Source of the DNA: Halobacteriales archaeon YIM A00013
GTDB lineage: Archaea > Halobacteriota > Halobacteria > Halobacteriales > Haloarculaceae
Direction: 5' to 3'
DNA length: 64,000 nucleotides
NCBI GenBank assembly: GCA_025041195.1
Contig: JAKCFM010000001.1
Location: 1,922,001 to 1,986,000, forward strand
Shown: positions 1 through 64,000 of the stretch, piece by piece
Position numbering within the stretch: the first letter of the stretch is position 1
Layout of the letters: the number at the start of each line of letters is the position of its first letter
Position numbers and translations under genes: made by a program
Notes under the pieces: model-generated
What the model was told of the DNA's origin: nothing
The model's input: the letters and a program-made list of their open reading frames with translations, nothing else
Databases searched by the model: none

Positions 1-146
1 ACGAGACTGCGCCGTGCTTCCTCAGGGGGCACCTTATACTCCGACACCAGCGTCTCAAGGCGCTCTTCGATCTCTTCGAGATCGACCTCAAGATGGTCGT
101 CGAACTGGGCGTGGACCGACTCCGCGTGTTGGCGTAATTCCGACAT
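1..146 (-). CDS. RPA-like ssDNA-binding protein, N-terminal fragment
   Basis: The reading frame runs leftward out of the window. Its first 48 residues begin MSELRQHAESVHAQFDDHLE and continue into an acidic helical stretch ending near EEARRSLV. This resembles the N-terminus of haloarchaeal replication factor A (RPA-type, OB-fold) proteins, which bind single-stranded DNA in replication and repair. Only the helical leader is visible and no OB fold or zinc finger can be checked, so the family is inferred from N-terminal resemblance. The ATG at 146 is the first start in the frame. Confidence 0.55.
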   Translation of the reverse strand, partial: MSELRQHAESVHAQFDDHLEVDLEEIEERLETLVSEYKVPPEEARRSL

Positions 147-302
147 TGTGGCTCTGTCTCCTCGTATTTTCGGTGAGAGACAATGTGCGGTTCGACCTTA
201 TCCTTCTTAAATTCTCCATATTCGATTTCCGAAATGATAGCTGTCCAGAGAGTGCACACGACGAGCACCATCGTTTTCTCCGATGAGACCATAGCCCAGC
301 GC

Positions 303-602
303 ATGTCCTCGCGTCGGCGACTAGAGCGGCTGTTACAGGCGAAGTTTCGCGCAGCTGGAATGCAGATTGAGCAGGCAAAACAGACGTATGCCACGACAAA
401 ACGCGCGGCCGAAGCCGACATTCCGACCGACGAAAACGGAAACGCGCGAATCGTCTGTCGACGGTACGCAGAACGACGCGCTGTGGGACTCGATGCGTCG
501 GGTCGACCACCGTGTTTCGATCCCAACAGCCAGGACTGTCAGGGCTGTGTCGAAGACATTCAAGAAGGGACGATCGAAACCTGGGATCCCCGCCGGTGGT
601 GA
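303..602 (+). CDS. Conserved haloarchaeal small protein (DUF7091-like)
   Basis: A 99-residue basic/acidic protein with helix RRRLERLLQAKFRAAG, then PTDENGNARIVCRRYAE and a C-terminal Cys cluster (CFDPNSQDCQGCVEDI) ending GTIETW. I remember this arrangement from a conserved haloarchaeal family of unknown function (DUF7091); the name is from memory. The frame is open upstream to 183, but the N-terminal part before ATG 303 has no coding character, so ATG 303 is preferred. The three close cysteines could bind a metal, which is inference. The gene lies 27 nt upstream of the nucleotidyltransferase gene on the same strand. Confidence 0.7.
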   Translation: MSSRRRLERLLQAKFRAAGMQIEQAKQTYATTKRAAEADIPTDENGNARIVCRRYAERRAVGLDASGRPPCFDPNSQDCQGCVEDIQEGTIETWDPRRW

Positions 603-629
603 TTTGTAGCACCGATAGTAACCGACGGT

Positions 630-1634
630 ATGCAGATCGCAGTGGTGCTTGCCGGTGGCATCGGCACACGGATGTATCCAGCGAGCGCGCCCGAGCGCCC
701 CAAACAGTTTCTCTCTTTTGCGGACGATGACGACTCGTTGTTGGGTCAAACCGTCGACCGCGTCAGCCCGATCGTCGATCAGGTGTGTGTTCTGACCCGC
801 CCCGCGTACGCAGACGATGTTCGATCGCACGCCCCCGACGCGACGGTGCTCACCGAACCGATGGGAAAAGACACCGGCCCAGCGCTCGTGTACGGGACCC
901 ACGAGCTCAAAAGCGCCGGTGAGAACCCCGTCCTGTTCTGTTTGCCGAGCGACCAGCACGTCGGCGAGGGGTTTCAGGCAGTGGCACAACAGGCGATGGC
1001 TGTCGCCGAACGGACCGACCAGCTCGTCACCCTTGGGATCGAACCGACGCGCGCTGCGATCGAATACGGCTACATCAAACCGGGAGCCGATCACGGCGAC
1101 CACCTCGCAGTCGAGGGGTTTTACGAAAAACCCGATCCCGGCGCGGCTGCGCGATATGTGTACAACGATTTCTACTGGAACGCGGGGATGTTCGCCTGGA
1201 CACCCGAGACGCTGCTCTCTGCAGTGAGATCGACGCCGCTCTCGTCGCTCGTTGAGGCGCTCGAAGCAAACGATCCACTCGCCGGCTTCGATAGTGTCGA
1301 TCCGGTCAGCATCGACCACGCCGTCCTGGAACAAACCGAGGAGATTGCCGTCATTCCGGCGGCTATCGAGTGGGATGATCTTGGGTCGTGGGACTCGCTC
1401 GGGCGCATTCTCGACACGGACGCGGATGGTACCGTCAGTAGTGGTGACGTGCTCTCAATCGAGACGGAAAACTGTGTGCTCGCCTGTGATTCTTCGATGG
1501 AAATCAATGCGGTCGGCGTCTCCGATCTCGTCGTCGCAGCGTTCGATGACCGCGTGCTGGTCGTCCCAACGAACGACACACAACGGGTCAGAGAAGTCGT
1601 CGAAAAACGGACGGCGTCCACTCGCGAGACCTGA
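630..1634 (+). CDS. manC: Mannose-1-phosphate guanylyltransferase
   Basis: A 334-residue sugar-nucleotide transferase that would make GDP-mannose from mannose-1-phosphate and GTP, feeding glycan or glycolipid synthesis in the cytosol. The N-terminal Rossmann-like start carries the signature LAGGIGTRMYPASAPERPKQF (residues about 7-27), including the GG-x-GTR-x-P and PKQ elements of the mannose-1-P guanylyltransferase group. FCLPSDQHV and IEYGYIKPG are further conserved blocks. The length fits single-domain archaeal enzymes without the isomerase domain. Its stop at 1632-1634 directly abuts the stop of the convergent TRAM gene. Confidence 0.9.
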   Translation: MQIAVVLAGGIGTRMYPASAPERPKQFLSFADDDDSLLGQTVDRVSPIVDQVCVLTRPAYADDVRSHAPDATVLTEPMGKDTGPALVYGTHELKSAGENPVLFCLPSDQHVGEGFQAVAQQAMAVAERTDQLVTLGIEPTRAAIEYGYIKPGADHGDHLAVEGFYEKPDPGAAARYVYNDFYWNAGMFAWTPETLLSAVRSTPLSSLVEALEANDPLAGFDSVDPVSIDHAVLEQTEEIAVIPAAIEWDDLGSWDSLGRILDTDADGTVSSGDVLSIETENCVLACDSSMEINAVGVSDLVVAAFDDRVLVVPTNDTQRVREVVEKRTASTRET

Positions 1635-2066
1635 TCAGGAGCCCCAGAAATTGTCGCGGCTGCCCAGGCGTTTTCGCCCCATGGGCTCGTCGTCATCGTC
1701 GTCGTCTGGAATCTCCGTCTGATCGACATCGTCCATTTGTAACCGTTCGAGCTCTTCGGCGCGGGCGTGATTCGACCGGACGGTGGTTACCTTCACCCGG
1801 GCACGGGCATCGGGCAACACGCCATCAACCAGGACGATAAACCCTTCTTCGGTCCGACCAACGCCGGCACCGCTCTCGTGAATGTCCGTGACATCAACGA
1901 CGATCTCCTCGCCAGGGGTGACTGGCTGAGATTTGAGTTCGCGAATTGGCTGGTTGTAGTGATTACACCACTCAGCCCCCCCTCGCTCGCTGAAATGTTG
2001 ACACCCCATCCCTTCGATCCGCTCGGAGTAATGAGGGCATTCGTCCGCGAGTGGACAGTCCGACAT
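1635..2066 (-). CDS. TRAM domain protein with N-terminal Cys cluster
   Basis: A 143-residue protein. Residues 1-45 carry Cys/His groups (MSDCPLADECPHY, GMGCQHF, GGAEWCNHY) like those of a small metal-binding module. Residues about 55-120 form a TRAM-type beta-barrel (PVTPGEEIVVDVTDIHESGAGVGR, then GFIVLVDGVLPDARARVKV). TRAM domains bind RNA and are common as small stand-alone proteins in haloarchaea. The C-terminus is an acidic Asp tract. The frame stays open upstream to 2258, but the ATG at 2066 gives the start typical of the family. It converges with the manC-type gene without spacer. Confidence 0.8.
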   Translation of the reverse strand: MSDCPLADECPHYSERIEGMGCQHFSERGGAEWCNHYNQPIRELKSQPVTPGEEIVVDVTDIHESGAGVGRTEEGFIVLVDGVLPDARARVKVTTVRSNHARAEELERLQMDDVDQTEIPDDDDDDEPMGRKRLGSRDNFWGS

Positions 2067-2270
2067 ACAGATACCAGCGTGGCAGTCGTCTAAATCGTTA
2101 CGACACGCTCTGCACGACGGCACCTGAGCCAGACAAACCGGTGTCGGTCTACTGTCATCTCGTCGGTAGGAAGCAGGTAATCGTGGGTAGCTCACCAGTG
2201 AGTTGCGCTGTCGTGAACGGCCGGCGCAAAGCGAAACCGTTAGGTGAGTACTGCCCAAACGAATGAGTAC

Positions 2271-2343
2271 GGGGTTGTGGGTTAGCCTGGTATACTTACG
2301 GCCTTGGGTGCCGTTGACCTCGGTTCAAATCCGAGCAACCCCA
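2271..2343 (+). tRNA. tRNA-Pro (anticodon TGG)
   Basis: A 73-nt cloverleaf with a perfect 7-bp acceptor stem GGGGTTG/CAACCCC and discriminator A at 2343. The anticodon stem ACGGC/GCCGT frames loop CTTGGGT, with TGG at positions 34-36. The T stem CTCGG/CCGAG encloses TTCAAAT. The D stem is weak (one G-T pair and a T-T mismatch). No intron and no encoded CCA. Confidence 0.95.
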
Positions 2344-2407
2344 TCTTCTGTCGTGCAGTTTCACCGTGAACCAGCCGTCTTTTCAGCACCGATCACATAG
2401 CGTGCGT

Positions 2408-3130
2408 ATGCCGTGTCGGCAGTGTCGGAGTTCACTCGATCGCCCTGGCGATTACTGTTTAGTCTGTAATACGGCCAACGCCGACACTGTTGTCTTAGAA
2501 CTTGATCGAGATCGCGCCCGCGTGAGCGCGCTTGACGAGGAGACCGTCCTTGGTTCACGAGTGATCACTACCACGCCCGAGCGCGACGGCGAAGCAGCCG
2601 TGATCGAGCTCCGCAACTTCGTTGGGCTGATCGCGGATGACGTTCGGCGCAAACGTCCTGAGGAGGTGTACGTCACCGGCGATCGGACCGTGATCGATCA
2701 CGTGCGCCGGGCGCTGCATTATCCACTGTTTCGGATCACCGGCGAAGATGCGATCCAGTCGGTGATCGAACGGCGAGGCAAACCCGCCCTCGAAGAGGTG
2801 CATGCCTCGCTGTCCGACACGATTGGCGGCTCTCACACGACGCTCATCGGCGATCGAGATGGCCGACGAGCGATCGAAACGGTGGCCGCCCACCCACACG
2901 TGAAAAAGCTCGTCCCCGGTCCAATCGACGCTGGCGGCAGCAGCTCTCGAACGGGCGTGCGGGCGAAAGCAACCCGTTCGGACACCAACGGCAACGTCCG
3001 GCTACTGGTTCGTGATGGCTCAAGCGTCCAGGAAAACCGCGTCGTCACCACCGCCTACGACAGAGACACTGGCGAACGGGTGCGAACGGATCTCAACGAG
3101 GCACTCACCGAGTCTGGGCTGCAGGAGTGA
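2408..3130 (+). CDS. DUF2103-type predicted metal-binding protein
   Basis: A 240-residue protein starting [20 protein letters not shown], an N-terminal zinc-ribbon-like CxxC...CxxC pair. A mixed alpha/beta body follows, with [21 protein letters not shown] and [18 protein letters not shown], features I associate with the archaeal DUF2103 family. The function is unknown; a nucleic-acid-related role is only suggested by the zinc ribbon. ATG 2408 is chosen because it begins the Cys motif; the longer frame from 2366 adds 14 residues without coding character. It lies 64 nt after tRNA-Pro. Confidence 0.75.
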
Positions 3131-3151
3131 CGCCGTCGAATCGAACTCAAC

Positions 3152-3159
3152 GGATTTAT
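3152..3159 (+). promoter_or_regulatory. TATA box of the rpl37ae operon
   Basis: GATTTATA lies about 25-30 nt before the ATG at 3184, the spacing expected for a haloarchaeal TATA element driving a leaderless transcript. It is the only such element immediately upstream of the five-gene operon. Confidence 0.55.
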
Positions 3160-3183
3160 ACCCACGATTGGATTACAGACCGT

Positions 3184-3450
3184 ATGGCTGAACAACAGGG
3201 ATCTATCGGGAGCGCCGGTCGCTTTGGCGCTCGCTACGGCCGAGTCGCTCGGCGCCGTGTCAACGAGATCGAAGCGGAAATGCAGAACGCAACCGTTGAC
3301 GGCGACGATGTCAAACGCGTCGGCACCGGGATCTGGGTGAACGAAGCAACTGGCGAGAAATTCGCCGGAGGCGCCTATCGTCCGGAGACTCCGGGTGGAA
3401 AAACCGTCCAGCGCTCGATCCGTGCCGCGTTGGCCGAAGACGACGAATAA
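3184..3450 (+). CDS. rpl37ae: 50S ribosomal protein L37Ae
   Basis: An 88-residue ribosomal protein of the large subunit. The family hallmarks are clear: [21 protein letters not shown] at the N-terminus, GTGIW in the centre and [16 protein letters not shown] followed by [12 protein letters not shown] at the end. The central region, where L37Ae usually has a CxxC...CxxC zinc finger, contains no cysteine at all: [26 protein letters not shown]. The start at 3184 sits leaderless behind a TATA box. It heads the cluster rpl37ae-rpoP-pcc1-pfdB-DUF3194, an arrangement well known in haloarchaea. Confidence 0.92.
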
Positions 3451-3479
3451 GCTTTCAGACCAGACTCCCAATCCAACGT

Positions 3480-3614
3480 ATGAGCTACAAATGTTCTCGC
3501 TGTAAACGCGACGTCGAGCTCGACGAATACGGTGGCGTCCGCTGTCCGTACTGTGGTCACCGCGTTCTGCTCAAAGAACGCAGCCGCAACATCAAAGAGA
3601 TCGGCGTTCAGTAG
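3480..3614 (+). CDS. rpoP: DNA-directed RNA polymerase subunit P
   Basis: A 44-residue protein, [19 protein letters not shown] then [16 protein letters not shown]. It has the two CxxC pairs of the Rpb12-like zinc ribbon and the basic C-terminal tail that inserts between large RNA polymerase subunits. The length matches archaeal RpoP. It starts 29 nt after rpl37ae and is followed 8 nt later by pcc1, so the genes are very probably cotranscribed. Confidence 0.95.
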
Positions 3615-3622
3615 ACCGGCCC

Positions 3623-3874
3623 GTGGCGACGACCGTTCCCGCAGCAATCACGCTCGAATGTTCGTATGAGAGTGTCGCCCGAGCCGAACTGATCGAACGG
3701 GCCATTAGTCAAGAGATCGGACAGATCGACGACAGTCGTGCGCAAACCACCATCGAGCGCGAGGAGACGATGCTTTTGATTGAGGTAAACGCGGATGATC
3801 TGGTGGCGTTGCGTGCTGGGCTCAACACCTGGTGTACGCTCATCGAGGTGGCAGAACGATGTGCAGAGTGCTGA
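3623..3874 (+). CDS. pcc1: KEOPS complex subunit Pcc1
   Basis: An 83-residue protein with a GTG start at 3623. It has the compact beta-alpha-beta-alpha layout of Pcc1 (ITLECSYESVARAELIERAI, then TMLLIEVNADDLVALRAGLNTWCTLI). Pcc1 is the dimerisation module of the KEOPS complex, which makes the N6-threonylcarbamoyl modification at A37 of tRNAs reading ANN codons. Its place between rpoP and the prefoldin beta gene is the usual archaeal neighbourhood and supports the call. Confidence 0.85.
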   Translation: MATTVPAAITLECSYESVARAELIERAISQEIGQIDDSRAQTTIEREETMLLIEVNADDLVALRAGLNTWCTLIEVAERCAEC

Positions 3875-3931
3875 ATCGGTGCGGAGGATCAAACACGTGC
3901 CTTTTTGCGTTGCGGTCCTGACAGGGTAACC

Positions 3932-4342
3932 ATGCAGGGTAATCTTCCACCAGAAGCCGAAGAGAAAATCGAGGAGTTGCAGGGACTCCAGGAAACCGCA
4001 CAGCAGGTCGCCATGCAGAAACAGCAGGCTGAAACCGCGCTCTCGGACACCGAGACCGCACTCGATCAGCTCGATGACATTACAGAAGACACCGACATGT
4101 ATCAGGAAGTCGGTGAGCTGCTCGTCGAGACGGATTACGAGGCCGCACAGACCGATCTCGAATCGAAGCAGGACAACCTTGAGATTCGCATCGACACGCT
4201 CGAAAAACAGGAGAGCCGTGTCGAAGAGAAGTTCGAAGAGCTCCAGCAGGAGCTCCAGCAGCTGCTGAGCGGTGCCGGCGGCGGCCCATCTGGCCCGCAG
4301 GGACCGGGCGGCCCGGGGATGGGCGGTCCAGGCGGAGACTAA
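3932..4342 (+). CDS. pfdB: Prefoldin subunit beta
   Basis: A 136-residue cytosolic chaperone subunit. Two long coiled-coil helices (residues about 5-50 and 70-115, rich in E, Q and L) flank a short beta-hairpin segment ([20 protein letters not shown]), as in prefoldin beta. The C-terminal tail is Gly/Pro rich ([17 protein letters not shown]), common in haloarchaea. Prefoldin captures unfolded proteins and passes them to the thermosome. ATG 3932 is preferred to the open frame beginning at 3905. Fourth gene of the rpl37ae operon. Confidence 0.92.
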
Positions 4343-4351
4343 CACGGCGCT

Positions 4352-4597
4352 ATGGTCTCTGATTCGGCGGTCGTCCAGACGGCAGCAGAGGCGGCCGAAG
4401 GGGTCATCCTTTCGAACTACAAACAATCACAGCTTGAGGATCTCGACGTGACCGTTACGTTCGAGGACGACATCCTTGAGGTCGACATTTACGTGAATCC
4501 GCCGACCGATCACGACGCCGATCCCGAGGCCGTGATCGACGACGCAATCGAGGCGGCACACAGCGCGGTCGACGAACTGTTCGAATCGGCCGACTAG
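4352..4597 (+). CDS. DUF3194 family protein
   Basis: An 81-residue acidic protein: a helix, then the beta strands LDVTVTFEDDILEVDIYVN, then a long C-terminal helix. It matches the small archaeal DUF3194 family in length and in its invariable position after prefoldin beta. The function is unknown; linkage to prefoldin and KEOPS genes suggests a housekeeping role. The stop overlaps by 4 nt the stop of the convergent acetyltransferase gene. Confidence 0.85.
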   Translation: MVSDSAVVQTAAEAAEGVILSNYKQSQLEDLDVTVTFEDDILEVDIYVNPPTDHDADPEAVIDDAIEAAHSAVDELFESAD

Positions 4598-5418
4598 AGT
4601 TTCTTCTCCCGATTCGTTTCAAACCACTCGACAGCGTAGTTTACCATCTGACGCTGTTCGAGGAGTCTTGCGGATGTGGCCCCGACATCGCCGGTCGTGA
4701 CAGCACTAGGATTGTCGCGTTCGAACGCCGTCCCACACGCCGGAAAGTCGTCGTCACTGAACGCAACATCCTCCCACTGGCGCCACTCGCGCTCACCATC
4801 GACGACGATCGCACTCGCGTGTGACGTTTGCTCTAACGCCAGCGATGATCGATACTCGGCGAGATGAAGCGAGGTGTTCGTGGCGTGTGTCGTTCCGAGA
4901 AACAACACCTCGCCATCGAGATCGTAGACGCGCGCGAGCGGTGAGTGCTCGCCGAGCGAGCGATCGAGTGCGTGGTCTTCGGTGACGAACGCTGCGTTCG
5001 CACCCCAGGCCGCGAACGAGTGCTGGGGGTGTGAACTCCGTCGAACGCCTGGATACGACCGGAAGCACTCTGCAATTGCACCCATCCCCTGGGTCGGTGT
5101 GACGGTTGGCCGATACGGTAGCATCGATTCTCGAACCGGTTCATACCAGGACTCGGGGACCGGTGGATGATTCATGTTCGACGGATCGCGATTGCCCGGC
5201 GAATGAGTGGGCAGTACGATCGTTCCGTCGCTCGTGACGACCCGTTGGAGGGCATCGATTACTGCCGGTGCACCGCCACACACCCACCCGAGCGAGGACA
5301 GCGAGGCGTGGACCAGCACCGTCGTGTTTTGAGTGAGGCCCAGCGATTGAAGATCATCGACCAGTCGCTCGACCGTAATGGGATCCTCAGAGCGCTGTGC
5401 TGGGGGGACGTCCGTCAT
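4594..5418 (-). CDS. AAC(3)-family acetyltransferase
   Basis: A 274-residue protein of the aminoglycoside 3-N-acetyltransferase fold. It shows LVHASLSSLGWVCGGAPAVI near residues 35-54, VLPTHSPGNRDP around residue 75 and a late SHPQHSFAAWG block, all typical of the AAC(3) family that uses acetyl-CoA. In archaea such enzymes are frequent outside any resistance context and the natural substrate is unknown, so antibiotic resistance should not be assumed. ATG 5418 is the first start in frame. Confidence 0.85.
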   Translation of the reverse strand: MTDVPPAQRSEDPITVERLVDDLQSLGLTQNTTVLVHASLSSLGWVCGGAPAVIDALQRVVTSDGTIVLPTHSPGNRDPSNMNHPPVPESWYEPVRESMLPYRPTVTPTQGMGAIAECFRSYPGVRRSSHPQHSFAAWGANAAFVTEDHALDRSLGEHSPLARVYDLDGEVLFLGTTHATNTSLHLAEYRSSLALEQTSHASAIVVDGEREWRQWEDVAFSDDDFPACGTAFERDNPSAVTTGDVGATSARLLEQRQMVNYAVEWFETNREKKL

Positions 5419-5470
5419 ACGCTCTATTTCTCCAGGCAGACAAAACGAATCACGGTTCGGTTCGATCGGT

Positions 5471-7384
5471 TCAGGCGAAAAAGAAGATCAACACGCTAAC
5501 GGCAAACACCGCCATGATGAACGCTGCTGCGAGCGCACCGGCCATTGAGGTCATCACGTTGGCGTGGCTGGCGAGCGTCTCGGTCCGGTCATTGCCAAAG
5601 ACGGTGACTGTCGCGCGTTCGACGTTCATCCCCGCCTCGACGGGTTCGATGTCGTCAATCGCCGCGGCAAGGAGGTCATCAATCCGAGCGAGCAGCTCAG
5701 CCGTGTCGATCGCACCACCAACCTGGTTTTCGGCATCAACCGTGTTGACAACGTGCGTATCGGTGGTCATCACCTCTGCGTGTTCGATCGTCTTGGCCAC
5801 GCCACTGGCACCTCCATCAGCTGCGACCGGTTGCGTCGCAGTGGTGGTGAGATGGGTGACAATTCGATCACGAAGTCCGGGCTCCATATTGTTGCCGTCA
5901 ACGAGCACGTACGCGGTGCGTTGGGTGCCGGACTCAACGACGGCGACGCGAATCCCGAGCGGACCGATCCCGTCCGCTGGCGTCCAGTCCGTGGGATCCC
6001 AGGCGACGCCCAGTGACAGGGCCGCTCGGCTAGTTGTCGTGAGCGATTCGCCGAGTTCATCTGCGGCGTGGAGCATCGAAAACGACCGTTTTGATCCCGG
6101 CGTCACGTGGCCAAGATCTGCACCACCGAGGCCGTTGTTGCAGTTGTGCGCATCAACGAGCATCACGTTCTCCAGGCCGTCGCGCATGGCACGAGAGCTC
6201 GCAGATAGGCCAACGGAGTACTCCACATCGTCGGCAAATGAGGGTGAATACGTTCCCACGAGCAACGCGCCGTTCCCGAACGACTGTCCGAGCATTGTCA
6301 GCTCGCCGTCCTGCTCAAGAAATGCGTTCGTGGCCTCGCCGTCGTAGCTGATGCGTTCGTAGGCACGATCGGCAGCGTCAATGATCGTGTCGACTTCGCG
6401 TTCGGTAACGAGATTGAAATCGTGACCGGCAGTGGCGTGTGGTGGAAATCCCAGCCCATCCGTGTTTTCGGCCACGCGTTCGGGGAGATTGCCGCCACCA
6501 ATCTCACCCATTGGCCCGGGGTGGATCATCGGGAGAACGAATCTGGCTTTTTCCGTCTGATCAGCCGCTCGACGGAACGAAAGGACGGAGACGGGGACGA
6601 TCGCCTCCTCACCCAGCTGTTCGAAGAAATCCTCGAGTTCGCGCGAGCCCTCGGCGATGTGGCCTACGAACCCTCGGATGAAATCCAGCACGCTCACGCC
6701 GAGGCTGTTTTGCCACGGTCGATCGATCGTCACCATAAACAGCCAGGTGGCGATCGCATACAACACACAGATCCCTCCGAGCAGGAGAAAATCCTTGGGG
6801 ACGAACACATCGAAACCGCCGGGAGCGTGATTTGAGCGCGCGAAAAACGACTGGATGATCGGCCCACCGATTTCAAGATACGTGATCGTTCCGCTGTAGA
6901 TAAACAACAACATCGCGCCAGCAAGCGTCTGAATGCTCGCCGGAATAGACGCAATCAACAACGATTTTCGGGAGATAGCCATCACGACGAGCAGTCGAAT
7001 CGCAAAGATGCTCGCCAGCGCCACAATGAGCGTATCGAAAACGAACTCCTCATCGAGAGCGGTCAACACTGCGATCGCACCCGCAGCCGTCAGAATCCCG
7101 ACAACGAGGAGTTCACAGAACAGTGCGAGCAGCGACGCCCGATTCGGTGTGAGCTGCCCACCAAGGCGCTGGTCGACGTACGGCGTGAAGATGCTTGCCA
7201 GCACCGTCGGAATGCCGACGAAAAAGATGCCTTGCCAGGCATCATCGAGAACGAATTCGTTTTCAAACGCAGCGAGACCCATCAACGCCGCAATAATAAG
7301 CGAGAACACGACGCTGGCGTACCAGCTGGGCGCGCGAAAGATAAATCGGGAGAGGCCCGCCAGATCGCCTTGCGATTGAGTCAT
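5471..7384 (-). CDS. DUF2070 family membrane protein
   Basis: A 637-residue protein. The N-terminal third (about residues 20-200) contains six or so hydrophobic segments, and a final hydrophobic helix ends at VFAVSVLIFFFA. The large central part is soluble and has conserved elements such as FVLPMIHPGPMGEIGGGNLPE, VDAHNCNN and YVLVDGNNMEPGLRD. This is the archaeal DUF2070 family, of unknown function. The HPGP and DAHNC blocks hint at a metal- or phosphate-binding site. It starts 8 nt after the guaA stop, so the two are probably cotranscribed. Confidence 0.85.
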   Translation of the reverse strand: MTQSQGDLAGLSRFIFRAPSWYASVVFSLIIAALMGLAAFENEFVLDDAWQGIFFVGIPTVLASIFTPYVDQRLGGQLTPNRASLLALFCELLVVGILTAAGAIAVLTALDEEFVFDTLIVALASIFAIRLLVVMAISRKSLLIASIPASIQTLAGAMLLFIYSGTITYLEIGGPIIQSFFARSNHAPGGFDVFVPKDFLLLGGICVLYAIATWLFMVTIDRPWQNSLGVSVLDFIRGFVGHIAEGSRELEDFFEQLGEEAIVPVSVLSFRRAADQTEKARFVLPMIHPGPMGEIGGGNLPERVAENTDGLGFPPHATAGHDFNLVTEREVDTIIDAADRAYERISYDGEATNAFLEQDGELTMLGQSFGNGALLVGTYSPSFADDVEYSVGLSASSRAMRDGLENVMLVDAHNCNNGLGGADLGHVTPGSKRSFSMLHAADELGESLTTTSRAALSLGVAWDPTDWTPADGIGPLGIRVAVVESGTQRTAYVLVDGNNMEPGLRDRIVTHLTTTATQPVAADGGASGVAKTIEHAEVMTTDTHVVNTVDAENQVGGAIDTAELLARIDDLLAAAIDDIEPVEAGMNVERATVTVFGNDRTETLASHANVMTSMAGALAAAFIMAVFAVSVLIFFFA

Positions 7385-7392
7385 GCGAGCGC

Positions 7393-7941
7393 CTACTCAC
7401 AACGGCGACGGAAGTTCTCGAACAGTTCTGTCCCAGCCTCGGTGTGTGCAACCTCGGGATGCCACTGGACGCCATACAGCTCTTCGTCGGTGTTGCTCAT
7501 GGCCTCTATCGAACAGACGTCGCTCGTTCCGGTCAGGGTGAAATTTTCTGGCAGTGCCGTCACTTCATCGGCGTGACTCGCCCAGACGCGCGTGGATGGA
7601 CCAAGCGATCCAACAAGCGGGTCCTCATCTGCAACGATTGCAACGTCAACGTCCGCATAGCCGCCGTACTCTCCAGTTCCAACCGTCCCACCGAGCGAGT
7701 CGGCAATCAGCTGCATCCCCAGACAGATGCCGAGTATCGGGATATCCAGATCGAGATACGCAGTACACTGACCGATGTCTGTCATATCCGGGCCGCCTGA
7801 CAACACAAGGCCGTCGGCATCGATTTCTGCTGGAGGAGTGGTGTTGTCGATGAGTTCGGTTTTCACGCCGATATCACGGAGGGCGCGATGCTCAAGATGC
7901 GTAAACTGACCGTGATTATCGACCACATCGATGCGAACCAT
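7393..7941 (-). CDS. guaA: GMP synthase, glutamine amidotransferase subunit A
   Basis: A 182-residue class I glutamine amidotransferase, encoded separately from the ATP pyrophosphatase subunit as is normal in archaea. The oxyanion/nucleophile site GICLGMQ (Cys around residue 74) and the late GVQWHPEV (His and Glu of the triad) are both present. It supplies ammonia for conversion of XMP to GMP. The synthetase subunit is not in this window. It is followed 8 nt later by the DUF2070 gene. Confidence 0.92.
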   Translation of the reverse strand: MVRIDVVDNHGQFTHLEHRALRDIGVKTELIDNTTPPAEIDADGLVLSGGPDMTDIGQCTAYLDLDIPILGICLGMQLIADSLGGTVGTGEYGGYADVDVAIVADEDPLVGSLGPSTRVWASHADEVTALPENFTLTGTSDVCSIEAMSNTDEELYGVQWHPEVAHTEAGTELFENFRRRCE

Positions 7942-8029
7942 TGATTGCGATAGATCATCGACCCGTATATACTTCTTGAAATACAGCGCTATCGGTGTCG
8001 TTATCCATCAACCGAGCAGAGCGTGCTGA

Positions 8030-8569
8030 TCACTCCTGGTGTCGTTCAGCTGCGGTGTGGAATCCAAACTCTTCGTGTTCTTTCGATCTGCGGGCTTGTT
8101 CTTCGGCTATCGCCTCGGTGGCAGGATTCACGTCATCGTCGATGCGGGCCCACGCGTTGTGCACCTTCGCGTGACACCACCGACAGAGATCGACGGTGAT
8201 CTCATGGGCGAGTCCGGCGTCCGTGTCGGCCATCGAATCGTCGCGGCGATAGGAGAGGTGATGGGTTTCGAGCAAGGGGCGATCTTCATCGTGTGCCATT
8301 CGCACCTCTGCGATGCCACAGCGAACGCACTCGTGGCTCCGATCCGTTGATCGAAAGTTCGGGCAGTCACACCACTCCCACGAGCGCGTCCCGACTGGGC
8401 AGTCGTACTCGTCTTCGTTTCGGGCGCGGGCGAACGACGGATCACGGTCGGCGTGCTCGATCGCGAACCGACAGCGCCCGTCGTTGGTCAGATAATCACA
8501 CCGCTCGACGTAGTCATAGGGGTCATCCACACCCACGGACGTGCCCGACGGTGTCGTCTCCATGGCCAT
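8030..8569 (-). CDS. Cys-rich HNH-like haloarchaeal protein
   Basis: A 179-residue protein rich in Cys and His: ERCDYLTNDGRCRF near the N-terminus, then WCDCPNF, HECVRCGIAEVR, LLETHHLSYR and CRWCHAKVH. The last three blocks together resemble the zinc-supported beta-beta-alpha metal fold of HNH endonucleases. I recall a haloarchaeal family of this layout (DUF7097) whose function is not established. Start candidates are the ATGs at 8569 and 8563; upstream frame sequence to 8851 looks non-coding. Divergent from leuA. Confidence 0.7.
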   Translation of the reverse strand: MAMETTPSGTSVGVDDPYDYVERCDYLTNDGRCRFAIEHADRDPSFARARNEDEYDCPVGTRSWEWCDCPNFRSTDRSHECVRCGIAEVRMAHDEDRPLLETHHLSYRRDDSMADTDAGLAHEITVDLCRWCHAKVHNAWARIDDDVNPATEAIAEEQARRSKEHEEFGFHTAAERHQE

Positions 8570-8668
8570 CGATTGGTCCAGAGGACCGTGAACGACACGG
8601 ACTCGTCCCATCAACTGGCGAAAATTGTCACGGAGTATAGGGCTGCAATATCTGACGCACTCAGCTGT

Positions 8669-8676
8669 ATTATATA
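8669..8676 (+). promoter_or_regulatory. TATA element before the LeuA/CimA gene
   Basis: ATTATATA lies about 37 nt upstream of the GTG start at 8713 and 30 nt upstream of an out-of-frame ATG at 8706. Spacing favours transcription starting near 8700, giving a very short leader. Confidence 0.5.
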
Positions 8677-8712
8677 GGAGCCGATCACACGTCTGGATGG
8701 CTAGCATGACCG

Positions 8713-10230
8713 GTGACCGATTTATTCGGGGGCCACCCCGAAACAACGCATCTTTCGACGGCTGAGGTAGCATTTCTGGACACGACGCTCCGGGATGGCG
8801 AGCAGGCGCCAGGCGTCTCGTTGGCTCCAGACGAAAAAGCACAGATAGCACAGCGGCTCGACAGCGCCGGCGTCGAGGTCATCGAGGCTGGCAGCGCCTG
8901 TACGGGTGCTGGCGAGCGAGAGACGATCTCGCGCGTCACTGCCCAGGGACTGTCAGCAACGGTGACGAGCTTCGCTCGTGGCGTCCAACGCGATATTGAT
9001 CTCGCAATCGATTGCGACGTCGACGGGGTGAATCTCGTCGTTCCGGCGAGCGACCGCCATATCGAACGGAAGGTGGAGACGACGCGCGCGTCAGTGATCG
9101 ACACGACCGTCGAGCTCACCGAGTACGCGACCGACCACGGATTGTGGGTTGAGGTGCTCGGTGAGGACGGCTCGCGCGCCGACCTCGACTTTCTCGAAGA
9201 GCTGATGGGACAAGCACTCACTGCGGGCGCAGACCGCGTCTGCTACTGCGACACCGTCGGGCACGCAACGCCCGACCGGACGCTCGAAGTTGTGAGTCGA
9301 CTCACAGAGCTTGGGCCCACGAGCACGCACACGCACGATGATCTCGGGCTGGCGGTGACGAACGCGCTGGTGAGCGTCGCTGCAGGCGCGGATCTCGTCC
9401 ACGCGACCATCAACGGAATCGGCGAGCGCGCCGGTAACGTTGCGCTCGAAGAAGTTGCGATCGCGCTCGCTCACGGCTACGATGTCGAGACGGTCGCAAC
9501 CCAGGAGCTGTATGAACTCGCACAGACGGTGGCGTCGGCGACCGGTATCGGACTGGCACCGAACAAGGCGGTCGTGGGTGAGAACGCGTTCACCCACGAA
9601 TCCGGCATTCACACCGACGGCACGCTCAAAGACGACGCCATGTACGAACCGTATCCCCCAGAACAGGTGGGACGCGAGCGACGGCTGGTGCTTGGCAAGC
9701 ACGCTGGCAGGGCTGGCGTTCGAGCGGCGCTTGCCGAACACGACGTGTCGGTCGGGGACGACGAACTCGGTCGGATCGTCCAGCGCGTGAAAGCGATCGG
9801 CGATCGCGGTCGGCGAGTGACGGACGCAGATCTGCTCACGATCGCCGACGACGTTCGCGGCACGGATCGCGATCGGCGTGTCGAGTTACTGGATCTCACC
9901 ACAACCAGTGGTGGTCCAACACCCACTGCGAGCGCACGGCTTGCGGTTGATGACGAAGAACGCGTCGCAAGCGGCGTTGGCAGCGGGCCAGTCGATGCGG
10001 CGGTGAGCGCCGTCCGGGAGGCGCTGGCGATCGACGCCACGCTCGAATCGTATCACGTGGACGCCATCACCGGCGGCACCGACGCGCTTGTCACGGTGGA
10101 GGTAACCGTCTCGCTCGGCGATCGGTCAGTGTCAGTCACAGGGAGTGACGCCGATATCACGCGAGCGAGCGTCGGTGCGATGGTTGATGCGTTCGATCGG
10201 CTGCTCGTCGACACTGAGACGGCCGACTGA
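8713..10230 (+). CDS. leuA: 2-isopropylmalate / (R)-citramalate synthase
   Basis: A 505-residue enzyme that condenses acetyl-CoA with a 2-oxoacid, for leucine (2-oxoisovalerate) or isoleucine (pyruvate) biosynthesis. The TIM-barrel signature FLDTTLRDGEQAPGVSL is near residue 25. THTHDDLGLAVTNAL and NGIGERAGNVALEEV follow, then FTHESGIHTDG. The C-terminal third (from about residue 370) is a LeuA-type regulatory domain, so feedback control is likely. The sequence does not decide between LeuA and CimA. The start is GTG 8713, since the nearby ATG 8706 is out of frame and stops after 19 codons. Confidence 0.85.
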   Translation: MTDLFGGHPETTHLSTAEVAFLDTTLRDGEQAPGVSLAPDEKAQIAQRLDSAGVEVIEAGSACTGAGERETISRVTAQGLSATVTSFARGVQRDIDLAIDCDVDGVNLVVPASDRHIERKVETTRASVIDTTVELTEYATDHGLWVEVLGEDGSRADLDFLEELMGQALTAGADRVCYCDTVGHATPDRTLEVVSRLTELGPTSTHTHDDLGLAVTNALVSVAAGADLVHATINGIGERAGNVALEEVAIALAHGYDVETVATQELYELAQTVASATGIGLAPNKAVVGENAFTHESGIHTDGTLKDDAMYEPYPPEQVGRERRLVLGKHAGRAGVRAALAEHDVSVGDDELGRIVQRVKAIGDRGRRVTDADLLTIADDVRGTDRDRRVELLDLTTTSGGPTPTASARLAVDDEERVASGVGSGPVDAAVSAVREALAIDATLESYHVDAITGGTDALVTVEVTVSLGDRSVSVTGSDADITRASVGAMVDAFDRLLVDTETAD

Positions 10231-10274
10231 TCGACGCAGTCCACTTCCGTTTTTTCAGCAGATGAGCGAGCAGG

Positions 10275-10598
10275 TCAGGCCACGCCGATGGATCTGAATC
10301 GCTGTACGACGTTGTGGACGCCACCCGCCAGAAAGACGATGGCACCAATTGCGAACACCACAACACTGAGCTCGGAGTATCGACCCAGTGCGAGACCGCC
10401 GGCAACGGCTATTGCACCAATTGCAGCGATCTGTGCTCGATCAGCAGCCGCAAGGACAGCGGCAAGCACCGCGATTGCTGCCAGATTTGTTGTCGTCGCG
10501 AGCAGATCGATCCCCGCCAGCCCGAGCGCGTAGAGCCCAACCGGGAGACACAACACGATGAGCGCCTGGATCGCCCGTCGGAATTCATCCCCAATCAC
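10275..10598 (-). CDS. Small membrane protein of unknown function
   Basis: About 107 residues with four hydrophobic segments (LIVLCLPVGLYALG, NLAAIAVLAAVLAA, IAAIGAIAVAGGLALG, VVVFAIGAIVFLAGG) and a basic C-terminus. The frame is open to 10799, but the upstream part is AT-rich promoter-like sequence, so a GTG start at 10598 (VIGDEFRR) is proposed; this start is uncertain. No family was recognised. Confidence 0.55.
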   Translation of the reverse strand: MIGDEFRRAIQALIVLCLPVGLYALGLAGIDLLATTTNLAAIAVLAAVLAAADRAQIAAIGAIAVAGGLALGRYSELSVVVFAIGAIVFLAGGVHNVVQRFRSIGVA

Positions 10599-10844
10599 AC
10601 CAGTAAATATCCATTCTAAATTATTAAAAACTTGTGTTAATATGATATTGAATTTAATTTTCACGATAGTCTGTCTCTGGGAATGATGAGATAAGTGACT
10701 GGAGCAAGGTGCGGTGTGACTGTATGATTGTTTATTGAACATAGCCACAATCCTTATGATAACCAATACCAACAAGTTCAGGGCGGGGGTCTGTCCCATA
10801 TCGACCCACCGCTTTGTTCACTCACCGGAATCGTATCCTTCTTG

Positions 10845-11252
10845 CTAGCACTCTTGCTCAAACACGTAGCCCCAGCGTTGCATCCCGTTATCCTCGTAAA
10901 ATTCCCCAGCGCTGTCGTTCTCAAGGGTGGCCGCGAGCGCGACGACGGCACACTCGTTCGATCGCGCCCAGTCGGTGACGAACGAGAGGAGTTCACTGCC
11001 ATAGCCTGCCGAGCGATGGGGTTGGTCAACGACGAGATCGTGAATCCACGCGTGAGTTCGGTGGTGGAGCACTCGTTGGATCGAACAGCCCGCCACGGCT
11101 CGAAGATTGTCGTCGTAGAGACCAAATAAATGATACTCCTCTTCATCGATGAATTCTCGAATAAACGATGTGTCTGCGTCGGTCCAGAGCTGTTGGAGAA
11201 TTGTGATCGCGTCGTCGATTGCAGCGTCGGTGGTGCATGCTTCGATACGCAT
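10845..11252 (-). CDS. GNAT-family N-acetyltransferase
   Basis: A 135-residue protein with a GNAT core. The central strand region WIHDLVVDQPHRSAGYGSELLSF (residues about 70-92) corresponds to the motif A acetyl-CoA pyrophosphate loop (Q/R-x-x-G-x-G/A). LAATLENDSAGEFYEDNGMQRWGYVF at the end is the usual motif B. The substrate is unknown. ATG 11252 is the start; the preceding codon at 11255 is GTG. It is encoded divergently from no close partner. Confidence 0.8.
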   Translation of the reverse strand: MRIEACTTDAAIDDAITILQQLWTDADTSFIREFIDEEEYHLFGLYDDNLRAVAGCSIQRVLHHRTHAWIHDLVVDQPHRSAGYGSELLSFVTDWARSNECAVVALAATLENDSAGEFYEDNGMQRWGYVFEQEC

Positions 11253-11316
11253 CACCGAAAAAATGCGAGCGGCGTGTGTTTGGTGTTCCGTGGGTGTGCG
11301 TCGCTATCGCGTGATG

Positions 11317-12105
11317 TTATCGGCCGACGAACTCTGGGTCCTCGTCTGCGTCGAACGCAGCCAGACCCCGCTGGTAGTCTTCCGTGCGGGTGGCCCGGCC
11401 GATCGCATCCGTTTCGGCTCCGAGCTGTCCGGCGAGATCACGATCGAAGCTTTCGGTGAGGAGCCGTTTGGTGGCAGCCAGCGCGGCGGTCGGTCCGTCA
11501 GCCAGCTGGTGGGCGCGTTCGTCGAGACGATCCTCGAACGCGTCGGGATCGACGGCATCAGAGACGAGGCCCAGACTCACGGCGTGATCCGCGCCGATCG
11601 GTTCGTCAAGCAGCGCGATCTCTTTTGCTCGGCGGAGGCCGACCAGTCGCGGGAGCAAAAACGTTGCGCCACCGTCGCCAGTGAGCCCGATCTGTGGGTA
11701 GGCAAATCGCAACGTGCTATCAGCAGCCATCACCACGAGATCACCACTGAGCGCCAGGCCAACACCCGCGCCGGCCGCCGTGCCGTTGATCCCCACCACT
11801 ACCGGCGTGTCAAGCTGATGCAGCTGCAGAACGGCGTCGTGGAGGCGGCTGGCGAGTGTCCGGAGGTGTGATTCATCGCGCTCGTCGCCGTCGAGCGAGC
11901 TGAGATCGGCGCCCGTACAGAACGCGTCGTCGGTGCCCGTCAGCACCAGACACCGCACTGCTTGATCGCCACTGAGCGACGTGATCGCGTCGATGAGTTC
12001 GTCAGCCTGCTGGAGGGTGAGCGAGTTCAGCCCCGACGAACTGTCAAGCGTGAGCCGAGCGATCGAGTCGGTTCGATCGACCTGGATGGTCTCGTACTCT
12101 GTCAT
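11317..12105 (-). CDS. Enoyl-CoA hydratase/isomerase family protein
   Basis: A 262-residue crotonase-fold protein. AFCTGADLSSLDG (residues about 60-72) and GINGTAAGAGVGLALSGD (about 105-122) form the CoA-thioester oxyanion hole. The second catalytic region reads QIGLTGDGGATFLLPRLVG, closer to the PaaG-type isomerases than to two-glutamate hydratases, so the reaction may be isomerisation. It acts in fatty acid or aromatic acid breakdown. The exact substrate cannot be read from sequence. Confidence 0.85.
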   Translation of the reverse strand: MTEYETIQVDRTDSIARLTLDSSSGLNSLTLQQADELIDAITSLSGDQAVRCLVLTGTDDAFCTGADLSSLDGDERDESHLRTLASRLHDAVLQLHQLDTPVVVGINGTAAGAGVGLALSGDLVVMAADSTLRFAYPQIGLTGDGGATFLLPRLVGLRRAKEIALLDEPIGADHAVSLGLVSDAVDPDAFEDRLDERAHQLADGPTAALAATKRLLTESFDRDLAGQLGAETDAIGRATRTEDYQRGLAAFDADEDPEFVGR

Positions 12106-12233
12106 AGCTGCTGTTCAATCTGAGTAGTCATAAACCAACTGGAGTAGGGGTAATCGGGCGTGTGAGCACGCCACGCACGTTCTTGAGTGATTCACCTGGC
12201 AATTATATGATGGTGGAATGGAACATTTCGAGC

Positions 12234-12986
12234 ATGGCAGTTGATCCGGCTGGAGCGGCCGATCCAGCGAAGCTCATTGAGGAGCGGTACTACCGGTCCG
12301 ATCCGATTGCGATCACGGTCGAACCGACAGGGGGTGGTGACAAGGTTCGAGGGGAGTTGCTGTTGTGGACCTGTGCGACCGGAATGGCGTATGTCAGCTG
12401 GAGGATTGGCTCGGAGAGCGGTCGACTCGGCGTGTGGGATCAATCACGGAATGTGGTGTGGTTTGGTCCACACGGCGTTCCGGAGACAGAGGGCCGGTAT
12501 CGGTATGTGCTGGAACTCGGCCCGGCTGCGGAACCGGTCGAATATGCCTACTGGCACGCGTTGTCAGTGAATCAGTCGCCGAGTGCGATGGCTCGGTCAA
12601 TCTCAGCAGCCCACACTGGACCAGCCGAGACGGTAGCTGTCAGTATGCAGCCCGCACCGCAAAATTCCGCCGCTGTTGGTGCTGTTCACGCGTTCGAACT
12701 CGAGGAGTGGGAATCCTCTGTTGAAGCCAGATTTCAGGCGTGGCGACCGTTGAACTGCGGAGCGGTGTACGTGGCGTGCGACGTCGATCGAACGATGCTG
12801 GAGTGGAGCTGTCTGCAGGGAACGACGGTCTGGTTCGGACGAACATCGGGATGGAACGTGTTTGCGGCCTATCCGGCCGGCGAGGAGACGTTTGCTGCGT
12901 TGGCCGGCGATATCGAAGCCATCCGCAGCGACGTTCCCGACGCCGGCTATCGGGTGGTGAGTACTGAAGCGTCCACGGGAGAGTGA
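12234..12986 (+). CDS. Uncharacterised protein with an internal duplication
   Basis: A 250-residue cytosolic-looking protein with no recognised family. Two similar blocks are visible: GMAYVSWRIGSESGRLGVWDQ then VVWFGPHGV (about residues 52-82), and GAVYVACDVDRTMLEWS then TVWFGRTSGW (about 180-210). This suggests two repeats of one beta-rich domain. ATG 12234 is favoured because a TATA-like TTATAT at about 12203 lies 30 nt upstream; a longer GTG-initiated form from 12162 is possible. Confidence 0.65.
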   Translation: MAVDPAGAADPAKLIEERYYRSDPIAITVEPTGGGDKVRGELLLWTCATGMAYVSWRIGSESGRLGVWDQSRNVVWFGPHGVPETEGRYRYVLELGPAAEPVEYAYWHALSVNQSPSAMARSISAAHTGPAETVAVSMQPAPQNSAAVGAVHAFELEEWESSVEARFQAWRPLNCGAVYVACDVDRTMLEWSCLQGTTVWFGRTSGWNVFAAYPAGEETFAALAGDIEAIRSDVPDAGYRVVSTEASTGE

Positions 12987-13163
12987 CCAACGAATGTAAC
13001 CATGATGGCCATCGAAGAGGGCCCCGATGCTATGATACCAATTCTTGTCAGTATAGAATGCCTAGACAACTACAATAATGAACTCCGGCCAGTTCTGATG
13101 CACGGCGACACCCAGAGACGTACTTCTCCGAAATGGATGATCGGTGCAAATTTCGGTTTACAG
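12987..13163. other. Intergenic, no convincing gene
   Basis: A 56-codon frame from ATG 13002 to TAG 13172 exists but shows no motif and runs into the end of the opposite-strand lipoprotein gene, so it is not called. Confidence 0.4.
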
Positions 13164-13655
13164 CTAGTTTAGACTATTTATACTTGCTCCGATTTTTTCA
13201 TACGCTATTTCAATTTCGAGATATGATCCTCGCACATCAGGTTCCTCTGCTGCGTTCGGGCTTAGAACTGCCTCTATTATGCTATCAGTATCAGAATCTG
13301 GATCAATAGCCGCTTTGCTAGCATCAAGCCATAGTTTCACTGTGTAATACGCATCGCCGGACAAAAACTCCGAATACATTTTTTCCTCATCTGGCTCGAT
13401 ATGAATTCTAGAGTTGCGTCCAGAATCATATATTTTTGACGCCTCAACGCCCAATTCCTTATTTTCTGGCGGTGTAACATCAGTCACGGCGAGCGAGACC
13501 AGGTGTGGCAATGTGTCGTTATTCTTGACGACGAGAGCGCCTCTAGAGGGACCAGAATCCTGGTTGAACGCCGGTAGCGAAATACAGCCGCTTCCGACGC
13601 CCAGCAACGAAGATCCAGCCACTCGAAGCAGGCCGCGGCGTGATAGCGGGCTCAT
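13164..13655 (-). CDS. Tat-exported lipoprotein of unknown function
   Basis: A 163-residue protein beginning MSPLSRRGLLRVAGSSLLGV. The SRRGLL twin-arginine motif and the lipobox GVGSGC (Cys about residue 24) predict Tat export and lipid anchoring, the normal route for haloarchaeal lipoproteins. The mature part is a beta-rich domain (ALVVKNNDTLPHLVSLAVTDV, YYTVKLWLD, YLEIEIAYEKI) like small haloarchaeal surface lipoproteins. The ligand is unknown. The gene is AT-richer than the core genes to the left and marks the start of the accessory island. Confidence 0.8.
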   Translation of the reverse strand: MSPLSRRGLLRVAGSSLLGVGSGCISLPAFNQDSGPSRGALVVKNNDTLPHLVSLAVTDVTPPENKELGVEASKIYDSGRNSRIHIEPDEEKMYSEFLSGDAYYTVKLWLDASKAAIDPDSDTDSIIEAVLSPNAAEEPDVRGSYLEIEIAYEKIGASINSLN

Positions 13656-13752
13656 GAGGAGTCAAATAATCGCCACAGCAAATATTTGAGGTATTGGATT
13701 TTATTTTACAAATACTGTCCCAATAACCTCCCACCAATACATGAATGGCATA

Positions 13753-13927
13753 TTATCCAAATATCACACCTTCTTCCTGAGCTATTGTTTCATGCTCGTA
13801 TTCATCATTGAAAATGTTACTACACTGCCACAAGTCACCTAATAAAATAGAAATTTCATAAGATTCGCCGGGATTAATGCTCCATAGTTCGCATACATAT
13901 TCGATGAAGGGAGTATCTTCGATCCAG
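13753..13927 (-). pseudogene. Possible gene remnant (C-terminal fragment)
   Basis: An open frame on the minus strand reads WIEDTPFIEYVCELWSINPG and continues to IFNDEYEHETIAQEEGVIFG with a stop at 13753. Composition and the PGESYEIS turn look protein-like and recall the beta-rich end of a surface lipoprotein. No proper start exists, because the region upstream is occupied by the M48 protease gene on the other strand. It is probably the tail of an older gene cut by rearrangement. Confidence 0.3.
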
Positions 13928-14842
13928 ATGGCTATCCGGATCGCCGTGGCTCTCTCGATTGGAACTGCAGTTCTTGCCACCAGTATACTGGCACTCGGGG
14001 CAACTGCGGCCGTTTTTGTAGGATCGATACTTCTCGTTGGGCTCAATAATCTGGGCTACGAGACAAGCGTACTCCCCGATTCGGCGTTGCTGTTGGTTCT
14101 CGCAGCCGGTGGTTGTTTGGGGTTGATATACGGCATCTATCGAGTCGCGATTTCGATTCGTCGCGAGCGTAAGGCGCTTGTCCCCACCGAAGAACCCACC
14201 TCAAACCGAGGTGGCGAAGTCTCTGATCGAATCGTCCGGCTATCGCAGCAGTTGGATATCTCAACGCCAGCAGTTCGATTATTGGACACAGCATATCCAA
14301 TATCGTATACGTCGTATTCGCCAGACGCGCCGCTCATCCCATCCACGGATACAAAGCCCACTATCGTCGTATCGAGCGGCCTCTATGAGTTGCTGACACC
14401 TGCCGAGCTTGATGCTGTGCTCGCACACGAACTTGCTCATATTGCAAACGACGATCTCCGGCTCATCACAATGATCCGCTTACCACTGCTGTTTGCAGAG
14501 TCATTGACTAACCAAATTCGCTATCCAACCAACCTTATTGAGATCTTTGGGATGATATTAACCACTGTCGCAACTCTTGGCGTCGGAATAGTAGCACGAG
14601 CGCGAGAGCTCGCGGCTGATCGTGGTGCCACCGCACTGACTGGCGATCCGAACGCCCTGGTAAGTGCACTAGAAGCACTTGAGAAACACGACGAAGGAGA
14701 ACCAGATGATGCGCTCAGAGAATTCACACACTCGGCGAGCTCAATTGCAGTATGCCAGATTCCAGGAGATCGGCAGTGGACACCCAAGCCACGTCACCAT
14801 CCATCACTCAGCCAGCGGACAAACAATCTCAAATCGAAATAG
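13928..14842 (+). CDS. M48-family membrane metalloprotease (HtpX-like)
   Basis: A 304-residue zinc protease. Two hydrophobic helices near residues 3-60 anchor it in the membrane. The active site HELAH (within LAHELAHIANDDL, about residue 168) follows the short LTPAELDAVLA helix, and ARELAADRGATALTG supplies the third zinc ligand. HtpX-like enzymes degrade misfolded membrane proteins. ATG 13928 lies about 30 nt after a TATA-like CATATTC; ATG 13904 would add MKGVSSIQ and is also possible. At 304 residues it is in the normal size range. Confidence 0.85.
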   Translation: MAIRIAVALSIGTAVLATSILALGATAAVFVGSILLVGLNNLGYETSVLPDSALLLVLAAGGCLGLIYGIYRVAISIRRERKALVPTEEPTSNRGGEVSDRIVRLSQQLDISTPAVRLLDTAYPISYTSYSPDAPLIPSTDTKPTIVVSSGLYELLTPAELDAVLAHELAHIANDDLRLITMIRLPLLFAESLTNQIRYPTNLIEIFGMILTTVATLGVGIVARARELAADRGATALTGDPNALVSALEALEKHDEGEPDDALREFTHSASSIAVCQIPGDRQWTPKPRHHPSLSQRTNNLKSK

Positions 14843-15068
14843 GACGGTATAGCCATCAGCATCGAATATTTTTCCAGCTACGTCACAGGTCATCCGAATG
14901 AGCAAGCAACCGTTAGTATATTGGTTGAAATGTATTCGCCCAAGATTACACAAATACTTCATCAGTACCAGCAGAAAGGGGTCAATAGGTCACGTTTCCC
15001 ACTGCTCTCATCGACCGATTTTAGATCTGTAGTTGATCGATAGGCCAGCCGAATTCCTTTCGAGTGAC

Positions 15069-15596
15069 CTAGTCGGTAGTGATTCTGGCCAGCGCTGGAT
15101 GCTGCTCTGCGAGCCCTGTCGGACAACCAAGACTCCGATACCGACCATACGAATCGAGCAGTTCGATCAGGCCATCAGCTGCACTCGCACAGCCAGGTCG
15201 GTCAATCGTTTCCAGTGGTGATTTCGGATCAGAGAGGGGAAACGTCACCTGGTGAATCTCGCCTGTTCTCGTTTCGTGGTAGCGGATTTTTGCGCCGGTA
15301 TCGAATGTCGCGGCCACGACCGTTTCGCCCGTTGCGCGATAGCGCGTAATTCGCTCGATTCCGGGGAGATGTTCAAAACTCGTCCGTTCGCTCGCCAAAT
15401 CGGCCATCGTCAGAATCTGCTCAATTCTGGTAGCGTGGGGACAGCCAGTGGATTGACAGGGCCGGCACCAGGTTCCTTGACCGATATCCACCACGTGATA
15501 GAGCTCCGCTTCAGAAAGCTCGCTCCGTGAATCCACCGTCGAGAGATTCACACAGTTGCGATCCTCGTCACGAAAGAGAAACAGCGGCAGCGTCAT
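15069..15596 (-). CDS. Cassette copy 1: 175-aa Cys-rich protein (family E)
   Basis: A 175-residue protein of no family I recognise, present three times in this window at exactly the same length. Visible features: MTLPLFLFRDEDRNCVNLST at the start, a probable metal site TWCRPCQSTGCPHATRIEQ (C-x2-C-x4-C-P-H, about residues 41-56), then GIERITRYRATGETVVAATF and a C-terminal DSYGRYRSLGCPTGLAEQHP. The ATG overlaps the stop of the 45-residue zinc-finger-like gene by 4 nt (ATGA), which points to translational coupling. The longer frame from 15701 covers the microprotein in another frame and is not favoured. Could be an effector or a partner of the small protein. Confidence 0.75.
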   Translation of the reverse strand: MTLPLFLFRDEDRNCVNLSTVDSRSELSEAELYHVVDIGQGTWCRPCQSTGCPHATRIEQILTMADLASERTSFEHLPGIERITRYRATGETVVAATFDTGAKIRYHETRTGEIHQVTFPLSDPKSPLETIDRPGCASAADGLIELLDSYGRYRSLGCPTGLAEQHPALARITTD

Positions 15597-15730
15597 CGAC
15601 GACCCCACAGCGGACAGCACAGATGGTGATCGCGATGGCCTCGAAGCTGTCGCCGACAGACGACACAGCTGTGGCTGTAGTAGTTCATCGAGTCGGTACA
15701 ATTACGGTCGCGTGTGTTCTCCCATTGCAT
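15593..15730 (-). CDS. Cassette copy 1: 45-aa zinc-finger-like microprotein
   Basis: A 45-residue protein beginning MQWENTRDRNCTDSMNYYSH with the motif C-x2-C-R-R-Q-L (Cys 22, Cys 25), then DHH and CCPLWGRR at the C-terminus. Cys 22, Cys 25, His 35 and Cys 39 are kept in all three copies and could bind one zinc. Against copy 2, differences over the last 24 codons include seven silent third-position changes (for example TGT/TGC, CGG/CGT, CTG/CTC, GGT/GGG), so this frame is under protein-level selection. Its TGA overlaps the next gene's ATG. Likely a regulator or partner of the 175-aa protein. Confidence 0.75.
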   Translation of the reverse strand: MQWENTRDRNCTDSMNYYSHSCVVCRRQLRGHRDHHLCCPLWGRR

Positions 15731-15760
15731 GGGCAATCGCATCTCGTGAGAGCCCAGCGT

Positions 15761-15860
15761 CGGGTGCTTGGACCACCCGGCGCATTCAACACGAACGCGC
15801 AACGCCCTCGCGGCGCAGCTGTGCCCTCGTGTTGCTATGCCTTCCCGATCGGTTATAAAG
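15761..15860 (-). promoter_or_regulatory. Promoter and two-hairpin leader of cassette copy 1
   Basis: On the minus strand a TATA element (TTTATAA, about 15852-15860) is followed by a roughly 100-nt leader. Hairpin 1 (15782-15798) has stem GCGTTC/GAATGC. Hairpin 2 (15761-15779) has stem CGGGTG/CACCCG with a 7-nt loop. The same two stems occur at the other two cassettes, while the 7-nt loops differ. Upstream of the TATA box a 25-bp block containing ATAATTGTGAA (plus strand) is also shared and may be an operator. Confidence 0.65.
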
Positions 15861-15896
15861 TTATTTAGGAATAATTGTGAAAGACTGTTCGAATAA

Positions 15897-16058
15897 CAAG
15901 ACCAGTGGAAGCTCCACCACGAGAATCAGCAGGTTCCGGAGGGAAGCGTGCGTGCATCAAGCGAACTCACGATAGGACAGCCCCCCAACGCGACCACTCT
16001 CAGTGTCCGAGAACTGGCCGAACTGAACTGTTACGACGCTGAGTTCGAACGTCGGTAA
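15897..16058 (+). other. Possible gene remnant or micro-ORF
   Basis: The plus-strand frame is open from the stop at 15894 and reads KLHHENQQVPEGSVRASSEL, TIGQPPNATTLSVRELAELN and CYDAEFERR, ending TAA at 16058. It looks strongly protein-like but has no ATG; a GTG at 15948 would give 36 residues. It begins exactly where similarity among the three cassette upstream regions ends. A 3' remnant of a displaced gene is the best guess. Confidence 0.35.
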
Positions 16059-16172
16059 ACCGATCTAGAGCGCAAACAGCGTCCGCACTCAACAGCGCCG
16101 TGAGTTGGTGATCGGCCATGCGATACACTCAGATCGCCCCCCACGGTGGTCGTCTGCAGCCGCGACTGATCA

Positions 16173-17435
16173 TCAGGTGAACCACTCGGGGCGGGATATC
16201 TCCCCCACGAGCCGGCGGGCTGCCAGCGCAAAAAGCAGTAACACGCCCCACACTCCCGGTTGCGCCCAGTAGAACGGCTGCAGTGCCGTGATTGACGGTA
16301 CCCACTCGGGGAGCACGGTGACCACGAACCAGAGGCCGTGTGCATGCCCACCAACAAGCACGGCTCCGAGAATCGGGAGAACTGGATGGCCGTCCTCGCG
16401 TTCGAGTTCGATTGCCAGCAGCAGAACGACCGCCGGCAGGGCCGCAACGAGATAGTAAGTGTAAGTCACCGGCGCAAGCAGTGGAATCCCAACCGCACCG
16501 AGCGCAAACGATTCGCGTTCACCGTCAGCGCCAGCCAGCAAAGCACCGGTGGCGATGGCAATCACAGCGCCGTAGCGAACCAGCGATTTGGCGGGGATTC
16601 CCTGCAGCGGACGGAAGTATGGCGGCAGCCACAGCGACGGCGGCCGGGTCTGTGGATCAGAGACGGCTCCCCACTGGAGCACCTCCAGATACGCGAGCAC
16701 GGAATCGACACCAAAGCCCACAACAGTGGTGATGAGAAGGACAACTCCGGTGACAATCGCGCCAGCGAATCGGTCGCGATCAGCCAACAGATGGGCCCCC
16801 GCGGTTGCGTATGGGAGTTTGATGAGCCCAACGATTGCCGTGAGCGCACCGCTCGCAATTCGGGTGGATTTGGGGTTTGCAGTCGCCGAAGCCCGCTCGT
16901 CCGCAGGGGTATTCCAGAGCATTGCCGCCAGCGCCAGAGACAGAAGCCCGCCCTGAAAGCCAGCCATCTGGCCGAGTTTCAATGAGATGAGCAGCGGCTG
17001 AAATCCGAGCAGGACCCAGAGCAAGACCAGTCGCTCCAGCAAATGGAGTTTGAGCCCCAGGGCCCCAACGATGAGCTGGAGACCAATCCACAAAAGCGCC
17101 ACCGAGAACGCACCCCACACGATTGCACCCTCTGGGTGGGCGAACAGCTCCACGAACGGCCAGAACACGAGCACCACGAACGGTGGATAGAGATAACTGC
17201 CGTGATAGCCGCCATCGGCGTTCTGCTGATAGAGCGACACGCCCGTTTTCCAGCGCTCTACTGCGCCACCGTACACGCCAAAATCGAAGTACTGGTACGT
17301 CGCTGCAATATCCCTGGACTGGAGCCAAAGGTCAACGAACGGATAGACGAGAAAGAACCCGAGCCCACCCAGTGCAACGATGACGAACACGGGTCGGCGC
17401 TTGCGAAGGGCCCAGAGCGAAGCTAGTGCAGCCAT
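16173..17435 (-). CDS. GT87-family membrane glycosyltransferase
   Basis: A 420-residue integral membrane protein with about ten hydrophobic segments. Features of the DUF2029/GT87 family are visible: DFGVYGGAVERWKTGVSLYQ after the first membrane helix, YLYPPFVVLVFWPFVELF, and later YFRPLQGIPAKSLVRYG. Family members use polyprenyl-phosphate mannose to add sugars on the outer face of the membrane. It stands alone between cassette copy 1 and a family D gene, and its GC-rich composition contrasts with the AT-rich neighbours on its right. Confidence 0.8.
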   Translation of the reverse strand: MAALASLWALRKRRPVFVIVALGGLGFFLVYPFVDLWLQSRDIAATYQYFDFGVYGGAVERWKTGVSLYQQNADGGYHGSYLYPPFVVLVFWPFVELFAHPEGAIVWGAFSVALLWIGLQLIVGALGLKLHLLERLVLLWVLLGFQPLLISLKLGQMAGFQGGLLSLALAAMLWNTPADERASATANPKSTRIASGALTAIVGLIKLPYATAGAHLLADRDRFAGAIVTGVVLLITTVVGFGVDSVLAYLEVLQWGAVSDPQTRPPSLWLPPYFRPLQGIPAKSLVRYGAVIAIATGALLAGADGERESFALGAVGIPLLAPVTYTYYLVAALPAVVLLLAIELEREDGHPVLPILGAVLVGGHAHGLWFVVTVLPEWVPSITALQPFYWAQPGVWGVLLLFALAARRLVGEISRPEWFT

Positions 17436-17598
17436 GGCATCGGAGGTTCCTATTAGCGTCGAGAAATGTCTTGTGATGCGATTCGACTGCTGGGTTGTTC
17501 AGAACAGTGCTAGCTCAAGGCATCGCGGACGAATACGCTGTACAGTTTGATCCAACGGAACGGTCTGGTGGGAGTGGCCGCTATATCCGTCGAATTTT

Positions 17599-18384
17599 AT
17601 GGTCTTCGATCAATTAGTACCATATCAACCACAAAGTGATGTACAAGTGATTGACGAGATAAATAATAGTTTTGTAGGAATGTATCATGATGCCGGTGGA
17701 GGGTGGGGATTAAAAACCCCAGGAAAAGTATCGCGTAGTTCAGAACTGTATGATAGATTTATAGACGTTACACAAGTCGTGCTTGAAGCCTGTGAAGGAT
17801 TTATACGTCCAACAGAACTCGAGTATTCCCTTCGGAAATATTCTGCTGACGGACCAATTGAGAGTATTGGCCCAACAGATAACTCATATAAGTCGAATTT
17901 GATCTCGAATGAAAGACATACCATGGCGGATGATTGCGGAGTATCTATTGAAGATTTAACATCTAATTTGGATGAATGTCAAAAAGAAGATATATGTGTC
18001 ATTGGTGATATTGAATCAACTCGTGAGAACGTCTATATCACCCTGCGGGATTACGAAGGATGGATTAATCGGGGACATAGAGAAAGGATCAAACCTGCGA
18101 AGTATAATCAGATCTATGAAGGAGAAGCATATCACGATCCAATAGGATTTCATATTCGCCATTATACCACCTCATCAAAATCTACACCGAGAAGATCCCA
18201 ATTTGCCTTGCATGTTAATACATCGACTGACATCTGGTTCAAGGAGACTCCTGTCGGACGCGCAAATCGAACGCGCCTCGTGGAATTCTTTGAAGAATTG
18301 TATGAAGAATTGGAAATAGTAGACGCCGTTGTAACCTCAGAAGGGAAAAATCAAACCCTTCGTGAGTTACTTCCCAATGAATGA
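17599..18384 (+). CDS. Unknown protein, family D (intact copy)
   Basis: A 261-residue protein with no recognised family. Codons are markedly AT-rich (runs such as AAT AAT AGT TTT GTA GGA), unlike the core genes, which suggests transfer. Blocks shared with the broken copy at 62692 are ACEGFIRPTE, GPIESIGPTD, VIGDIES, LRDYEGW, DPIGF and TSTDIWFKETPVGRANR. No signal peptide or membrane helix is present. Both copies lie beyond a cassette on the plus strand. The role is unknown; an immunity-type function is a guess from context. Confidence 0.7.
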   Translation: MVFDQLVPYQPQSDVQVIDEINNSFVGMYHDAGGGWGLKTPGKVSRSSELYDRFIDVTQVVLEACEGFIRPTELEYSLRKYSADGPIESIGPTDNSYKSNLISNERHTMADDCGVSIEDLTSNLDECQKEDICVIGDIESTRENVYITLRDYEGWINRGHRERIKPAKYNQIYEGEAYHDPIGFHIRHYTTSSKSTPRRSQFALHVNTSTDIWFKETPVGRANRTRLVEFFEELYEELEIVDAVVTSEGKNQTLRELLPNE

Positions 18385-18572
18385 TATAATTCCAATCAGT
18401 AATATCCTATTATTGAAAATGCACACAACCGTGTCGGTAAGAGAACTCTGAAATCAGTACGAGAAAGGCAGCAACGATTGAGACTGGAAAGTCTCACCTG
18501 GGGACCCTTAAGTAGTCAAGAAATATACTGGCAGATAATAATTGTTTTCTTTATTGAAGCTAGTAACCAATT

Positions 18573-19196
18573 ATGATTCCCTCTGCCAAGGAGTCGATGA
18601 CAGATCCAGACGGATTTTTCAGCGATCGGATATCGGAGTTACAGCTCCGATTCTCCCTTATCATAGTCGTCGCGTACATCATTAGCCGTGCGTTGGCGTT
18701 TTTCCCAGCTTTGCTTCCAGTCGAAGGAGAATTACATATTCTCGTACTCTATGGATTAACTGGGTTTCTGTTGGGAAGTTCCATGGTCGGATTCGTTGGC
18801 TGGATATTCTACAGCGTGATATTATATCTCCTCTCTGCACTGTTTCGTGGTTCAGGATCGTTCCGTCAAACGATGGCAATGACAGCGTGGGGGTTTATTC
18901 CGATGATACTCGGACAGTTGCTCTCCTGTGTCGCCACTATTATTTCGGTGCTGGATGAGCCATCGGTATCAGTTGCGTCAGGAAACGAACTATCTGCAGT
19001 AATCTCACAGACCAGGAGCGGCCCTCTGTTTGTGATTGTGTCACTCGCTATGATGGCTTTTAATATTTGGTCTGCCTATATTTGGATCTACGGACTGCAA
19101 CACGCACGGGACCTTTCAAAACGGCAAGCATTCATCGTTGTGGGGTTGCCAATAAGTTTTGGCATTATAGTCAAGCTTTTGTTCAGCCTATCATAG
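18573..19196 (+). CDS. Yip1-domain membrane protein
   Basis: A 207-residue protein with five hydrophobic segments. MTDPDGFFSDRI at residue 9, FYSVILYLLSALF, TMAMTAWGFIPMILGQLL and WIYGLQHARDLSKRQAFIVV match the layout of archaeal Yip1-domain proteins. A second, only distantly similar member lies at 42330-43043 with the same start pattern (TDPESFF). The function of archaeal Yip1 proteins is not known. ATG 18573 follows an AT-rich promoter region; ATG 18597 is an alternative. Confidence 0.75.
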   Translation: MIPSAKESMTDPDGFFSDRISELQLRFSLIIVVAYIISRALAFFPALLPVEGELHILVLYGLTGFLLGSSMVGFVGWIFYSVILYLLSALFRGSGSFRQTMAMTAWGFIPMILGQLLSCVATIISVLDEPSVSVASGNELSAVISQTRSGPLFVIVSLAMMAFNIWSAYIWIYGLQHARDLSKRQAFIVVGLPISFGIIVKLLFSLS

Positions 19197-19526
19197 TATA
19201 TACCGATTATTTCGGCACCAATAAACCGCCAAATAATATGAATCAGCGTGCTTGTATTTGTCATAGCAAATACTAGATGGCTCCCACTCAACGGCGGTCT
19301 GGTTTTTGTCGCATACTGTATCGGTAATCGATTCAGTGAGTGTGGTGTTTATTAAGACGATGGGATCGTCTGGTACGGTCGCTCTGGCCCACTGCGAGAC
19401 TGGTATTCAGCTCATCCGGACCGGACGATCTGTTCGATGAGCTCCCCACTGAGATCGATGCATGCAATTCGGCCGTACCATCGCGTGGGTTCACTGTCGT
19501 CTCCGAGAATCCCCCCTCAGGCGGAG
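19197..19526. other. 330-nt stretch without a convincing gene
   Basis: Short protein-like bits are present, for example minus-strand TRWYGRIACIDLSGELIEQI ending at a TGA near 19428, but each is closed by a stop within about 35 codons. It may hold debris of former genes downstream of the broken family C gene. Confidence 0.4.
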
Positions 19527-20006
19527 CTATTGGTAGGAACGGTCAGAAGATTCCAATCGATCGAAAATATCGGTCCGCAGGGCAGGAACAAAGAGAACAT
19601 CGCCTGCAGTAACGGCTTCAGTCTCGAAAAATGACGCAATGGCCTCGTGAATACCAACAACAACTGTCCCGACTCCCGAATCCAACAGAAAATGATCGTC
19701 CTCGATCCCGACGACCTCACCGACAAAATCATAACTCCACTCGCTCCGTCGATCAGTCGGTGGGTATATTCCGACCTCCGCAGCCCTGCAGCTGTGTAAT
19801 TCATCCCCTGGAAGGAGTGTAACGGCGATGTCTGTGGTCGTCCCGATCAGTGTCGAATCCAACGAAGGAGCATGCTTATCGAACAGTCTGAGTGTTTGGC
19901 CGGTATTGATCCGTACCACAGCAGTTTGTTCGTAAACATGGTCTCATACACCGTCACCGGCGTAACGTCTTCGATCTGTACCGTTATTCTTGGTTCTGAA
20001 GTCATT
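19527..20006 (-). pseudogene. Family C gene, copy 2, frameshifted
   Basis: Paralogue of the gene at 24564-25034. The shared core is SEWSYDFVGEVVGI against TKWSYDYVGELTGI. The N-terminus MTSEPRITVQIEDVTPVTVY begins at 20006 in one frame, and the rest (EQTAVVRINTGQTLRLFDKH onward) is in another. Restoring one T in the T3 run at 19934-19936 gives MFYEQTAVVRI, aligning with TIYDQTVVGRL of the intact copy. So a single-base deletion in an A/T run has split it. The 130-residue frame from 19919 could still be translated from an internal start. Function unknown. Confidence 0.65.
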
Positions 20007-20014
20007 GTTCGGAC

Positions 20015-20107
20015 CTACTCTGAACAAGCAAATAATTCATTCACAAATTCTAGAAGATATGGTAACCAATCTATTTTCTCGATCTCATCCAACAGTCCAT
20101 ACGTCAT
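20015..20107 (-). CDS. Possible 30-aa ORF or gene fragment
   Basis: The frame MTYGLLDEIEKIDWLPYLLE then FVNELFACSE ends at 20015, just before the family C start at 20006. The sequence looks like a real amphipathic helical segment, and the frame continues upstream with DSLRFEE before losing character. Either a microprotein cotranscribed with the neighbours or the tail of a lost gene. Confidence 0.35.
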   Translation of the reverse strand: MTYGLLDEIEKIDWLPYLLEFVNELFACSE

Positions 20108-20181
20108 CTCTTCGAAACGCAGTGAATCACCAGCTGATGGGGTATAGGAATCGGTGGTGGACAGGATGGAGGAGGATTCCC

Positions 20182-20709
20182 CTAGTTGGTGGTGATTCTG
20201 GACAGTGCTGGATGCTGGTCTGTGAGTCCAGCGGGGCAGCCAAGGCTCCGATACCGACAGTACGAATCCAGGAGCGTGAGCAATCCGTCGGCTGCACTCG
20301 CACAACCGGGTCGATCGATCGTTTCAAGTGGCGATTTTGGATCTTCAGCGGGGAACGTCACCTGGTGGATCTCCCCATCGCGCGTTTCGTGATAGCGGAC
20401 TTTTGCACCAGTGTCGAAAAATGCCGCCACAACCGTCTCGCCGGTGGCCTGATAGCGCGTGATTCGTTCGATCCCGGGAAGGTGTTCGTAGCTCGTCCGT
20501 TCGCTCGCGAGATCGGCCATCGTCAGAATCTGCTCGATTCTGGTGGCGTGCGGACAGCCCGTCGATTGACACGGTCGACACCACGTTCCTTCGCCGATGT
20601 CGATCACGTGGTAGAGCTCTGCCTCAGAAAGCTCATCGCGGGAATCGACCGTCGAGAGGTTCACGCAGTTGCGATCCTCGTCGCGAAACAGAAACAGTGG
20701 CAGCGTCAT
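20182..20709 (-). CDS. Cassette copy 2: 175-aa Cys-rich protein (family E)
   Basis: Same length as copies 1 and 3 and very similar throughout: MTLPLFLFRDEDRNCVNLST, TWCRPCQSTGCPHATRIEQ, TMADLASERTSYEHLPGIER, ending PAGLTDQHPALSRITTN. Differences include FFDTGAKVRYHETRDGEIHQ and LLTLLDSYCRYRSLG. ATG 20709 overlaps the stop of the 45-aa gene by 4 nt. The broken family C gene lies downstream and the family A array upstream, so this copy is embedded in the array. Confidence 0.75.
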   Translation of the reverse strand: MTLPLFLFRDEDRNCVNLSTVDSRDELSEAELYHVIDIGEGTWCRPCQSTGCPHATRIEQILTMADLASERTSYEHLPGIERITRYQATGETVVAAFFDTGAKVRYHETRDGEIHQVTFPAEDPKSPLETIDRPGCASAADGLLTLLDSYCRYRSLGCPAGLTDQHPALSRITTN

Positions 20710-20843
20710 CGTCGCCCCCACAGCGGACAGCAGAGCGCGTGATCGCTACGTGACCCAAGCTGGCGACGACAGACCAGGCACGTGTGATTGTAATGACTGT
20801 TCGAGCCGGTACTGTTACGTGTGTATGAATCGTTCCCTGTCAT
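20706..20843 (-). CDS. Cassette copy 2: 45-aa zinc-finger-like microprotein
   Basis: Exactly 45 residues again, MTGNDSYTRNSTGSNSHYNH then TCLVCRRQLGSRSDHALCCPLWGRR split by the same C-x2-C-RRQL and CCPLWGRR blocks. The N-terminal 20 residues diverge from copies 1 and 3, while the putative ligands Cys 22, Cys 25, His 35 and Cys 39 are unchanged. The equal length at all three loci, despite divergence, supports the ATG at 20843. Confidence 0.75.
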   Translation of the reverse strand: MTGNDSYTRNSTGSNSHYNHTCLVCRRQLGSRSDHALCCPLWGRR

Positions 20844-20872
20844 GGGATTCTCCACTCTGAGAACCCCAGCGT

Positions 20873-20975
20873 CGGGTGGTACCAGCACCCGGCGCGTTCA
20901 AACACGAACGCACAACGTCCGAACGACGCCGCCGAAGTCCTCGTGATAGTATGGCTTCCCGATCGCTTATAAAGT
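20873..20975 (-). promoter_or_regulatory. Promoter and two-hairpin leader of cassette copy 2
   Basis: The TATA element on the minus strand lies around 20967-20973. Hairpin 1 (20894-20911) has stem GCGTTC/GAACGC, where the G-U pair of copies 1 and 3 is replaced by G-C. Hairpin 2 (20873-20891) keeps stem CGGGTG/CACCCG with a different 7-nt loop. The pattern of kept stems and changed loops supports RNA structure. Confidence 0.65.
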
Positions 20976-21115
20976 TATTTTGGAATAATTGTGAATGACT
21001 GTTCAAATAACATGTGCGTGTGGGTGCTGCGCTTGCGGAGAATCCTGTCTCGGTATTTCACTACCGGTCCAGTGCCCGTTCGGGTACTCGGAATGTAAGT
21101 GAACGGGGACATCAC

Positions 21116-21703
21116 TTACGTGGGTGAATCAATCGCGTCCTCCAACTGCTGGATATGAGTGGTGGCCCAATCAGTAGCGACAGCCAGTTCTCCAGGAATA
21201 TTGTCATACTCCACATGTACTCGTTCGGCAAATTCGACGCACTGTTCGAAGCATCCGATGAGTTCTTGACAGACAGCGTCTGGATTGACTGCATAGCCAA
21301 CAGTCGACTGTAGTGGAAAATACTCCCTGTACTCTGGGGTGGTTGGTTGTACCGCGAGTCGTACATTGTTCCCGTCACAAAATGAGACTACAATACAGCA
21401 AAATTCAGTCCCTTCCATGATCTCGATCGGGATTGCTTCGTACCGATCTACGGTTCCTGTTTGGAAACGGACGATGGCTTCGGTGAAATCCTGCAAAATA
21501 AAGCTTAGATATTCGCCAATATACTGGGTCGTATCAATGATCTCCTTCCCGTTGGCAGCGTAATTCGCGGCACCGCAATACTCGTTCGTGAGTTGGGTCA
21601 GGATATCACCATCCACCTCCAGTCGGATCCCTCCGATATCGTAGCCTGGAAACTCTGTGCAGTGGGGCGGCGAATTGAATCCAACAGAGATGTCTATACT
21701 CAT
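21116..21703 (-). CDS. Unknown protein, family A, copy A1
   Basis: A 195-residue protein, one of six tandem paralogues. Shared blocks are GGIRLEVDGDILTQLT (about residues 24-39), YIGEYLSFILQDFTEAIVRF (about 61-80), VSFCDGNNVRLAVQP (about 106-120), TVGYAVNP and the C-F-E-Q-C motif, then WATTHIQQLEDAID at the C-terminus. The C-[FY]-x-x-C pair and the Cys of SFCDG are kept in every copy, suggesting a metal site or disulphide. No membrane helix or signal peptide. No family was recognised. The stop is 270 nt upstream of cassette copy 2, same strand. Confidence 0.7.
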   Translation of the reverse strand: MSIDISVGFNSPPHCTEFPGYDIGGIRLEVDGDILTQLTNEYCGAANYAANGKEIIDTTQYIGEYLSFILQDFTEAIVRFQTGTVDRYEAIPIEIMEGTEFCCIVVSFCDGNNVRLAVQPTTPEYREYFPLQSTVGYAVNPDAVCQELIGCFEQCVEFAERVHVEYDNIPGELAVATDWATTHIQQLEDAIDSPT

Positions 21704-21788
21704 TGCCCCTATTTTGACAGTGTGAATATAACTCCTTTATAGGAGTGAATGGATCTGCCACGCATTTCAAAAACGAATCCTGGGGATC

Positions 21789-22376
21789 TCAAGCAGAATC
21801 AATCGCGTCCTTTAACTGCTGGATATGCTTTGCAGCCCAATCCCTGACTTCGGCGAGTTCCTCAATCATATCATCGTATTCTCCGTACGCAATTTCTGCA
21901 AATCTCACACAGTCTTCGTAGCATTCGATGATCTCCTGTCCAAGTTCGTTTGGGTCTACCACATGGCCAACAGTAACGTCTGTGGGGAAATGCCGCCCAT
22001 ATTCAGCCCTTCGGGGTTGGAATGCGATGCGAGCGTGCTCACCATCGCAAAACGAGAGCGTCACGAACCCGATCCCCGGCTCTCCGGTCATCTTCGCTAC
22101 AAGAATCTCGTGTCTATCGAGATCATTGCGGAGAAATCGATGAGTGATCTCTTTCAAATGTAATAGGCCAAAATCAATATCTTCTCCAACGAATTCTTCA
22201 GGATTCGGAAGCCGCTCACCTGAAAGGGAATATCGTGCTGCTGGGTCGGAACGATCAGTATAACGTGTTAGAATGTCCCCATCGATACTGATTCGGATCC
22301 CTCCATCAAGATATCCAGGGTACCCAGCAATCTCGGTTGAACGATGATACCCAAACTGACATCCATAGTTCCACAT
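21789..22376 (-). CDS. Unknown protein, family A, copy A2
   Basis: A 195-residue paralogue with a distinct N-terminus (MWNYGCQFGYHRSTEIAGYP) and the family blocks GGIRISIDGDILTRYT, FVGEDIDFGLLHLKEI, LSFCDGEHARIAFQP, TVGHVVDPNELGQEIIECYEDC and WAAKHIQQLKDAID. It lies 85 nt upstream of A1 on the same strand. Like the others it is acidic and looks cytosolic. Confidence 0.7.
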   Translation of the reverse strand: MWNYGCQFGYHRSTEIAGYPGYLDGGIRISIDGDILTRYTDRSDPAARYSLSGERLPNPEEFVGEDIDFGLLHLKEITHRFLRNDLDRHEILVAKMTGEPGIGFVTLSFCDGEHARIAFQPRRAEYGRHFPTDVTVGHVVDPNELGQEIIECYEDCVRFAEIAYGEYDDMIEELAEVRDWAAKHIQQLKDAIDSA

Positions 22377-22632
22377 TGGTGACTTACCATCTTGCTATCG
22401 AACGTGTTAGAGTATAACTTCATGTCGTTTTGCTATTATGGCCCTTGAGATACCGTTCACACGTGGCGATTTCCTTGTGTGAGTGTGTAGTACTCTCGTA
22501 GTGGGGTGCATGGAGAACAGAAGCACTAATGAATTTGTTTACGCTAGCAAATCGACTAGAAACCTCAACAATTCCATTATTATTCTGAATAGCCTGCAAT
22601 GATAGCAAAAGCTACGAATGAGAAATTTGTTA
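22377..22632. other. 256-nt spacer between A3 and A2
   Basis: AT-rich spacer, the widest inside the family A array. A 62-codon minus-strand frame (22420-22608) exists but lacks motifs or a matching paralogue and is not called. The spacer may carry a separate promoter for A2 and A1. Confidence 0.35.
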
Positions 22633-23227
22633 CTAAGGTGTTTCTATGGCCTTCTCAAGGCGTTGTATCTCACCCTCAGCCCACTCATGAACATCTGAAA
22701 CTTCGGCTTCGTACTCCGGATTGTCACCGTACGCAATGTCAATGTACTGTGTGCAGTCTTTGTAGCACTCTATTAGTTCACGACATACATTGTCAGGATC
22801 CACAGCGTATCCAACAGTTACCTCGGTAGGGAACTGCTCTGCTATCCCAGACGCTTTCGGCTGATACGCCATTCGGACATGGTCTCCGTCACAAAACGAA
22901 AAAACGACCGTACTATCGCCTGGCGCGACGACCATGGGTGCAGATAATTGTTCGTATCGATCGAAGTTGTTATGCTGGAATCGGATGATTGCATCTGATA
23001 ATTTGTATAAACTGAGATTGAGATCTTCTCCAACATAAAAACTCTGGATTTGCTAACCGATTCCCCGCAGAATCATAGCGGGCAAAGCTGTTGTACGTGG
23101 GAATACGTCGCGTTAGAACCTTCTTTCCAACGGTAATACAGACCCCACCATACTCAAATCCGGTAAATATCTCTTCCTGCGGTCTTCTATGATATCCTAG
23201 ACGAATTTTTACAGGTTTAGCTGTCAT
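22633..23227 (-). pseudogene. Family A, copy A3, frameshifted in a T5 run
   Basis: The N-terminal part (MTAKPVKIRLGYHRRPQEEI ... GNRLANPEF, start 23227) and the C-terminal part (MVVAPGDSTVVFSFCDGDHV onward, ending 22633) are in different frames. Removing one A from the A5 run at 23037-23041 (plus strand) restores FYVGEDLNLSLYKLSDAIIR, which matches the YVGExLxxxLxxLxxAI block of the family. All other family blocks (FPTEVTVGYAVDP, ECYKDC, EGEIQRLEKAIE) are intact, so the mutation is recent or the frame can be switched. Confidence 0.75.
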
Positions 23228-23292
23228 AGTATTGTATGTTCTGTCATTTCACAACCATCCAAACTGTTATCGCTGGGGTTGCGATCGGATAG

Positions 23293-23886
23293 TCAGGTAT
23301 CGAGCTCGTCAAGAACCCCTTGTAACTCCTGGATATTGTTTTGTGACCATTCATATGCTTCCCACATCGGTCCATTCCAAGATTCATCACCATGGAAATT
23401 CCCGACATAAGTGAAGCAATCCTGATAACAGGTGAGTAACGCTTCACAAAGGTCTCTCAGATCAACCGCATAGCCGATTGCTACTCGTGGTGGAAAGTAG
23501 TTGGTATGCTCATCAGTGATCGGTTGAAATGCAATGCGTACGTTAGCTCCATCACAGAACGACAGCACAAAACAACCGAACGGTTCCTCTGCTCCAATTT
23601 CAGCGGGGACTTCCTCGTAGCGACCAATATCACTGGTTGAGTAGCGTATGATGGCTTCTTTGAGGTGGTTCAGTGAGAAACTCAAATACTCACCGACGTA
23701 TTCATCCGAATTTGGCACCTCATTCCCTTCTTTGTCGTACACTATTCTATCCCAATTTGGTTCGGTATACTGAGTGAGGGCTGTACCATCAATTGCCACT
23801 CGTATGCCACCATCGACAAGGCTTGTATAATCGGCATCTACAGGAGGGGACAGAAATCCCACAGATAGTGAGAGAGTTGGAGCCAT
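23293..23886 (-). CDS. Unknown protein, family A, copy A4
   Basis: A 197-residue paralogue: GGIRVAIDGTALTQYT, YVGEYLSFSLNHLKEAIIRY, LSFCDGANVRIAFQP, AIGYAVDLRDLCEALLTCYQDC and a more divergent tail WSQNNIQELQGVLDELDT. The FHGDESWNGPMW insert before the tail is unique to this copy. It follows family B copy 1 by 133 nt on the same strand. Confidence 0.7.
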   Translation of the reverse strand: MAPTLSLSVGFLSPPVDADYTSLVDGGIRVAIDGTALTQYTEPNWDRIVYDKEGNEVPNSDEYVGEYLSFSLNHLKEAIIRYSTSDIGRYEEVPAEIGAEEPFGCFVLSFCDGANVRIAFQPITDEHTNYFPPRVAIGYAVDLRDLCEALLTCYQDCFTYVGNFHGDESWNGPMWEAYEWSQNNIQELQGVLDELDT

Positions 23887-24019
23887 GGCTACTATTACAC
23901 ACCGTAGATACTGTTATTTTCTATTTTTCCAAGACCTTCTTCTGAAGAAAATGGATAGAATAGAACCCGTAGACGCTGGCAGTGGTGCAGTATCTGCACT
24001 CAAAACTGTTCACCCAATC

Positions 24020-24556
24020 TCACTCTGCATTACCCGAATTAGCCGCAATGAGTGCTTCGAGCTCTGTGATTTTCCCTGAAAGATGCCCTATCCCTGCGTT
24101 ATCACGCAAATCGGGGGCCAGGGTTATGACTGTCTCCCTGAAATCCTTCGCAATTTCCAGAACAGCCTCCGTCCACGCCTGTTTGGTGACTGGGAGGGAT
24201 CGTTCGATATCGAGCCGTTTGGAGGGATTATACGCGTGTTTTTCGAAAACACAGTATGTAACCGTGTTGGTGTGGTCATCACGTGGTGCAACGAAAATAT
24301 AGGAAGGGCCATAGTCGAGCACGATCAGATGATCCTCCGCAGCGTGAGTACGACAAACAGATTTGATGAGATTTGATATAATGGTATACGCAAGTCCTGT
24401 ATGGTTATACTCAGGATTCAATACGTGGGTGTCCCCTATTAGTATCAAAATCTCAGCCCATCCATCTGGGTCGGATCGCTCTTCAATCTCGGTGTAAAAA
24501 TCGTCTCTGTACGAAAGACGAATTTCGGCGTCCGCAGGGACACATTCATCGCTCAT
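24020..24556 (-). CDS. Unknown protein, family B, copy B1
   Basis: A 178-residue protein, the same length as its paralogue B2. Shared blocks are GLAYTIISNLIKSV / GLATDIVIKSLASV, DYGPSYIFVAPRDD / EDGPSWIVVEPHGN, NPSKRLDIERSLPVTKQAW / NPDDRLDIESQIPVTKRAW and the helix VLEIAKDFRETVITLAPDLRD. No family was recognised. The start at 24556 is fixed by the equal length of B2; the frame is open to a TTG at 24589. It starts 7 nt after the family C stop, so C and B1 are probably cotranscribed. Confidence 0.7.
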   Translation of the reverse strand: MSDECVPADAEIRLSYRDDFYTEIEERSDPDGWAEILILIGDTHVLNPEYNHTGLAYTIISNLIKSVCRTHAAEDHLIVLDYGPSYIFVAPRDDHTNTVTYCVFEKHAYNPSKRLDIERSLPVTKQAWTEAVLEIAKDFRETVITLAPDLRDNAGIGHLSGKITELEALIAANSGNAE

Positions 24557-24563
24557 TATTGGA

Positions 24564-25034
24564 CTATGATCTCGAATCAGTATACTCAATTATATCTGAT
24601 CTACAATCAGGAACAGAGAGATAGCTCCCCATTGCGATTTCATTCTCGTCGATCCATTCTACAATATCACACGCATAGCCAGAGACGGTCACTGATCCAT
24701 GCTCGATATCGAGTGTTATCGAGCGGTTGTGGCAGTTTATTCCAGTAAGCTCTCCAACATAGTCATAGCTCCACTTTGTAGTGGGTTCTGGCGGGCGAGA
24801 CACCCCGCGCGCTCTCGTTACAACGGCGATATCGTTGACATCCAGTGAAAGTCCTACGTGCAAATCTATTTTACAGCCAATCATGTCTTCAGATACAATT
24901 GGCGTTGTGAGGTCGAAGAGAGTAATGCGATTCCCAGTGCACAATCTTCCAACAACAGTCTGATCATAAATAGTTCCCTGATACACAGCCTCAGGTTCAA
25001 CCTCTATAATTTTCGCCGGTAATGAAGATATCAT
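24564..25034 (-). CDS. Unknown protein, family C, copy 1 (intact)
   Basis: A 156-residue, apparently all-beta protein. It contains GTIYDQTVVGRLCTGNRITLFD, LHVGLSLDVNDIAVVTRARG, KWSYDYVGELTGINC and SITLDIEHGSVTVSGY, a strand pattern that could form two small barrels. No family was recognised. ATG 25034 is the first ATG of the frame. It sits 66 nt after A5 and 7 nt before B1 in transcription order. Its broken paralogue lies at 19527-20006. Confidence 0.7.
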   Translation of the reverse strand: MISSLPAKIIEVEPEAVYQGTIYDQTVVGRLCTGNRITLFDLTTPIVSEDMIGCKIDLHVGLSLDVNDIAVVTRARGVSRPPEPTTKWSYDYVGELTGINCHNRSITLDIEHGSVTVSGYACDIVEWIDENEIAMGSYLSVPDCRSDIIEYTDSRS

Positions 25035-25100
25035 AGACAATTAGCTAGTGATATTTGTGCTCCTCTATTAGTATTTCGTCTATATTATATGATGGAATGG

Positions 25101-25694
25101 TTACTTAGTTGTATCTATGGCGTTCTCAAGACGTTGAATCTGTCCGTTCGCCCACTCGTTAACTTCGTCGACAGCATGTGCAAGTTCTGGTCGGTCCGCA
25201 AAGGCAGTCTCGAAGTAAGCAACACAATCCCCATAGCAGTTGATCAATTCGTAGCACATTTCATCCGGGTCAATTGGATGGCCAACAGTTGATTTCGTTG
25301 GTATCAGTTCTTGATCAGAAGGAGAGGCTGGTTGCAACGCAATCCGGACATTCTCCCCATCACAAAATGACAATATAAGCACTTTATTGCCAGCCTTTCC
25401 GTCTATCCGTGTCGAGATCTCAGTGAATCGATCAAATTCACTCGTTTGGAATGTAATAATAGCGTCAGTAATACCGATAAGATTCACATCTAGATTCTCG
25501 CCAACATAGCAATCTCGGGCATCTATCCTGTCGCCAGAAAGGGTGTATCGAGTATACCCATCGAGCTCCAGAGTATATTTTGTCAAAATTTCATCGCCGA
25601 CATCAATTCGAATGCCACCATCTTCGATCCCTGGAAACATCGTTTCGTCTGGGTGGGCAAAAAATCCCACCGTTATAGTGATTGGAGCGGTCAT
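25101..25694 (-). CDS. Unknown protein, family A, copy A5
   Basis: A 197-residue paralogue: GGIRIDVGDEILTKYT, YVGENLDVNLIGITDAIITF, LSFCDGENVRIALQP, TVGHPIDPDEMCYELINCYGDC and WANGQIQRLENAIDTTK. It has the full length and all conserved Cys. It is encoded upstream of C and B1 in the same direction. Confidence 0.7.
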   Translation of the reverse strand: MTAPITITVGFFAHPDETMFPGIEDGGIRIDVGDEILTKYTLELDGYTRYTLSGDRIDARDCYVGENLDVNLIGITDAIITFQTSEFDRFTEISTRIDGKAGNKVLILSFCDGENVRIALQPASPSDQELIPTKSTVGHPIDPDEMCYELINCYGDCVAYFETAFADRPELAHAVDEVNEWANGQIQRLENAIDTTK

Positions 25695-25850
25695 CGGCCA
25701 CCGTATCCTCCACCAAGGACTTTCACGCTACTACATCTATCACCCACCATTGATGACCTTTTGAATAATTCGTTTCGACGAACGGTACTGTACAGCCCGA
25801 TCGAATGGTGAGGAGAGAGTCCGAAACGACCCAAACCTACTTGCAGTATT

Positions 25851-26486
25851 TTATAGCTGCCCAACGAACCGACGCGGAGGTAAGATTGTATTAGTCTGAA
25901 TCAATCGCCGCCTGGAGTGCCTGAGTATGATTGTCGGCCCAATCACGCACTTCATTGCCTCATCATTTTCAACATGCATTCCATATGCCCGTTCAGCGAA
26001 GGTAACGCAGTCCTCAAAGCACGCAATGAGCTCCTGACACAGTTCGATTGGATCAACTGCATACCCCACTGTTACAGCAGTCGGGAAGTAGTCGCTATAT
26101 TCTGCAGATCGTGGTTCAAACGCAATTCGTGCATGCTCACCATCGCAAAATGATAGCGTCACTACACCGATCCCCGGCTCACCCCAGATAACACTTGGAA
26201 TTGACTGAAATCGTTCGTATTCCTCCGTTCGGAATGTCACCGCTGCCGCTCGTAACCTGGTAAGGTCGGTAGTTACCTCCTCGCCGACGTAGACATCCGG
26301 ATCTGAAAGCGGATTCCCATCCACGTCATACCTCGCACAGTCACCGGACCGACCAGTGTACTTAGTAAGGGGAGTTCCGCTTACCGTTATCCGAATGCCT
26401 CCATCCAGAAATCCTGATAATGGGGCCAGTTCAGGAGAATTCAAAAAACCAACTGATACTGATACTGTATCTGGAATGGTAGACAT
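25851..26486 (-). pseudogene. Family A, copy A6, frameshifted near its 3' end
   Basis: Residues 1 to about 178 carry all family blocks (GGIRITVSGTPLTKYT, YVGEEVTTDLTRLRAAAVTF, LSFCDGEHARIAFEP, TVGYAVDPIELCQELIACFEDC). After NDEAMK the frame leaves the family and runs on to 25851. In another frame the expected tail RDWADNHTQALQAAIDSD follows and stops at 25891. One base is missing near 25951-25955. The altered protein has a basic, different tail. Its ATG directly abuts the stop of B2 (TAGATG), so B2 and A6 are coupled. Confidence 0.7.
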
Positions 26487-27023
26487 CTATAGTTGAATCT
26501 CATCACAATTGGCTGCTGCAAACTCCGTGATTTCTGTGATATTTTTATCGATGCTACGCAAACTGCTACTATCTCGTAGCTCCGGATTTAGATCGATGAC
26601 TGTCTTTTGAAAATCATACGCCATATCAAAAACAGCCTCTGCCCACGCCCGTTTGGTGACGGGTATTTGGCTCTCGATATCGAGTCGATCATCTGGATTC
26701 CTGATATAGTCCTTTTGTACACAATCAACGATATTGACGGAGTCGTTGCCGTGTGGTTCAACGACAATCCAGGAGGGCCCATCTTCGAACGTAATGTAAT
26801 ACCGTTCGTCAGTAATAGCCGCTCGTACTGACGCAAGTGATTTTATTACAATATCAGTTGCTAGACCATCCATATCGTAGTCAAAGTTCCAGAGGGGAGT
26901 TCCTCCAACTTCGATCTGCGTTGTTATCCACATCCCCGGATTTCCATCCTCAGTTACAAACTTCTTGAATTTCGCATCGTAAACGAGCGTGATTGTAGCT
27001 GTATTTGCTAGCTCACTAGTCAT
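26487..27023 (-). CDS. Unknown protein, family B, copy B2
   Basis: A 178-residue paralogue of B1, starting MTSELANTATITLVYDAKFK. The blocks are EDGPSWIVVEPHGN, NPDDRLDIESQIPVTKRAW and FQKTVIDLNPELRD. The frame is open upstream to 27098, but ATG 27023 gives exactly the length of B1. It is the first gene of the leftward array and is directly followed, with no spacer, by A6. Confidence 0.7.
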   Translation of the reverse strand: MTSELANTATITLVYDAKFKKFVTEDGNPGMWITTQIEVGGTPLWNFDYDMDGLATDIVIKSLASVRAAITDERYYITFEDGPSWIVVEPHGNDSVNIVDCVQKDYIRNPDDRLDIESQIPVTKRAWAEAVFDMAYDFQKTVIDLNPELRDSSSLRSIDKNITEITEFAAANCDEIQL

Positions 27024-27311
27024 TAAGAAATTCACCATTTCCACCGTTTTCTTCAGCAATCCCTGCTCCGACACCTCATTCAACGTTCGACGCATCACCT
27101 GCCAGCGAACCAGCTGAGATCGTTGTTACTATCATATTACTATAATTGCCTTGCATTACACTTTCGGAAATGGCCATCTCAACCACAATCGGTACCGACA
27201 CAGCGAGAACGATTCGCGCCACCTAGTGCACAACGCCAGTCCATCTACTGCCCACAACCACACACCGCCGGAAATCCCGCACGTAAAAAAGGTCCACCCC
27301 GAACGACGCCT

Positions 27312-28205
27312 ATGGAACTCGGAGTGGTTGGTCTGGGCCGCATGGGACAGATCGTCGTCGATCGGGTACTGGCAGCTGGACACGACGTTGTGGCGTTCGA
27401 TCTGGACGACGACGCCGTCACCACCGCCGAAGAGCGCGGTGCAACGGGGGCCGACTCACTGCCTTCACTCATCAATTCGCTCGATGACGAGAAGCGAATC
27501 TGGCTGATGGTGCCCGCCGGCGACGCTATTGACGCTGCACTGACGGAGCTCGACGAACATCTCGATGAATCGGACATCGTCATCGACGGCGGAAACTCCT
27601 ACTACGAGGATTCGATCCGGCGGGCAGAAGCAACCGACGCGGCGTTTCTCGACTGTGGCACGAGTGGTGGCCCCGCCGGCGCTGAGCTGGGCTTTTCGCT
27701 GATGGTCGGCGGCCCGGAGTGGGCGTATGATGAGTGCACGCCAATCTTCGATGCGGTCGCCACCGGTCCCGACGGACACGATCGCATGGGACCGGCCGGT
27801 GCTGGCCACTACGTGAAGATGATCCACAACGGTGTGGAGTACGCGCTCATGGAGGCCTACGGTGAAGGGTTCGAACTGCTCGCCAACGGCGAGTACGACC
27901 TCGATCTCGAAGCCGTGGCCCGAACCTGGAACAACGGCGCGGTGATCCGATCGTGGCTGCTCGAACTCTGTGAGGAGGCGTTCGCCGCGGAAGGCAACGA
28001 TCTTGGCGACGTTGCTGACCACGTGGCCGGGGGCTCAACCGGCACCTGGACCGTCCAGGAAGCGCTCGAACAACAAGTGCCAGTGCCGCTGATCTACACC
28101 GCGCTCGCCGAGCGATTCAACAGCCGCAACGATCGGTTCGCCAGACGACTGGCCAATCGCCTCCGGTACGGCTTTGGACGACACGAGGTCCAGCGCCGCG
28201 ACTGA
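27312..28205 (+). CDS. gnd: 6-phosphogluconate dehydrogenase (decarboxylating)
   Basis: A 297-residue enzyme of the short 6-phosphogluconate dehydrogenase type that makes ribulose-5-phosphate and CO2 with reduction of NAD(P). The N-terminal Rossmann motif is GVVGLGRMGQIVVDRVL. The substrate loop DCGTSGGPAGAELGFSLMVGG and the catalytic MIHNGVEYALMEAYGEG follow, then an all-helical C-terminal domain. Haloarchaea use this oxidative route to pentoses. ATG 27312 begins the Rossmann strand; the open frame from 27123 has no coding character there. It marks the right edge of the accessory island. Confidence 0.92.
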   Translation: MELGVVGLGRMGQIVVDRVLAAGHDVVAFDLDDDAVTTAEERGATGADSLPSLINSLDDEKRIWLMVPAGDAIDAALTELDEHLDESDIVIDGGNSYYEDSIRRAEATDAAFLDCGTSGGPAGAELGFSLMVGGPEWAYDECTPIFDAVATGPDGHDRMGPAGAGHYVKMIHNGVEYALMEAYGEGFELLANGEYDLDLEAVARTWNNGAVIRSWLLELCEEAFAAEGNDLGDVADHVAGGSTGTWTVQEALEQQVPVPLIYTALAERFNSRNDRFARRLANRLRYGFGRHEVQRRD

Positions 28206-28241
28206 GACACCGCGAGAGTGGATCCTCGAAACAAACCCACC

Positions 28242-28880
28242 TCAGTAGCCGGTACCGAGATACGTGTGTACAGCGCGTTCCGATTCGAGTTCGTCAACGA
28301 GAGCCACGGCAAAATCCTCCATCGAAATGTGGCTTTCTCCCTCGGCGTCGGCCACCAGTTCGCGATCGGCCGTCCGATACTCCCCGGTTCGGTCACCGGG
28401 TTGAATCATCGCGGCTGGCGCTACATACGTCCACGCCAGATCGTCCGCTTCGGACAGGATTTCATACGCATCAATGGCCGCACTGGCGACCGGCTTCCAC
28501 TCCTCCGGAAAATCTGCCGTCTCGATGAGCATCGTTTCCGGATCAACCATGAGCCCGCCCGCACCACCAGTCCAGACCAGCCGATCGACAGCACCACGGT
28601 GCATCCCGTCGATCACAGCCGAAACCATCTCCGTGAGGATATCCGGTGACATATCTCCGCTTGGGCCAAGCGTCGACACCACCGCGTCATGACCCGTCAC
28701 CAGTTTCGCCACATCCTCGGAAACCGTCGCGTCTCCGGCGACCACAACGAACGCTTCGCTATCGATCTCCGAAACCGTCCCACTTCGGGAAACACCCGTT
28801 ACGTCGTGACCACGATCAAGGAGTTCAGCGGCAGTTCGCCGTCCAATTCGTCCACTTGCACCGAGAAGTAGTACATTCAT
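28242..28880 (-). CDS. NAD(P)-binding SDR-like oxidoreductase
   Basis: A 212-residue atypical short-chain dehydrogenase. NVLLLGASGRIGRRTAAELLDRGHDVTGVSRS forms the GxxGxxG dinucleotide-binding start, followed by DATVSEDVAKLVTGHDAVVS and LVWTGGAGGLMV. The family (NAD(P)H-binding, flavin-reductase or NmrA-like) contains both enzymes and redox sensors, so the substrate is open. ATG 28880 gives the usual start immediately before the first strand. Confidence 0.8.
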   Translation of the reverse strand: MNVLLLGASGRIGRRTAAELLDRGHDVTGVSRSGTVSEIDSEAFVVVAGDATVSEDVAKLVTGHDAVVSTLGPSGDMSPDILTEMVSAVIDGMHRGAVDRLVWTGGAGGLMVDPETMLIETADFPEEWKPVASAAIDAYEILSEADDLAWTYVAPAAMIQPGDRTGEYRTADRELVADAEGESHISMEDFAVALVDELESERAVHTYLGTGY

Positions 28881-29190
28881 TGTTTTAGTGAAAGGTCTCG
28901 ACAACAGATCTGCACAGAGACTTTCGAACGGAATCGTCTTTAGTATACTGAGCATGCTGACATCCAAAGTATATCTCTTCGTTACAGATGCACAGAATCT
29001 ACGGGATACAGACGCCGTCGAGAAAACAGTTGTGAAGCCAGCCTGTACGACACGCTTATAGGTCCAACATTCAAACACTGGAATATGCGCTGGTCGTCGG
29101 TAGTACGTGTGTGAAGATCCCCACCGCAAGACACACAACAGAGTTACAACTCTTTTCAGTTGGGACGATCCGTCGGCCACCCCTGAACCT
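28881..29190. other. 310-nt intergenic region before valS
   Basis: Divergent promoter region between the SDR-like gene and valS. No small gene, repeat or RNA structure was recognised. A short open frame continuous with valS begins at 29107 but lacks coding character. Confidence 0.5.
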
Positions 29191-31824
29191 ATGACAGCAA
29201 TAGAGAACGATTACGATCCAGACAGCATCGAGCCCCAGTGGCGCGACCAGTGGCAGGAGATGGAGCTCTATCAGTATGAGGACGACGACGAGCGTCCCGA
29301 TTACATCATCGACACACCGCCACCCTACCCCACCGGAAATTTCCACATTGGAAACTCGCTTGGCTGGTGTTATATGGACTTTGCGGCCCGCTATCACCGC
29401 CTCCAGGGAGACGACGTGCTCTTTCCACAGGGCTGGGACTGCCACGGCCTGCCAACGGAAGTGAAAGTCGAGGAAAAACACGACATCCACCGGACAGACG
29501 TCTCACGCGATCGATTCCGTGAGCTGTGTATCGAACACACCGAAAGCCAGATCGACGCGATGTACGAGACAATGTTGAATCTGGGCTTCTCACAGGACTG
29601 GTCCCAGGAGTTCAGAACGATGGACCCGGAGTACTGGGGCGAAACCCAGCGCTCGTTCGTCCGAATGGCGGATGACGATCTCGTCCATCGCGACGAACAC
29701 CCGGTGAACTGGTGTCCGCGCTGTGAAACGGCGATCGCAGACGCAGAAGTCGAGAACGAAGACCGAACCGGCACGCTGTACTATCTCACCTTCGAGGGTA
29801 TCGATAACGACGACATCGAAATCGCCACCACGCGCCCAGAACTGCTGCCGGCCTGTGTTGGTATGGCCGTCTCCCCGGACGATGAGCGATTCGAAGACCG
29901 TATCGGAGATAGCTTCCGCGTGCCGCTGTTTGAGCAGGAGGTCACGCTCTTTTCCGATGATGAGGTCGATGGCGACTTCGGAACTGGTGCCGTGATGGTC
30001 TGTACGTTCGGCGACAAACAGGACGTTAACTGGTGGACCGAACACGATCTCGATCTCCGACCAGCAATCACCGAAACCGGCCATCTCAACGAACGGGCCG
30101 GCGAGTACGAGGGGCTCTCAATCCAGGAGGGCAAAGACGAAATCGCAAGCGCGCTCGCCGAGGCCGGCGTCCTGAACGACCAGGAGCCAATCGAGCAATC
30201 GGTTGGCATCTGCTGGCGCTGTGACACCCCGATCGAGATCCTGAGCAAAGAACAGTGGTTCGTCCGCGTTGACCAGGAGGAGATCCTGCAGAACGCCCAG
30301 GAGATCGAATGGCTCCCCGAGCACATGTACACGCGCCTTGAGGAGTGGACCGAAGGAATGGACTGGGACTGGGTGATCTCCCGCCAGCGCGAGTTCGCCA
30401 CCCCGATCCCCGCGTGGTTCTGTGCGAACTGCGATCACACCCACATCGCAAGCGAGGCCGATCTGCCAATCGATCCGACCGACGAGACTCCAGAAATCGA
30501 CTGTCCAGACTGTGGAGCAACTGACTGGGTGGGCGACACCGACGTGATGGACACCTGGATGGATTCGTCGATCTCGGCGCTGTATATCAACGGCTGGCCG
30601 GACGAGTCGTTCGAACCCGTCCAGCTGAGAGAACAGGGCCACGACATCATTCGGACGTGGGCGTTCTACACCATCCTCCGGACGGGCGCGCTCGAAGACG
30701 AACTCCCGTGGGAACAGGCGCTCATCAACGGGATGGTGTTCGGTGAAGACGGCAACAAAATGAGCAAATCCCGAGACAACTTCGTTCAGCCAAGTGAAGT
30801 CGTCTCGGAGCATTCGGCCGATGCGTTCAGACAGGCAATCGCGCTCGGTGGCCAGCCAGGCAGCGACATCCAGTTCCAGTCGAAAGAGGTCACGTCTGCC
30901 TCTCGGTTTTTGACGAAGCTCTGGAACATCACCCGATTCGCGAGCAACCACCTCGATGAAGACACGCCAGCGATTCAGGATCCGGCCTACCGTGACGCCG
31001 ACAAATGGATCATCGGTCGGTGTCGCGAGGTGGCCACGAGCGTGAGCAAGGAGATGGACGACTACCGATTCGACGGTGCACTCCGCGAACTCCGAGAGTT
31101 CATCTGGCACGATCTCGCTGACGATTACCTTGAGCTGTTGAAAGGACGGCTGTACGAGGGCCGTCCTGGCGAGCGCGATGCTGCACGGCACGCTCTCTAC
31201 ACCGTTTTGGAGGCATCACTGACGATGCTGGCACCGTTTGCCCCGTTCATTACCGAAGAGGCCTACCAGTCACTTCCAGGGGGGAAAGAGAGCGTCCACC
31301 GCGAATCCTGGCCATCCCTCCCAACAGTTGATCCGGCCACGATCAATCGCGGACAGCTCATTGCCGACACCGCGAGCGCGATTCGCGGCTGGAAATCCGA
31401 CACCGGAATGGCGCTCAACGAAGCACTCGACCGAATCGAGGTGTACGTTGATGAACCCGCAGACGAGCCCGCCATCGACACGTACGATCTGAGCTCTGCG
31501 GTGAACGCGCCGGTGTACATCGAAGCCGGCCGGCCGAACGTCGAGCTGGTGCCGGTCGCCGTCGAGCCGGACCACTCCGTGATCGGCCCTGAGTTCAGAG
31601 AGAACGCTGGTGCCGTCGTTGGCGCGCTCGAAGCCGCCGATCCGGCCGAGCTCAAAGCAGAAGCAGAAACGAACGGCGAACTCACGCTCGATCTTGGCAC
31701 TCAGACCGTCGTCCTCGATGTGAACGCGATCGAAATCAATGAAGAACTCAGAGCCGCCTCAGGTGAAGCAGTCGACGTGCTCGATCTCGACAACCGTGAC
31801 GCGACAGTGCTGATCTACCGATAG
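29191..31824 (+). CDS. valS: Valyl-tRNA synthetase
   Basis: An 877-residue class I synthetase charging tRNA-Val. The [19 protein letters not shown] segment gives the HIGH-type motif as HIGN, and [15 protein letters not shown] is the KMSKS loop. [17 protein letters not shown] is typical of ValS rather than IleS. Zinc-binding CxxC pairs occur in [10 protein letters not shown] and in the CANCDHTH / [10 protein letters not shown] region. The editing domain and a C-terminal anticodon-binding domain complete the protein. ATG 29191 is chosen over the open frame at 29107. Confidence 0.95.
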
Positions 31825-31832
31825 CGCTGGTG

Positions 31833-32321
31833 TCACTCCGTGGCGACGTTTTCGTGTTGATACGTCCCTTCGTACGTCCCGTCGTGATTGGCCTTTGCCA
31901 ACACCAGCTGGGCGATCCGTGCGCCCTGTTCGATCTCGATATCGTGATGAACTTCGAGTAGCCCCTCGCCTTTGCCTTCGTACCCCGCATCCCAGACCGC
32001 CGTGTTCAGCATACAGGAGTTTCGGAGCAGCGTCGATCGAGGATAGACGAAGCCAATGTGTCCGTCCGGGATCGAGATCGTTTCGCCGTACTGGACGATA
32101 TACCCACCAGATTCGAGATAGTACGTTGGCGGTTGATCGTCCGCCAGCGACTCCTGATCACACTCCCGTCGGTCACCGATCGACTTGCCATCACGACGCA
32201 CACGACCGGCATCGATCTGCTCGTACACTGCAGACACCGTCAGATCGATGCCGTTGGGCTGTTGTTGACCGTCTGCAACCGGTTCACACTGCTCGCGGAC
32301 GAACGCTCCACCTCGATACAT
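31833..32321 (-). CDS. dut: dUTPase / dCTP deaminase-family nucleotide hydrolase
   Basis: A 162-residue protein of the dUTPase superfamily. It has QPNGIDLTVSAVYEQ, GHIGFVYPRSTLLRNSCMLN and TAVWDAGYEGKGEGLLEVHH, then IEIEQGARIAQLVLAKA. These blocks resemble haloarchaeal proteins annotated as deoxyuridine triphosphatase, which keep uracil out of DNA. The superfamily also contains dCTP deaminases, so the exact reaction is not certain. ATG 32321 is preferred; 13 extra codons to 32360 are possible. It converges with valS with an 8-nt gap. Confidence 0.75.
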   Translation of the reverse strand: MYRGGAFVREQCEPVADGQQQPNGIDLTVSAVYEQIDAGRVRRDGKSIGDRRECDQESLADDQPPTYYLESGGYIVQYGETISIPDGHIGFVYPRSTLLRNSCMLNTAVWDAGYEGKGEGLLEVHHDIEIEQGARIAQLVLAKANHDGTYEGTYQHENVATE

Positions 32322-32582
32322 AGCAATCGATCCGAGGGCCGACAAAATGATGGTTTCCATCCGCGTATTGCCCAGAATACTGAAATTGACATTGGGACGA
32401 AATCAACGCTAACGACTCAGCCACCAGCATTCAGGTCAATAAATGTTCAAGAACCTATGAAAGGTTGTTATTCATGCATCCCATGAACAAGATTATTTTA
32501 TGATATGTCATACAGATATCGTAGGTGAGAAACGAATTCACCCAATTTTGTGTGTTCGGCCTCCGGAGGTTTTGCTGTGATG

Positions 32583-32681
32583 CTATCCGTCGGTATTTCC
32601 GCACTCAAGGCACCTGATGAAGTCTCTATTTTCGGTTATTACAGTATTTTTACTTCCACACTCATTACACCGTATCAACAT
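32583..32681 (-). CDS. 32-aa zinc-ribbon microprotein
   Basis: A frame too short for routine calling: ATG 32681 to TAG 32583, MLIRCNECGSKNTVITENRD then FIRCLECGNTDG. Two CxECG knuckles 15 residues apart form a complete minimal zinc ribbon. Haloarchaea are known to encode many such short zinc-finger microproteins. Codons are AT-rich (AAA AAT ACT GTA ATA), like the accessory island. No partner gene is evident; it lies alone between the dUTPase-like gene and an unknown gene. Confidence 0.55.
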   Translation of the reverse strand: MLIRCNECGSKNTVITENRDFIRCLECGNTDG

Positions 32682-32801
32682 ATTCTTCCTCCATAGTATC
32701 TGCGCGCAAATGTGTTTGGTACGCCCACAGCTTTAACCTAACGATTGGTCATAAATGCGTTTGTGTTATATTTCAATAACGTGCTGTTTCGATTGCACAG
32801 C

Positions 32802-33251
32802 TCAATCGCCAAATTCGAGAAACCGCATTTCGAACGACACGTTCCACTTCAGATCGTGGAACCGGTTTGAGCAGTGGCTGTTCCACTCGATCCAGTGGCC
32901 GTTTTCGAAGCGATCGACGGCAAACCGAACGACAGGCTCTCGATCTGCGGTCGTGTCGCCAACAAACGCCACGCCGTACGGTTTGAGTCGGTACTCCCGA
33001 TCACCGACAGACCAGGTGGTCCAGCCGTCCGCTGGAATCGTTGCCTGTGTCGTAAGATCCCACGCGGAGATGTTCCGACCCACCACCGCGTTGAGCTCAA
33101 CCCGTAATCGCCGAGAACATTCAAGCGGCTGTCCATCCTCGTCGCTGGTCATTCGGTCGCGGCGTGTGAGAAACGCATCGTTCAACGTGCCCCGTTGAGA
33201 GATGAATGAATCATCTTGAGGAGGGCTTGAATAATTGCGGGAACTAGACAT
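32802..33251 (-). CDS. Conserved-looking protein of unknown function
   Basis: A 149-residue protein. The core from residue about 34 (MTSDEDGQPLECSRRLRVEL, VVGRNISAWDLTTQATIPAD, GWTTWSVGDREYRLKPYGVA) is beta-rich and ends KWNVSFEMRFLEFG. No family was recognised. The start may be 33251 or the internal ATG at 33152; the N-terminal 33 residues look less constrained. Confidence 0.6.
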   Translation of the reverse strand: MSSSRNYSSPPQDDSFISQRGTLNDAFLTRRDRMTSDEDGQPLECSRRLRVELNAVVGRNISAWDLTTQATIPADGWTTWSVGDREYRLKPYGVAFVGDTTADREPVVRFAVDRFENGHWIEWNSHCSNRFHDLKWNVSFEMRFLEFGD

Positions 33252-33343
33252 AACCTAGAGGCTATTGCGAAGGCTCGTAAATGTTTCCCTACTCATCCAC
33301 AAGTAATAATTTATTATTTCATCTTTAATGAAGAACGTCGAAT

Positions 33344-33727
33344 TCAGTGTTCGACGAACTCTACGAGGACGCCACCGGTGGATTTTGGGTGTAAAAACGC
33401 AACCTGATGTCCCCAGGCTCCGGGGCGGGGTTCAGCATCGATCAGTTCGACGTCCAGTTGTGCCGCTCGATCGAGTGCCCCCTGAATATCATCAGTCGCA
33501 AGCGCGACGTGGTGAATGCCTGGGCCATGGTCGTCGAGATAGCGGCGTATGGTTCCGTCTTCGAGCGGTTCGAGCAGCTCAAAGTAGCCGTTGGTGAGAT
33601 CGAGAAACGTCACATCAAGGCCATCGAACTGTTCGGTGTGCGCCGTTTCAACGTCGAAGAGCGCACCGAATAGCGAACGCAACCCGGCGGCGTCGGTCGT
33701 TGCAATGCCTGCGTGGTCGAACTCCAT
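33344..33727 (-). CDS. mce: Methylmalonyl-CoA epimerase
   Basis: A 127-residue glyoxalase/VOC-fold protein. FDHAGIATTDAAGLRSLFG at the start and GPGIHHVALATDDIQGALDR in the centre supply the metal-binding His residues. GAWGHQVAFLHPKSTGGVLVEFVEH is the family C-terminus. It interconverts (S)- and (R)-methylmalonyl-CoA in the propionyl-CoA to succinyl-CoA pathway. It follows the mutase gene by 38 nt on the same strand, which supports the call. Confidence 0.92.
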   Translation of the reverse strand: MEFDHAGIATTDAAGLRSLFGALFDVETAHTEQFDGLDVTFLDLTNGYFELLEPLEDGTIRRYLDDHGPGIHHVALATDDIQGALDRAAQLDVELIDAEPRPGAWGHQVAFLHPKSTGGVLVEFVEH

Positions 33728-33765
33728 ACCTGTGGAGATTCCGCCCCGGATGTTAAACGCCCGGA

Positions 33766-35448
33766 TCAGACGGAAACGTTCGGCTCGTACTCGCCAAACA
33801 CGTCGCGCATCGCATTGCAGATCTCACCGGTGGTCGCGTACGCTTTGACGGCTTCGATGATGTAGGGAAGCAGATTGTCGTCAGTTCGGGCTGCGTCTTT
33901 GAGGGCTTCGAGTGTGGCCGAGACCGCTTCGCTGTCGCGCTGGTCACGGATATCGGTTAGCCGTTCGATCTGAGCCTGTTCGTCTTCAGGATTCACGGAT
34001 TCAATCTCCTCATCGGTCTCTTCGTCGACGGTGAACTCGTTGACACCGACGATGGTCCGATCGCCGGCTTCGACCTCTCGCTGTCGTTCGAAGGCAGTAT
34101 CCTGGATCTGTCGCTGGACCCACTGCTCTTCGATCGCCGAACGCATCCCATTGCGGGCGTCGATTTGCTCAATTAGCTCGCGCGCCTCGGACTCGAGTTC
34201 ATCGGTGAGGTGTTCGACGTAGTAGCTGCCAGCGAGCGGGTCAACCGTGTCCGCCACACCGGATTCGTGCGCCAGGATCTGCTGTGTTCGAAGCGCCGTT
34301 CGCACGCTTTCCTCGGTGGGAAGCGAGAGCGCTTCGTCTTTCCCGTTTGTGTGCAGCGACTGTGTCCCACCGAGAACGGCCGCCAGCGCCTGGTAGGCAA
34401 CACGAACGACGTTGTTTTCGATCTGCTGGGCAGTCAGTGTCGAGCCTGCGGTCTGGGTGTGGAACTTCAGCTGTTTCGATTTCTCGTTTTCTGCCCCGTA
34501 GCGCTCCTCCATGAGCGAATACCAGAGTCGGCGGGCCGCTCGGAACTTCGCAACCTCTTCAAGAATGTTGTTGTACGAAGCAAAAAAGAACGAGAGCTGT
34601 GGGGCGAACTCATCGACAGCAAGGCCGGCATCCAGTGCGGTTTCGACGTACTCCATCCCGTCGGCCAGCGTAAACGCGATCTCCTGGGCTGCCGTTGAGC
34701 CGGCCTCACGGATGTGATAGCCAGAAATCGAGATCGTGTTGAACTTTGGAACTTCTGCCGCACAGAATTCGAAGATGTCCGTGATGATGCGCATCGACGG
34801 CTCCGGCGGGAAGATGTAGGTGTTTCTGGCGATGTACTCTTTGAGCACGTCGTTCTGGATCGTCCCCCGGAGTTCCGATCGGTCGACACCCTGTCTGTCA
34901 CCGACCGCGATGTACATCGCGAGCAAGACGCTGGCCGGCGCGTTGATCGTCATCGACGTTGAGACCGAATCCAATGGAATGCCATCGAACACCGTCTCCA
35001 TGTCGTGGAGCGAGTCGATCGCAACGCCGGATTTGCCAACCTCGCCGGCGGCCATCGTTGCGTCCGAGTCGTAGCCCATCTGCGTCGGAAGATCGAACGC
35101 CATCGAGAGCCCGGTTTGACCCTCATCGAGCAGATAATGAAACCGCTCGTTCGTCTTCTCGGCGGTGGAAAAGCCGGCGTACTGACGCATCGTCCACAGG
35201 CGACCACGATACATCGTGGGATAGACACCGCGCGTGTACGGTGGTTCGCCTGGATAGCCGAGCGAGTCGTCGTAGTCGAACGACTCGATGTCGGCCGGCG
35301 TGTACAGCGGCGCAACGGTGGTTCCCCCCGTGTCTGTCGTGAACGTCTCTTTGCGTTCGCCGAATCGATCGACTGTGGGCGATCTGGTCTCGGATTCCCA
35401 CTCCGAGCACCCCTCACGGATCGATTCGAGGTCCTCCTCGTCGAACAT
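33766..35448 (-). CDS. mcmA: Methylmalonyl-CoA mutase, large (catalytic) subunit
   Basis: A 560-residue protein covering only the substrate-binding TIM barrel; the B12-binding domain must come from a separate small subunit not found here, as is usual in archaea. The core signature includes [40 protein letters not shown] and [40 protein letters not shown] is the late conserved block. Together with the epimerase it converts methylmalonyl-CoA to succinyl-CoA. Confidence 0.93.
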
Positions 35449-35520
35449 GCCCGAATCGTGGCGACCTGCAGGCTAAAACCTTGGCGAGTTGCTCGCGCCG
35501 TCCAGCCACGCAACGGTGTA

Positions 35521-36135
35521 TCAACTCGTATCGTATTTGTACGTGGCTGCGTCCGGATCGATACCGAAATCCTCGGCCGTTTCTGTGGGATCCTCGGTCT
35601 CAGGCTGCTCGCTCGCCGTTTTGAATCGTTCTCGCAGTCGATCTGGCATCACGAACCGATCCACATCGATCACGACCGGCGTTGCTTCCGGGGCGAGAGT
35701 TTCTCGTTTCGTTTCGAGTCGCTGTTGTAACACCGCTGGCAGTCGCTCAGTGTCGATCGTTCGAAAGCCAAACTGTGCGAGAAACGTCGGTTGCTCGGTC
35801 AGTGCGTACACTCGTTCGAAGCCGTCGTCGCCGGCCATCTCGATCAGTCGCTCGACGACGTGCGCACCAACGCCCTGCCGTCGCCATCCTTCTAGCACGC
35901 CAATGCTCGTCAGCTCACAGATCTCGCCGCCAGGGCCCTGCCCACCCGGCGTCCGTTCGTCCGAGTCGCTCGTTTTGTGGTGGCGAATTCGACCAAAGCC
36001 CGCCTTCTGGTTGGTCGATTCATCTAGTGCAATGACATAATCACGCGACCGGAACGTCGTCTCGTCGAGTCCCATCGCCTCGATGTGATCCAGTAACCAG
36101 ACCTCTTCTCGGTTTTTGGCGTCCCGGACATACAT
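35521..36135 (-). CDS. GNAT-family N-acetyltransferase with C-terminal extension
   Basis: A 204-residue protein. The acetyl-CoA motif is ICELTSIGVLEGWRRQGVGA (about residues 72-91), followed by VERLIEMAGDDGFERVYALT and FLAQFGFRTIDTERLP. Residues from about 140 on form an acidic extension rich in E, T and D with no recognised motif. The substrate is unknown. ATG 36135 is the start; the frame is open to 36306 but overlaps the divergent synthetase gene's promoter region. Confidence 0.8.
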   Translation of the reverse strand: MYVRDAKNREEVWLLDHIEAMGLDETTFRSRDYVIALDESTNQKAGFGRIRHHKTSDSDERTPGGQGPGGEICELTSIGVLEGWRRQGVGAHVVERLIEMAGDDGFERVYALTEQPTFLAQFGFRTIDTERLPAVLQQRLETKRETLAPEATPVVIDVDRFVMPDRLRERFKTASEQPETEDPTETAEDFGIDPDAATYKYDTS

Positions 36136-36280
36136 ATCGAATCGTTGGCTTGCTGGCGACAAAAGCCTTGTTCGGGCCATCGATTGTGACGAGTTGGTCA
36201 CAACGAATTTGGCCACTGAGATATTTTTCGGAGCCTCAGATAATAGGAACTTACTTGGATATCCGATAGTATTCGCCAGT

Positions 36281-38248
36281 ATGAGCGACATACCGTCGAC
36301 AGACACCGTCGTTTATGAGCCATCACAGGAGACGATCGAATCGACGAACGTCTACGAATTCATGGCAGCACACGACATTGAAGGAATCGACGCGCTGATC
36401 GAGCGGAGTCGCGATCTGGACTGGTTCTGGGACGAACTCGTCGACTATCTCGGGATTGAGTTTTACGAGTCCTACGACGACGTCCGTGCACACGACGGTG
36501 GGCCACAGTTCACGGAGTGGTATCCCGGCGGGAAAATAAACATCGCGCACAACGTGGTCGATCGACACGGCCATCCGGAGAGCGAACACCGAAACACGGT
36601 GGCGACGATCTGGGAGGGTGAAGACGGGACCGTTCGGGAGATCACCTATCACGAGCTGTATCGACAGTCCAATCGGGTGGCAAACGCACTCGCCGAGCGA
36701 GGCATCGAGGCCGGCGACACCGTCGGACTCTACATGCCGATGGTTCCAGAAGTCGTCTCGATACTGTATGGCTGTTTCAAGGTTGGGGCGATAGCCGTAC
36801 CAATCTTCTCCGGATTTGGCGTCGACGCGACCGCAACCCGGATTTCGGATGCAGAGTGTTCAGTGCTGTTCACCGGTGATGGCTTTCTCCGCCGTGGAAG
36901 CGAGATTCACCTGAAAGACGCGGCCGATCGGGCGATCGAACAGGCTGGCCATGTCGAGCACACCATCGTCTACGACCGACTCGGTGCGGACGTGCCGTTC
37001 GATCCATCGCGGGATGCGTGGTGGGACGACGCCGTCGAATCGCAGTCGCCGTCGTTTGAAACCAGAGAACTCGACTCGACGGACGAGTCGATGTTGCTCT
37101 ACTCGTCGGGGACGACGGGAATGCCAAAGGGGATCGTCCACACGCATGCGGGCGTTCAGCTCCAGTGTGCCAAAGAGATCTACTTCGGCTTCGATCACAC
37201 GCCCGGCGATCGCTTTTTCTGGGTATCTGACATCGGCTGGATGATGGGCCCCTGGACCCTGATCGGCAATCACACGTTCGGTGGTACGGTGTTCATCTAC
37301 GAGGGGGCGCCAGATTATCCCGAGCCCGATCGGTTCTGGGAGATGATCGATCGCCACAAGCTCTCGGTGTTTGGGATCTCGCCCACGGCAATCCGCGCGC
37401 TGCGAAAGCAGGGCAACGGCTGGCTCGATGGCCACGATCTCTCCTCGCTCCGGTTGCTCGGCTCGACGGGCGAGCCGTGGGATCCAGAGTCCTGGTACTG
37501 GTTTTTCGAGGCGGTTGGCGACGGTGAGCTGCCTATCATCAACATCTCAGGTGGGACCGAGATCTGTGGCTGTTTCCTCATGCCGTTGCCGGGCATGTCG
37601 CTCAAACCGTGTACGCTTGGAAAACCAGGGCTCGGAATGGCAGTGGACATCGTCAATCAAGCGGGGACAAGCGTCGTAGACAGTAACGAACGCGGCTTTC
37701 TCGTCGCGAGGGATTCAGCTCCCTCAATGACGAAGTCGCTGTGGTCCGGCGACGACCGATATCTCGCCGAGTACTGGTCCACGTTCGAGGAGCCACCACT
37801 CTGGGACCACGGCGACTGGGCACAGAAAGACGAAGACGGCTTCTGGTTCCTCCACGGACGCGCTGACGATGCACTCAACGTGGCCGGCCGGAAGGTCGGT
37901 CCAGCAGAGGTCGAAGGAGCGCTCTTAGAATCCGAGGCCGTCAATCAGGCCGCCGCAATTGGAGCTGCCGACGACACCACCGGTACCGCCGTCGTCAGCT
38001 ATGTGATTCTTGAGGAGGGGATCGACGAGCGCGACGCCCTCCGCGAGGAGTTGACCGAACTCGTCGGAACCGAACTCGGCAAGCCGTTCCGACCGCGGGA
38101 GATCCTCTTTGTCGATGCGTTTCCCAAAACACAGTCAGGAAAGATCGTCCGGCGAGCAATTGAGGCGGTGTACAACGGCGAGGAGCTCGGTGATCTCTCG
38201 AGTATTGAAAACCCGGAAGCGATCGATCGTCTCGAAGATGCCAGGTAG
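36281..38248 (+). CDS. Acyl-CoA synthetase (acetyl/propionyl-CoA synthetase type)
   Basis: A 655-residue AMP-forming ligase. LLYSSGTTGMPKGIVHTHAG (about residues 275-294) is the P-loop-like A3 motif, INISGGTEICGCF corresponds to A5, and WFLHGRADDALNVAGRKVGP to the hinge. QSGKIVRRAIEAV near the end carries the catalytic Lys. Domain order and length match acetyl-CoA synthetase relatives. Proximity to methylmalonyl-CoA mutase and epimerase suggests propionate activation, which is inference. Confidence 0.85.
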   Translation: MSDIPSTDTVVYEPSQETIESTNVYEFMAAHDIEGIDALIERSRDLDWFWDELVDYLGIEFYESYDDVRAHDGGPQFTEWYPGGKINIAHNVVDRHGHPESEHRNTVATIWEGEDGTVREITYHELYRQSNRVANALAERGIEAGDTVGLYMPMVPEVVSILYGCFKVGAIAVPIFSGFGVDATATRISDAECSVLFTGDGFLRRGSEIHLKDAADRAIEQAGHVEHTIVYDRLGADVPFDPSRDAWWDDAVESQSPSFETRELDSTDESMLLYSSGTTGMPKGIVHTHAGVQLQCAKEIYFGFDHTPGDRFFWVSDIGWMMGPWTLIGNHTFGGTVFIYEGAPDYPEPDRFWEMIDRHKLSVFGISPTAIRALRKQGNGWLDGHDLSSLRLLGSTGEPWDPESWYWFFEAVGDGELPIINISGGTEICGCFLMPLPGMSLKPCTLGKPGLGMAVDIVNQAGTSVVDSNERGFLVARDSAPSMTKSLWSGDDRYLAEYWSTFEEPPLWDHGDWAQKDEDGFWFLHGRADDALNVAGRKVGPAEVEGALLESEAVNQAAAIGAADDTTGTAVVSYVILEEGIDERDALREELTELVGTELGKPFRPREILFVDAFPKTQSGKIVRRAIEAVYNGEELGDLSSIENPEAIDRLEDAR

Positions 38249-38685
38249 GCGAAGAATTATCATCACTGGTGCGTAAATGTCAGTATATGGATGATAACTC
38301 TTCCAGCACAGATCCGCTCGTTCCGGTGCAAATCGACGACATTGAATCCGGACAGCTCGAGTGGCGCAGAATCGGTTGTTTTCTTGCGGTAACGTTTGGG
38401 GTTTCGTGGCTTGTTGCCGTCGTGATGTATCTGACTGGCGGGATTGGATTGGAGAGCCAGCAAGCGTTTTCCGGCATCAGATACGCGACAATCTTGCTTC
38501 CGCTCTACATGTTTGGGCCCGCAATCGGAGTTATCGGAGTTACAAGGCTAACACCCCGCTCTTCAGGGCGGGGATACAGCCGACAACTCATACACTAACC
38601 ACGTTCGATGGCACTGCGGGATATTCCACGTCCAATCGTTACTTTTAATATACAATTCTTCATAACTTGTTATGAACACAGTCCG

Positions 38686-39954
38686 ATGCTGGAGACAACC
38701 CGCACATATCGAGCGAAAATCGTCAACCACTCTCAAGTGAGTGACGATCTCGATGACTGCGGGTACTCGGCATCCAAACTGTGGAACGTCGCTCGCTACC
38801 ACATCCAACAAGAATGGGATGATACTGGCGAGATTCCGTCTGAGGCCGACCTCAAGCGCGAATTGAAAGACCACGAACGATACAGTGACCTACATTCTCA
38901 GTCAAGTCAGCGTGTTCTCGAAGAGCTCGCTGAGTCGTTCACCGGCTGGTTCAAAAAACACAAGAACGGCGACACAGACGCGAATCCACCCGGCTACCGC
39001 AAACACGGCGACGAATATCCACGCTCCACCGTAACGTGGAAGCAGAAGGGTATCAAACACGATTCCAAGCACAACCAACTCCGTCTGAGCAAAGGCTTCA
39101 ACCTGAAGAACCACCGCTCAGACTTCATCCTCGTAGAGTACGAGACGCGACCGGACGTAACCGTGGAGAACATCCAGCAGGTACGAGCCGTGTGGAACGG
39201 CGACCACTGGGAACTCCACCTCGTCTGCAAGGTCGAAATTCCTGTTGAGGACGCTCCCGGCGACAACACCGCGGGCATCGACCTTGGCATCAGCAACTAC
39301 CTCGCTATCGCCTACGACGATGGGGACGCTGAGTTGTATCCAGGGAATGTTCTCAAGCAGGACAAGCACTACTTCACCCGCGACGAGTACGACACTGAGG
39401 GCGAAGACGGCCCCTCTCGTTGTGCGCTTCGTGCCCGACAGAAGTTGTCTCGGCGGAAAAACCACTTCCTGCACGCCCTCGCCAAGCACGTCGTAGAGCG
39501 GTGCATCGACCATGATATCGGTCGCATCGCCATCGGTGACTTGAGCGATATTCGTGAGGATGAGAACGGTGACTCACGGAACTGGGGCAAGCGTGGGAAC
39601 AAGAAACTCCACGGCTGGGAGTTCGACCGCTTCACGACCTTGCTCGAATACAAAGCCGAAGAATACGGTATCCTCGTTGACCGCACAAGCGAGCGAGATA
39701 CAAGCAAGACGTGTTCGTGCTGTGGTCGAAAGCGTGACGCGAATCGTGTGGAGCGTGGCTTATACGTCTGTGAGTCATGCAGTGTGACGATGAACGCGGA
39801 CGTGAATGGTGCGGTGAACATTCGCAGAAAGATAACTCAGAATCCTCCAACAGGGGATATGAGTAACGGTCGTTTGGCACGGCCAGTAGCCTACCTGTTC
39901 AACCAAACCAATGGGTCGTTCCACCCGAGGGAACAGGTGGGTTGCGAACCTTAA
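38686..39954 (+). CDS. tnpB: TnpB RNA-guided nuclease (IS200/IS605 family)
   Basis: A 422-residue protein. RuvC-I is GIDLGISNYLAIAY (about residues 195-208). The zinc finger TCSCCGRKRD...LYVCESC lies near residues 344-369, and the final RuvC Asp is in NADVNGAVNI. At the RuvC-II position the usual acidic residue after the first strand is Gly: IAIGDLSDIRED. TnpB proteins cut DNA guided by an RNA made from the element's right end and help it persist. ATG 38686 is preferred to the open frame at 38608. Confidence 0.9.
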   Translation: MLETTRTYRAKIVNHSQVSDDLDDCGYSASKLWNVARYHIQQEWDDTGEIPSEADLKRELKDHERYSDLHSQSSQRVLEELAESFTGWFKKHKNGDTDANPPGYRKHGDEYPRSTVTWKQKGIKHDSKHNQLRLSKGFNLKNHRSDFILVEYETRPDVTVENIQQVRAVWNGDHWELHLVCKVEIPVEDAPGDNTAGIDLGISNYLAIAYDDGDAELYPGNVLKQDKHYFTRDEYDTEGEDGPSRCALRARQKLSRRKNHFLHALAKHVVERCIDHDIGRIAIGDLSDIREDENGDSRNWGKRGNKKLHGWEFDRFTTLLEYKAEEYGILVDRTSERDTSKTCSCCGRKRDANRVERGLYVCESCSVTMNADVNGAVNIRRKITQNPPTGDMSNGRLARPVAYLFNQTNGSFHPREQVGCEP

Positions 39955-40106
39955 TATCCCAACGCTGAGCAAACCGAAGGTTTGCGAGGTTCGCGAATCC
40001 TCGATTCGCTCGACTCGGGAATCCTCGTCGCCAGACCATGTCTGGCGGGCAACCAGAACTGCTCTGCAGTTCTGGGGACGCCCTATAGGCCCGGGAGGAT
40101 GTCAAT
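39955..40106 (+). ncRNA. Candidate omega RNA (reRNA) region of the tnpB element
   Basis: Between the tnpB stop and the right end four perfect hairpins occur in a row: GCAAACC/GGTTTGC (39969-39985), GCGAATC/GATTCGC (39993-40009), CGCCAGAC/GTCTGGCG (40029-40047) and CCAGAACTG/CAGTTCTGG (40053-40075). TnpB guide RNAs are known to come from exactly this part of such elements and to extend past the right end into flanking DNA. The 5' end of the RNA, probably inside tnpB, cannot be placed. Confidence 0.55.
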
Positions 40107-40350
40107 TCACCACCGTAGTGGGCGTGTTTCTGGCCTGGATAACGCTCCGCGGTGAGAGCGTCTGGCCGGCCGTTATCGGACACGCCGTAATCAACACCAC
40201 GACGCCACTGGTCATCCTACTCGATGTTGATATGCCCCAGTATCTCATCGGGCCGGTGATAACTGGCGTTGTGGGCTCGGTTCCGTTTGCGGTAGTCGCA
40301 TGCTGGTTGCTGCTTCGAGACGGCTCGTTTGCCGTGCCAATGCGCGCCAC

Positions 40351-41055
40351 TCAGGAATGAATCGCAGACAGCGGGATCTGGTCTGGCTCTGGAGCCCCGT
40401 TCGACCCGATCGCAACGTCACCAACGCGGTCTGGAGCCGGGAACGCAATCGTTGCACCCGCTCGCAACGGCGCGATGACGCCACCGATGATCGTCGCCGG
40501 GGTTGAAAGCGATTCACGGAGGACGACGGTTGTTGTCGGCTCGATCTCGTGGGACTCACAGAGCGTGCTGGCCTTGGTCAACAGCATACTGTGGGTGTAC
40601 TGCTCGGTGGCCGTCTCTAGCACTGTCGCGGTCGGTTCGACGGTATCCGGTGGCGCTGTTGGATTCTCACTCCAGACCTCTCCTTCGAAGTGAGCGATGG
40701 TGGGCTGGGCTGGCACCGCTCCGTAGCCGATTCGCTTCGTCGTGGTGTCGAGCGCCGAAACAGCATCGGTCGGGCCCACGATGGCCTTCGTTCGCTCGAC
40801 CCCGTCGATCGAAACGGCGGCACCCAACAGACTGGCACCCAGGAATGTGAAAATTGATTCCGGCGCATCAGGTTCACAGAGGCCAACCCGATCACCAGCA
40901 CGAACGCCGTAATGGCGCAACAGATTGCCCACTTTCCAGGCAGTAGTACAGAACCGACGGTAATCGTACGCCCGGCCACTCGCAGCCCCCAGCAGCGCAG
41001 GCGCGTTTGAGCGCCGCTCTCTGGCCACGAGCTCACCGAGTCGATCGATCGCCAT
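40351..41055 (-). CDS. Short AMP-binding-like protein
   Basis: A 234-residue protein resembling the N-terminal region of AMP-dependent synthetases (SGRAYDYRRFCTTAWKVGNL, YGVRAGDRVGLCEPDAPESI, FTFLGASLLGAAVSIDGVER). The ATP-binding A3 loop, the hinge and the catalytic Lys are absent, so it cannot be a complete ligase. It may be a substrate-binding or regulatory relative, or a long-standing truncation. It follows the dnaJ stop by 38 nt on the same strand and overlaps the broken CPBP gene's stop by 10 nt. Confidence 0.65.
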   Translation of the reverse strand: MAIDRLGELVARERRSNAPALLGAASGRAYDYRRFCTTAWKVGNLLRHYGVRAGDRVGLCEPDAPESIFTFLGASLLGAAVSIDGVERTKAIVGPTDAVSALDTTTKRIGYGAVPAQPTIAHFEGEVWSENPTAPPDTVEPTATVLETATEQYTHSMLLTKASTLCESHEIEPTTTVVLRESLSTPATIIGGVIAPLRAGATIAFPAPDRVGDVAIGSNGAPEPDQIPLSAIHS

Positions 41056-41093
41056 GGCCGGCGTTCGCCCCCGGTGCTCGAAAACCGCTCGGT

Positions 41094-42239
41094 TTAGAAC
41101 GAGTGTTTCAGCTTCTCGAAAAAGCCCTCGTTCACGTCAATCTCCTCACCACCCGCCTCGGCGAAGTCTTCGAGCGCTGCTCGCTGTTCGTCGTTCATCG
41201 ACTCGGGAGTGACAACCTGGACGTGAACGAACAGATCACCGTCGCCACGCCGCTGGAGCCGTGGCATTCCCTTGCCGCGAAGCCGGAACTGCTCGCCGCT
41301 TTGCGTGCCGGCGGGGACGTCGAACGTCGCTGCCCCGTCTATCGTCGGCACTTCAACCTCCGCTCCAAACACCACCTGTGGGAATGAGACCGCCAGCCGG
41401 TGGTGGAGATCTGCGCCGTCGCGTTCGAACTCTGGATGGGATTCAACCGTGATCTCGACGAGTAGATCGCCGTTTGGCCCGCCGCTCTCGCTCGGTGCGC
41501 CCTCGCGTTCCAGTCGGAGGGTCTGGCCGTCCTGAATGCCGGCCGGAATGTCGACGGTGAGCTGAGTCTCGTTTCGGACCGTGCCGTTGCCACGACAGCT
41601 TGCGCAGGTTTCGGAGTGAATCGTCCCCGTCCCTTCACACTCGCGGCAGGGCTGGGTCTGTTGGACGCGCCCGAGCGGAGTCTGCTGAACGGTCGTCCGC
41701 TGGCCCTGCCCGTTACACGCCGGGCAGGTTTGTGAATCCGCGCTGGGTGGATGCCCACTGCCGTTACAGTCATCACACTGCTCGGGACGAGTGACCGTCA
41801 TCTGTGTTTCGACGCCATGATAGGCGTCTTCGAGCGAAATCGTCAGCCGCGTCTGGAGATCCTTGCCGGGGCGGGGCCCACGTCGGCGTCCGCCTTGGCC
41901 GCCACCGAAGAACTGATCGAAAATGTCACCAATGTTGCCGCCGGCACCGCCCATATTGCCGAACGGATCGCCACCAACGCCACCGCGGCCGCCATCGAAG
42001 CCACCGCGTTTTTCTGCCTCCTCGAACCGTTCGTGACCGAGCTGATCGTACGCCTGGCGTTTTTCGTCGTCGGAGAGCACCTCCTTTGCCTTTTTAACTT
42101 CCTTGAACTTTTCTTCGGCATTCGGATCGTCGCTCACGTCCGGGTGATATTTGGCCGCCTTTTTCCGAAACGCACTTTTTATCGCATCCTCGTCCGCATC
42201 ACGAGAGACCCCCAGGATATCGTAAAAATCGTCGGTCAT
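41094..42239 (-). CDS. dnaJ: Chaperone protein DnaJ
   Basis: A 381-residue type I J-protein. The J domain has AAKYHPDVSDD with HPD at about residues 32-34. A Gly/Phe-rich stretch (GGFDGGRGGVGGDPFGNMGG) follows. Four zinc repeats are present: CDDCNGSG, CPACNGQG, CRECEGTG and CASCRGNG. The C-terminal substrate-binding domain ends EKLKHSF. It stimulates DnaK in protein folding. Neither dnaK nor grpE is adjacent; grpE is at 54884. Confidence 0.95.
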   Translation of the reverse strand: MTDDFYDILGVSRDADEDAIKSAFRKKAAKYHPDVSDDPNAEEKFKEVKKAKEVLSDDEKRQAYDQLGHERFEEAEKRGGFDGGRGGVGGDPFGNMGGAGGNIGDIFDQFFGGGQGGRRRGPRPGKDLQTRLTISLEDAYHGVETQMTVTRPEQCDDCNGSGHPPSADSQTCPACNGQGQRTTVQQTPLGRVQQTQPCRECEGTGTIHSETCASCRGNGTVRNETQLTVDIPAGIQDGQTLRLEREGAPSESGGPNGDLLVEITVESHPEFERDGADLHHRLAVSFPQVVFGAEVEVPTIDGAATFDVPAGTQSGEQFRLRGKGMPRLQRRGDGDLFVHVQVVTPESMNDEQRAALEDFAEAGGEEIDVNEGFFEKLKHSF

Positions 42240-42329
42240 TCGTTAGAGAGTATTGGCCATTGAGATACTTGAAAAGAACGGCTCCAGGACGAGTGATCAA
42301 CTGGTTGCGAGAAACTGTGGCAAATGGGG

Positions 42330-43043
42330 CTACAAAAAGACCAGAATGTCCTGTAGCCTGCGCGCCAGCACGATGAGAAACGGAATGGCGATTACAACGA
42401 ACCCATTCCGCCGGTCAAGGTCGTGGAGTTGCTCCATCGCAATCGTCCAGAGGACGCCGCTCCAGAGCAGCATGATGAGGCCGAAAACGGTCGCAGCGAG
42501 CAACAGTGGGTCCGTCTGAAGTGAAGACTGTAGCACATGGGCTTCAGCCTGTGTTTCGGGAAGGGTCGCGCCGCCGTAAACCAGATAGTTCGCAATGGCG
42601 TTGGCGATCTTCGTGAGCGCTTCGGGGACGAATCCCCAGCCAACGAACGCGAACGTGCCACCAAGCGAGCCAGTCCCATCGAGCGCATAGTTGGCCACCG
42701 CGTAGAACAACAGCGAGTACAGAATCCATCCCGCTAGCGGACCGAGGAACGCAATAACGGTCATCACACCCTTGGCAACTGCGCCAACGAATCCACCGAC
42801 CGCCTCGGGATCAACCTGCTGGACGGTGGCCGTTCCCTCGACTGTGGGTGGAGTGAACGTGCCAGCGCCCTCCTCGAACGCCTTTTGGCCAATCTGACTG
42901 GTGAACTCCGCAATCGGTTGGATTGCAACAGCCGCGAGCACTGCCGTCGCGAGCACGATGAGGGCAGGGGCAAGGAGGGAGGGATGCTGCTTGCGGGCAC
43001 CGAAAAACGACTCTGGATCGGTTATGAAAGAGCGCCGGTCCAT
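42330..43043 (-). CDS. Yip1-domain membrane protein
   Basis: A 237-residue protein with five hydrophobic helices, beginning MDRRSFITDPESFFGARKQH. LLFYAVANYALDGTGSLGGT, FAFVGWGFVPEALTKIANAI and LWTIAMEQLHDLDRRNGFVV match the Yip1 arrangement. A more divergent member is at 18573. The function is unknown in archaea. ATG 43043 is chosen because it precedes the conserved TDPESFF start. Confidence 0.8.
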   Translation of the reverse strand: MDRRSFITDPESFFGARKQHPSLLAPALIVLATAVLAAVAIQPIAEFTSQIGQKAFEEGAGTFTPPTVEGTATVQQVDPEAVGGFVGAVAKGVMTVIAFLGPLAGWILYSLLFYAVANYALDGTGSLGGTFAFVGWGFVPEALTKIANAIANYLVYGGATLPETQAEAHVLQSSLQTDPLLLAATVFGLIMLLWSGVLWTIAMEQLHDLDRRNGFVVIAIPFLIVLARRLQDILVFL

Positions 43044-43210
43044 AGATGGCAGTTTGTTGGTTCCACTATTATACTCTTTCACTTGCCACCAACGTAATAT
43101 AACAATAAATTATTAAATATCAGCTTTTTCGCCCAGCTAGCTGAACAATTCACGGCAGCCCCCGAACCGCTGAACACATGAACTATTATCACACGGACAA
43201 AACTGCAGCT

Positions 43211-44131
43211 ATGGTCTCCATTGCAATGCGCGACGTAACCAAGCGGTTCGGAAGCGTCACTGCACTCGACTCGCTGGATCTGTCGGTGCATTCCGGTGAG
43301 ATTTATGGCTTTCTCGGTCCGAATGGGGCGGGGAAATCGACCGCGATCAACGTACTGCTCGATTTCGTCCGGCCGACGAGCGGACAGGCCACCGTTCTCG
43401 GCTACGATTCACAGACCGACTCCACCGAGATCAGGGCACGGACGGGCGTGTTGCCCGACGGCTATCAGCTGTACAGCCGACTCACGGGCCGCGAGCATCT
43501 GGAGTATTCGATCGCGTCCCGTGCTGCGAGTGACGATCCGGACGCAATCCTAGAGCGGGTGGGAATTGCCGAGGCGGCCGACCGGCGCGCTGGTGGCTAC
43601 TCGAAGGGGATGGCCCAGCGGCTGGCGCTGGGAATGGCGCTCGTTGGCGACCCCGAGCTGTTGATTCTTGATGAGCCCTCCACTGGTCTCGATCCCGCCG
43701 GTGCCCGTGAAATGCGCACCATCATCGAGGAAGAGGCAGCCCGCGGGGCGACGGTCTTTTTCTCAAGTCACATTCTTGGCCAGGTCGAGGCCGTCTGTGA
43801 CCGGGTTGGCATTCTACGCGAGGGATCGCTCATCGCCGAGGACACGATTGACGGGCTGAAAGCATCGATCGATTCGCGGAGCACGATCGAGGTGACCGTC
43901 GAGAATGCGCCGACGGAGATCGAACGAGAAATTCGACCGATTCATGGGGTTTCCTCGGTCGAACTGTCAGATTCGACGCTGACGATCGACACCACAGACG
44001 ACGCGAAGATGACCGTCCTGCAGGCGATCGAATCGGCCGGCGCGACGGTGAAAAACGTTCAAACGGACGACTCCTCGCTTGAGGAGCTGTTCGTCGCCTA
44101 CACGAGCGACGAGTCGGAGGTGGCCCAATGA
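43211..44131 (+). CDS. ABC transporter ATP-binding protein
   Basis: A 306-residue ATPase. Walker A is GPNGAGKST (about residues 38-46), the ABC signature region is YSKGMAQRLALG and Walker B is LLILDEPSTGLDP, followed by the switch His in SSHILGQVE. A C-terminal extension of about 90 residues (ENAPTEIEREIRPIHGVSSV onward) is typical of NosF/CcmA-like ABC-2 ATPases. It overlaps the permease gene by 4 nt (ATGA). The start may be ATG 43211 or 43226. Confidence 0.92.
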   Translation: MVSIAMRDVTKRFGSVTALDSLDLSVHSGEIYGFLGPNGAGKSTAINVLLDFVRPTSGQATVLGYDSQTDSTEIRARTGVLPDGYQLYSRLTGREHLEYSIASRAASDDPDAILERVGIAEAADRRAGGYSKGMAQRLALGMALVGDPELLILDEPSTGLDPAGAREMRTIIEEEAARGATVFFSSHILGQVEAVCDRVGILREGSLIAEDTIDGLKASIDSRSTIEVTVENAPTEIEREIRPIHGVSSVELSDSTLTIDTTDDAKMTVLQAIESAGATVKNVQTDDSSLEELFVAYTSDESEVAQ

Positions 44132-44967
44132 GTCTCACCCGCATCGCAAAGAAGGATCTCAGAGACACCAGCCGATCACGCATGCTCGGTGTCGTCGTCG
44201 TCCTCTATGTGCTGTTTACGGCCGGCGTAGCGTACATTTACACGTTGGTTCCGGCAATCGGACCGGGAGCTGGAGAGCTCTCGCTCGAACTGATTTCGTT
44301 TCTTGGAGCGCCAATCGGGCTGTTCGTTCCGATTATTGGGTTGCTGCTCGGGTTCAACGCCATTGCGGGCGAACTAGAGAGTGGTTCGATCAAGCTGTTG
44401 CTCTCAGAGCCACACACACGGTCTGACGTGGTGTTTGGCAAGTTCGTCGGTCGGTTCGTGGTGATGACGATTGCGACGCTGCTCGGATTCATCGCTGCGT
44501 TGGGAATTGTGCTGACGTTGTATACGGAACTATCGCCGGTCGTTTATGGTGAGTACGTCCTTCTCACCGTGTTGTTTGGGGGCGTCTACGTCAGCCTCGG
44601 AATTGCTGTTTCCTCACTGACCCGCTCGAAGACGAAGGCCACTGCCGGCGTCGTTGGCCTGTTCGTCGTGCTAAACTGGGGCTGGGGACTGATCGGATTA
44701 CTTCTCCATCGAGTCATTGAAGGGTCATTCATCCCACTGGGAACGGTGCCAGCCTGGTATCAGTTCTTCTCACAGGGCAGTCCAGGCGGCGCGTTCTCAC
44801 GGGTGAGCAATGCGATGCTCGACCTCCAGGGTCAGGCCCAGCAGATCGCCGTCACCGCCGACGATCCGTGGTTTCTGCAGTGGTACGTCGCACTGGCGAT
44901 ACTGTTCATCTGGATGATCGTTCCGCTGGCGATTGGCTATCTCAGATTCCAGTCGATGGACATCTGA
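44128..44967 (+). CDS. ABC-2 type (NosY-like) transporter permease
   Basis: A 279-residue membrane protein with six hydrophobic segments. It starts MSLTRIAKKDLRDTSRSRML, and PIIGLLLGFNAIAGELESGS followed by IKLLLSEPHTRSDVVFGKFV is the diagnostic cytoplasmic loop of NosY-like permeases. It forms one exporter with the preceding ATPase; the substrate is unknown. The 4-nt overlap implies translational coupling. Confidence 0.9.
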   Translation: MSLTRIAKKDLRDTSRSRMLGVVVVLYVLFTAGVAYIYTLVPAIGPGAGELSLELISFLGAPIGLFVPIIGLLLGFNAIAGELESGSIKLLLSEPHTRSDVVFGKFVGRFVVMTIATLLGFIAALGIVLTLYTELSPVVYGEYVLLTVLFGGVYVSLGIAVSSLTRSKTKATAGVVGLFVVLNWGWGLIGLLLHRVIEGSFIPLGTVPAWYQFFSQGSPGGAFSRVSNAMLDLQGQAQQIAVTADDPWFLQWYVALAILFIWMIVPLAIGYLRFQSMDI

Positions 44968-44970
44968 GCC

Positions 44971-45423
44971 TCATTTCGATTCGAAGCCAACGTGCGACCG
45001 GGTGAGCCACCAGAGCGTGGCCACAGTGAGGACGCCAACCGTGTTTGCAAGCCCATCGAACGGGTCGAGTTCGCGCGCGGTCGGCCACTGGAGCAGTTCG
45101 ATCAGGAGCCCATAGCTGATGGCGATGATACCAACCCAGCCCAATCGCCGGCGAATGGGTGGCTCAACTGGGGCAACCACGGCGTAGGCAAGCACGGCAG
45201 TCAGGCCCGCGTACGAAAACCCGTGCACCCATTTGTCGGCATCGACCAGCCCGAACGGGCCCTCTGTCAAACAGATCACGCCCGGTTGACGACAGAATTC
45301 GGCCTGCTCTTCCATTGGAACGGGTGTGTGCGAGAGCGAGAAGACCAGAATCAGAACGGCCACGACGGCGACGGTGAGATAACGCATCCAATCGGAGAGC
45401 AACCGCAACTGGATAGATGGCAT
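44971..45423 (-). CDS. VanZ-like membrane protein
   Basis: A 150-residue protein with four hydrophobic helices. The VanZ-type core is DKWVHGFSYAGLTAVLAYAV (about residues 63-82), and LIELLQWPTARELDPFDGLA is the second conserved loop. VanZ-like proteins are widespread and mostly uncharacterised; no glycopeptide link should be assumed in an archaeon. The stop is 3 nt from the permease stop on the opposite strand. Confidence 0.75.
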   Translation of the reverse strand: MPSIQLRLLSDWMRYLTVAVVAVLILVFSLSHTPVPMEEQAEFCRQPGVICLTEGPFGLVDADKWVHGFSYAGLTAVLAYAVVAPVEPPIRRRLGWVGIIAISYGLLIELLQWPTARELDPFDGLANTVGVLTVATLWWLTRSHVGFESK

Positions 45424-45588
45424 CGTCAGTATGTGAGATCCGATCGGATGAAATTCATTGTGGCCAACAGCTGCGGTCGCTGCGCACGAAGGGAACAGCA
45501 CACCGACGACGCAGTCACACCGCCCAGTTGTCCCGAAGCGTTGTGAGCTTTCGCAACTCTGTTAAACACTTGTGCCTAACCGCTCAGC

Positions 45589-46176
45589 ATGGTAGACACA
45601 CTGGGGTTCGGGTTGGGGCTCCTGTTCACCCTGACGGTGGCAGTGCTCCACTTCTCGAAAGGAACGTCGTGGCGGCCTGGAGAGGATATCTCCGACGAAG
45701 TGATGGAACACCGTGCCGCGAGCGTCCCCGAGACGAGCTTTCCCGAGCCGATGAACCGATCGATCGGTGGCGGTGCTGTCGGTGGGGCTATCCCAGGTGA
45801 AACTGACGCCGAGGGCGAACTCGAAGCCGGCGACGACGGCGCTGGCGCGGCTGACGACTCACCAGCCGCGATTGCTGACGACGAAGCAGAAACGTTCGAG
45901 GTCGAATTCGTCAAAGAGGGCGAAACGATCGACGTCAAAGAAAACACCACGATCCTGGAGGCCGGCGAAGACGAGGGCTGGGACATGCCATACGCCTGCC
46001 GTGAGGGACAGTGTATCTCCTGTGCGGGCCACATCACTGATGGTCACGCAGAAGAGTACGTCGAACACCACACCAATCAGATGCTCGGTGAAGCAGAGCT
46101 TTCCGATGGCTACACACTCACCTGTGTGGCATACCCCACCGCTGATCTCTCGATCGAGACCGGCGAATCACCATAG
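45589..46176 (+). CDS. Membrane-anchored [2Fe-2S] ferredoxin
   Basis: A 195-residue protein. The N-terminal hydrophobic helix (LGFGLGLLFTLTVAVLHF, residues 5-22) probably anchors it. A long Ala/Asp/Glu-rich linker (about 55-100) follows, then a plant-type ferredoxin domain. The cluster ligands are in CREGQCISCAGHIT (C-x4-C-x2-C) and LTCVAYP. The final domain resembles haloarchaeal ferredoxins, which carry electrons for 2-oxoacid oxidation. The anchored linker is less usual. Confidence 0.88.
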   Translation: MVDTLGFGLGLLFTLTVAVLHFSKGTSWRPGEDISDEVMEHRAASVPETSFPEPMNRSIGGGAVGGAIPGETDAEGELEAGDDGAGAADDSPAAIADDEAETFEVEFVKEGETIDVKENTTILEAGEDEGWDMPYACREGQCISCAGHITDGHAEEYVEHHTNQMLGEAELSDGYTLTCVAYPTADLSIETGESP

Positions 46177-46230
46177 GTGGGCGCAGCGACTCACAACCTA
46201 TAAAACTAACCGGCGGCAACTACTCAACGA

Positions 46231-46303
46231 GAGCCTGTAGCTCAGTGGACAGAGTTCTTGGTTCCGGACCAAGACGTCGCGGGTTCAAATCCCGTCGGGC
46301 TCG
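46231..46303 (+). tRNA. tRNA-Arg (anticodon CCG)
   Basis: A 73-nt cloverleaf: acceptor GAGCCTG/CGGGCTC (one G-T pair), D stem GCTC/GAGT, anticodon stem CTTGG/CCAAG with loop TTCCGGA giving CCG, T stem GCGGG/CCCGT, discriminator G. No intron or encoded CCA. Confidence 0.95.
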
Positions 46304-46380
46304 TCAGCGAGCGTGTGTTTTTCTGGTATTTCAACGAGCAGCCAAAGAGCTACCACTGGAGTCCGCTAACGTCCAAACTA

Positions 46381-47304
46381 ATGTCTCCAACTGAATCCCC
46401 CGATCGGGAGCGTTCCACTGGCTCTCCGACGGCGTCTGATTCTGCACTACCATATCAACAGACAGGAACTATTTCGAGAGAGACCAAGCAGTTTCTCGGC
46501 TGGTTCGCGGTGATTCTGCTGGCACTAACCGCGATTGCCGTCGTTCCGACAGTCGTTGGACTGGTTGACAGTGCTATACTCGGGATGCTTACCCCGGTGC
46601 TAAGCTGGGCCCCGACGCTCATACTGGTCGGCCTCCACCGACGCCACAACCGCGGTGATTCGTTTCTCGAAACCGCTGCAATCAAACCGAACGGCGCTGG
46701 CGGCCGTATCGTCGCCGTCAGTCTCTCCCTGTTTGTGGGGCTGAGCGGGCTCGCCATTCTGACCGAAGCGCTCGCTGTTGTTTTCGGGTTGAAATCGATT
46801 TCCATCTCCCCAGACGCCTGGTCGTTGTTGCCACTGGTTCCCATCCTGATCGGTTTTACGATGCTCACGACGGCTGGCGAGGAGTTCGCCTGGCGTGGCT
46901 TTATCCAGACGAAGCTCGCGCCCCTGGGATTCTGGCGTGCAAGCGCCGCTATTGGTGCGTTCTGGTCGCTCTGGCACATCCCGCTCGCCATCGGCTACGT
47001 TATGTCGGGAGAAATGCTCGTTCGTGAGCTGCTCTCAACATCTGGGAATCTCTTTCTTGCGGCGTTCGTTCTCAGCGGCGTTCGCTATCTTTCGGGCTCG
47101 GTGTGGCCCGCGGTGTTCGGACACGCACTGCTCAATACCGTGCTGGTGTACGTCTACTCGAATTTCACGACGACTATCGGCGCGACCGCAGGGGTGACGT
47201 TCTGGACGTACACGGCACTGAGTTGGCTCGTCTGGCTCGGACTCATCGCCGTGGTCGTTCAATTACTCCCCAAAGGGGAGCCGACCACTTCGACGTTCAC
47301 CTAA
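46381..47304 (+). CDS. CPBP-family intramembrane metalloprotease
   Basis: A 307-residue protein with eight hydrophobic segments. The catalytic helix is TTAGEEFAWRGFIQTKL (EE followed by R, about residues 160-176). The second site is FWSLWHIPLAI and the third SGSVWPAVFGHALLNTV. This CPBP (CAAX protease and bacteriocin-processing) family cleaves membrane substrates, and some bacterial members protect against bacteriocins. ATG 46381 lies 77 nt after tRNA-Arg; the frame is open to 46258 through the tRNA, which is not coding. Confidence 0.88.
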   Translation: MSPTESPDRERSTGSPTASDSALPYQQTGTISRETKQFLGWFAVILLALTAIAVVPTVVGLVDSAILGMLTPVLSWAPTLILVGLHRRHNRGDSFLETAAIKPNGAGGRIVAVSLSLFVGLSGLAILTEALAVVFGLKSISISPDAWSLLPLVPILIGFTMLTTAGEEFAWRGFIQTKLAPLGFWRASAAIGAFWSLWHIPLAIGYVMSGEMLVRELLSTSGNLFLAAFVLSGVRYLSGSVWPAVFGHALLNTVLVYVYSNFTTTIGATAGVTFWTYTALSWLVWLGLIAVVVQLLPKGEPTTSTFT

Positions 47305-47322
47305 CCGTTGGTCGCTACCCGC

Positions 47323-49614
47323 TCACTCCGCAAGGTAGTGCCAGAGAATGGCTGCTTCGACGACGGCCGATATATCAGCGAACGCATACGCATCGTTCGC
47401 AACGATGGCGCGCAGTTGCTGTCGATACGCGTCGAGTCCAGCAACTGCCAGCTCCCCGTTCTCCGTTGCACCGAGCACCGACACAATTCCTGTCTGCACC
47501 AGCGAATCCACGGAGTCAAATCGATCATCTGCCCCAACAACCGTTTCGAGGACTCGTTTGGCCGCGTCCGACCCCTCGACCGCCAGTGACAGCTCCAGTG
47601 GCTCGGTTCCTGCAACATCGCCGCCAAGGAGCGCAATCACGTACTGGTCGACCGCCGCAACGATGGCTGCGTCGATCGATTGGTGTTCGCCCGTCTCTCC
47701 GACTGATCGCTCAAGCAGCACACGCGCAAGTCCAGGGACTGCAACCGTCAGCGAATCGGCAGCCGGTGACTCACCGGTAGTCGACGCACTCGATTTCGGT
47801 TCCGACGGTGGGTCGTCACCGGTGGTCGCGCCAGTCGTCATCTCGTCGGTATCCGTCTCAGCGCCGTTGGTATCGTCGATCACTGAGCCAGGACTGGTCG
47901 CTTTGTCGGTTGCGTGTGTCTCCGCCGTCGTGCCAGTGTCCGCCTCCTGCGACGCTGGCCCCGGGGATGCGTCCGTTGCTGTACCCTCATCCGTGGAGCC
48001 ACCAGCCGCCTGTTTGCGCTCTGTGATCATGGCCGCCAGCTCCGCTTGCGTCAGCGATCCATCCGCAAGCGCAATCTGTACGTGGGGATCCGGATCAGTG
48101 CCGAGATTCGGTCCGGTCGATCGAACGATGCCGATCGATGGCCGTCCGTCGTCCGTCGAGCTATCAGTTCCGTCGTTACTGTGTGTTGTCATACTCGTGG
48201 TGGTGTGACTGTGGGTCTGGTTGACTGACTGTGCGTCCGTTTGCACCGCTGAATCGCCGGTGGGGACCGGTCGCTGGTAAAGGCGTTGGCCGATGGCATC
48301 GACATCGAGCCCTTCCGCAGACAGCGCCGGGTCATCATCGCGATCAATTGCTGGCAGCGAAAGCGAGTCGTAAATGGCAGCGCCTGCGAGCTGCTGGACG
48401 TCACGTCGGTGGGGCAGGCGCAATTTGGTGCCGTCCATCCAGGGGGGTAACCGCCAGTGGCTGCCATCATAGAGGGTGTACTCCGCAGTGTCTCCTGCAC
48501 CCCAGACAACGCTCGAGAGATCATTGAAAGTATCGTGTGCCCCACCGTGACAGTGTGTGATGACGGTGTGAACTGGCTCGATGCTGTCGTGGACCGACGC
48601 CAGCGTTTCGCGGCTGGGGTGATTGATGAGCTCAAAATGGTGAATCGTGCACGCCCCGGTATGTGCTGGTTCCTTCCCGGAGCCAACGAGTTGGATAACA
48701 CACGCGTTAGCATTCGTTCTGAGTTCGCCAAACAGTCGCCCACTGCTGCGATCGCATGGTATCTCTGGGCCAGCGATCGTGATCGTTCCCGGTCCAAGAC
48801 ACGACCGTGTGCTCTGAAATTCTGGGACCGTTTCGACTGCGGAGCAGTCGTAGCCGAGCGCTTCATAGAGCTTTGCCACCTGGCCAACGACACGAATTGG
48901 GACCGTTCGCTCGAACGTTTTACCCAGGCCAGCCAACAAATACGCCATCTGAACGCCAACCGTGCCGCTGGTGGTAACGAGCGTTGGCGAGCCGCTTGAA
49001 GCCCGCTCAAGCGCGAGTCCCAACCCTTCGGTCAGCGACGATTCGAAGTTCGTGTTGGTCGTTCCCGTCAGAAAGAGCACGTCCACGTTCCCAATCTCGT
49101 CCGCATCGAATCCGGGATAGCCGGCGGCGCGTCGACAGGTGAAATCGCCAGTGGCCAGGAGCTGCTGATAGCCATTGCCCTGGGCGACTCGAACGAGAAA
49201 GCCAACGGCTCCGGGGACGTGGCCAGCCGGAACGGGAGCGAGCTCAATGCCATCGGCTATTTCGACCCAGTCCTTGAGTGGCGTTATCGCCCCAGAGACC
49301 GCTTCGGTCGTCCGCACGTCGTACTCAACGCCCGCCACCGACAGCACGTCGTCGAGAATGCTGGCCGTCGCAGGTGACATAAAAATCGGCACCCCCTCGC
49401 GATGGGCACGAGCGAGTTCGGCGTAATGATCCAGGTGCGCGTGCGTCAAACAGATCGCCACAAGGCGGTCATCGTCATTCAGGAGCGACTCAAGCGCCAC
49501 TCCGCGACCAGCATCAACGAGTAAACAGGGATTCTGGCGGCCGTCGCCGTCGAATCGGAGGAGAAACGACTCGTTTCCAGCGGAGGGATTCGCATGCTGA
49601 AACGAAATTCGCAC
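47323..49614 (-). CDS. Metallo-beta-lactamase-fold protein with C-terminal domain
   Basis: A 763-residue protein. Residues about 1-400 form an MBL/beta-CASP-like hydrolase with LTHAHLDHYAEL (HxHxDH at about 55-60), the ligand-bearing AGHVPGAVGFL, LLATGDFTCRR and late THCHGGAHD. A long Asp/Thr/Ser-rich linker (about 500-640) follows, then a compact C-terminal domain (LARVLLERSVGETGEHQSID to the end). The N-terminal half resembles RNA-processing exonucleases; the C-terminal domain was not recognised. The start is GTG 49614, leaderless behind a TATA element. The frame upstream to 49749 lacks coding character. Confidence 0.75.
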   Translation of the reverse strand: MRISFQHANPSAGNESFLLRFDGDGRQNPCLLVDAGRGVALESLLNDDDRLVAICLTHAHLDHYAELARAHREGVPIFMSPATASILDDVLSVAGVEYDVRTTEAVSGAITPLKDWVEIADGIELAPVPAGHVPGAVGFLVRVAQGNGYQQLLATGDFTCRRAAGYPGFDADEIGNVDVLFLTGTTNTNFESSLTEGLGLALERASSGSPTLVTTSGTVGVQMAYLLAGLGKTFERTVPIRVVGQVAKLYEALGYDCSAVETVPEFQSTRSCLGPGTITIAGPEIPCDRSSGRLFGELRTNANACVIQLVGSGKEPAHTGACTIHHFELINHPSRETLASVHDSIEPVHTVITHCHGGAHDTFNDLSSVVWGAGDTAEYTLYDGSHWRLPPWMDGTKLRLPHRRDVQQLAGAAIYDSLSLPAIDRDDDPALSAEGLDVDAIGQRLYQRPVPTGDSAVQTDAQSVNQTHSHTTTSMTTHSNDGTDSSTDDGRPSIGIVRSTGPNLGTDPDPHVQIALADGSLTQAELAAMITERKQAAGGSTDEGTATDASPGPASQEADTGTTAETHATDKATSPGSVIDDTNGAETDTDEMTTGATTGDDPPSEPKSSASTTGESPAADSLTVAVPGLARVLLERSVGETGEHQSIDAAIVAAVDQYVIALLGGDVAGTEPLELSLAVEGSDAAKRVLETVVGADDRFDSVDSLVQTGIVSVLGATENGELAVAGLDAYRQQLRAIVANDAYAFADISAVVEAAILWHYLAE

Positions 49615-49635
49615 GTATACGTGTATTCTTTCAGG

Positions 49636-49646
49636 ATATATAATTA
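49636..49646 (-). promoter_or_regulatory. TATA element of the MBL-fold gene
   Basis: ATATATAATTA (plus strand) lies about 25-30 nt upstream of GTG 49614. A perfect 12-bp palindrome CACGTATACGTG (49612-49623) covers the start codon and the probable transcription start. Confidence 0.5.
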
Positions 49647-49795
49647 TTATGTGTGAATGATTGGGTGGAATCTGGTCATTGGCCCGTGGTTTCCTTGCGG
49701 CGACCGCTATTGCGGGTGAGTGTATCCATAGCAACCGTTTCACGGCCACAAAACGATGGTTTCTGGCGGCGAAATTGTAGTTACACTATAACTGT

Positions 49796-50410
49796 ATGGC
49801 TCGCTGCTATTCGGATACCGTGACCGCGATTCCGCCCTGGATTGACGATCGAATCGATCGGAATCTCAACAACACCCTCTCGCAGCAACATGTCATCGAG
49901 ACAATGGTCGGCGCTGATCGTCCGTATTTCTCAATTCGACAACTACACGCCCGCATCAAACCGGACGTCACCAGGGCAACCGTCCGCAACCGGCTCGATG
50001 AACTCCAGGAGATCGATATCGTGGCCACGGAGACGTATCCTGACTCGATCACGCTGTACTACATCAACCATCCGGAATCGACGTTGCCGCTGTCGCCCGA
50101 AGGAAAGCGCGCGCTCCAGACGACAACCCCGCTCGATCGCCTTTCCGCTCGTGGATTTCTCACCCTCTCGGATACGGTAGGTATCCGAACGCTCGTTCTC
50201 GCTGGCCTCCAGTTGAGTCTGGTGCTGTTTGGCCTCGGCAGCGTGCTCACGGTGTTTGGCGCGGAAGGGACGATCGCTCAGAGTGATATGTTTCTCTGGG
50301 ATACGGCACTCGACCTCCTGTTCGTTAGCGTCTCGTTGCTCCTCGCAGAGCGTGCTGTTAGATGGGTACGCGAGCGATTCGGGCCGTTCGATATACTCCC
50401 CTCAACGTAG
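49796..50410 (+). CDS. Winged-helix protein with two membrane helices
   Basis: A 204-residue protein. Residues about 25-90 read as a winged-helix DNA-binding domain (HVIETMVGADRPYFSIRQLH, VTRATVRNRLDELQEIDIVA). Two hydrophobic segments follow (TLVLAGLQLSLVLFGLGSVL and LLFVSVSLLLAERAV). A membrane-tied regulator or sensor is suggested. It lies 24 nt before the next gene on the same strand and is probably cotranscribed with it. No named family was recognised. Confidence 0.7.
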   Translation: MARCYSDTVTAIPPWIDDRIDRNLNNTLSQQHVIETMVGADRPYFSIRQLHARIKPDVTRATVRNRLDELQEIDIVATETYPDSITLYYINHPESTLPLSPEGKRALQTTTPLDRLSARGFLTLSDTVGIRTLVLAGLQLSLVLFGLGSVLTVFGAEGTIAQSDMFLWDTALDLLFVSVSLLLAERAVRWVRERFGPFDILPST

Positions 50411-50434
50411 CCACCACTACTCCGGTATACACCC

Positions 50435-51292
50435 ATGACTTCTGAGAACACACCCAATTCGACTGCATCGTCCGAGGGTCCGAGACTCCTCGAAACGCGA
50501 CCAATCGCCGGCATTCTGGTTCATCCCCTCGCCCTCTTTACGATGGGCGTTGGGGCCGGTATCTGCTATCTCGTTTCGTCAAACGAGTTCACCCGGGCTA
50601 ACGCCCGAAATGCGCTCGACTGGCATCTCACGGTGTGGGCACTCATGGTGAGTTCGTTCGGAGTAATGGGTAGTGGGGCAGTCGTTGCTGAAACGTCAGT
50701 GATCAGTCTCCCGCCGCTTGTCGGATCACTCACTGGCATACTCTTCTTCGCCCTGTTTTCCCTGTTGATGGTGGTGCTGTTCTGGACGCTCCTTGCGGGC
50801 GTCTTCGCGACACTCATGGCGGCGTTCGGAACGGTCTGGCGCTATTCGTTTTCTGTCGCCGTCGTTGATCGATTCGAACACCGTGTGGACGTCCCCGGCG
50901 GCTGGTTGGGCGTGATCGTTGGCTATGTGGTGTTCACACCGCTCGTTATGGCGAGCGTTCTTACTGGACCGCACGGTGGCCCATTCTTTGTCGTCATCTG
51001 GGTTGGACTAGCCGGACTCACGACGGTTGGAGCACCGCTGGCCGTCGTGGCGGTGTATCGCCACGGAATCCAGGGAAGAGCCACACACCCACTCCTGGCA
51101 CCCAGTACGATCGCCATCCCGATAGTGATAGCACTCGCTGGCTTCGTTCTCAGAAGCGAGTACGCTCACTCACTCAACCCGACCGGCGATGCAATCTATA
51201 TCTTCTTCGTGGCGTTCTGGCTCTCGTTGACCTGCTATCTCTGGAGGGTAACAAGAGATCGCGATTCGAATCCACAACCGAACAGCCCCTAG
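50435..51292 (+). CDS. DUF4870-like membrane protein
   Basis: A 285-residue protein with seven or eight hydrophobic helices. The segment PLALFTMGVGAGICYLVSSN then EFTRANARNALDWHLTVWAL recalls the DUF4870 pattern of a helix followed by an N-A-x-x-A-L-N/D motif. Later helices resemble other haloarchaeal membrane proteins without assigned function. It is cotranscribed with the upstream winged-helix membrane protein and ends with a 4-nt convergent overlap with the next gene. Confidence 0.65.
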   Translation: MTSENTPNSTASSEGPRLLETRPIAGILVHPLALFTMGVGAGICYLVSSNEFTRANARNALDWHLTVWALMVSSFGVMGSGAVVAETSVISLPPLVGSLTGILFFALFSLLMVVLFWTLLAGVFATLMAAFGTVWRYSFSVAVVDRFEHRVDVPGGWLGVIVGYVVFTPLVMASVLTGPHGGPFFVVIWVGLAGLTTVGAPLAVVAVYRHGIQGRATHPLLAPSTIAIPIVIALAGFVLRSEYAHSLNPTGDAIYIFFVAFWLSLTCYLWRVTRDRDSNPQPNSP

Positions 51293-51612
51293 TTCCGACG
51301 ATACTCGTCCGGGAGCTCTACGTCCTCGGGGGCCGGCATCCAGAAGTAATCGATCGTCAGTCCGACGGCAAACGGCACGAACACGAGCAGTGCAAACACG
51401 ATGCGTGGACTGCCGAGATCGAAGCCAAAGCCAAGCAACCCAAACAGCTGTGTGAGGACGACGAGCACCGGCGGGATCAACACGATGGCGAACACCACCG
51501 GCCCCCACGAAGACGAGAGCCGATTTCGAAACAGTCGGACGAGTAACGCGGTGGCAGCAGTGTTACAGACCACGATGAAACAGAGCTGGAGCACGTCGAA
51601 CGCCGAAGCCAT
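51289..51612 (-). CDS. Small membrane protein of unknown function
   Basis: A 107-residue protein with three hydrophobic helices (VLQLCFIVVCNTAATALLV, WGPVVFAIVLIPPVLVVL, RIVFALLVFVPFAVGLTI) and the tail APEDVELPDEYRRN. No family was recognised with confidence. ATG 51612 starts just before the first helix; a longer frame to 51741 overlaps the E1-alpha gene. Confidence 0.65.
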   Translation of the reverse strand: MASAFDVLQLCFIVVCNTAATALLVRLFRNRLSSSWGPVVFAIVLIPPVLVVLTQLFGLLGFGFDLGSPRIVFALLVFVPFAVGLTIDYFWMPAPEDVELPDEYRRN

Positions 51613-51694
51613 ACGGACCGTTAGGAACGAATACCCTTCGTCGTATCGAATCGTCGCCATCAATTCATAAGAGGCCACCGTCCAATCATGGTCC

Positions 51695-52705
51695 ATGCAC
51701 CGAATTATTGCCGAGAAATCGTTCGAGGCTGCGCCGGTCACCGCCGAGCGAGCACGCTGGCTGCTCGAACAGATGGTTCGTGCACGAACGTTCGACGAGC
51801 GTGCGATCGCGCTCCAGCGACGCGGCTGGATCAGTGGTTATCCACCGTATCGTGGGCAAGAGGCCTCTCAGATCGGCACAGCAAGCGCGCTGACGGATTC
51901 CGACTGGCTCGTCCCAACGTATCGCGCCAACGCGATGCAGTTCGCCCGGGGCGTCCCCTTCGAGGACATTCTGCGATTTCGGCGAGGCCATCCCGAGTTC
52001 GACTCCGAACACGAGCTTCCAATTCTCCCACAGGCGGTGCCAATAGCCACGCAACTGCCACACGCCGCCGGGATCGGAATGGCAATCGACTACACCGGCG
52101 ACGACGCGCGCGTGCTCTGTTATTTCGGCGATGGGGCGACCAGCGAGGGTGATTTCCACGAGGCATTGAATTTCGCCGGCGTGTTCGAGGCTCCCGTGGT
52201 GTTTCTCTGTGAAAACAACCACTGGGCGATCAGTCTCCCCCGTGATCGACAGACACGCGCCAACACGATCGCTCAGAAAGCCACTGCGTACGGCATTGCG
52301 GGAATGCGTGTCGATGGGAACGATCCGATCGCCGTCGCCGACACCGTCGAAACTGCCCTTGAACGGGCCGAATCCGATGAACCAGTGCTCGTCGAGAGTC
52401 TCACCTACCGACAGGGGCCACACTCGACCAGCGACGATCCCGACCGATATCGAGATGACGAAATCGACCTTCCGGACTGGCGGACGGCCGATCCGATCGA
52501 GCGATTCACAGAGTATCTAACGGACGCGGACGTGATTGACGCCGCGTTCAACGAGTCAGTTCGCGAAGCGGCCAGATCCGAAATCGACGACGCCGTCGAC
52601 CGGATCAAATCCGAAGACGAGGGCTCGGCCGAAGAACTGTTCGACCCCGTCTACGAGGAGCTGCCGCCACGACTCGCTCGCCAGCGAGCCTCACACCAAA
52701 CCTGA
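51695..52705 (+). CDS. Thiamine-diphosphate dehydrogenase E1 alpha subunit
   Basis: A 336-residue protein of the pyruvate/branched-chain 2-oxoacid dehydrogenase E1-alpha family. The thiamine-binding motif is FGDGATSEGDFHEALNFAGV, FEAPVVFLCENN (GDG to NN, about residues 150-182). WISGYPPYRGQEASQIG and the phosphorylation-loop region ESLTYRQGPHSTSDDPDRYR are also typical. The partner E1 beta, E2 and E3 genes are not adjacent, so either they lie elsewhere or this alpha subunit has another partner. Confidence 0.85.
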   Translation: MHRIIAEKSFEAAPVTAERARWLLEQMVRARTFDERAIALQRRGWISGYPPYRGQEASQIGTASALTDSDWLVPTYRANAMQFARGVPFEDILRFRRGHPEFDSEHELPILPQAVPIATQLPHAAGIGMAIDYTGDDARVLCYFGDGATSEGDFHEALNFAGVFEAPVVFLCENNHWAISLPRDRQTRANTIAQKATAYGIAGMRVDGNDPIAVADTVETALERAESDEPVLVESLTYRQGPHSTSDDPDRYRDDEIDLPDWRTADPIERFTEYLTDADVIDAAFNESVREAARSEIDDAVDRIKSEDEGSAEELFDPVYEELPPRLARQRASHQT

Positions 52706-52711
52706 ACCCGT

Positions 52712-52999
52712 TCAGATCGTGTCCGATGGGTCGTACTGCTGGCGGATCTGTGACACCTCCTGTGCAAACTGGTCGCGCGTTCCGTCTTCGACCGGCGTGA
52801 GATTCGTCCGATTGACGACCATGCTCGCGGTCGTCTGCCGGCCGGTGTCACTGAAGCTAGTCATCGCACGTTCTTCCCGAAACTCGTACGCGCCGTCTGG
52901 CGTCGCGTACGTCAGGATGATGAGATTCGGCCAGTCGGTCGAAAACGTCCGATCGACGAGCCACACGCGCTCGGTTGCCTGGGTTTCAGCACGATGCAT
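52712..52999 (-). CDS. Conserved-looking small protein of unknown function
   Basis: A 95-residue protein with alternating strands (RVWLVDRTFSTDWPNLIILT, YATPDGAYEFREERAMTSF, TTASMVVNRTNLTPVEDG) and a C-terminal helix with a QYDPSDTI end. No family was named with confidence. It converges with the E1-alpha gene with a 6-nt gap. Confidence 0.6.
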   Translation of the reverse strand: MHRAETQATERVWLVDRTFSTDWPNLIILTYATPDGAYEFREERAMTSFSDTGRQTTASMVVNRTNLTPVEDGTRDQFAQEVSQIRQQYDPSDTI

Positions 53000-53127
53000 A
53001 CTGTGCTATTAGTGCCCAAACTACAAAGTCTGTTCCCCTGACAGTAACTGGTATCCACGTGTTGTGATGTTTCTCAGAGTGGGAGCTGGAGGTCAAAGTT
53101 ATGTGTCTTGGTTAGCATAGGAATGTC

Positions 53128-53817
53128 ATGCGCTTTGTTATCGTTGGTGGCGGGCGTGTTGGAAAGCGGACGGCCCGGGTGCTCGAAGCGGAGGGCCACG
53201 GCGTAACGATCATCGAACGCCGCACAGAACGCGTCGATGCGCTCCGAAAGGATGGCTTCGACGTGATCCAGGGCGATGGCTCGCTCGAATCGGATCTGCT
53301 TGGTGTAGATATAGCGGGCGTCGACGCCGTCGCCGGACTGACTGGCGATCTAACAGTCAATCTCATCACGTGTATGATCGCCTCGGCACACGACTGCCGA
53401 ACGGTGTTGCGGGTGGACACGGACAAGTACGAGTACGTGGTCAGAAAGTACGGCTCAGACATCGATGAGGTGATCTATCCCGAGCGTCTCGGCGCAATCG
53501 CCGCGAAAAATGCCCTGCTCGGCGGGAACATACGGGCGATTGCAGACATTGCCCAGGAGATCCAGCTCGTTGAGTTTACGGTGCGCGAGGTGTCACCGAT
53601 TGAGGGCTACTCACTTGCAGAGCTTGAGCTTCCGGCGAACGCACAGCTCCTGGGCTTTGGGAAGGCAGACGAGCCGGTTTCACTCCCGCAGGCCGACGCG
53701 TCGATGCAACCCGGCGATCGGCTGGTCGTCATTGCCGATTTCGATGTTCTCGGGGACGTTCGAAAGCTGATCGTCGGCGACGATGCGCACGCAGACGGAA
53801 CGGTTACCGCACTCTGA
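53128..53817 (+). CDS. trkA: TrkA-type potassium regulator (RCK domain)
   Basis: A 229-residue protein. The N-terminal NAD-binding RCK fold is FVIVGGGRVGKRTARVLEAE (GGGRVG dinucleotide motif), with VIQGDGSLESDLLGVDIAGV and a TrkA_C domain from about residue 140 (VREVSPIEGYSLAELELPAN, DRLVVIADFDVL). Such proteins gate Trk or channel-type K+ transport according to nucleotide state. Halophilic archaea depend on high internal K+. No transporter gene is adjacent. Confidence 0.88.
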   Translation: MRFVIVGGGRVGKRTARVLEAEGHGVTIIERRTERVDALRKDGFDVIQGDGSLESDLLGVDIAGVDAVAGLTGDLTVNLITCMIASAHDCRTVLRVDTDKYEYVVRKYGSDIDEVIYPERLGAIAAKNALLGGNIRAIADIAQEIQLVEFTVREVSPIEGYSLAELELPANAQLLGFGKADEPVSLPQADASMQPGDRLVVIADFDVLGDVRKLIVGDDAHADGTVTAL

Positions 53818-53819
53818 TC

Positions 53820-54317
53820 TCACAGCGGTAGCGGGCCCCCACCTTTCTCGTCACCACCAGCCGTTGTCGCAGTCGAGAGCAGTTCTGAGACGGGCGGCCG
53901 GTAGGTGTAGCCTGGAACGACACCCTCGATATACGTGCCCTCGACATACTCCGCGAGCGCTTTGCAGACGTTCGGGGCGCGGTCGGCCGACGGGCCAGTG
54001 ATCGACATTGTGACGATCGCCTCACCATCGTTCGATTCGACGGTGAGCGACTCCATCGTGAGATCGTCGCGAACGACCGTCGTGGCGTCTTCGAGTCGGC
54101 GCTCGAACGTTTCGAGCCAGCCCGCTGCGAGGTTCGGCCCAACGGATTCCTCGACGGCGCTTGCAAGCGTGGGTGTCACCACAGAGAGCGTGTAGGTTGG
54201 CGCATCAATCGTGATCTCGGTCTCAAACGCGATTGAATCGATGACGAACGTGTCTGCGCGTTCGTCAAACCGGTCGTGACGGTCGAACGCGTCTTTGATG
54301 GACTCCTCTGCCGGCAT
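53820..54317 (-). CDS. DUF5813 family protein
   Basis: A 165-residue acidic protein. FDRHDRFDERADTFVIDSIA, FETEITIDAPTYTLSVVTPT and NLAAGWLETFERRLEDATTV fit the haloarchaeal DUF5813 family as I recall it. It ends with the disordered tail TTAGGDEKGGGPLPL. The function is unknown. It converges with the TrkA-type gene with a 2-nt gap. Confidence 0.7.
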   Translation of the reverse strand: MPAEESIKDAFDRHDRFDERADTFVIDSIAFETEITIDAPTYTLSVVTPTLASAVEESVGPNLAAGWLETFERRLEDATTVVRDDLTMESLTVESNDGEAIVTMSITGPSADRAPNVCKALAEYVEGTYIEGVVPGYTYRPPVSELLSTATTAGGDEKGGGPLPL

Positions 54318-54365
54318 TGTGAATCCCTAGATCGTCGAGCCGAAAAGTCGTTGTGCTCGACAGCA

Positions 54366-54450
54366 TGCGGAGGGAGGGATTCGAACCCACGGACTCCTAC
54401 GAGAGCGGATCTTAAGTCCGCCGCCTTTGTCCAGACTCGGCCACCTCCGC
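54366..54450 (-). tRNA. tRNA-Leu (anticodon TAA)
   Basis: An 85-nt class II tRNA: acceptor GCGGAGG/CCTCCGC, anticodon stem GCGGA/TCCGC with loop CTTAAGA giving TAA, a long variable arm, and TTCGAAT in the T loop. The T stem GTGGG/CCCTC has one T-T mismatch. Discriminator A. No intron. Confidence 0.95.
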
Positions 54451-54501
54451 GCACTCGGATATCGTCGGTCGAACGAAAAGTGGTTTCGATCCGTGAAACC
54501 G

Positions 54502-54837
54502 TTACCAGTCCACGCTGACCGTGCCGTCACCGTGGGGATCTGGAGCAAGCTCTTCGTTCGTCCGTCGATCGATGACGTGAATCACGCCGCGATCTTTTTT
54601 TGCCGGGCAGACGTTCGCAGCCTCGATGTTGTGTTCGAGATCGTCAGCATCGAAAAAGTACGTCTGTGGCGCTGCAATGCCACTGAGTAGATCCATCTCC
54701 CAGTTATCAGACACCTCCGCACACTTGCCGGCGGCGATGCATTTGTTCGCCTCGAAGATGAGCTTATACGGTTTCTGATCGACGGGCGGGGCGTCCTGTT
54801 CGCCGATTTCGCTCGGATCCACCGTCTCCTCGGCCAT
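54502..54837 (-). CDS. Single-cluster ferredoxin
   Basis: A 111-residue protein. YKLIFEANKCIAAGKCAEVS and EHNIEAANVCPAKKDRGVIH give ligands C-x5-C and a later C-P, a pattern of 3Fe-4S or 4Fe-4S single-cluster ferredoxins with a reduced ligand set. The C-terminal extension (RRTNEELAPDPHGDGTVSVD) is acidic. An electron carrier for an unidentified partner, possibly a P450 or oxidoreductase. ATG 54837 is the first start after a non-coding stretch. Confidence 0.75.
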   Translation of the reverse strand: MAEETVDPSEIGEQDAPPVDQKPYKLIFEANKCIAAGKCAEVSDNWEMDLLSGIAAPQTYFFDADDLEHNIEAANVCPAKKDRGVIHVIDRRTNEELAPDPHGDGTVSVDW

Positions 54838-54883
54838 TATGCGATCGTACGGTATCACCGTGTTTGGAGCTGTCGATCCAGGC

Positions 54884-55507
54884 TTATTCGTCGCTGACGG
54901 TAACCTGCGCCTCGCGTATGATCTTCTCGGCCATCGCATACCCTTCGCGCTGGAGTCCATCAATCGTTCCCGCTGGCTGGTCCGATTCGACGTTCAACAG
55001 CACCTCGTGGCGCTGTGGGTCCACGTCATCGCCTGGTTCTGGGGCAATAATTTCGACGTTCTCCTGTTCAAGGACGGAATCGAACTGTGACAGCGTCGCT
55101 TCGATCCCTTCTCGAATGTCGCCGTCCTGATCAAGCCCGCGTTTGAGGTTGTCTCGGACGTCGATAAGCCGCGAGACGAGATCCTCCGTGGCGCGTTTTT
55201 GCTCTTGCTGTCGGCGCTTTTGCATTCGCTTTTTGTAGTTCTGAAAGTCGGCTTGCGAGCGTTTGAGCTTCGATTCCAGCGCATCGATCTCGGCTTCCTG
55301 CTCGTCGATTGTCGCCTCCAGGTCGGCAATTTCGTCGGCTATTTCCGTCGGATCGGTGTCTTCGATGCGCTCGATGAGCTCGGCCGGCGGGGCGTCCTCC
55401 GCAGTGGATGACTCTGAGTCCTCGTTTGTCGACGCCTCATTCTCTGGGGGCTCGGAGGCAGTCTCCTCGTCGGGGCTCTCATCTGGAACCGAACTGTTCT
55501 CACTCAT
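54884..55507 (-). CDS. grpE: Nucleotide exchange factor GrpE
   Basis: A 207-residue protein. An acidic disordered N-terminus (about 1-50) precedes a long coiled coil (LEATIDEQEAEIDALESKLK, RSQADFQNYKKRMQKRRQQE) and the C-terminal beta domain with PEPGDDVDPQRHEVLLNVES. The DPxxHEA-type motif is DPQRHEV. It releases ADP from DnaK. ATG 55507 is the family start; the longer frame overlaps the divergent oxidoreductase promoter. dnaK is not in the window. Confidence 0.93.
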   Translation of the reverse strand: MSENSSVPDESPDEETASEPPENEASTNEDSESSTAEDAPPAELIERIEDTDPTEIADEIADLEATIDEQEAEIDALESKLKRSQADFQNYKKRMQKRRQQEQKRATEDLVSRLIDVRDNLKRGLDQDGDIREGIEATLSQFDSVLEQENVEIIAPEPGDDVDPQRHEVLLNVESDQPAGTIDGLQREGYAMAEKIIREAQVTVSDE

Positions 55508-55619
55508 TGGAAGGAACCACGAACGCAGGCCGATTAAACGAACCGGAACGAATCCGTTGGCACAGCCAATGGGCTCTGCTGAGCGAACAACAGATGGTTC
55601 CAGAGACGGATGGTGAGCC

Positions 55620-58580
55620 ATGAGCAGCGATCAGCTGGCGGACCCCGCAGCCAGTGGCGGATTCGACTACACGAGTGATGCCATCGCCGAACCCGAGCTG
55701 TGTGCAGCGCTCGATGAGCTGATCGACGGCGAGGTTCGGTTTGACACCTACTCCAGACAGCTGTACGCAACGGATGCCAGCGCGTATTCCGTCGTTCCGA
55801 TCGGCGTCGTCTTTCCCGAATCGACGGCTGACGTGGCAGCCGTCATGCACTACTGCGCTGAGGAGTCGATCCCCGTTTTGCCACGCGGCGGCGGGACAAG
55901 TCTCGCTGGACAGGCAGTCAATGCGGCCGTCGTCCTCGATTTCACCGCCGCGATGGACGACGTGCTCGACGTTGATTCGGCCAACCGGACTGCAACCGTT
56001 CAGCCCGGCGTGATTCTCGCCGAACTGAACGATAGCCTCACAGGCCATGGGCTGAAATTCGCGCCGGATCCGGCCTGGGGAGACAAATCCACGATCGGCG
56101 GTGCGATCGGCAACAATTCGACAGGGGCGCACTCGCTCGTCTACGGAAAGACCGACGCGTACGTAGAATCCTGCGAACTCGTGCTCGCGGATGGCTCGGT
56201 TGCGCAGTTCGGCGAGATCGACCGCACAACGCTCCGGGAGCGAGCAGATCACTCAAGCGAGGTGCTCATCGAGCGGATCTACGCCACCGTCTGTGATCTC
56301 ATCGACGAGCACGCAGCCACGATCGAGGAGCGCTATCCCGATCTCAAGCGAAACGTCTCGGGCTACAATCTCCCTGCCCTGCTGGGTGGAGAGACCGTCA
56401 ATCTCGCGCAGTTGCTTGCCGGGAGCGAGGGAACGCTCGGCATCGTCACCGAGGCAACCGTTCGACTCGAACCCGTCCCCGAAACGAAGGCGGTGGCGTT
56501 GCTGACCTACGATTCGGTCGGCGATGCGGTCGCGGACGTCGAACCAATTCTTGCGCACGATCCTGCAGCCGTCGAGGTGATGGACGAAGTGTTGCTCGAA
56601 CTGGCCGCCGACACCGAAGAGTTCGCAGACGTGGTCTCACTGCTTCCCGACGACGCCAACGCCGTGTTGCTCGTCGAGTGGTACGCCACCAGCGACGCCG
56701 ACGGAAAACGCCAGGTGAATGAACTGCTCTCAGACCGTCTCGGGCCGGATTCGCGGGCCAGCCACGCGTTAGAAGCCCACGAACCGGCTCGTCGACAGCG
56801 CTTCTGGAAGCTGCGGAAATCCGGGCTGCCGATTCTGCTCTCGCGAACCACTGATGAAAAGCATATCGCGTTCATCGAAGACACCGCGGTGCCCGTCGAA
56901 GCGCTCCCGCAGTTCGTCGCGGGCGTCCAGGACATTCTCTCCGAGTTCGATACGTTCGCGAGTTACTACGCACACGCTGGGCCCGGTGTCCTCCACATTC
57001 GACCGCTCGTCAACACGAAAACGATCGACGGCGTCGAAACGATGGAGGCGATTGCCGACGCGATCACGGAGCTGGTGGTAGCACTCGACGGCAGCGTCTC
57101 CGGCGAGCACGGCGATGGACGCGCTCGCACGCAGTGGAATGAAAAACTCTACGGCGAGACGCTCTGGAGCGCGTTTCGAGCGCTAAAAACCGGCTTTGAT
57201 CCCGACTGGCTGTTGAATCCAGGGAGCGTCTGTGGCGACGTCTCGATGACAGAATCGCTCCGGTTTGATCCTGAGTACGCCTTCGACGCCGGATTTGAGC
57301 CAACGCTTGAGTGGGACTGTGAGAACGGATTGCAGGGGATGGCGGAACTCTGTCACGGCTGTGGCGGCTGTCGGGGCGGGCAGACGACGACCGGCGGCGT
57401 GATGTGTCCAACGTACCGCGCGACGGACGAGGAGATCCAGTCCACGCGCGGGCGTGCGAACATGCTTCGCGCCGCCATGAGCGGCCAGCTCCGACCGGAC
57501 GAGCAGTTCGACCAGGAGTTTCTCTCGGCAGTGCTCGACGTCTGTATCGGCTGTAAGGGCTGTCTCCGGGACTGTCCCAGCGGTGTTGATATGGCAAAAC
57601 TGAAAGCCGAAGTGAAACACGCCGACCATCAGCGCAACGGTGTCAGCGTTCGCGATCGGCTGTTCGGCCGGATTGACGACGCGTTTGCGCTTGCCAGCGC
57701 GAGCGCGCCGCTGTCGAACTGGCTGCTCAACGCGCCTGGATCGAGCTGGTTCGCCGAACGCTTCCTCGACATTGCACCCCAGCGGTCACTTCCGAAATTT
57801 TCTCGCAGGACGTTTTCCGACTGGATGGCAGATCGCGAGCCAGCGGTGGCAAAAGCGGATGGCATCCGGTCCGTCGTGCTGGTTCCCGACGCCACCGTCG
57901 AGTACAACGATCCCGCCGTGGGAAAAGCGGCTGTCAGGGTGCTTGCGGCCGCTGGCGTTCACGTGCGGGTGTTGCCAGCGCTCGAAAGCGCCCGACCACC
58001 GCTCTCGAAAGGGTTGCTCGACAGAGCAACAGCCGTCGCCGACGATGCGGTCGATCGGCTCGCGCCACTGATCGATGCGGGCTGGGATGTCGTCGCGATC
58101 GAACCGTCCGACGCGGTGTTGTTCCAGCACGATCTCACGGATCTTCTCGGGAGCGAACACGCCGCGTCGGTTGCCCAGCACAGTTACGGACTGGGAGAGT
58201 ATCTGAATCGATTCGATCTGGTTGACGAGCTAACGATATCGCAGAGTGCAGAGACATATGTGTATCACGGTCACTGCCACCAGAAAGCGATCAAAAAAGA
58301 CCACCACGCCGTGGCGATGCTCCGACGGCTTGGACTGACCGTCGAGGTGATCGATAGTGGCTGTTGCGGGATGGCCGGCAGCTTTGGGTATGAAGCCGAG
58401 CATTACGATCTCAGCGTTGCTATCGGGTCGATTCTTCACGACCAGCTCGATTCGCATGCCGGGCAGCCGATCGCTCCGGGCACCTCCTGTCGAACGCAGA
58501 TCGAGCATCTGACTGCCGAGCAGCCACCGCATCCGATCGAAATCGTCGCGGCGTTGCTCGACACCAAAATGGAGTCGTAA
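55620..58580 (+). CDS. FAD-linked oxidase with Fe-S domain (D-lactate/glycolate dehydrogenase type)
   Basis: A 986-residue fused dehydrogenase. The FAD-binding part has LPRGGGTSLAGQAVNAAVVL (about residues 82-101) and IGGAIGNNSTGAHSLVYGKT. The oxidase C-terminal domain ends near GDVSMTESLRFDP. The Fe-S part has LCHGCGGCRGGQTTTGGVMC and VCIGCKGCLRDCPSGVDMAK. A final CCG-type domain carries YHGHCHQKAIKKDH and VIDSGCCGMAGSFGYEAEHY. Such single-chain forms combine GlcD- and GlpC-like parts and feed electrons from 2-hydroxyacids to the chain. Divergent from grpE. Confidence 0.88.
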   Translation: MSSDQLADPAASGGFDYTSDAIAEPELCAALDELIDGEVRFDTYSRQLYATDASAYSVVPIGVVFPESTADVAAVMHYCAEESIPVLPRGGGTSLAGQAVNAAVVLDFTAAMDDVLDVDSANRTATVQPGVILAELNDSLTGHGLKFAPDPAWGDKSTIGGAIGNNSTGAHSLVYGKTDAYVESCELVLADGSVAQFGEIDRTTLRERADHSSEVLIERIYATVCDLIDEHAATIEERYPDLKRNVSGYNLPALLGGETVNLAQLLAGSEGTLGIVTEATVRLEPVPETKAVALLTYDSVGDAVADVEPILAHDPAAVEVMDEVLLELAADTEEFADVVSLLPDDANAVLLVEWYATSDADGKRQVNELLSDRLGPDSRASHALEAHEPARRQRFWKLRKSGLPILLSRTTDEKHIAFIEDTAVPVEALPQFVAGVQDILSEFDTFASYYAHAGPGVLHIRPLVNTKTIDGVETMEAIADAITELVVALDGSVSGEHGDGRARTQWNEKLYGETLWSAFRALKTGFDPDWLLNPGSVCGDVSMTESLRFDPEYAFDAGFEPTLEWDCENGLQGMAELCHGCGGCRGGQTTTGGVMCPTYRATDEEIQSTRGRANMLRAAMSGQLRPDEQFDQEFLSAVLDVCIGCKGCLRDCPSGVDMAKLKAEVKHADHQRNGVSVRDRLFGRIDDAFALASASAPLSNWLLNAPGSSWFAERFLDIAPQRSLPKFSRRTFSDWMADREPAVAKADGIRSVVLVPDATVEYNDPAVGKAAVRVLAAAGVHVRVLPALESARPPLSKGLLDRATAVADDAVDRLAPLIDAGWDVVAIEPSDAVLFQHDLTDLLGSEHAASVAQHSYGLGEYLNRFDLVDELTISQSAETYVYHGHCHQKAIKKDHHAVAMLRRLGLTVEVIDSGCCGMAGSFGYEAEHYDLSVAIGSILHDQLDSHAGQPIAPGTSCRTQIEHLTAEQPPHPIEIVAALLDTKMES

Positions 58581-58615
58581 CCTATATCAAATCCGCATCG
58601 GATACTACTTACTGT

Positions 58616-58688
58616 GTCCGGGTTGGGGTAATGGCTATCCTTCAGGCTTGTGGAGCCTGAGACGCGGGTTCGATTCTCGCACCCGGAC
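58616..58688 (+). tRNA. tRNA-His (anticodon GTG)
   Basis: The encoded G-1 at 58616 pairs with C73 at 58688, the hallmark of tRNA-His. Acceptor TCCGGGT/ACCCGGA, anticodon stem CAGGC/GCCTG with loop TTGTGGA giving GTG, T loop TTCGATT. No intron. Confidence 0.95.
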
Positions 58689-58817
58689 TCGTTTTTCGCG
58701 CCGCTCGGCGAGAGTCACTCACTTCTGTAGACCTGTCGCCATCGATTAGCTCCTCGACCAATATTTTCACAGCACCCGGACTAGTATTTTGCCCCTGGAA
58801 GTGGTATTAACCCGAAA

Positions 58818-59297
58818 ATGATGTGGATCGTTCCGATTCAGTCGGTGTTTCTGTCAACGCTCGACACCAAAATCGACATGACGGACTGGGACGGTCGAAC
58901 GCTCGAATTTCCGTTCGCTGCGCGCGTACTGGGGGTGACAGCAGACGCGGAGACGAACAACGGCGTGCACGCAGAGCAGTACTGGGACACCATGGCTGCT
59001 GGCGATCCACTGCTGATCTATCAGCGTGACCGTGATCGGTACATTGGCTTTGGGCGGCTGGGAACCAAGACAGAGACCACATTTTTCGACGAGGAGTACT
59101 GGCACGCCGGTGCGCACAACGTGTTCACGGTCGAAGCGTACGACGACACGCTGGACGTAGAGACCGACGAGATCAATCAGCTGCTGGGCTATGAGTCGTC
59201 GTTCACTCCAACAGGGCTCTCGAAGGTACGAACGGAGCGACCGATCAGCGATCTGCTGTTCTATCTCGACGTTGCGCGGGGCCCGATAGCAACCTGA
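58818..59297 (+). CDS. EVE/PUA-like domain protein
   Basis: A 159-residue protein. AGDPLLIYQRDRDRYIGFGR followed by LGTKTETTFFDEEYWH resembles the ligand-binding strand pair of EVE/PUA-fold proteins, which recognise modified bases or RNA. The C-terminus TGLSKVRTERPISDLLFYLD also fits a compact beta-barrel family. The assignment rests on fold-like pattern only. The start is ATG 58818 or the adjacent 58821. Confidence 0.5.
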   Translation: MMWIVPIQSVFLSTLDTKIDMTDWDGRTLEFPFAARVLGVTADAETNNGVHAEQYWDTMAAGDPLLIYQRDRDRYIGFGRLGTKTETTFFDEEYWHAGAHNVFTVEAYDDTLDVETDEINQLLGYESSFTPTGLSKVRTERPISDLLFYLDVARGPIAT

Positions 59298-59345
59298 GCG
59301 GTCGCCGAGCGGACGAGCTACGTCGGTCGAGCCAGTACTGATCGC

Positions 59346-60077
59346 ATGAACGTTGGCATCGTGACCGTCGGAAACGAACTGCTCTCCGGTGACACTGCGA
59401 ACACAAACGCGAGCTGGCTGGCCACGGAGCTCACCGATCGTGGCGTGAGGGTCGGGCGCATCACGGTCGTCCCAGATGATAGCACGATCATTGCTGAAAC
59501 GGTTGGCTGGTTCAGCGATCGCTTCGACGCCACGATCGTCACCGGTGGGCTCGGTGGAACGCCTGATGATCTCACCGTGGCAGCCGTCGCAGAAGCGTTC
59601 GAACAGCCACTCGTTCCGAACGAGCGCGCCCGTGCGGACGTGACCGAATCGATTCGAGCAAATCAAGCTGACAATCCCGACGCCGAGATTTCGATCGACA
59701 TTGAGAGCGAAGCGTCAATTCCGCAGGGCGCACGCGTGCTGTTGAACGATCCGGGACTGTCACCCGGCTGTGTGCTCGGATCGGTGTACGTGTTGCCCGG
59801 AATCCCCTCGGAGATGCGATCGATGTTTGGGTCGGTCGCCCACGAGTTTAGCGGCGACCGACGGACACGGACGGTGTACACAACCGATCCCGAATCGCAG
59901 TTACTCGGGACGCTCGACGCCGTTACCGATACTTTTGCCGTCTCGGTTGGGTGTTATCCGGACGATGCGGCGGGACACAATCGGCTCACGCTCACCGGCA
60001 CCGATGATGCGGAGCTGACCGATGCGGTCGCGTGGCTATCCGAGCGCGTGACGCTCACCAGGGACGCAGCTCAGTGA
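59346..60077 (+). CDS. CinA N-terminal / molybdopterin-binding domain protein
   Basis: A 243-residue protein. MNVGIVTVGNELLSGDTANT (residues 1-20), VVPDDSTIIAETVGWFSDRF and TGGLGGTPDDLTVAAVAEAF are the MoCF-like signature of CinA. YVLPGIPSEMRSMF is the late conserved loop. There is no C-terminal nicotinamide-mononucleotide deamidase domain, as is usual in archaea. Possible nucleotide-hydrolase activity is inferred from the family. The 3' end overlaps the convergent protease gene by 23 nt. Confidence 0.85.
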   Translation: MNVGIVTVGNELLSGDTANTNASWLATELTDRGVRVGRITVVPDDSTIIAETVGWFSDRFDATIVTGGLGGTPDDLTVAAVAEAFEQPLVPNERARADVTESIRANQADNPDAEISIDIESEASIPQGARVLLNDPGLSPGCVLGSVYVLPGIPSEMRSMFGSVAHEFSGDRRTRTVYTTDPESQLLGTLDAVTDTFAVSVGCYPDDAAGHNRLTLTGTDDAELTDAVAWLSERVTLTRDAAQ

Positions 60078-61242
60078 TCGGTGTCGTCACACTGGTGTCA
60101 TCACCGGCCACCTCGATCGCGTCCATGAGATCCGTTCGAGAGAGCACGCCAGCGAACGCACCGTCGTCAACGACGAGGAGGAGATCCAGTGAGGAGAGTT
60201 GCAGTGATCTGAGTGCGTGGCTCGCCGCAGTGTCCGGCGAGATTGTGTGTGGCGACCGATCCATCACATCACGGACCAGAAGCCGTTCGCGTTCGAACTC
60301 GTCTGCAGTCGGCGTCGCTTCCAGCGTCACCAGTCCAACCAGCGCGCCGTCGTCAACCACCGGAAACGCCGTCTGGCGTTCGGCGTAGATACGGTCGAAT
60401 AGTTCGGTGAGCGTTCGCTCCTGTCCAATCGTCGCCACCGCATCCCCACGCCTCATCAGATCGCCGACCGTCAGGCCATCGAAGCCCGCGGCGACAGTCG
60501 TTCGGCCGTCTTCAGCCGTCGCGCCAAGATAGATGACGAACGCGATCGCTACCAGTCCGAGATTGAGACCCGTGAGCACGCCGGCGATTGCCAAAATCAG
60601 GGCGTGCAGTTTCCCGAGCTCGACGACGTAGTGCGTTGCTCGATCGTACGGAACCGCGATCGACAGCAGCGCGCGCACAATTCGGCCACCATCAAGTGGA
60701 AATCCTGGTAGCATATTGAGAAGAACGAGCGACAGATTTGTTATGGCGAGAAATCCACAGAGAAAGGCAGCGCTGACGGCGAGGACGCTGTTTCCGGGAT
60801 GGACCATCGTGGGGAGAGTACGGAACGCACCGAAAAACAGCACCCCAATCACGAGGCTCACGAACGGGCCCCCAGCCGCGATAGCGAATTCGTCACGCCA
60901 GTTTCGAGGGAGTGCCCGGAGGTTCGTCAACCCACCAAGCAGCCAGAGCGTGATCCCGGTGATTCGATAGTTCAGTCGCTTGGCGACGACTGTGTGGCCG
61001 AGTTCGTGAGCCAGGACCGTCATGAACAGCCCCACCGCAGCAGCAACGCCGATTGCGTACGCGTGGAGTGGCGTTGCGAGCAGTTCCGGTGGGATCGTCG
61101 CCGCAAACTGTTCGTTGAGCAGCGACACCCAGAACGGAACGTTCGTGCCGATCCAGAACGCCAACAGCGGAAGGACGATCAAGAGCGTTGCGTCTCCCTT
61201 GATCGGCACGCCAGCGATTCGTCCAAGCTGGACGCTCTTCAT
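60055..61242 (-). CDS. Site-2-type M50 metalloprotease with CBS domains
   Basis: A 395-residue membrane protein. LAHELGHTVVAKRLNYRITG gives the HExxH site (about residues 60-64) inside a membrane helix, and LNMLPGFPLDGGRIVRALLS gives the third ligand (LDGG). Six hydrophobic segments are visible. Two CBS domains follow (about residues 255-390: TVGDLMRRGDAVATIGQERT, VRDVMDRSPHTISPDTAASH), which probably sense adenine nucleotides. ATG 61242 is chosen over the TTG at 61248. It may release membrane-bound regulators. Confidence 0.9.
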   Translation of the reverse strand: MKSVQLGRIAGVPIKGDATLLIVLPLLAFWIGTNVPFWVSLLNEQFAATIPPELLATPLHAYAIGVAAAVGLFMTVLAHELGHTVVAKRLNYRITGITLWLLGGLTNLRALPRNWRDEFAIAAGGPFVSLVIGVLFFGAFRTLPTMVHPGNSVLAVSAAFLCGFLAITNLSLVLLNMLPGFPLDGGRIVRALLSIAVPYDRATHYVVELGKLHALILAIAGVLTGLNLGLVAIAFVIYLGATAEDGRTTVAAGFDGLTVGDLMRRGDAVATIGQERTLTELFDRIYAERQTAFPVVDDGALVGLVTLEATPTADEFERERLLVRDVMDRSPHTISPDTAASHALRSLQLSSLDLLLVVDDGAFAGVLSRTDLMDAIEVAGDDTSVTTPITELRPW

Positions 61243-61319
61243 ACCCAACCATCAGCGACGATCGGCTTAATGGTGGGCGCACCCACGAGCCCTTAGTATT
61301 GCGGCCACATCGAATACGT

Positions 61320-61700
61320 ATGAGCGATCGCTCACCAGTGGTTCGACGCGCAGCTGAGATAGCGTACGAAACGGTTGGCGCCGCAGATGGGATGGAAAAG
61401 GGCGTGCTCATCGGCGATGCCCAGGACGCCCCGAATCTCGCGATCCGGCGGTTTACGCTCGATCCGGGTGCGACTGTTCCCGAGCACACCAACGAAATCG
61501 AGCATGAACAGTACGTGCTGGCTGGCGAGTACGTCGTCGGCATTGATGACGAGGAGTATGTCGTCAGCAAGGGTGATTCGCTGTTCATTCCCGCCGGCAC
61601 AGTCCACTGGTATCGAAACGAGGGCGATACCGAAGGCGCGTTCATCTGTGCGGTGCCAGCGGGAGATGACGAGATCGAGCTGCTCGAAGCGCGCGACTGA
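61320..61700 (+). CDS. Cupin-fold protein
   Basis: A 126-residue single-domain cupin. Motif 1 is VPEHTNEIEHEQYVLAGEYV with metal-binding His/Glu residues (H-x5-H-E type), and motif 2 is KGDSLFIPAGTVHWYRNEGD. The small beta-barrel could be an isomerase, dioxygenase or binding protein; the substrate is unknown. ATG 61320 follows a short leader. Its stop is 36 nt from the stop of cassette copy 3 on the other strand. Confidence 0.85.
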   Translation: MSDRSPVVRRAAEIAYETVGAADGMEKGVLIGDAQDAPNLAIRRFTLDPGATVPEHTNEIEHEQYVLAGEYVVGIDDEEYVVSKGDSLFIPAGTVHWYRNEGDTEGAFICAVPAGDDEIELLEARD

Positions 61701-61736
61701 CGGCGCGGCCGTTGTTACCTCGCACCGCAACCAGTT

Positions 61737-62264
61737 CTACTCGGTCGTTATCCGCGCGACGGCAGGGTGGTGCTCCGCAAGGCCGGTCGGACAGCCGAGA
61801 CTGCGATAGCGCCCATAGGAATCGAGCAGTTCGATCAGTCCATCCGCCGCACTCGCACAGCCAGGACGGTCGATTCGTTCGAGCGGTGATTTCGGATCCG
61901 AAGCTGAGAAGGTGAGCTGATGGATTTCGCCCGCTCTCGTTTCGTGGTATCTAACTTTTGCGCCGGTATCGAACGTCGCTGCCACAACGGTTTCTCCGGT
62001 GGCGTGATAGCGCGTGATCCGCTCGATGCCAGGGAGATGTTCGTAGCTCGTCCGTTCGCTCGCAAGATCCGCCATCGTGAGTATCTGCTCGATTCGCGTT
62101 GCGTGCGGACAGCCCGTCGACTGGCATGGACGGCACCACGTTCCCTGGCCGATATCCACCACGTGATAGAGCTCAGCTTCGGAGAGCTCACTCCGAGAGT
62201 CAACCGTTGAAAGGTTCACGCAGTTACGATCCTCGTCCCTGAACAGAAATAGGGGGAGTGTCAT
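61737..62264 (-). CDS. Cassette copy 3: 175-aa Cys-rich protein (family E)
   Basis: Third copy, again exactly 175 residues, closest to copy 1: MTLPLFLFRDEDRNCVNLST, TWCRPCQSTGCPHATRIEQ, GIERITRYHATGETVVAATF, DSYGRYRSLGCPTGLAEHHP. It lies 40 kb from the array, inside core-like genes, with a frameshifted family D gene beyond it on the right. ATG 62264 overlaps the microprotein stop (ATGA). Confidence 0.75.
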   Translation of the reverse strand: MTLPLFLFRDEDRNCVNLSTVDSRSELSEAELYHVVDIGQGTWCRPCQSTGCPHATRIEQILTMADLASERTSYEHLPGIERITRYHATGETVVAATFDTGAKVRYHETRAGEIHQLTFSASDPKSPLERIDRPGCASAADGLIELLDSYGRYRSLGCPTGLAEHHPAVARITTE

Positions 62265-62398
62265 CGTCGCCCCCACAGTGGACAGCCAAGATGATGATCG
62301 CGATGGCCGCGGAGCTGTCGTCGACAGACGACACAGCTGTGACTGTAGTGGTTTAGTGAGCCGGTACAATTACGTACGTCTGTGTTCTCCCATTGCAT
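62261..62398 (-). CDS. Cassette copy 3: 45-aa zinc-finger-like microprotein
   Basis: Beginning MQWENTDVRNCTGSLNHYSH, then C-x2-C-RRQLRGHRDHH and GCPLWGRR. Of the CC pair in copies 1 and 2 only the second Cys remains, which singles out Cys 39 as the likely ligand. The frame is shorter than 60 codons, so it is easily missed. The start ATG at 62398 gives 45 residues as in the other copies. Confidence 0.75.
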   Translation of the reverse strand: MQWENTDVRNCTGSLNHYSHSCVVCRRQLRGHRDHHLGCPLWGRR

Positions 62399-62427
62399 GG
62401 GTGATCATCCGTTTGAGAGCCCAGCGT

Positions 62428-62528
62428 CGGGTGATCCTACCACCCGGCGCATTCAACACGAACGCGCAACGCCCGCATGGCGCAGCTCGACCCTCGTGTT
62501 GCTATGCCTTCCCGATTGCATATAAAGT
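62428..62528 (-). promoter_or_regulatory. Promoter and two-hairpin leader of cassette copy 3
   Basis: The TATA element on the minus strand lies near 62519-62527. Hairpin 1 (62449-62465) is GCGTTC/GAATGC and hairpin 2 (62428-62446) is CGGGTG/CACCCG with yet another 7-nt loop. The upstream ATAATTGTGAA block is also present. Beyond about 62560 the three loci are no longer similar. Confidence 0.65.
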
Positions 62529-62691
62529 TATTTTGGAATAATTGTGAAAGACTGTTATAATGACAAAACTTGTGTGAACGACTTCGCTCCCTCATGGAGG
62601 TACAGCTTCAACAAGTGCGTTCCAGCGCTCGACAGCCACCATACAGACCGGAATTGTGGCTACCACCTCAATTCATACTCCGTAATCACAA

Positions 62692-63433
62692 ATGATCAAT
62701 AAAATGAATAGAGCGAATGAGTCATTTGTCGCCTGTTACGACGAGCGTGGTGGCAGCTGGATCCTTACTGTTCCTGGAAAGATAACGCGGATTTCGGAGC
62801 AGATTCAGCGGTATGCGACGGTTGCAGAGCGATTGTTCGATGCCTGTGAAGGCTTCATTCGACCTACCGAGATAGAATATCCTATTCTGACATATTCAAC
62901 TGATGGTCCGATTGAGGCAACATATCCAACGGATGGAGATTCTGGCGTCTATCCAGTATCGGTAGAGCGGCGCACAGTTGTTGACAAACACGGGGTAACG
63001 GCAGCCGATATCCCCTTTGGATCATTCGATAGTGCTACAGATGGCGTCCATTGCATCGGAGATATTGAATCCATTCGGGAGCAGTCATACGTCTCACTCC
63101 GTGGCTATGAGGGATGGGTCGATCGAACTGACACAAAAAGTGAAGGTCGCTCGCTATTCTGAAGTCTTTGAGAGCCAGGCCCCCTTCGATCCTATTGGAA
63201 TTATGATCGTCCCCTGGGCCATCCCATTGGACTCTGGAGACGCTTCATACAGATTTACCATATATATTAGCACAACAACCGATATTTGGTTCGAACAGAC
63301 ATCGATTGGCCAGGAAAATCGTCGACGATTGGAATCGTTCTTCGAGCGGGTGTTTGACAATATTAGCGTCTTCGATGTATCGGATACAAGTACGGGACAA
63401 AACGACCAATTCAGAGATGTACTTCCCGAATGA
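62692..63433 (+). pseudogene. Family D, copy 2, frameshifted in an A5 run
   Basis: Paralogue of 17599-18384. The first part reads FVACYDERGGSWILTVPGKI, ACEGFIRPTEIEYP, GDIESIREQSYVSLRGYEGW. After DTK the frame closes at 63162, but the next frame continues KVARYSEVFESQAPFDPIG and TDIWFEQTSIGQENRRRLES to a stop at 63433. Dropping one A from the A5 run at 63135-63139 joins the halves as TKVKVARYSEVF, aligning with ERIKPAKYNQIY of the intact copy. It may be recently broken or switchable. Confidence 0.7.
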
Positions 63434-63466
63434 GTAGAAATCCCACTTCGTGGTATTGATTCAGTA

Positions 63467-64000
63467 TCAATTCCCGCTTCGCTCCTCGATCACCGCCGCA
63501 TACTCTTCGGTAACGCGATCCAGCAGCAGTTCACCAGCGTCTGCTGTTGCCGGGTGTGGATCGCCGAGCACGCCGTTTTCGGTGATTGCAGCCATTCCGT
63601 CGCTGAGGAGTGTACTCACAGGAACGTCGCCCTCGTGGCCGGCCTCGAACGCGTCCGTATCGACCAGTCCAGCATCGATTGCGAGCATGATCGCAGTTTC
63701 GATGGCCCCCGCGTGGAGAATGGTCTGCTCGTACTCGATTCCTGCCGCGCTGAATGCATCGCAGAGGATCTCCATGTGGGCATCGATATCGGCGATCGGA
63801 AGTATGCTCGCGTCGATCGATCGTGAGAGCTCCGGCACAACGGTTTGTATCGGGGCGAAGTTCCCGCCATGCGTTGGGACGAGCGCGATCTCATCGAATC
63901 CATGTTCATCAAGCGAGCGACAGTAGCCCTCGATCGTTGCCATCAGCGTCTTTGGTGGGATTGAGATCGTCCCGGGAAAATCCATGTGATGGCCCGAACA
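63467..64000 (-). CDS. Creatininase-family amidohydrolase, C-terminal part
   Basis: The frame enters from the right edge with SGHHMDFPGTISIPPKTLMA and continues YCRSLDEHGFDEIALVPTHG to GAIETAIMLAIDAGLVDTDA. This is the metal-binding core of creatinine amidohydrolase / MftE-like proteins (HHxxFPGT and the THGGN loop). The N-terminus is outside the window; an internal ATG at 63985 is not the true start because homology continues upstream. Archaeal members include enzymes of riboflavin/F420-type pathways; the substrate is not determined here. Confidence 0.85.
   Translation of the reverse strand, partial: CSGHHMDFPGTISIPPKTLMATIEGYCRSLDEHGFDEIALVPTHGGNFAPIQTVVPELSRSIDASILPIADIDAHMEILCDAFSAAGIEYEQTILHAGAIETAIMLAIDAGLVDTDAFEAGHEGDVPVSTLLSDGMAAITENGVLGDPHPATADAGELLLDRVTEEYAAVIEERSGN

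What the first reader, a model, noticed from the sequence alone, without database searches (positions are those of the whole stretch)
19527..27023. Tandem array of unknown paralogue families (A x6, B x2, C x2): a possible immunity-gene locus
Ten leftward genes in 7.5 kb belong to only three families of small, acidic, apparently cytosolic proteins, diverged but length-matched. Family A keeps SFCDG and a C-[FY]-x-x-C motif in all six copies. B2 abuts A6 (TAGATG), and C is 7 nt from B1. Arrays of diverged small paralogues are typical of polymorphic-toxin immunity loci in bacteria. No toxin was recognised here, so this could be an orphan immunity bank or a different conflict system.
Basis: partly seen in the sequence, partly recalled or inferred. 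Interest (0 to 1): 0.8.

Follow-up and report, generated by a model that had tools for sequence, protein, structure and literature searches.

The report
Archaeal bank of antitoxin immunity genes
A salt-loving archaeon carries, away from any toxin gene, a row of ten spare immunity genes of the kinds that it and its close relatives place directly behind their predicted RNA-cutting weapon proteins, a type of gene bank that the survey that defined it reported only from bacteria.

Summary
Window 19527-27023 holds ten leftward genes of three families (A x6, B x2, C x2). A3 and C2 are frameshifted, and A6 has a changed 3' end.

The immunity reading is strongly supported by context. Elsewhere on the same contig a 610-aa secreted polymorphic-toxin-like protein (L018:5285-7117) is followed directly by a B gene and a broken A gene. 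Across haloarchaea, 22 of 29 homologues of its C-terminal domain have A, B or C within 400 nt downstream; a 23rd overlaps a further A gene. That domain models as a BECR-type RNase (best PDB match CdiA-CT 7m5f, E 1.5e-5).

Within the genus such toxins are paired with A, B or C, depending on the species. The window bank holds all three families and no toxin. B2 is 88% identical to the genome's own cognate B and still carries about nine codons of a toxin's end. A4 is 81% identical to the cognate immunity protein of a sister species. The bank lies in an 11.3-kb segment absent from that species.

It is best called an archaeal polyimmunity locus. A and B are one superfamily; A, B and C match no Pfam or NCBIfam family. 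Neutralisation is inferred, not shown.

The parts
27016..27043 (-). Vestige of a toxin 3' end (about nine codons and stop, ..GNGEFLND*) directly upstream of and overlapping B2
   Evidence: DNA homology to the own-genome toxin locus L018 starts here and runs through B2 and A6, 86% over 1151 nt; toxin there ends ..NNGNGGFLNE*, other B-linked toxins end in the same style
26487..27023 (-). B2, immunity family B (178 aa)
   Evidence: 88% identical to the B gene directly behind the toxin in L018; dN/dS 0.25 between the two
25851..26486 (-). A6, immunity family A, 3' end altered by frameshift after about residue 170
   Evidence: abuts B2; homologous to A of the toxin locus
25101..25694 (-). A5, immunity family A (197 aa)
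   Evidence: AF2 model mean pLDDT 91
24564..25034 (-). C1, immunity family C (156 aa)
   Evidence: 43% identical to C directly behind the toxin in congener G277
24020..24556 (-). B1, immunity family B (178 aa), 7 nt after C1
   Evidence: 39% identical to B2, 36-39% to toxin-linked B genes
23293..23886 (-). A4, immunity family A (197 aa)
   Evidence: 81% identical to the toxin-linked A of sister species G183 (L045:8183-8785); dN/dS 0.19
22633..23227 (-). A3, frameshifted pseudogene of family A
   Evidence: two A-profile matches in different frames
21789..22376 (-). A2, immunity family A (195 aa)
21116..21703 (-). A1, immunity family A (195 aa); its 3' end plus R matches the A-R junction of the toxin locus
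   Evidence: window 20174-21334 = L018 8031-9173, 85%
20174..21012 (-). R, 839-bp genus-restricted dispersed repeat (ORF 20182-20721) inside the array
   Evidence: 24 protein-level matches in this genome, none found outside the genus
19527..20004 (-). C2, immunity family C, frameshifted near 19920
15899..27162 (.). Species-specific 11.26-kb segment that contains the array
   Evidence: flanks 91% and 94% identical in G183 (L140), which has 74 nt in place of it; left edge coincides with the 5' edge of a resident R copy at 15068-15898

Best explanation
This is an orphan immunity bank (a polyimmunity locus) of a haloarchaeon of the genus Halocatena. Each A, B or C protein is a cytosolic immunity protein that would bind and block the C-terminal BECR/EndoU-like RNase domain of a secreted polymorphic toxin. 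The cell has one such toxin-immunity set elsewhere (toxin-B-broken A at contig position 51-54 kb). The bank carries relatives of that cognate gene and of the immunity genes of congeners' toxins, so attack by kin and neighbours would be tolerated. It probably arose by ectopic duplication of a toxin-tail-B-A-R segment followed by expansion, and some copies are decaying. Shown: the paralogy, toxin linkage in other genomes, the shared toxin fold (model), the toxin-tail vestige, absence of the segment in G183, and purifying selection on two bank members. Inferred: binding and neutralisation, RNase activity, delivery by the secreted N-terminal domain, and expression of the bank.
For: Own genome: toxin L018:5285-7117 overlaps B (start 7110, end 7646), then A. 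Its N-terminal region recurs in seven further places of the genome, but residues 415-610 recur in none, the hallmark of polymorphic toxins. H. pleomorpha: toxin then A, 8 nt gap. G183: at the same genomic site, N-terminus 95% identical, different C-terminus, A instead of B. Class-wide: 22 of 29 toxin C-terminal domains have A (4), B (10) or C (8) within 400 nt downstream, and G174's toxin overlaps a further A. G213 has toxin-B-toxCT-C-toxCT-C cassettes. Genus: toxins paired with A (G183, G339), B (own, G392), C (G277 and the near-identical record G393). Fold: toxin model pLDDT 92, 7m5f_C CdiA-CT E 1.5e-5; sequence profile E 1.3e-6. 7M5F is a BECR-fold CDI toxin (PMC8616854). Pfam PBECR1 and EndoU_bacteria weak matches in four members each. 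Toxin-tail vestige before B2. dN/dS 0.19 and 0.25.
Against: No binding, toxicity or rescue data. Two of ten genes are clearly broken and a third is altered, so part of the bank may be dead. Most A copies are only 32-43% identical to any known cognate immunity gene, and immunity is usually specific, so which toxins they would block is unknown. Seven of 29 toxin domains had no A/B/C found within 400 nt (one of them, G174, overlaps a second A). Several A homologues (L047, L049, L050, L054) have no recognisable toxin beside them. RNase chemistry is inferred from the fold; PMC8616854 notes that 7M5F itself lacks the colicin E5 active-site residues.
Confidence: 0.87

Rival explanations
1. Immunity graveyard: the genes are immunity genes by descent, stranded after toxin replacement, and now decay without function. 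(This shares the immunity identity with the best explanation and disputes only present function, so its confidence overlaps with it.)
For: A3 and C2 are frameshifted, A6 has a changed 3' end; a toxin-tail vestige remains; an R repeat lies inside the array.
Against: Seven genes keep full-length frames with acidic pI; A4 and B2 show dN/dS 0.19 and 0.25 against their nearest toxin-linked relatives, although much of that may date from before relocation.
Confidence: 0.25
2. The A/B/C proteins are toxin-specific chaperones or secretion adaptors rather than immunity proteins.
For: They are encoded directly behind the toxins, sometimes overlapping, which also fits a chaperone.
Against: The partner changes with the C-terminal domain while the N-terminal export domain stays 95% identical (G183 against own); adaptors would not be banked without toxins; the same families serve toxins with unrelated N-termini (L046, L051-L053).
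Confidence: 0.06
3. Unrelated function: a lineage-specific expansion of small cytosolic proteins (regulators or anti-viral), only accidentally beside toxins elsewhere.
For: No Pfam, NCBIfam, PADLOC or informative PHROG match; some single A genes have no toxin nearby.
Against: 22 of 29 toxin domains with A, B or C within 400 nt downstream on the same strand cannot be accidental.
Confidence: 0.04

Closest known systems
Polyimmunity loci of bacteria (Zhang et al. 2012, PMC3482391)
   Same: Tandem same-strand paralogous immunity genes, no toxin gene inside, one bank per genome, content variable between close relatives
   Different: Archaeal host; the 2012 survey reports extended loci only in lineages of four bacterial phyla and most immunity superfamilies absent in archaea; families A, B and C match none in Pfam/NCBIfam; no recombinase gene was recognised beside it, but a dispersed repeat lies within it
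CDI toxin CdiA-CT BWH57 with its CdiI (PDB 7M5F)
   Same: C-terminal BECR-fold toxin domain followed by an immunity gene; best sequence and fold match of the haloarchaeal toxin domain
   Different: Delivered by a CDI system in Gram-negative bacteria; its 98-aa CdiI was not matched by the A, B or C profiles in the PDB searches
Haloarchaeal contractile-injection (T6SS-like) toxin-immunity pairs of Halogeometricum borinquense (PMC11566945)
   Same: Toxin gene with downstream immunity gene, tested in Haloferax volcanii
   Different: Those pairs are tied to a contractile injection system; here the own-genome toxins carry a signal-like N-terminus and a weak TafE-like fimbrial adapter domain
TafE family fimbrial adapter protein (NCBIfam NF052522)
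   Same: N-terminal about 160 residues of the genus's toxins, E 9e-7 to 5e-13
   Different: Far below the family cut-off (29-49 against 155 bits); followed here by a linker and a toxin domain, so not a member

Membership tests
Polyimmunity locus (PMC3482391, section 39) | Tandem array of distinct paralogous immunity genes, four or more (extended) | tested here: met
   Ten genes, three families linked to toxins elsewhere
Polyimmunity locus (PMC3482391, section 39) | Not interrupted by toxin genes or cassettes | tested here: met
   Only about nine codons of a toxin tail remain; the toxin-domain profile finds a single place in the genome, at 52.5-53.1 kb
Polyimmunity locus (PMC3482391, section 39) | Same orientation and short intergenic distances | tested here: met
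   All on the minus strand; gaps 0-256 nt for nine genes; the R element separates C2
Polyimmunity locus (PMC3482391, section 39) | Content differs between close relatives | tested here: met
   Whole 11.26-kb segment absent in G183; no A array in any of the six other genomes of the genus
Polyimmunity locus (PMC3482391, section 39) | Sometimes near a recombinase gene (reported in several cases, not required) | tested here: inconclusive
   None recognised among the array genes and neighbours scanned; not every ORF of the segment was scanned
Polymorphic toxin (L018:5285-7117) | Conserved N-terminal trafficking region with swapped C-terminal toxin domain | tested here: met
   N-terminal region shared with seven other places, C-terminal domain unique in the genome; swap against G183 at the same site
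Polymorphic toxin (L018:5285-7117) | Toxic activity neutralised by adjacent immunity gene | not testable with these tools
   Needs expression in cells
BECR-fold RNase (toxin C-terminal domain) | BECR fold | tested here: met
   AF2 pLDDT 92; Foldseek 7m5f_C E 1.5e-5, prob 1.00; PBECR1 and EndoU_bacteria weak hits
BECR-fold RNase (toxin C-terminal domain) | RNase activity and substrate | not testable with these tools
   Conserved W, G-W-x-H-I-x-x-R-H and T-A-Y-P motifs could form an active site; untested

The most novel reading that the evidence does not exclude
An archaeal polyimmunity bank assembled by copying cognate immunity modules out of toxin loci, so that one genome holds members of all three immunity families that its genus pairs with its BECR toxins; the genus-specific R repeats served as the homology that moved the modules.
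Probability: 0.3. Interest if true: 0.75.

Novelty: new variant of a known kind. Interest (0 to 1): 0.66.

Why it matters
Extended polyimmunity loci were described as bacterial, and archaeal polymorphic toxins are little studied. This locus gives a concrete archaeal case with toxin, cognate immunity genes, swapped versions in congeners and a bank. It defines two new immunity superfamilies (A/B and C) for annotating many hypothetical haloarchaeal proteins, and predicts which species should resist which. The A/B/C genes can also serve as bait to find haloarchaeal toxins.

Tried and rejected
Pfam, NCBIfam, PADLOC and PHROG scans of A, B and C gave nothing usable. The PDB sequence searches with A, B and C profiles gave no significant match. 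The fold search of A gave nothing significant: the top hits are viral polymerases at E 0.15, with a few Whirly/PUR-type folds and one Neisseria immunity protein at E about 0.25, all treated as noise. A against C by hhalign: no relation. A against B with only three B sequences was inconclusive and became clear with 17. Search for toxin remnants before the other array genes: none seen by eye in the translated gaps. A simple single crossover between R copies does not explain the layout, because the inner R copy is not at the gnd edge. The C-x-x-C motif as a family-wide metal site was rejected. Papers on 'Taf' fimbriae in archaea: none found. Makarova et al. 2019 (mBio, archaeal polymorphic toxins) could not be read here, so overlap with its candidate lists is unchecked.

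Full report
What was checked. Details such as the TAGATG junction and the 7-nt C1-B1 gap are exact. Two of the ten (A3, C2) are frameshifted and A6 has a changed 3' end. A dispersed repeat, R, lies between A1 and C2. A and B turn out to be one superfamily: profile comparison gives 96.5% probability, E 8e-10, over 157 columns. C shows no relation to A.

The organism. The only relative of A found among named genomes is in Halocatena pleomorpha, which lies in the same genus group as the window genome (in one search, G339:C11 has the same length, 81772, as its contig). So this is a haloarchaeon.

The link to toxins. H. pleomorpha has a single A gene 8 nt behind a 584-aa secreted-looking protein. 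The window genome has the equivalent at contig position 51-54 kb: a 610-aa protein, then B overlapping its 3' end, then a broken A, then R. The two large proteins align almost from end to end at 38%, with the N-terminal 410 residues best conserved. The N-terminal region recurs at seven other places in the window genome with other C-termini, several of them followed by small genes that look like other immunity proteins. In sister species G183 the same chromosomal site carries a protein with a 95% identical N-terminus, a different C-terminal domain and an A gene in place of B. This is the pattern that defines polymorphic toxins.

Class-wide test. Separate profile searches of haloarchaeal genomes were made with A (14 of 392 genomes), B (23 of 292), C (15 of 292) and the toxin C-terminal domain (28 of 292). 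Of 29 toxin domains outside the window genome, 22 have A, B or C as next neighbour within 400 nt downstream on the same strand: 4 A, 10 B, 8 C. G174's toxin overlaps a second A gene that the profile missed. One genome, G213, has the layout toxin-B-toxin domain-C-toxin domain-C. The A family is used behind toxins with quite different N-termini, among them a 1745-aa protein (L046) and 385-437-aa proteins (L051-L053).

What the toxin does. The C-terminal domain has conserved W, GWxHIxxRH and TAYP motifs. AlphaFold2 gives mean pLDDT 92. The only solved structure matched well is chain C of 7M5F, a CDI toxin of Serratia marcescens (Foldseek E 1.5e-5; sequence profile E 1.3e-6), which its authors assign to the BECR RNase superfamily (PMC8616854). 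Four members each hit Pfam PBECR1 and EndoU_bacteria weakly. RNase activity is therefore inferred from fold and motifs only. The N-terminal domain weakly resembles TafE fimbrial adapters, so surface display or filament attachment is a guess.

Origin of the bank. The bank lies in 11.26 kb (15899-27162) that G183 lacks, with flanks 91% and 94% identical; its left edge is the 5' edge of an R copy that both species share. Window 25897-27043 is 86% identical to the toxin-locus stretch toxin tail-B-A, and window 20174-21334 is 85% identical to the A-R stretch of the same locus. So both ends of the array match one toxin-locus module, with A5, C1, B1, A4, A3 and A2 in between. About nine codons of the toxin end still precede B2. 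This suggests duplication of a toxin-locus segment and later expansion; a collapse of the toxin locus from a larger array is also possible.

What the bank covers. In the genus, BECR toxins are paired with A in G183 and H. pleomorpha, B in the window genome and G392, and C in G277 and the near-identical record G393. The bank has all three families. A4 is 81% identical to the G183 cognate A, B2 is 88% identical to the own cognate B, and C1 is 43% identical to the G277 C; the remaining copies are 32-43% identical to the known cognates. dN/dS is 0.19 for A4 and 0.25 for B2, so these were under purifying selection for at least part of their history.

Comparison with the known. The locus meets the features that Zhang et al. 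(PMC3482391) list for polyimmunity loci, apart from the optional nearby recombinase. That survey found extended loci only in bacteria and noted that most immunity superfamilies are absent from archaea. A search of the held library for 'polyimmunity' since 2013 listed four papers, none with an archaeal subject by title, but the key 2019 survey of archaeal toxins could not be read, so priority remains open.

Verdict. The mechanism, an orphan immunity bank against BECR RNase toxins of self and congeners, is inferred from context and fold at about 0.87. Function in the cell is untested.

Noticed in passing
window 20174-21012, 15068-15898, 61789-62565: R element: dispersed 0.8-kb repeat with a sharp 5' edge and a 3' edge near the stop codon, no inverted repeats seen, coding a 179-210 aa Cys/His-rich protein with no family match; 24 matches in this genome, 17-36 in four congeners, one in each of two more records, none outside the genus. 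Five of 12 close copies lie beside toxin loci or in the array.
   Followed up: partly
L058, L059, L060 (G000:C1 630, 2127, 1746 kb): Further own-genome toxin-like proteins with solenoid-like repeats, next to small membrane-protein-like genes (two paralogues in L060 end ..LASRIPL), probably a second immunity class.
   Followed up: no
L061:6413-8836: 652-aa toxin-like protein followed by a 140-aa acidic gene, likely another toxin-immunity pair.
   Followed up: no
L057:8433-10592 and L062:10141-12864: Two own-genome toxin-like genes are broken: a frame break in L057, split frames in L062. G183's toxin in L045 is also frame-broken near its 3' end.
   Followed up: no
window 20015-20150: Open remnant ..LRFEEMTYGLLDEIEKIDWLPYLLEFVNELFACSE just beyond R and upstream of C2, perhaps the end of another disrupted gene.
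   Followed up: no
window 17599-18384: 261-aa protein in the same 11.3-kb species-specific segment, no Pfam, NCBIfam, PADLOC or PHROG match.
   Followed up: no
G277 and G393: The two records give identical coordinates for the A/B fragment, R and toxin hits, so they look like near-identical genomes and count as one.
   Followed up: no

Follow-up and report, generated by a model that had tools for sequence, protein, structure and literature searches.

The guide RNA that overlies the 3' end of tnpB in haloarchaeal IS1341 elements, RF02656 (sot0042), is termed omega RNA in the portions of PMC12558985 consulted here. Small repeats that fold into one or two hairpins have been described from several other settings, given here as far as excerpts of the respective papers go. 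SMR-A of Haloquadratum walsbyi, a non-coding haloarchaeal repeat, is about 110 bp long, has conspicuous inverted repeats at its ends and sits in near-terminal palindromes of IS605-type elements (PMC3119063). CGTC-tagged REP dimers have two short stems with outward tags, occur both between and within genes and have no known transposase (PMC3733652), while in REPINs, for which a RAYT Y1 transposase is suspected, the palindrome doublet is the unit and single-stranded DNA hairpins are formed (PMC3116915). Mitochondrial double-hairpin or repetitive hairpin elements are small single or double hairpins found between genes as well as within rRNA genes and reading frames (PMC2800124).

The locus compared here with these systems lies in a window of 64,000 nucleotides (positions 1,922,001 to 1,986,000 of contig JAKCFM010000001.1) from Halobacteriales archaeon YIM A00013; C1, C2 and C3 denote contigs of the same genome (G000), and all window features are given on the forward strand. 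An IS1341-type element (IS200/IS605 superfamily, solo tnpB) occupies 38535..40105. Similarity to a sister element on C2, about 90% identical, ceases at 40105, so the right end reads ..GGATGTCAA. The exact left base probably follows the boundary 38534/38535, since TTAT, the probable target motif (TAM; 38531..38534), likewise stands 5' of the left end in the C2 copy and, by eye, in six PLSDB plasmid relatives (L193-L196, L198 and L199). The left-end palindrome (38554..38573), which is empty here by comparison with the C2 copy, gives a weak partial match to RF02656 (12.8 bits, E 2.4). The tnpB reading frame (38686..39954, 422 aa) encodes the OrfB_IS605 (PF01385, E 7e-16) and TNB zinc-ribbon (PF07282, E 6e-22) domains of TnpB, both above cut-off, and its product matches the TnpB of PDB entry 8bf8 (E 7.2e-12). 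The TnpB domains, the palindromes near both ends and TTAT at the left flank together place the element in the IS1341 type. The aspartates of RuvC-I and RuvC-III are present in this TnpB, the usual glutamate position of RuvC-II is glycine (IAIGDL, with IAIGDL or IAVGDL in four compared relatives), and a glutamate before TSK is common to the five TnpB proteins compared by eye. Rearranged RuvC sites can be active. No passage on a rearranged TnpB catalytic site was found in the consulted portions of PMC10432273.

The sequence-only reading had placed the right end of the element against a broken CPBP gene, from which the guide would be read. CPBP sequence does begin at 40106, where a C-terminal remnant of an Rce1-like CPBP gene (40106..40360) matches positions 62-92 of the 93 in PF02517; the window from 40106 on is 87% identical to a syntenic locus in G227, a genome of the same genus. 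The N-terminal remnant (38284..38534) has no Pfam match when taken alone, and window positions 38000-38535 are 88% identical to the same G227 locus, in which the CPBP gene is intact with an open frame of 331 codons. About 468 bp of that gene, including the EEFGWR motif, are missing from the window between the element flanks, so the break is no simple insertion. The presumed guide, TTCACCACC.. (40106..40125, after TGTCAA), is thus CPBP coding sequence, yet excision of the element would not restore the gene. The matching stretch of G227 is preceded by CTAT, which is close to TTAT, and it is possible that an original insertion at a CTAT/TTAT-like site was followed by a deletion between two such motifs.

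The guide-RNA region of the element, 39830..40105, overlaps the 3' end of tnpB. RF02656 matches positions 39830-40021 with 64 bits (E 1.4e-15), which does not reach the gathering score of 88, and the region is therefore called sot0042-like; at gathering thresholds, Rfam identified only four tRNAs in the whole window. Though below threshold, this match at the 3' end of an IS1341-type tnpB bears out the earlier suggestion that the TnpB guide RNA is located here. In its downstream part stand four perfect hairpins, at 39969-40075, each with a loop of three nucleotides: H1 at 39969-39985 (7 bp, loop GAA), H2 at 39993-40009 (7 bp, loop CTC), H3 at 40029-40047 (8 bp, loop CAT) and H4 at 40053-40075 (10 bp, loop TCT). 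They had been described as perfect, regularly spaced stems of 7, 7, 8 and 9 bp. The perfect pairing and the first three lengths hold, the last stem is one pair longer, and the regular spacing does not hold, as the gaps of 7, 19 and 5 nt arrange the hairpins in two pairs. The RNA fold of 39940-40130 is more stable than expected (z -3.9, with 1 of 200 shuffles equally good), as is the DNA fold of 39955-40105 (z -4.9, 0 of 200). A comparison of 39960-40106 with a phage collection returned no record matching at E 0.01.

Alignment with relatives resolves the two pairs into two inserts. Module B (H1+H2; 39965..40013, 49 nt) interrupts the loop of the core's last hairpin, CCCAACG..CTCGGG. Module M (H3+H4; 40027..40079, 53 nt) interrupts the right-end palindrome within its 5' arm and separates that arm (40022..40026, delimited against module-free relatives) from the remainder (40080..40096), a weak fifth hairpin whose stem contains a mismatch when aligned with the C2 copy. 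Seven plasmid relatives were fetched from the 15 among the matches listed (96 PLSDB records had a match), and six of these, the same L193-L196, L198 and L199 as above, carry neither module. They are 74-86% identical in DNA, have an annotated TnpB or transposase gene, and read CCCAACG-CTCGGGA followed by the right-end hairpin and the TCAA end; the seventh, L197, carries the H2 side of H1+H2.

The two modules also occur independently of each other. B is further absent from L036/L092 and L240, and the M site is empty in L037 and L046 (CCTC^GCCC) and in L193 (CCTC^GCTC) and filled in L002, L036 and others. Both modules are present in the window and the C2 copy, and M alone in L036, which reads like L092 of Haloferax larsenii, and in L240 of H. 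mediterranei. B alone was found in 19 of 24 rows of a set that was fetched for similarity, so that this fraction has no meaning as a frequency; the other five rows comprise two with both modules, two with B and a different right-end pair (L048, L049) and one whose right end is lost. The possibility that B and M form one unit was rejected, as L036 and L037 separate them. In L240, from plasmid pHME505 of the culturable laboratory strain H. mediterranei ATCC 33500, the tnpB next to the M-filled right end (337172-337260) is frameshifted.

The same core occurs in the six relatives without the hairpins, which shows that the core lies mostly inside the tnpB frame and that the four hairpins are additions. 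Compared with the described sot0042/omega RNA (excerpts of PMC12558985), the window region has the same place over the tnpB 3' end, the same core, the same last hairpin with ..GGGAATC and the right-end hairpin, and it differs by extra double hairpins of 49 and 53 nt in two loops. RF02656 scored 98, 95, 89.2, 87.5, 85.1 and 80.8 bits on the six module-free relatives, three of which pass the cut-off of 88, against 64 bits in the window and 49.9 bits in the C2 copy. Of the loci with M only, L092 scored 80 bits, just below the module-free range, and L240 63.6 bits. Guide-RNA searches with covariance models may miss elements whose loops have been invaded, if the inserts are what lowers the score.

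Pairing is kept while the sequences of both modules change. Among 20 distinct copies of M, 97.8% of the cells are paired, and double-changed cells number 9 compared with 1.9 after shuffling, where none of 500 shuffles reached as many; by a stricter measure, pairs with double-sided change number 3 against 1.4, a value reached by 33 of 500 shuffles. M is constant at its ends, in its spacer and at most stem pairs and varies strongly in the loop of its second hairpin; most changes in its stems are compensated. B is present with compensatory changes in a 21-row alignment (A6), in whose 19 distinct rows 98.5% of the cells are paired, with 14 double-changed cells against 4.8 (0 of 500 as high) and, on the stricter measure, 3 pairs against 1.7 (56 of 500 as high); further pair types of B show no excess over shuffles (500 of 500). 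As the rows of both alignments are related, this evidence is good and not overwhelming. In the sampled rows B occupies a single position, its H2 is nearly invariant, and it looks fixed rather than mobile.

This behaviour of B is one argument for the hairpins being an intrinsic, selected scaffold bound by TnpB, with H1+H2 as an extended stem and H3+H4 as an extended right-end hairpin. The position fits, H1 covaries and H2 is nearly invariant across rows from several families of the order, and the RNA fold of 39830-40125 is strong (z -5.6). The six relatives, however, lack all four hairpins at 74-86% DNA identity and reach higher RF02656 scores, and M is found in tnpB coding sequence and at apparent left ends, with other pairs in 16S and phosphatase genes, where no scaffold is expected. 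An intrinsic scaffold is therefore considered unlikely, and the earlier reading of the four hairpins as the scaffold gives way to one of two separate inserts. In the predicted folds both B and M fold on themselves within the guide RNA. The outer stem of the right end forms in both the RNA and the DNA folds, and the base helix around H1+H2 is partial in the DNA fold and meets competing pairings in the RNA fold. Such inserts could nevertheless be used by the RNA.

Module M was also found at unrelated places. Among 392 genomes of the order, 10 contain matches to a strict M pattern, 16 in all, and the reversed pattern has none; the window's own M differs from the strict pattern by one base and is outside the 16. 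In the GTDB contig collection a looser pattern matched 12 stretches; each bears a haloarchaeal name, and this set overlaps with the strict one. The 22 distinct places comprise seven right-end palindromes, in the orientation of the window, 12 apparent left ends, two tnpB genes, both in this genome, and one unclear case (L067). At the apparent left ends M stands in the opposite orientation, which is the same site on the other strand of the palindrome; this reading was checked against neighbouring tnpA/tnpB for C2:661242 only. Near-terminal palindromes of IS605-type elements thus account for 19 of the 22 places. Most copies are 51-53 nt long and the shortest 47 nt (leading G counted), and the ends of the insert vary by 0-2 nt among sites, among which no clean insertion rule was found.

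H3+H4 might instead be additional hairpins for transposase binding, and so belong to the ordinary terminal structures of an insertion sequence. They do lie in the right-end palindrome, and similar hairpins occur at the left end of the C2 copy, where two tandem pairs unrelated to each other in sequence (716869-716976) fill the palindrome left unoccupied in the window copy. H3+H4 interrupt the canonical palindrome, however, and the same module is found inside tnpB genes, in which further hairpin pairs are also present. Ordinary terminal hairpins, an improbable reading on this evidence, were dropped when the module was found inside genes.

A wider class of such pairs became apparent in an unselected scan, compared with first-order shuffles, that asked for two neighbouring perfect stems, each 7 bp or longer, whose loops are of equal length and which lie 2-10 nt from each other. 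In 1.07 Mb of this genome (C2, C3 and the window), 14 pairs with 3-nt loops were found, two of which are H1+H2 and H3+H4, and none was found in any of ten shuffles. The pairs differ in sequence and have a common build. In a 398-kb piece of G381, from the same genus, there were 37 (shuffled mean 0.2), a number that includes neighbours in rows, in which n hairpins give n-1 pairs; 398 kb of G055, from another family, held one (shuffled mean 0.1), indicating a patchy distribution. Equal loops of 4-8 nt gave no pairs in this genome and three in the G381 piece, and a looser count in this genome (loops of 3 or 4 nt, gaps up to 14 nt) gave 14 pairs against 0, 4, 0, 1 and 0 in five shuffles. Single hairpins with a 3-nt loop and a stem of 7 bp or more are frequent, at 159 in the 1.07 Mb compared with 66-82 in shuffles, as might be expected if the hairpins arose by chance in GC-rich DNA. 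The excess of pairs over shuffles and their conservation with compensatory changes leave chance with almost no credit as an explanation.

Paired hairpins also differ from single ones in their loops. The closing base is C in 26 of 28 paired hairpins of this genome and 50 of 51 in G381, compared with 43 of 131 and 34 of 81 single hairpins, respectively. Loops of the GNA/TNC kind make up 14 of 28 and 33 of 51 in pairs and 25 of 131 and 11 of 81 in single hairpins, and both shares in pairs are also above those in shuffles. With stems of at least 9 bp, paired hairpins have such loops in none of four cases in this genome and in nine of 13 in G381, and one of the four window loops (GAA of H1) is of this kind. 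Within a partly selected set of 190 hairpins, which contains overlapping pairs from rows and partly similarity-fetched loci, 172 have 3-nt loops. GNA loops on G-C stems are reported to form extraordinarily stable DNA mini-hairpins (PMC4686876, in excerpt).

One family within this class, type I (TGTC-hairpin-TGCTA-hairpin-GATG), was matched 78 times, in 31 of 392 genomes; G381 alone accounts for 26 of these matches, and the reversed control gave none. Of the 78, 62 were listed and 55 of these are distinct; in them the arms are perfect in 43 of 53 first and 43 of 54 second hairpins, compared with 11.3 and 13.7 after exchange of partners. Two first and one second hairpin of even length were left out of these counts, and the outer three pairs are set by the pattern. 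On C2 of G381 (L200-L219), nine hairpins stand in a row at 163593-163799 and six at 164002-164156. The same contig has further triloop rows, for example at 14294-14600 and 319975-320108.

Stems that stay perfect while their sequences change might also be produced in place, without mobility, if palindromes arise and are corrected by template switching (quasi-palindrome correction). The loops do vary freely and are often the reverse complement of one another (TAC/GTA, TTC/GAA), and the stems remain perfect. The process would hardly place nearly the same module, with ends and spacer conserved, at unrelated places, as seen in 13 full or partial matches in G381, or spread the type I pattern over 31 of 392 genomes. 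We regard template switching as the sole origin as quite unlikely, although it may keep the stems perfect after insertion.

The host sites of the pairs extend well beyond guide RNAs. A 16S gene on C2 (L144), one of two 16S matches in this genome and covered over its full length by the archaeal SSU model, contains a 52-nt pair at G000:C2:743045-743096, which is absent, as judged from match length, from eight other 16S matches in seven genomes of the genus, including the copy on C1; three of the eight were aligned. Hairpin expansion segments of 5S rRNA in some haloarchaea (108 nt) and in thermoanaerobacteria (two hairpins, 46 nt) recall this insert, by description, in the excerpts of PMC7812874. 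A low-molecular-weight phosphatase gene (PF01451) holds a 51-nt pair at G000:C2:145335-145385 that adds 17 codons with the frame left open and is absent from all four aligned homologues; it is to this insert that the module with 13 full or partial matches in G381 is similar. The Y1 transposase family PF01797 has three matches in this genome, at two places, both on C2, and in both genes a pair stands beside the PKYR motif, with the frame open at 661456-661499 and with a stop at 437125-437163.

Taken as a whole, the four hairpins are probably two separately acquired hairpin-pair modules within the guide-RNA region of an IS1341-type TnpB element, resembling mobile repeats of the REP or SMR kind, and we infer that the modules are non-autonomous repeats of the REP-doublet or SMR sort. 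Their moving form would be a hairpin of single-stranded DNA with very stable triloops, and palindromes would be their preferred sites. Three features suggest movement as folded single-stranded DNA, as in IS200/IS605: the triloop signature, the palindrome preference and the absence of any clean target duplication. Mobilisation would occur in trans, and the first candidate helper is a Y1 transposase of the IS200/IS605 family, which in this genome has only the two places named above, each interrupted by a pair. The presence of a pair inside these genes does not show that they mobilise pairs, and neither a transposase associated with the modules nor excision nor movement in real time was observed. 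B and M would then be passengers in the guide RNA, and their self-folding would explain why they are tolerated there.

Confidence is about evenly divided on the broader proposal that these modules belong to an undescribed class of haloarchaeal mobile DNA that is set by shape. Its members would be about 50 nt long, with two perfect stems of 7-11 bp a few nucleotides apart and C-G-closed 3-nt loops, often GNA/TNC; stems would be replaced while pairing and geometry persist, rows would reach nine hairpins, and movement would be as single-stranded hairpins with a preference for palindromes. Such a class would have entered guide RNAs, transposase genes, a reading frame and a 16S gene. Among the matches listed in open-licence PMC papers, none describes triloop hairpin pairs from haloarchaea, which is weak evidence of absence.

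Strict triloop geometry combined with changing stems is an unusual sign of selection on the shape of single-stranded DNA or RNA. Provided that the modules do move, the tolerance of a guide scaffold for extra RNA becomes directly testable, loop by loop, with the variants found in nature (empty, B, M and both). The genome's possession of one 16S gene with the 52-nt hairpin insert and another without it likewise amounts to a natural experiment in ribosome heterogeneity. Triloop pairs may also provide a handle on the movement of REP-like elements, which have long been known and whose mechanism is unclear.

Each of the known repeat systems fits in part, and each fails at least one tested feature or was compared by description. 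Integron attC sites were considered as an identity and dropped on account of their general features. SMR-A is the likeness from the same group of organisms, being non-coding and located in the same kind of palindrome as M. By description, however, it is set apart from M, which has 51-53 nt, short inverted ends and two triloop hairpins, and the Haloquadratum plasmids PL47 and PL100 (145.8 kb) held one weak pair only (stems of 6 and 6 bp, loops of 3 and 4 nt). CGTC-tagged REP dimers recall M in that it reads CGTC..GACG at many sites; their stems start with A-T and their loops have 4-5 nt, in contrast to the 3-nt loops on C-G of the haloarchaeal pairs, and no word in PMC3733652 starts with 'Halo'. 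The mitochondrial elements, likened by description, resemble the pairs in the range of their host sites and, according to the excerpts of PMC2800124, in having conserved stems and variable loops, and differ in residing in organelle DNA. REPINs share with the haloarchaeal pairs the doublet as unit, and the movement proposed for the pairs would add hairpins in single-stranded DNA and a candidate Y1 transposase to the likeness, but in REPINs the halves are inverted copies that pair across the spacer, whereas here each half folds on itself and the two stems differ in sequence.
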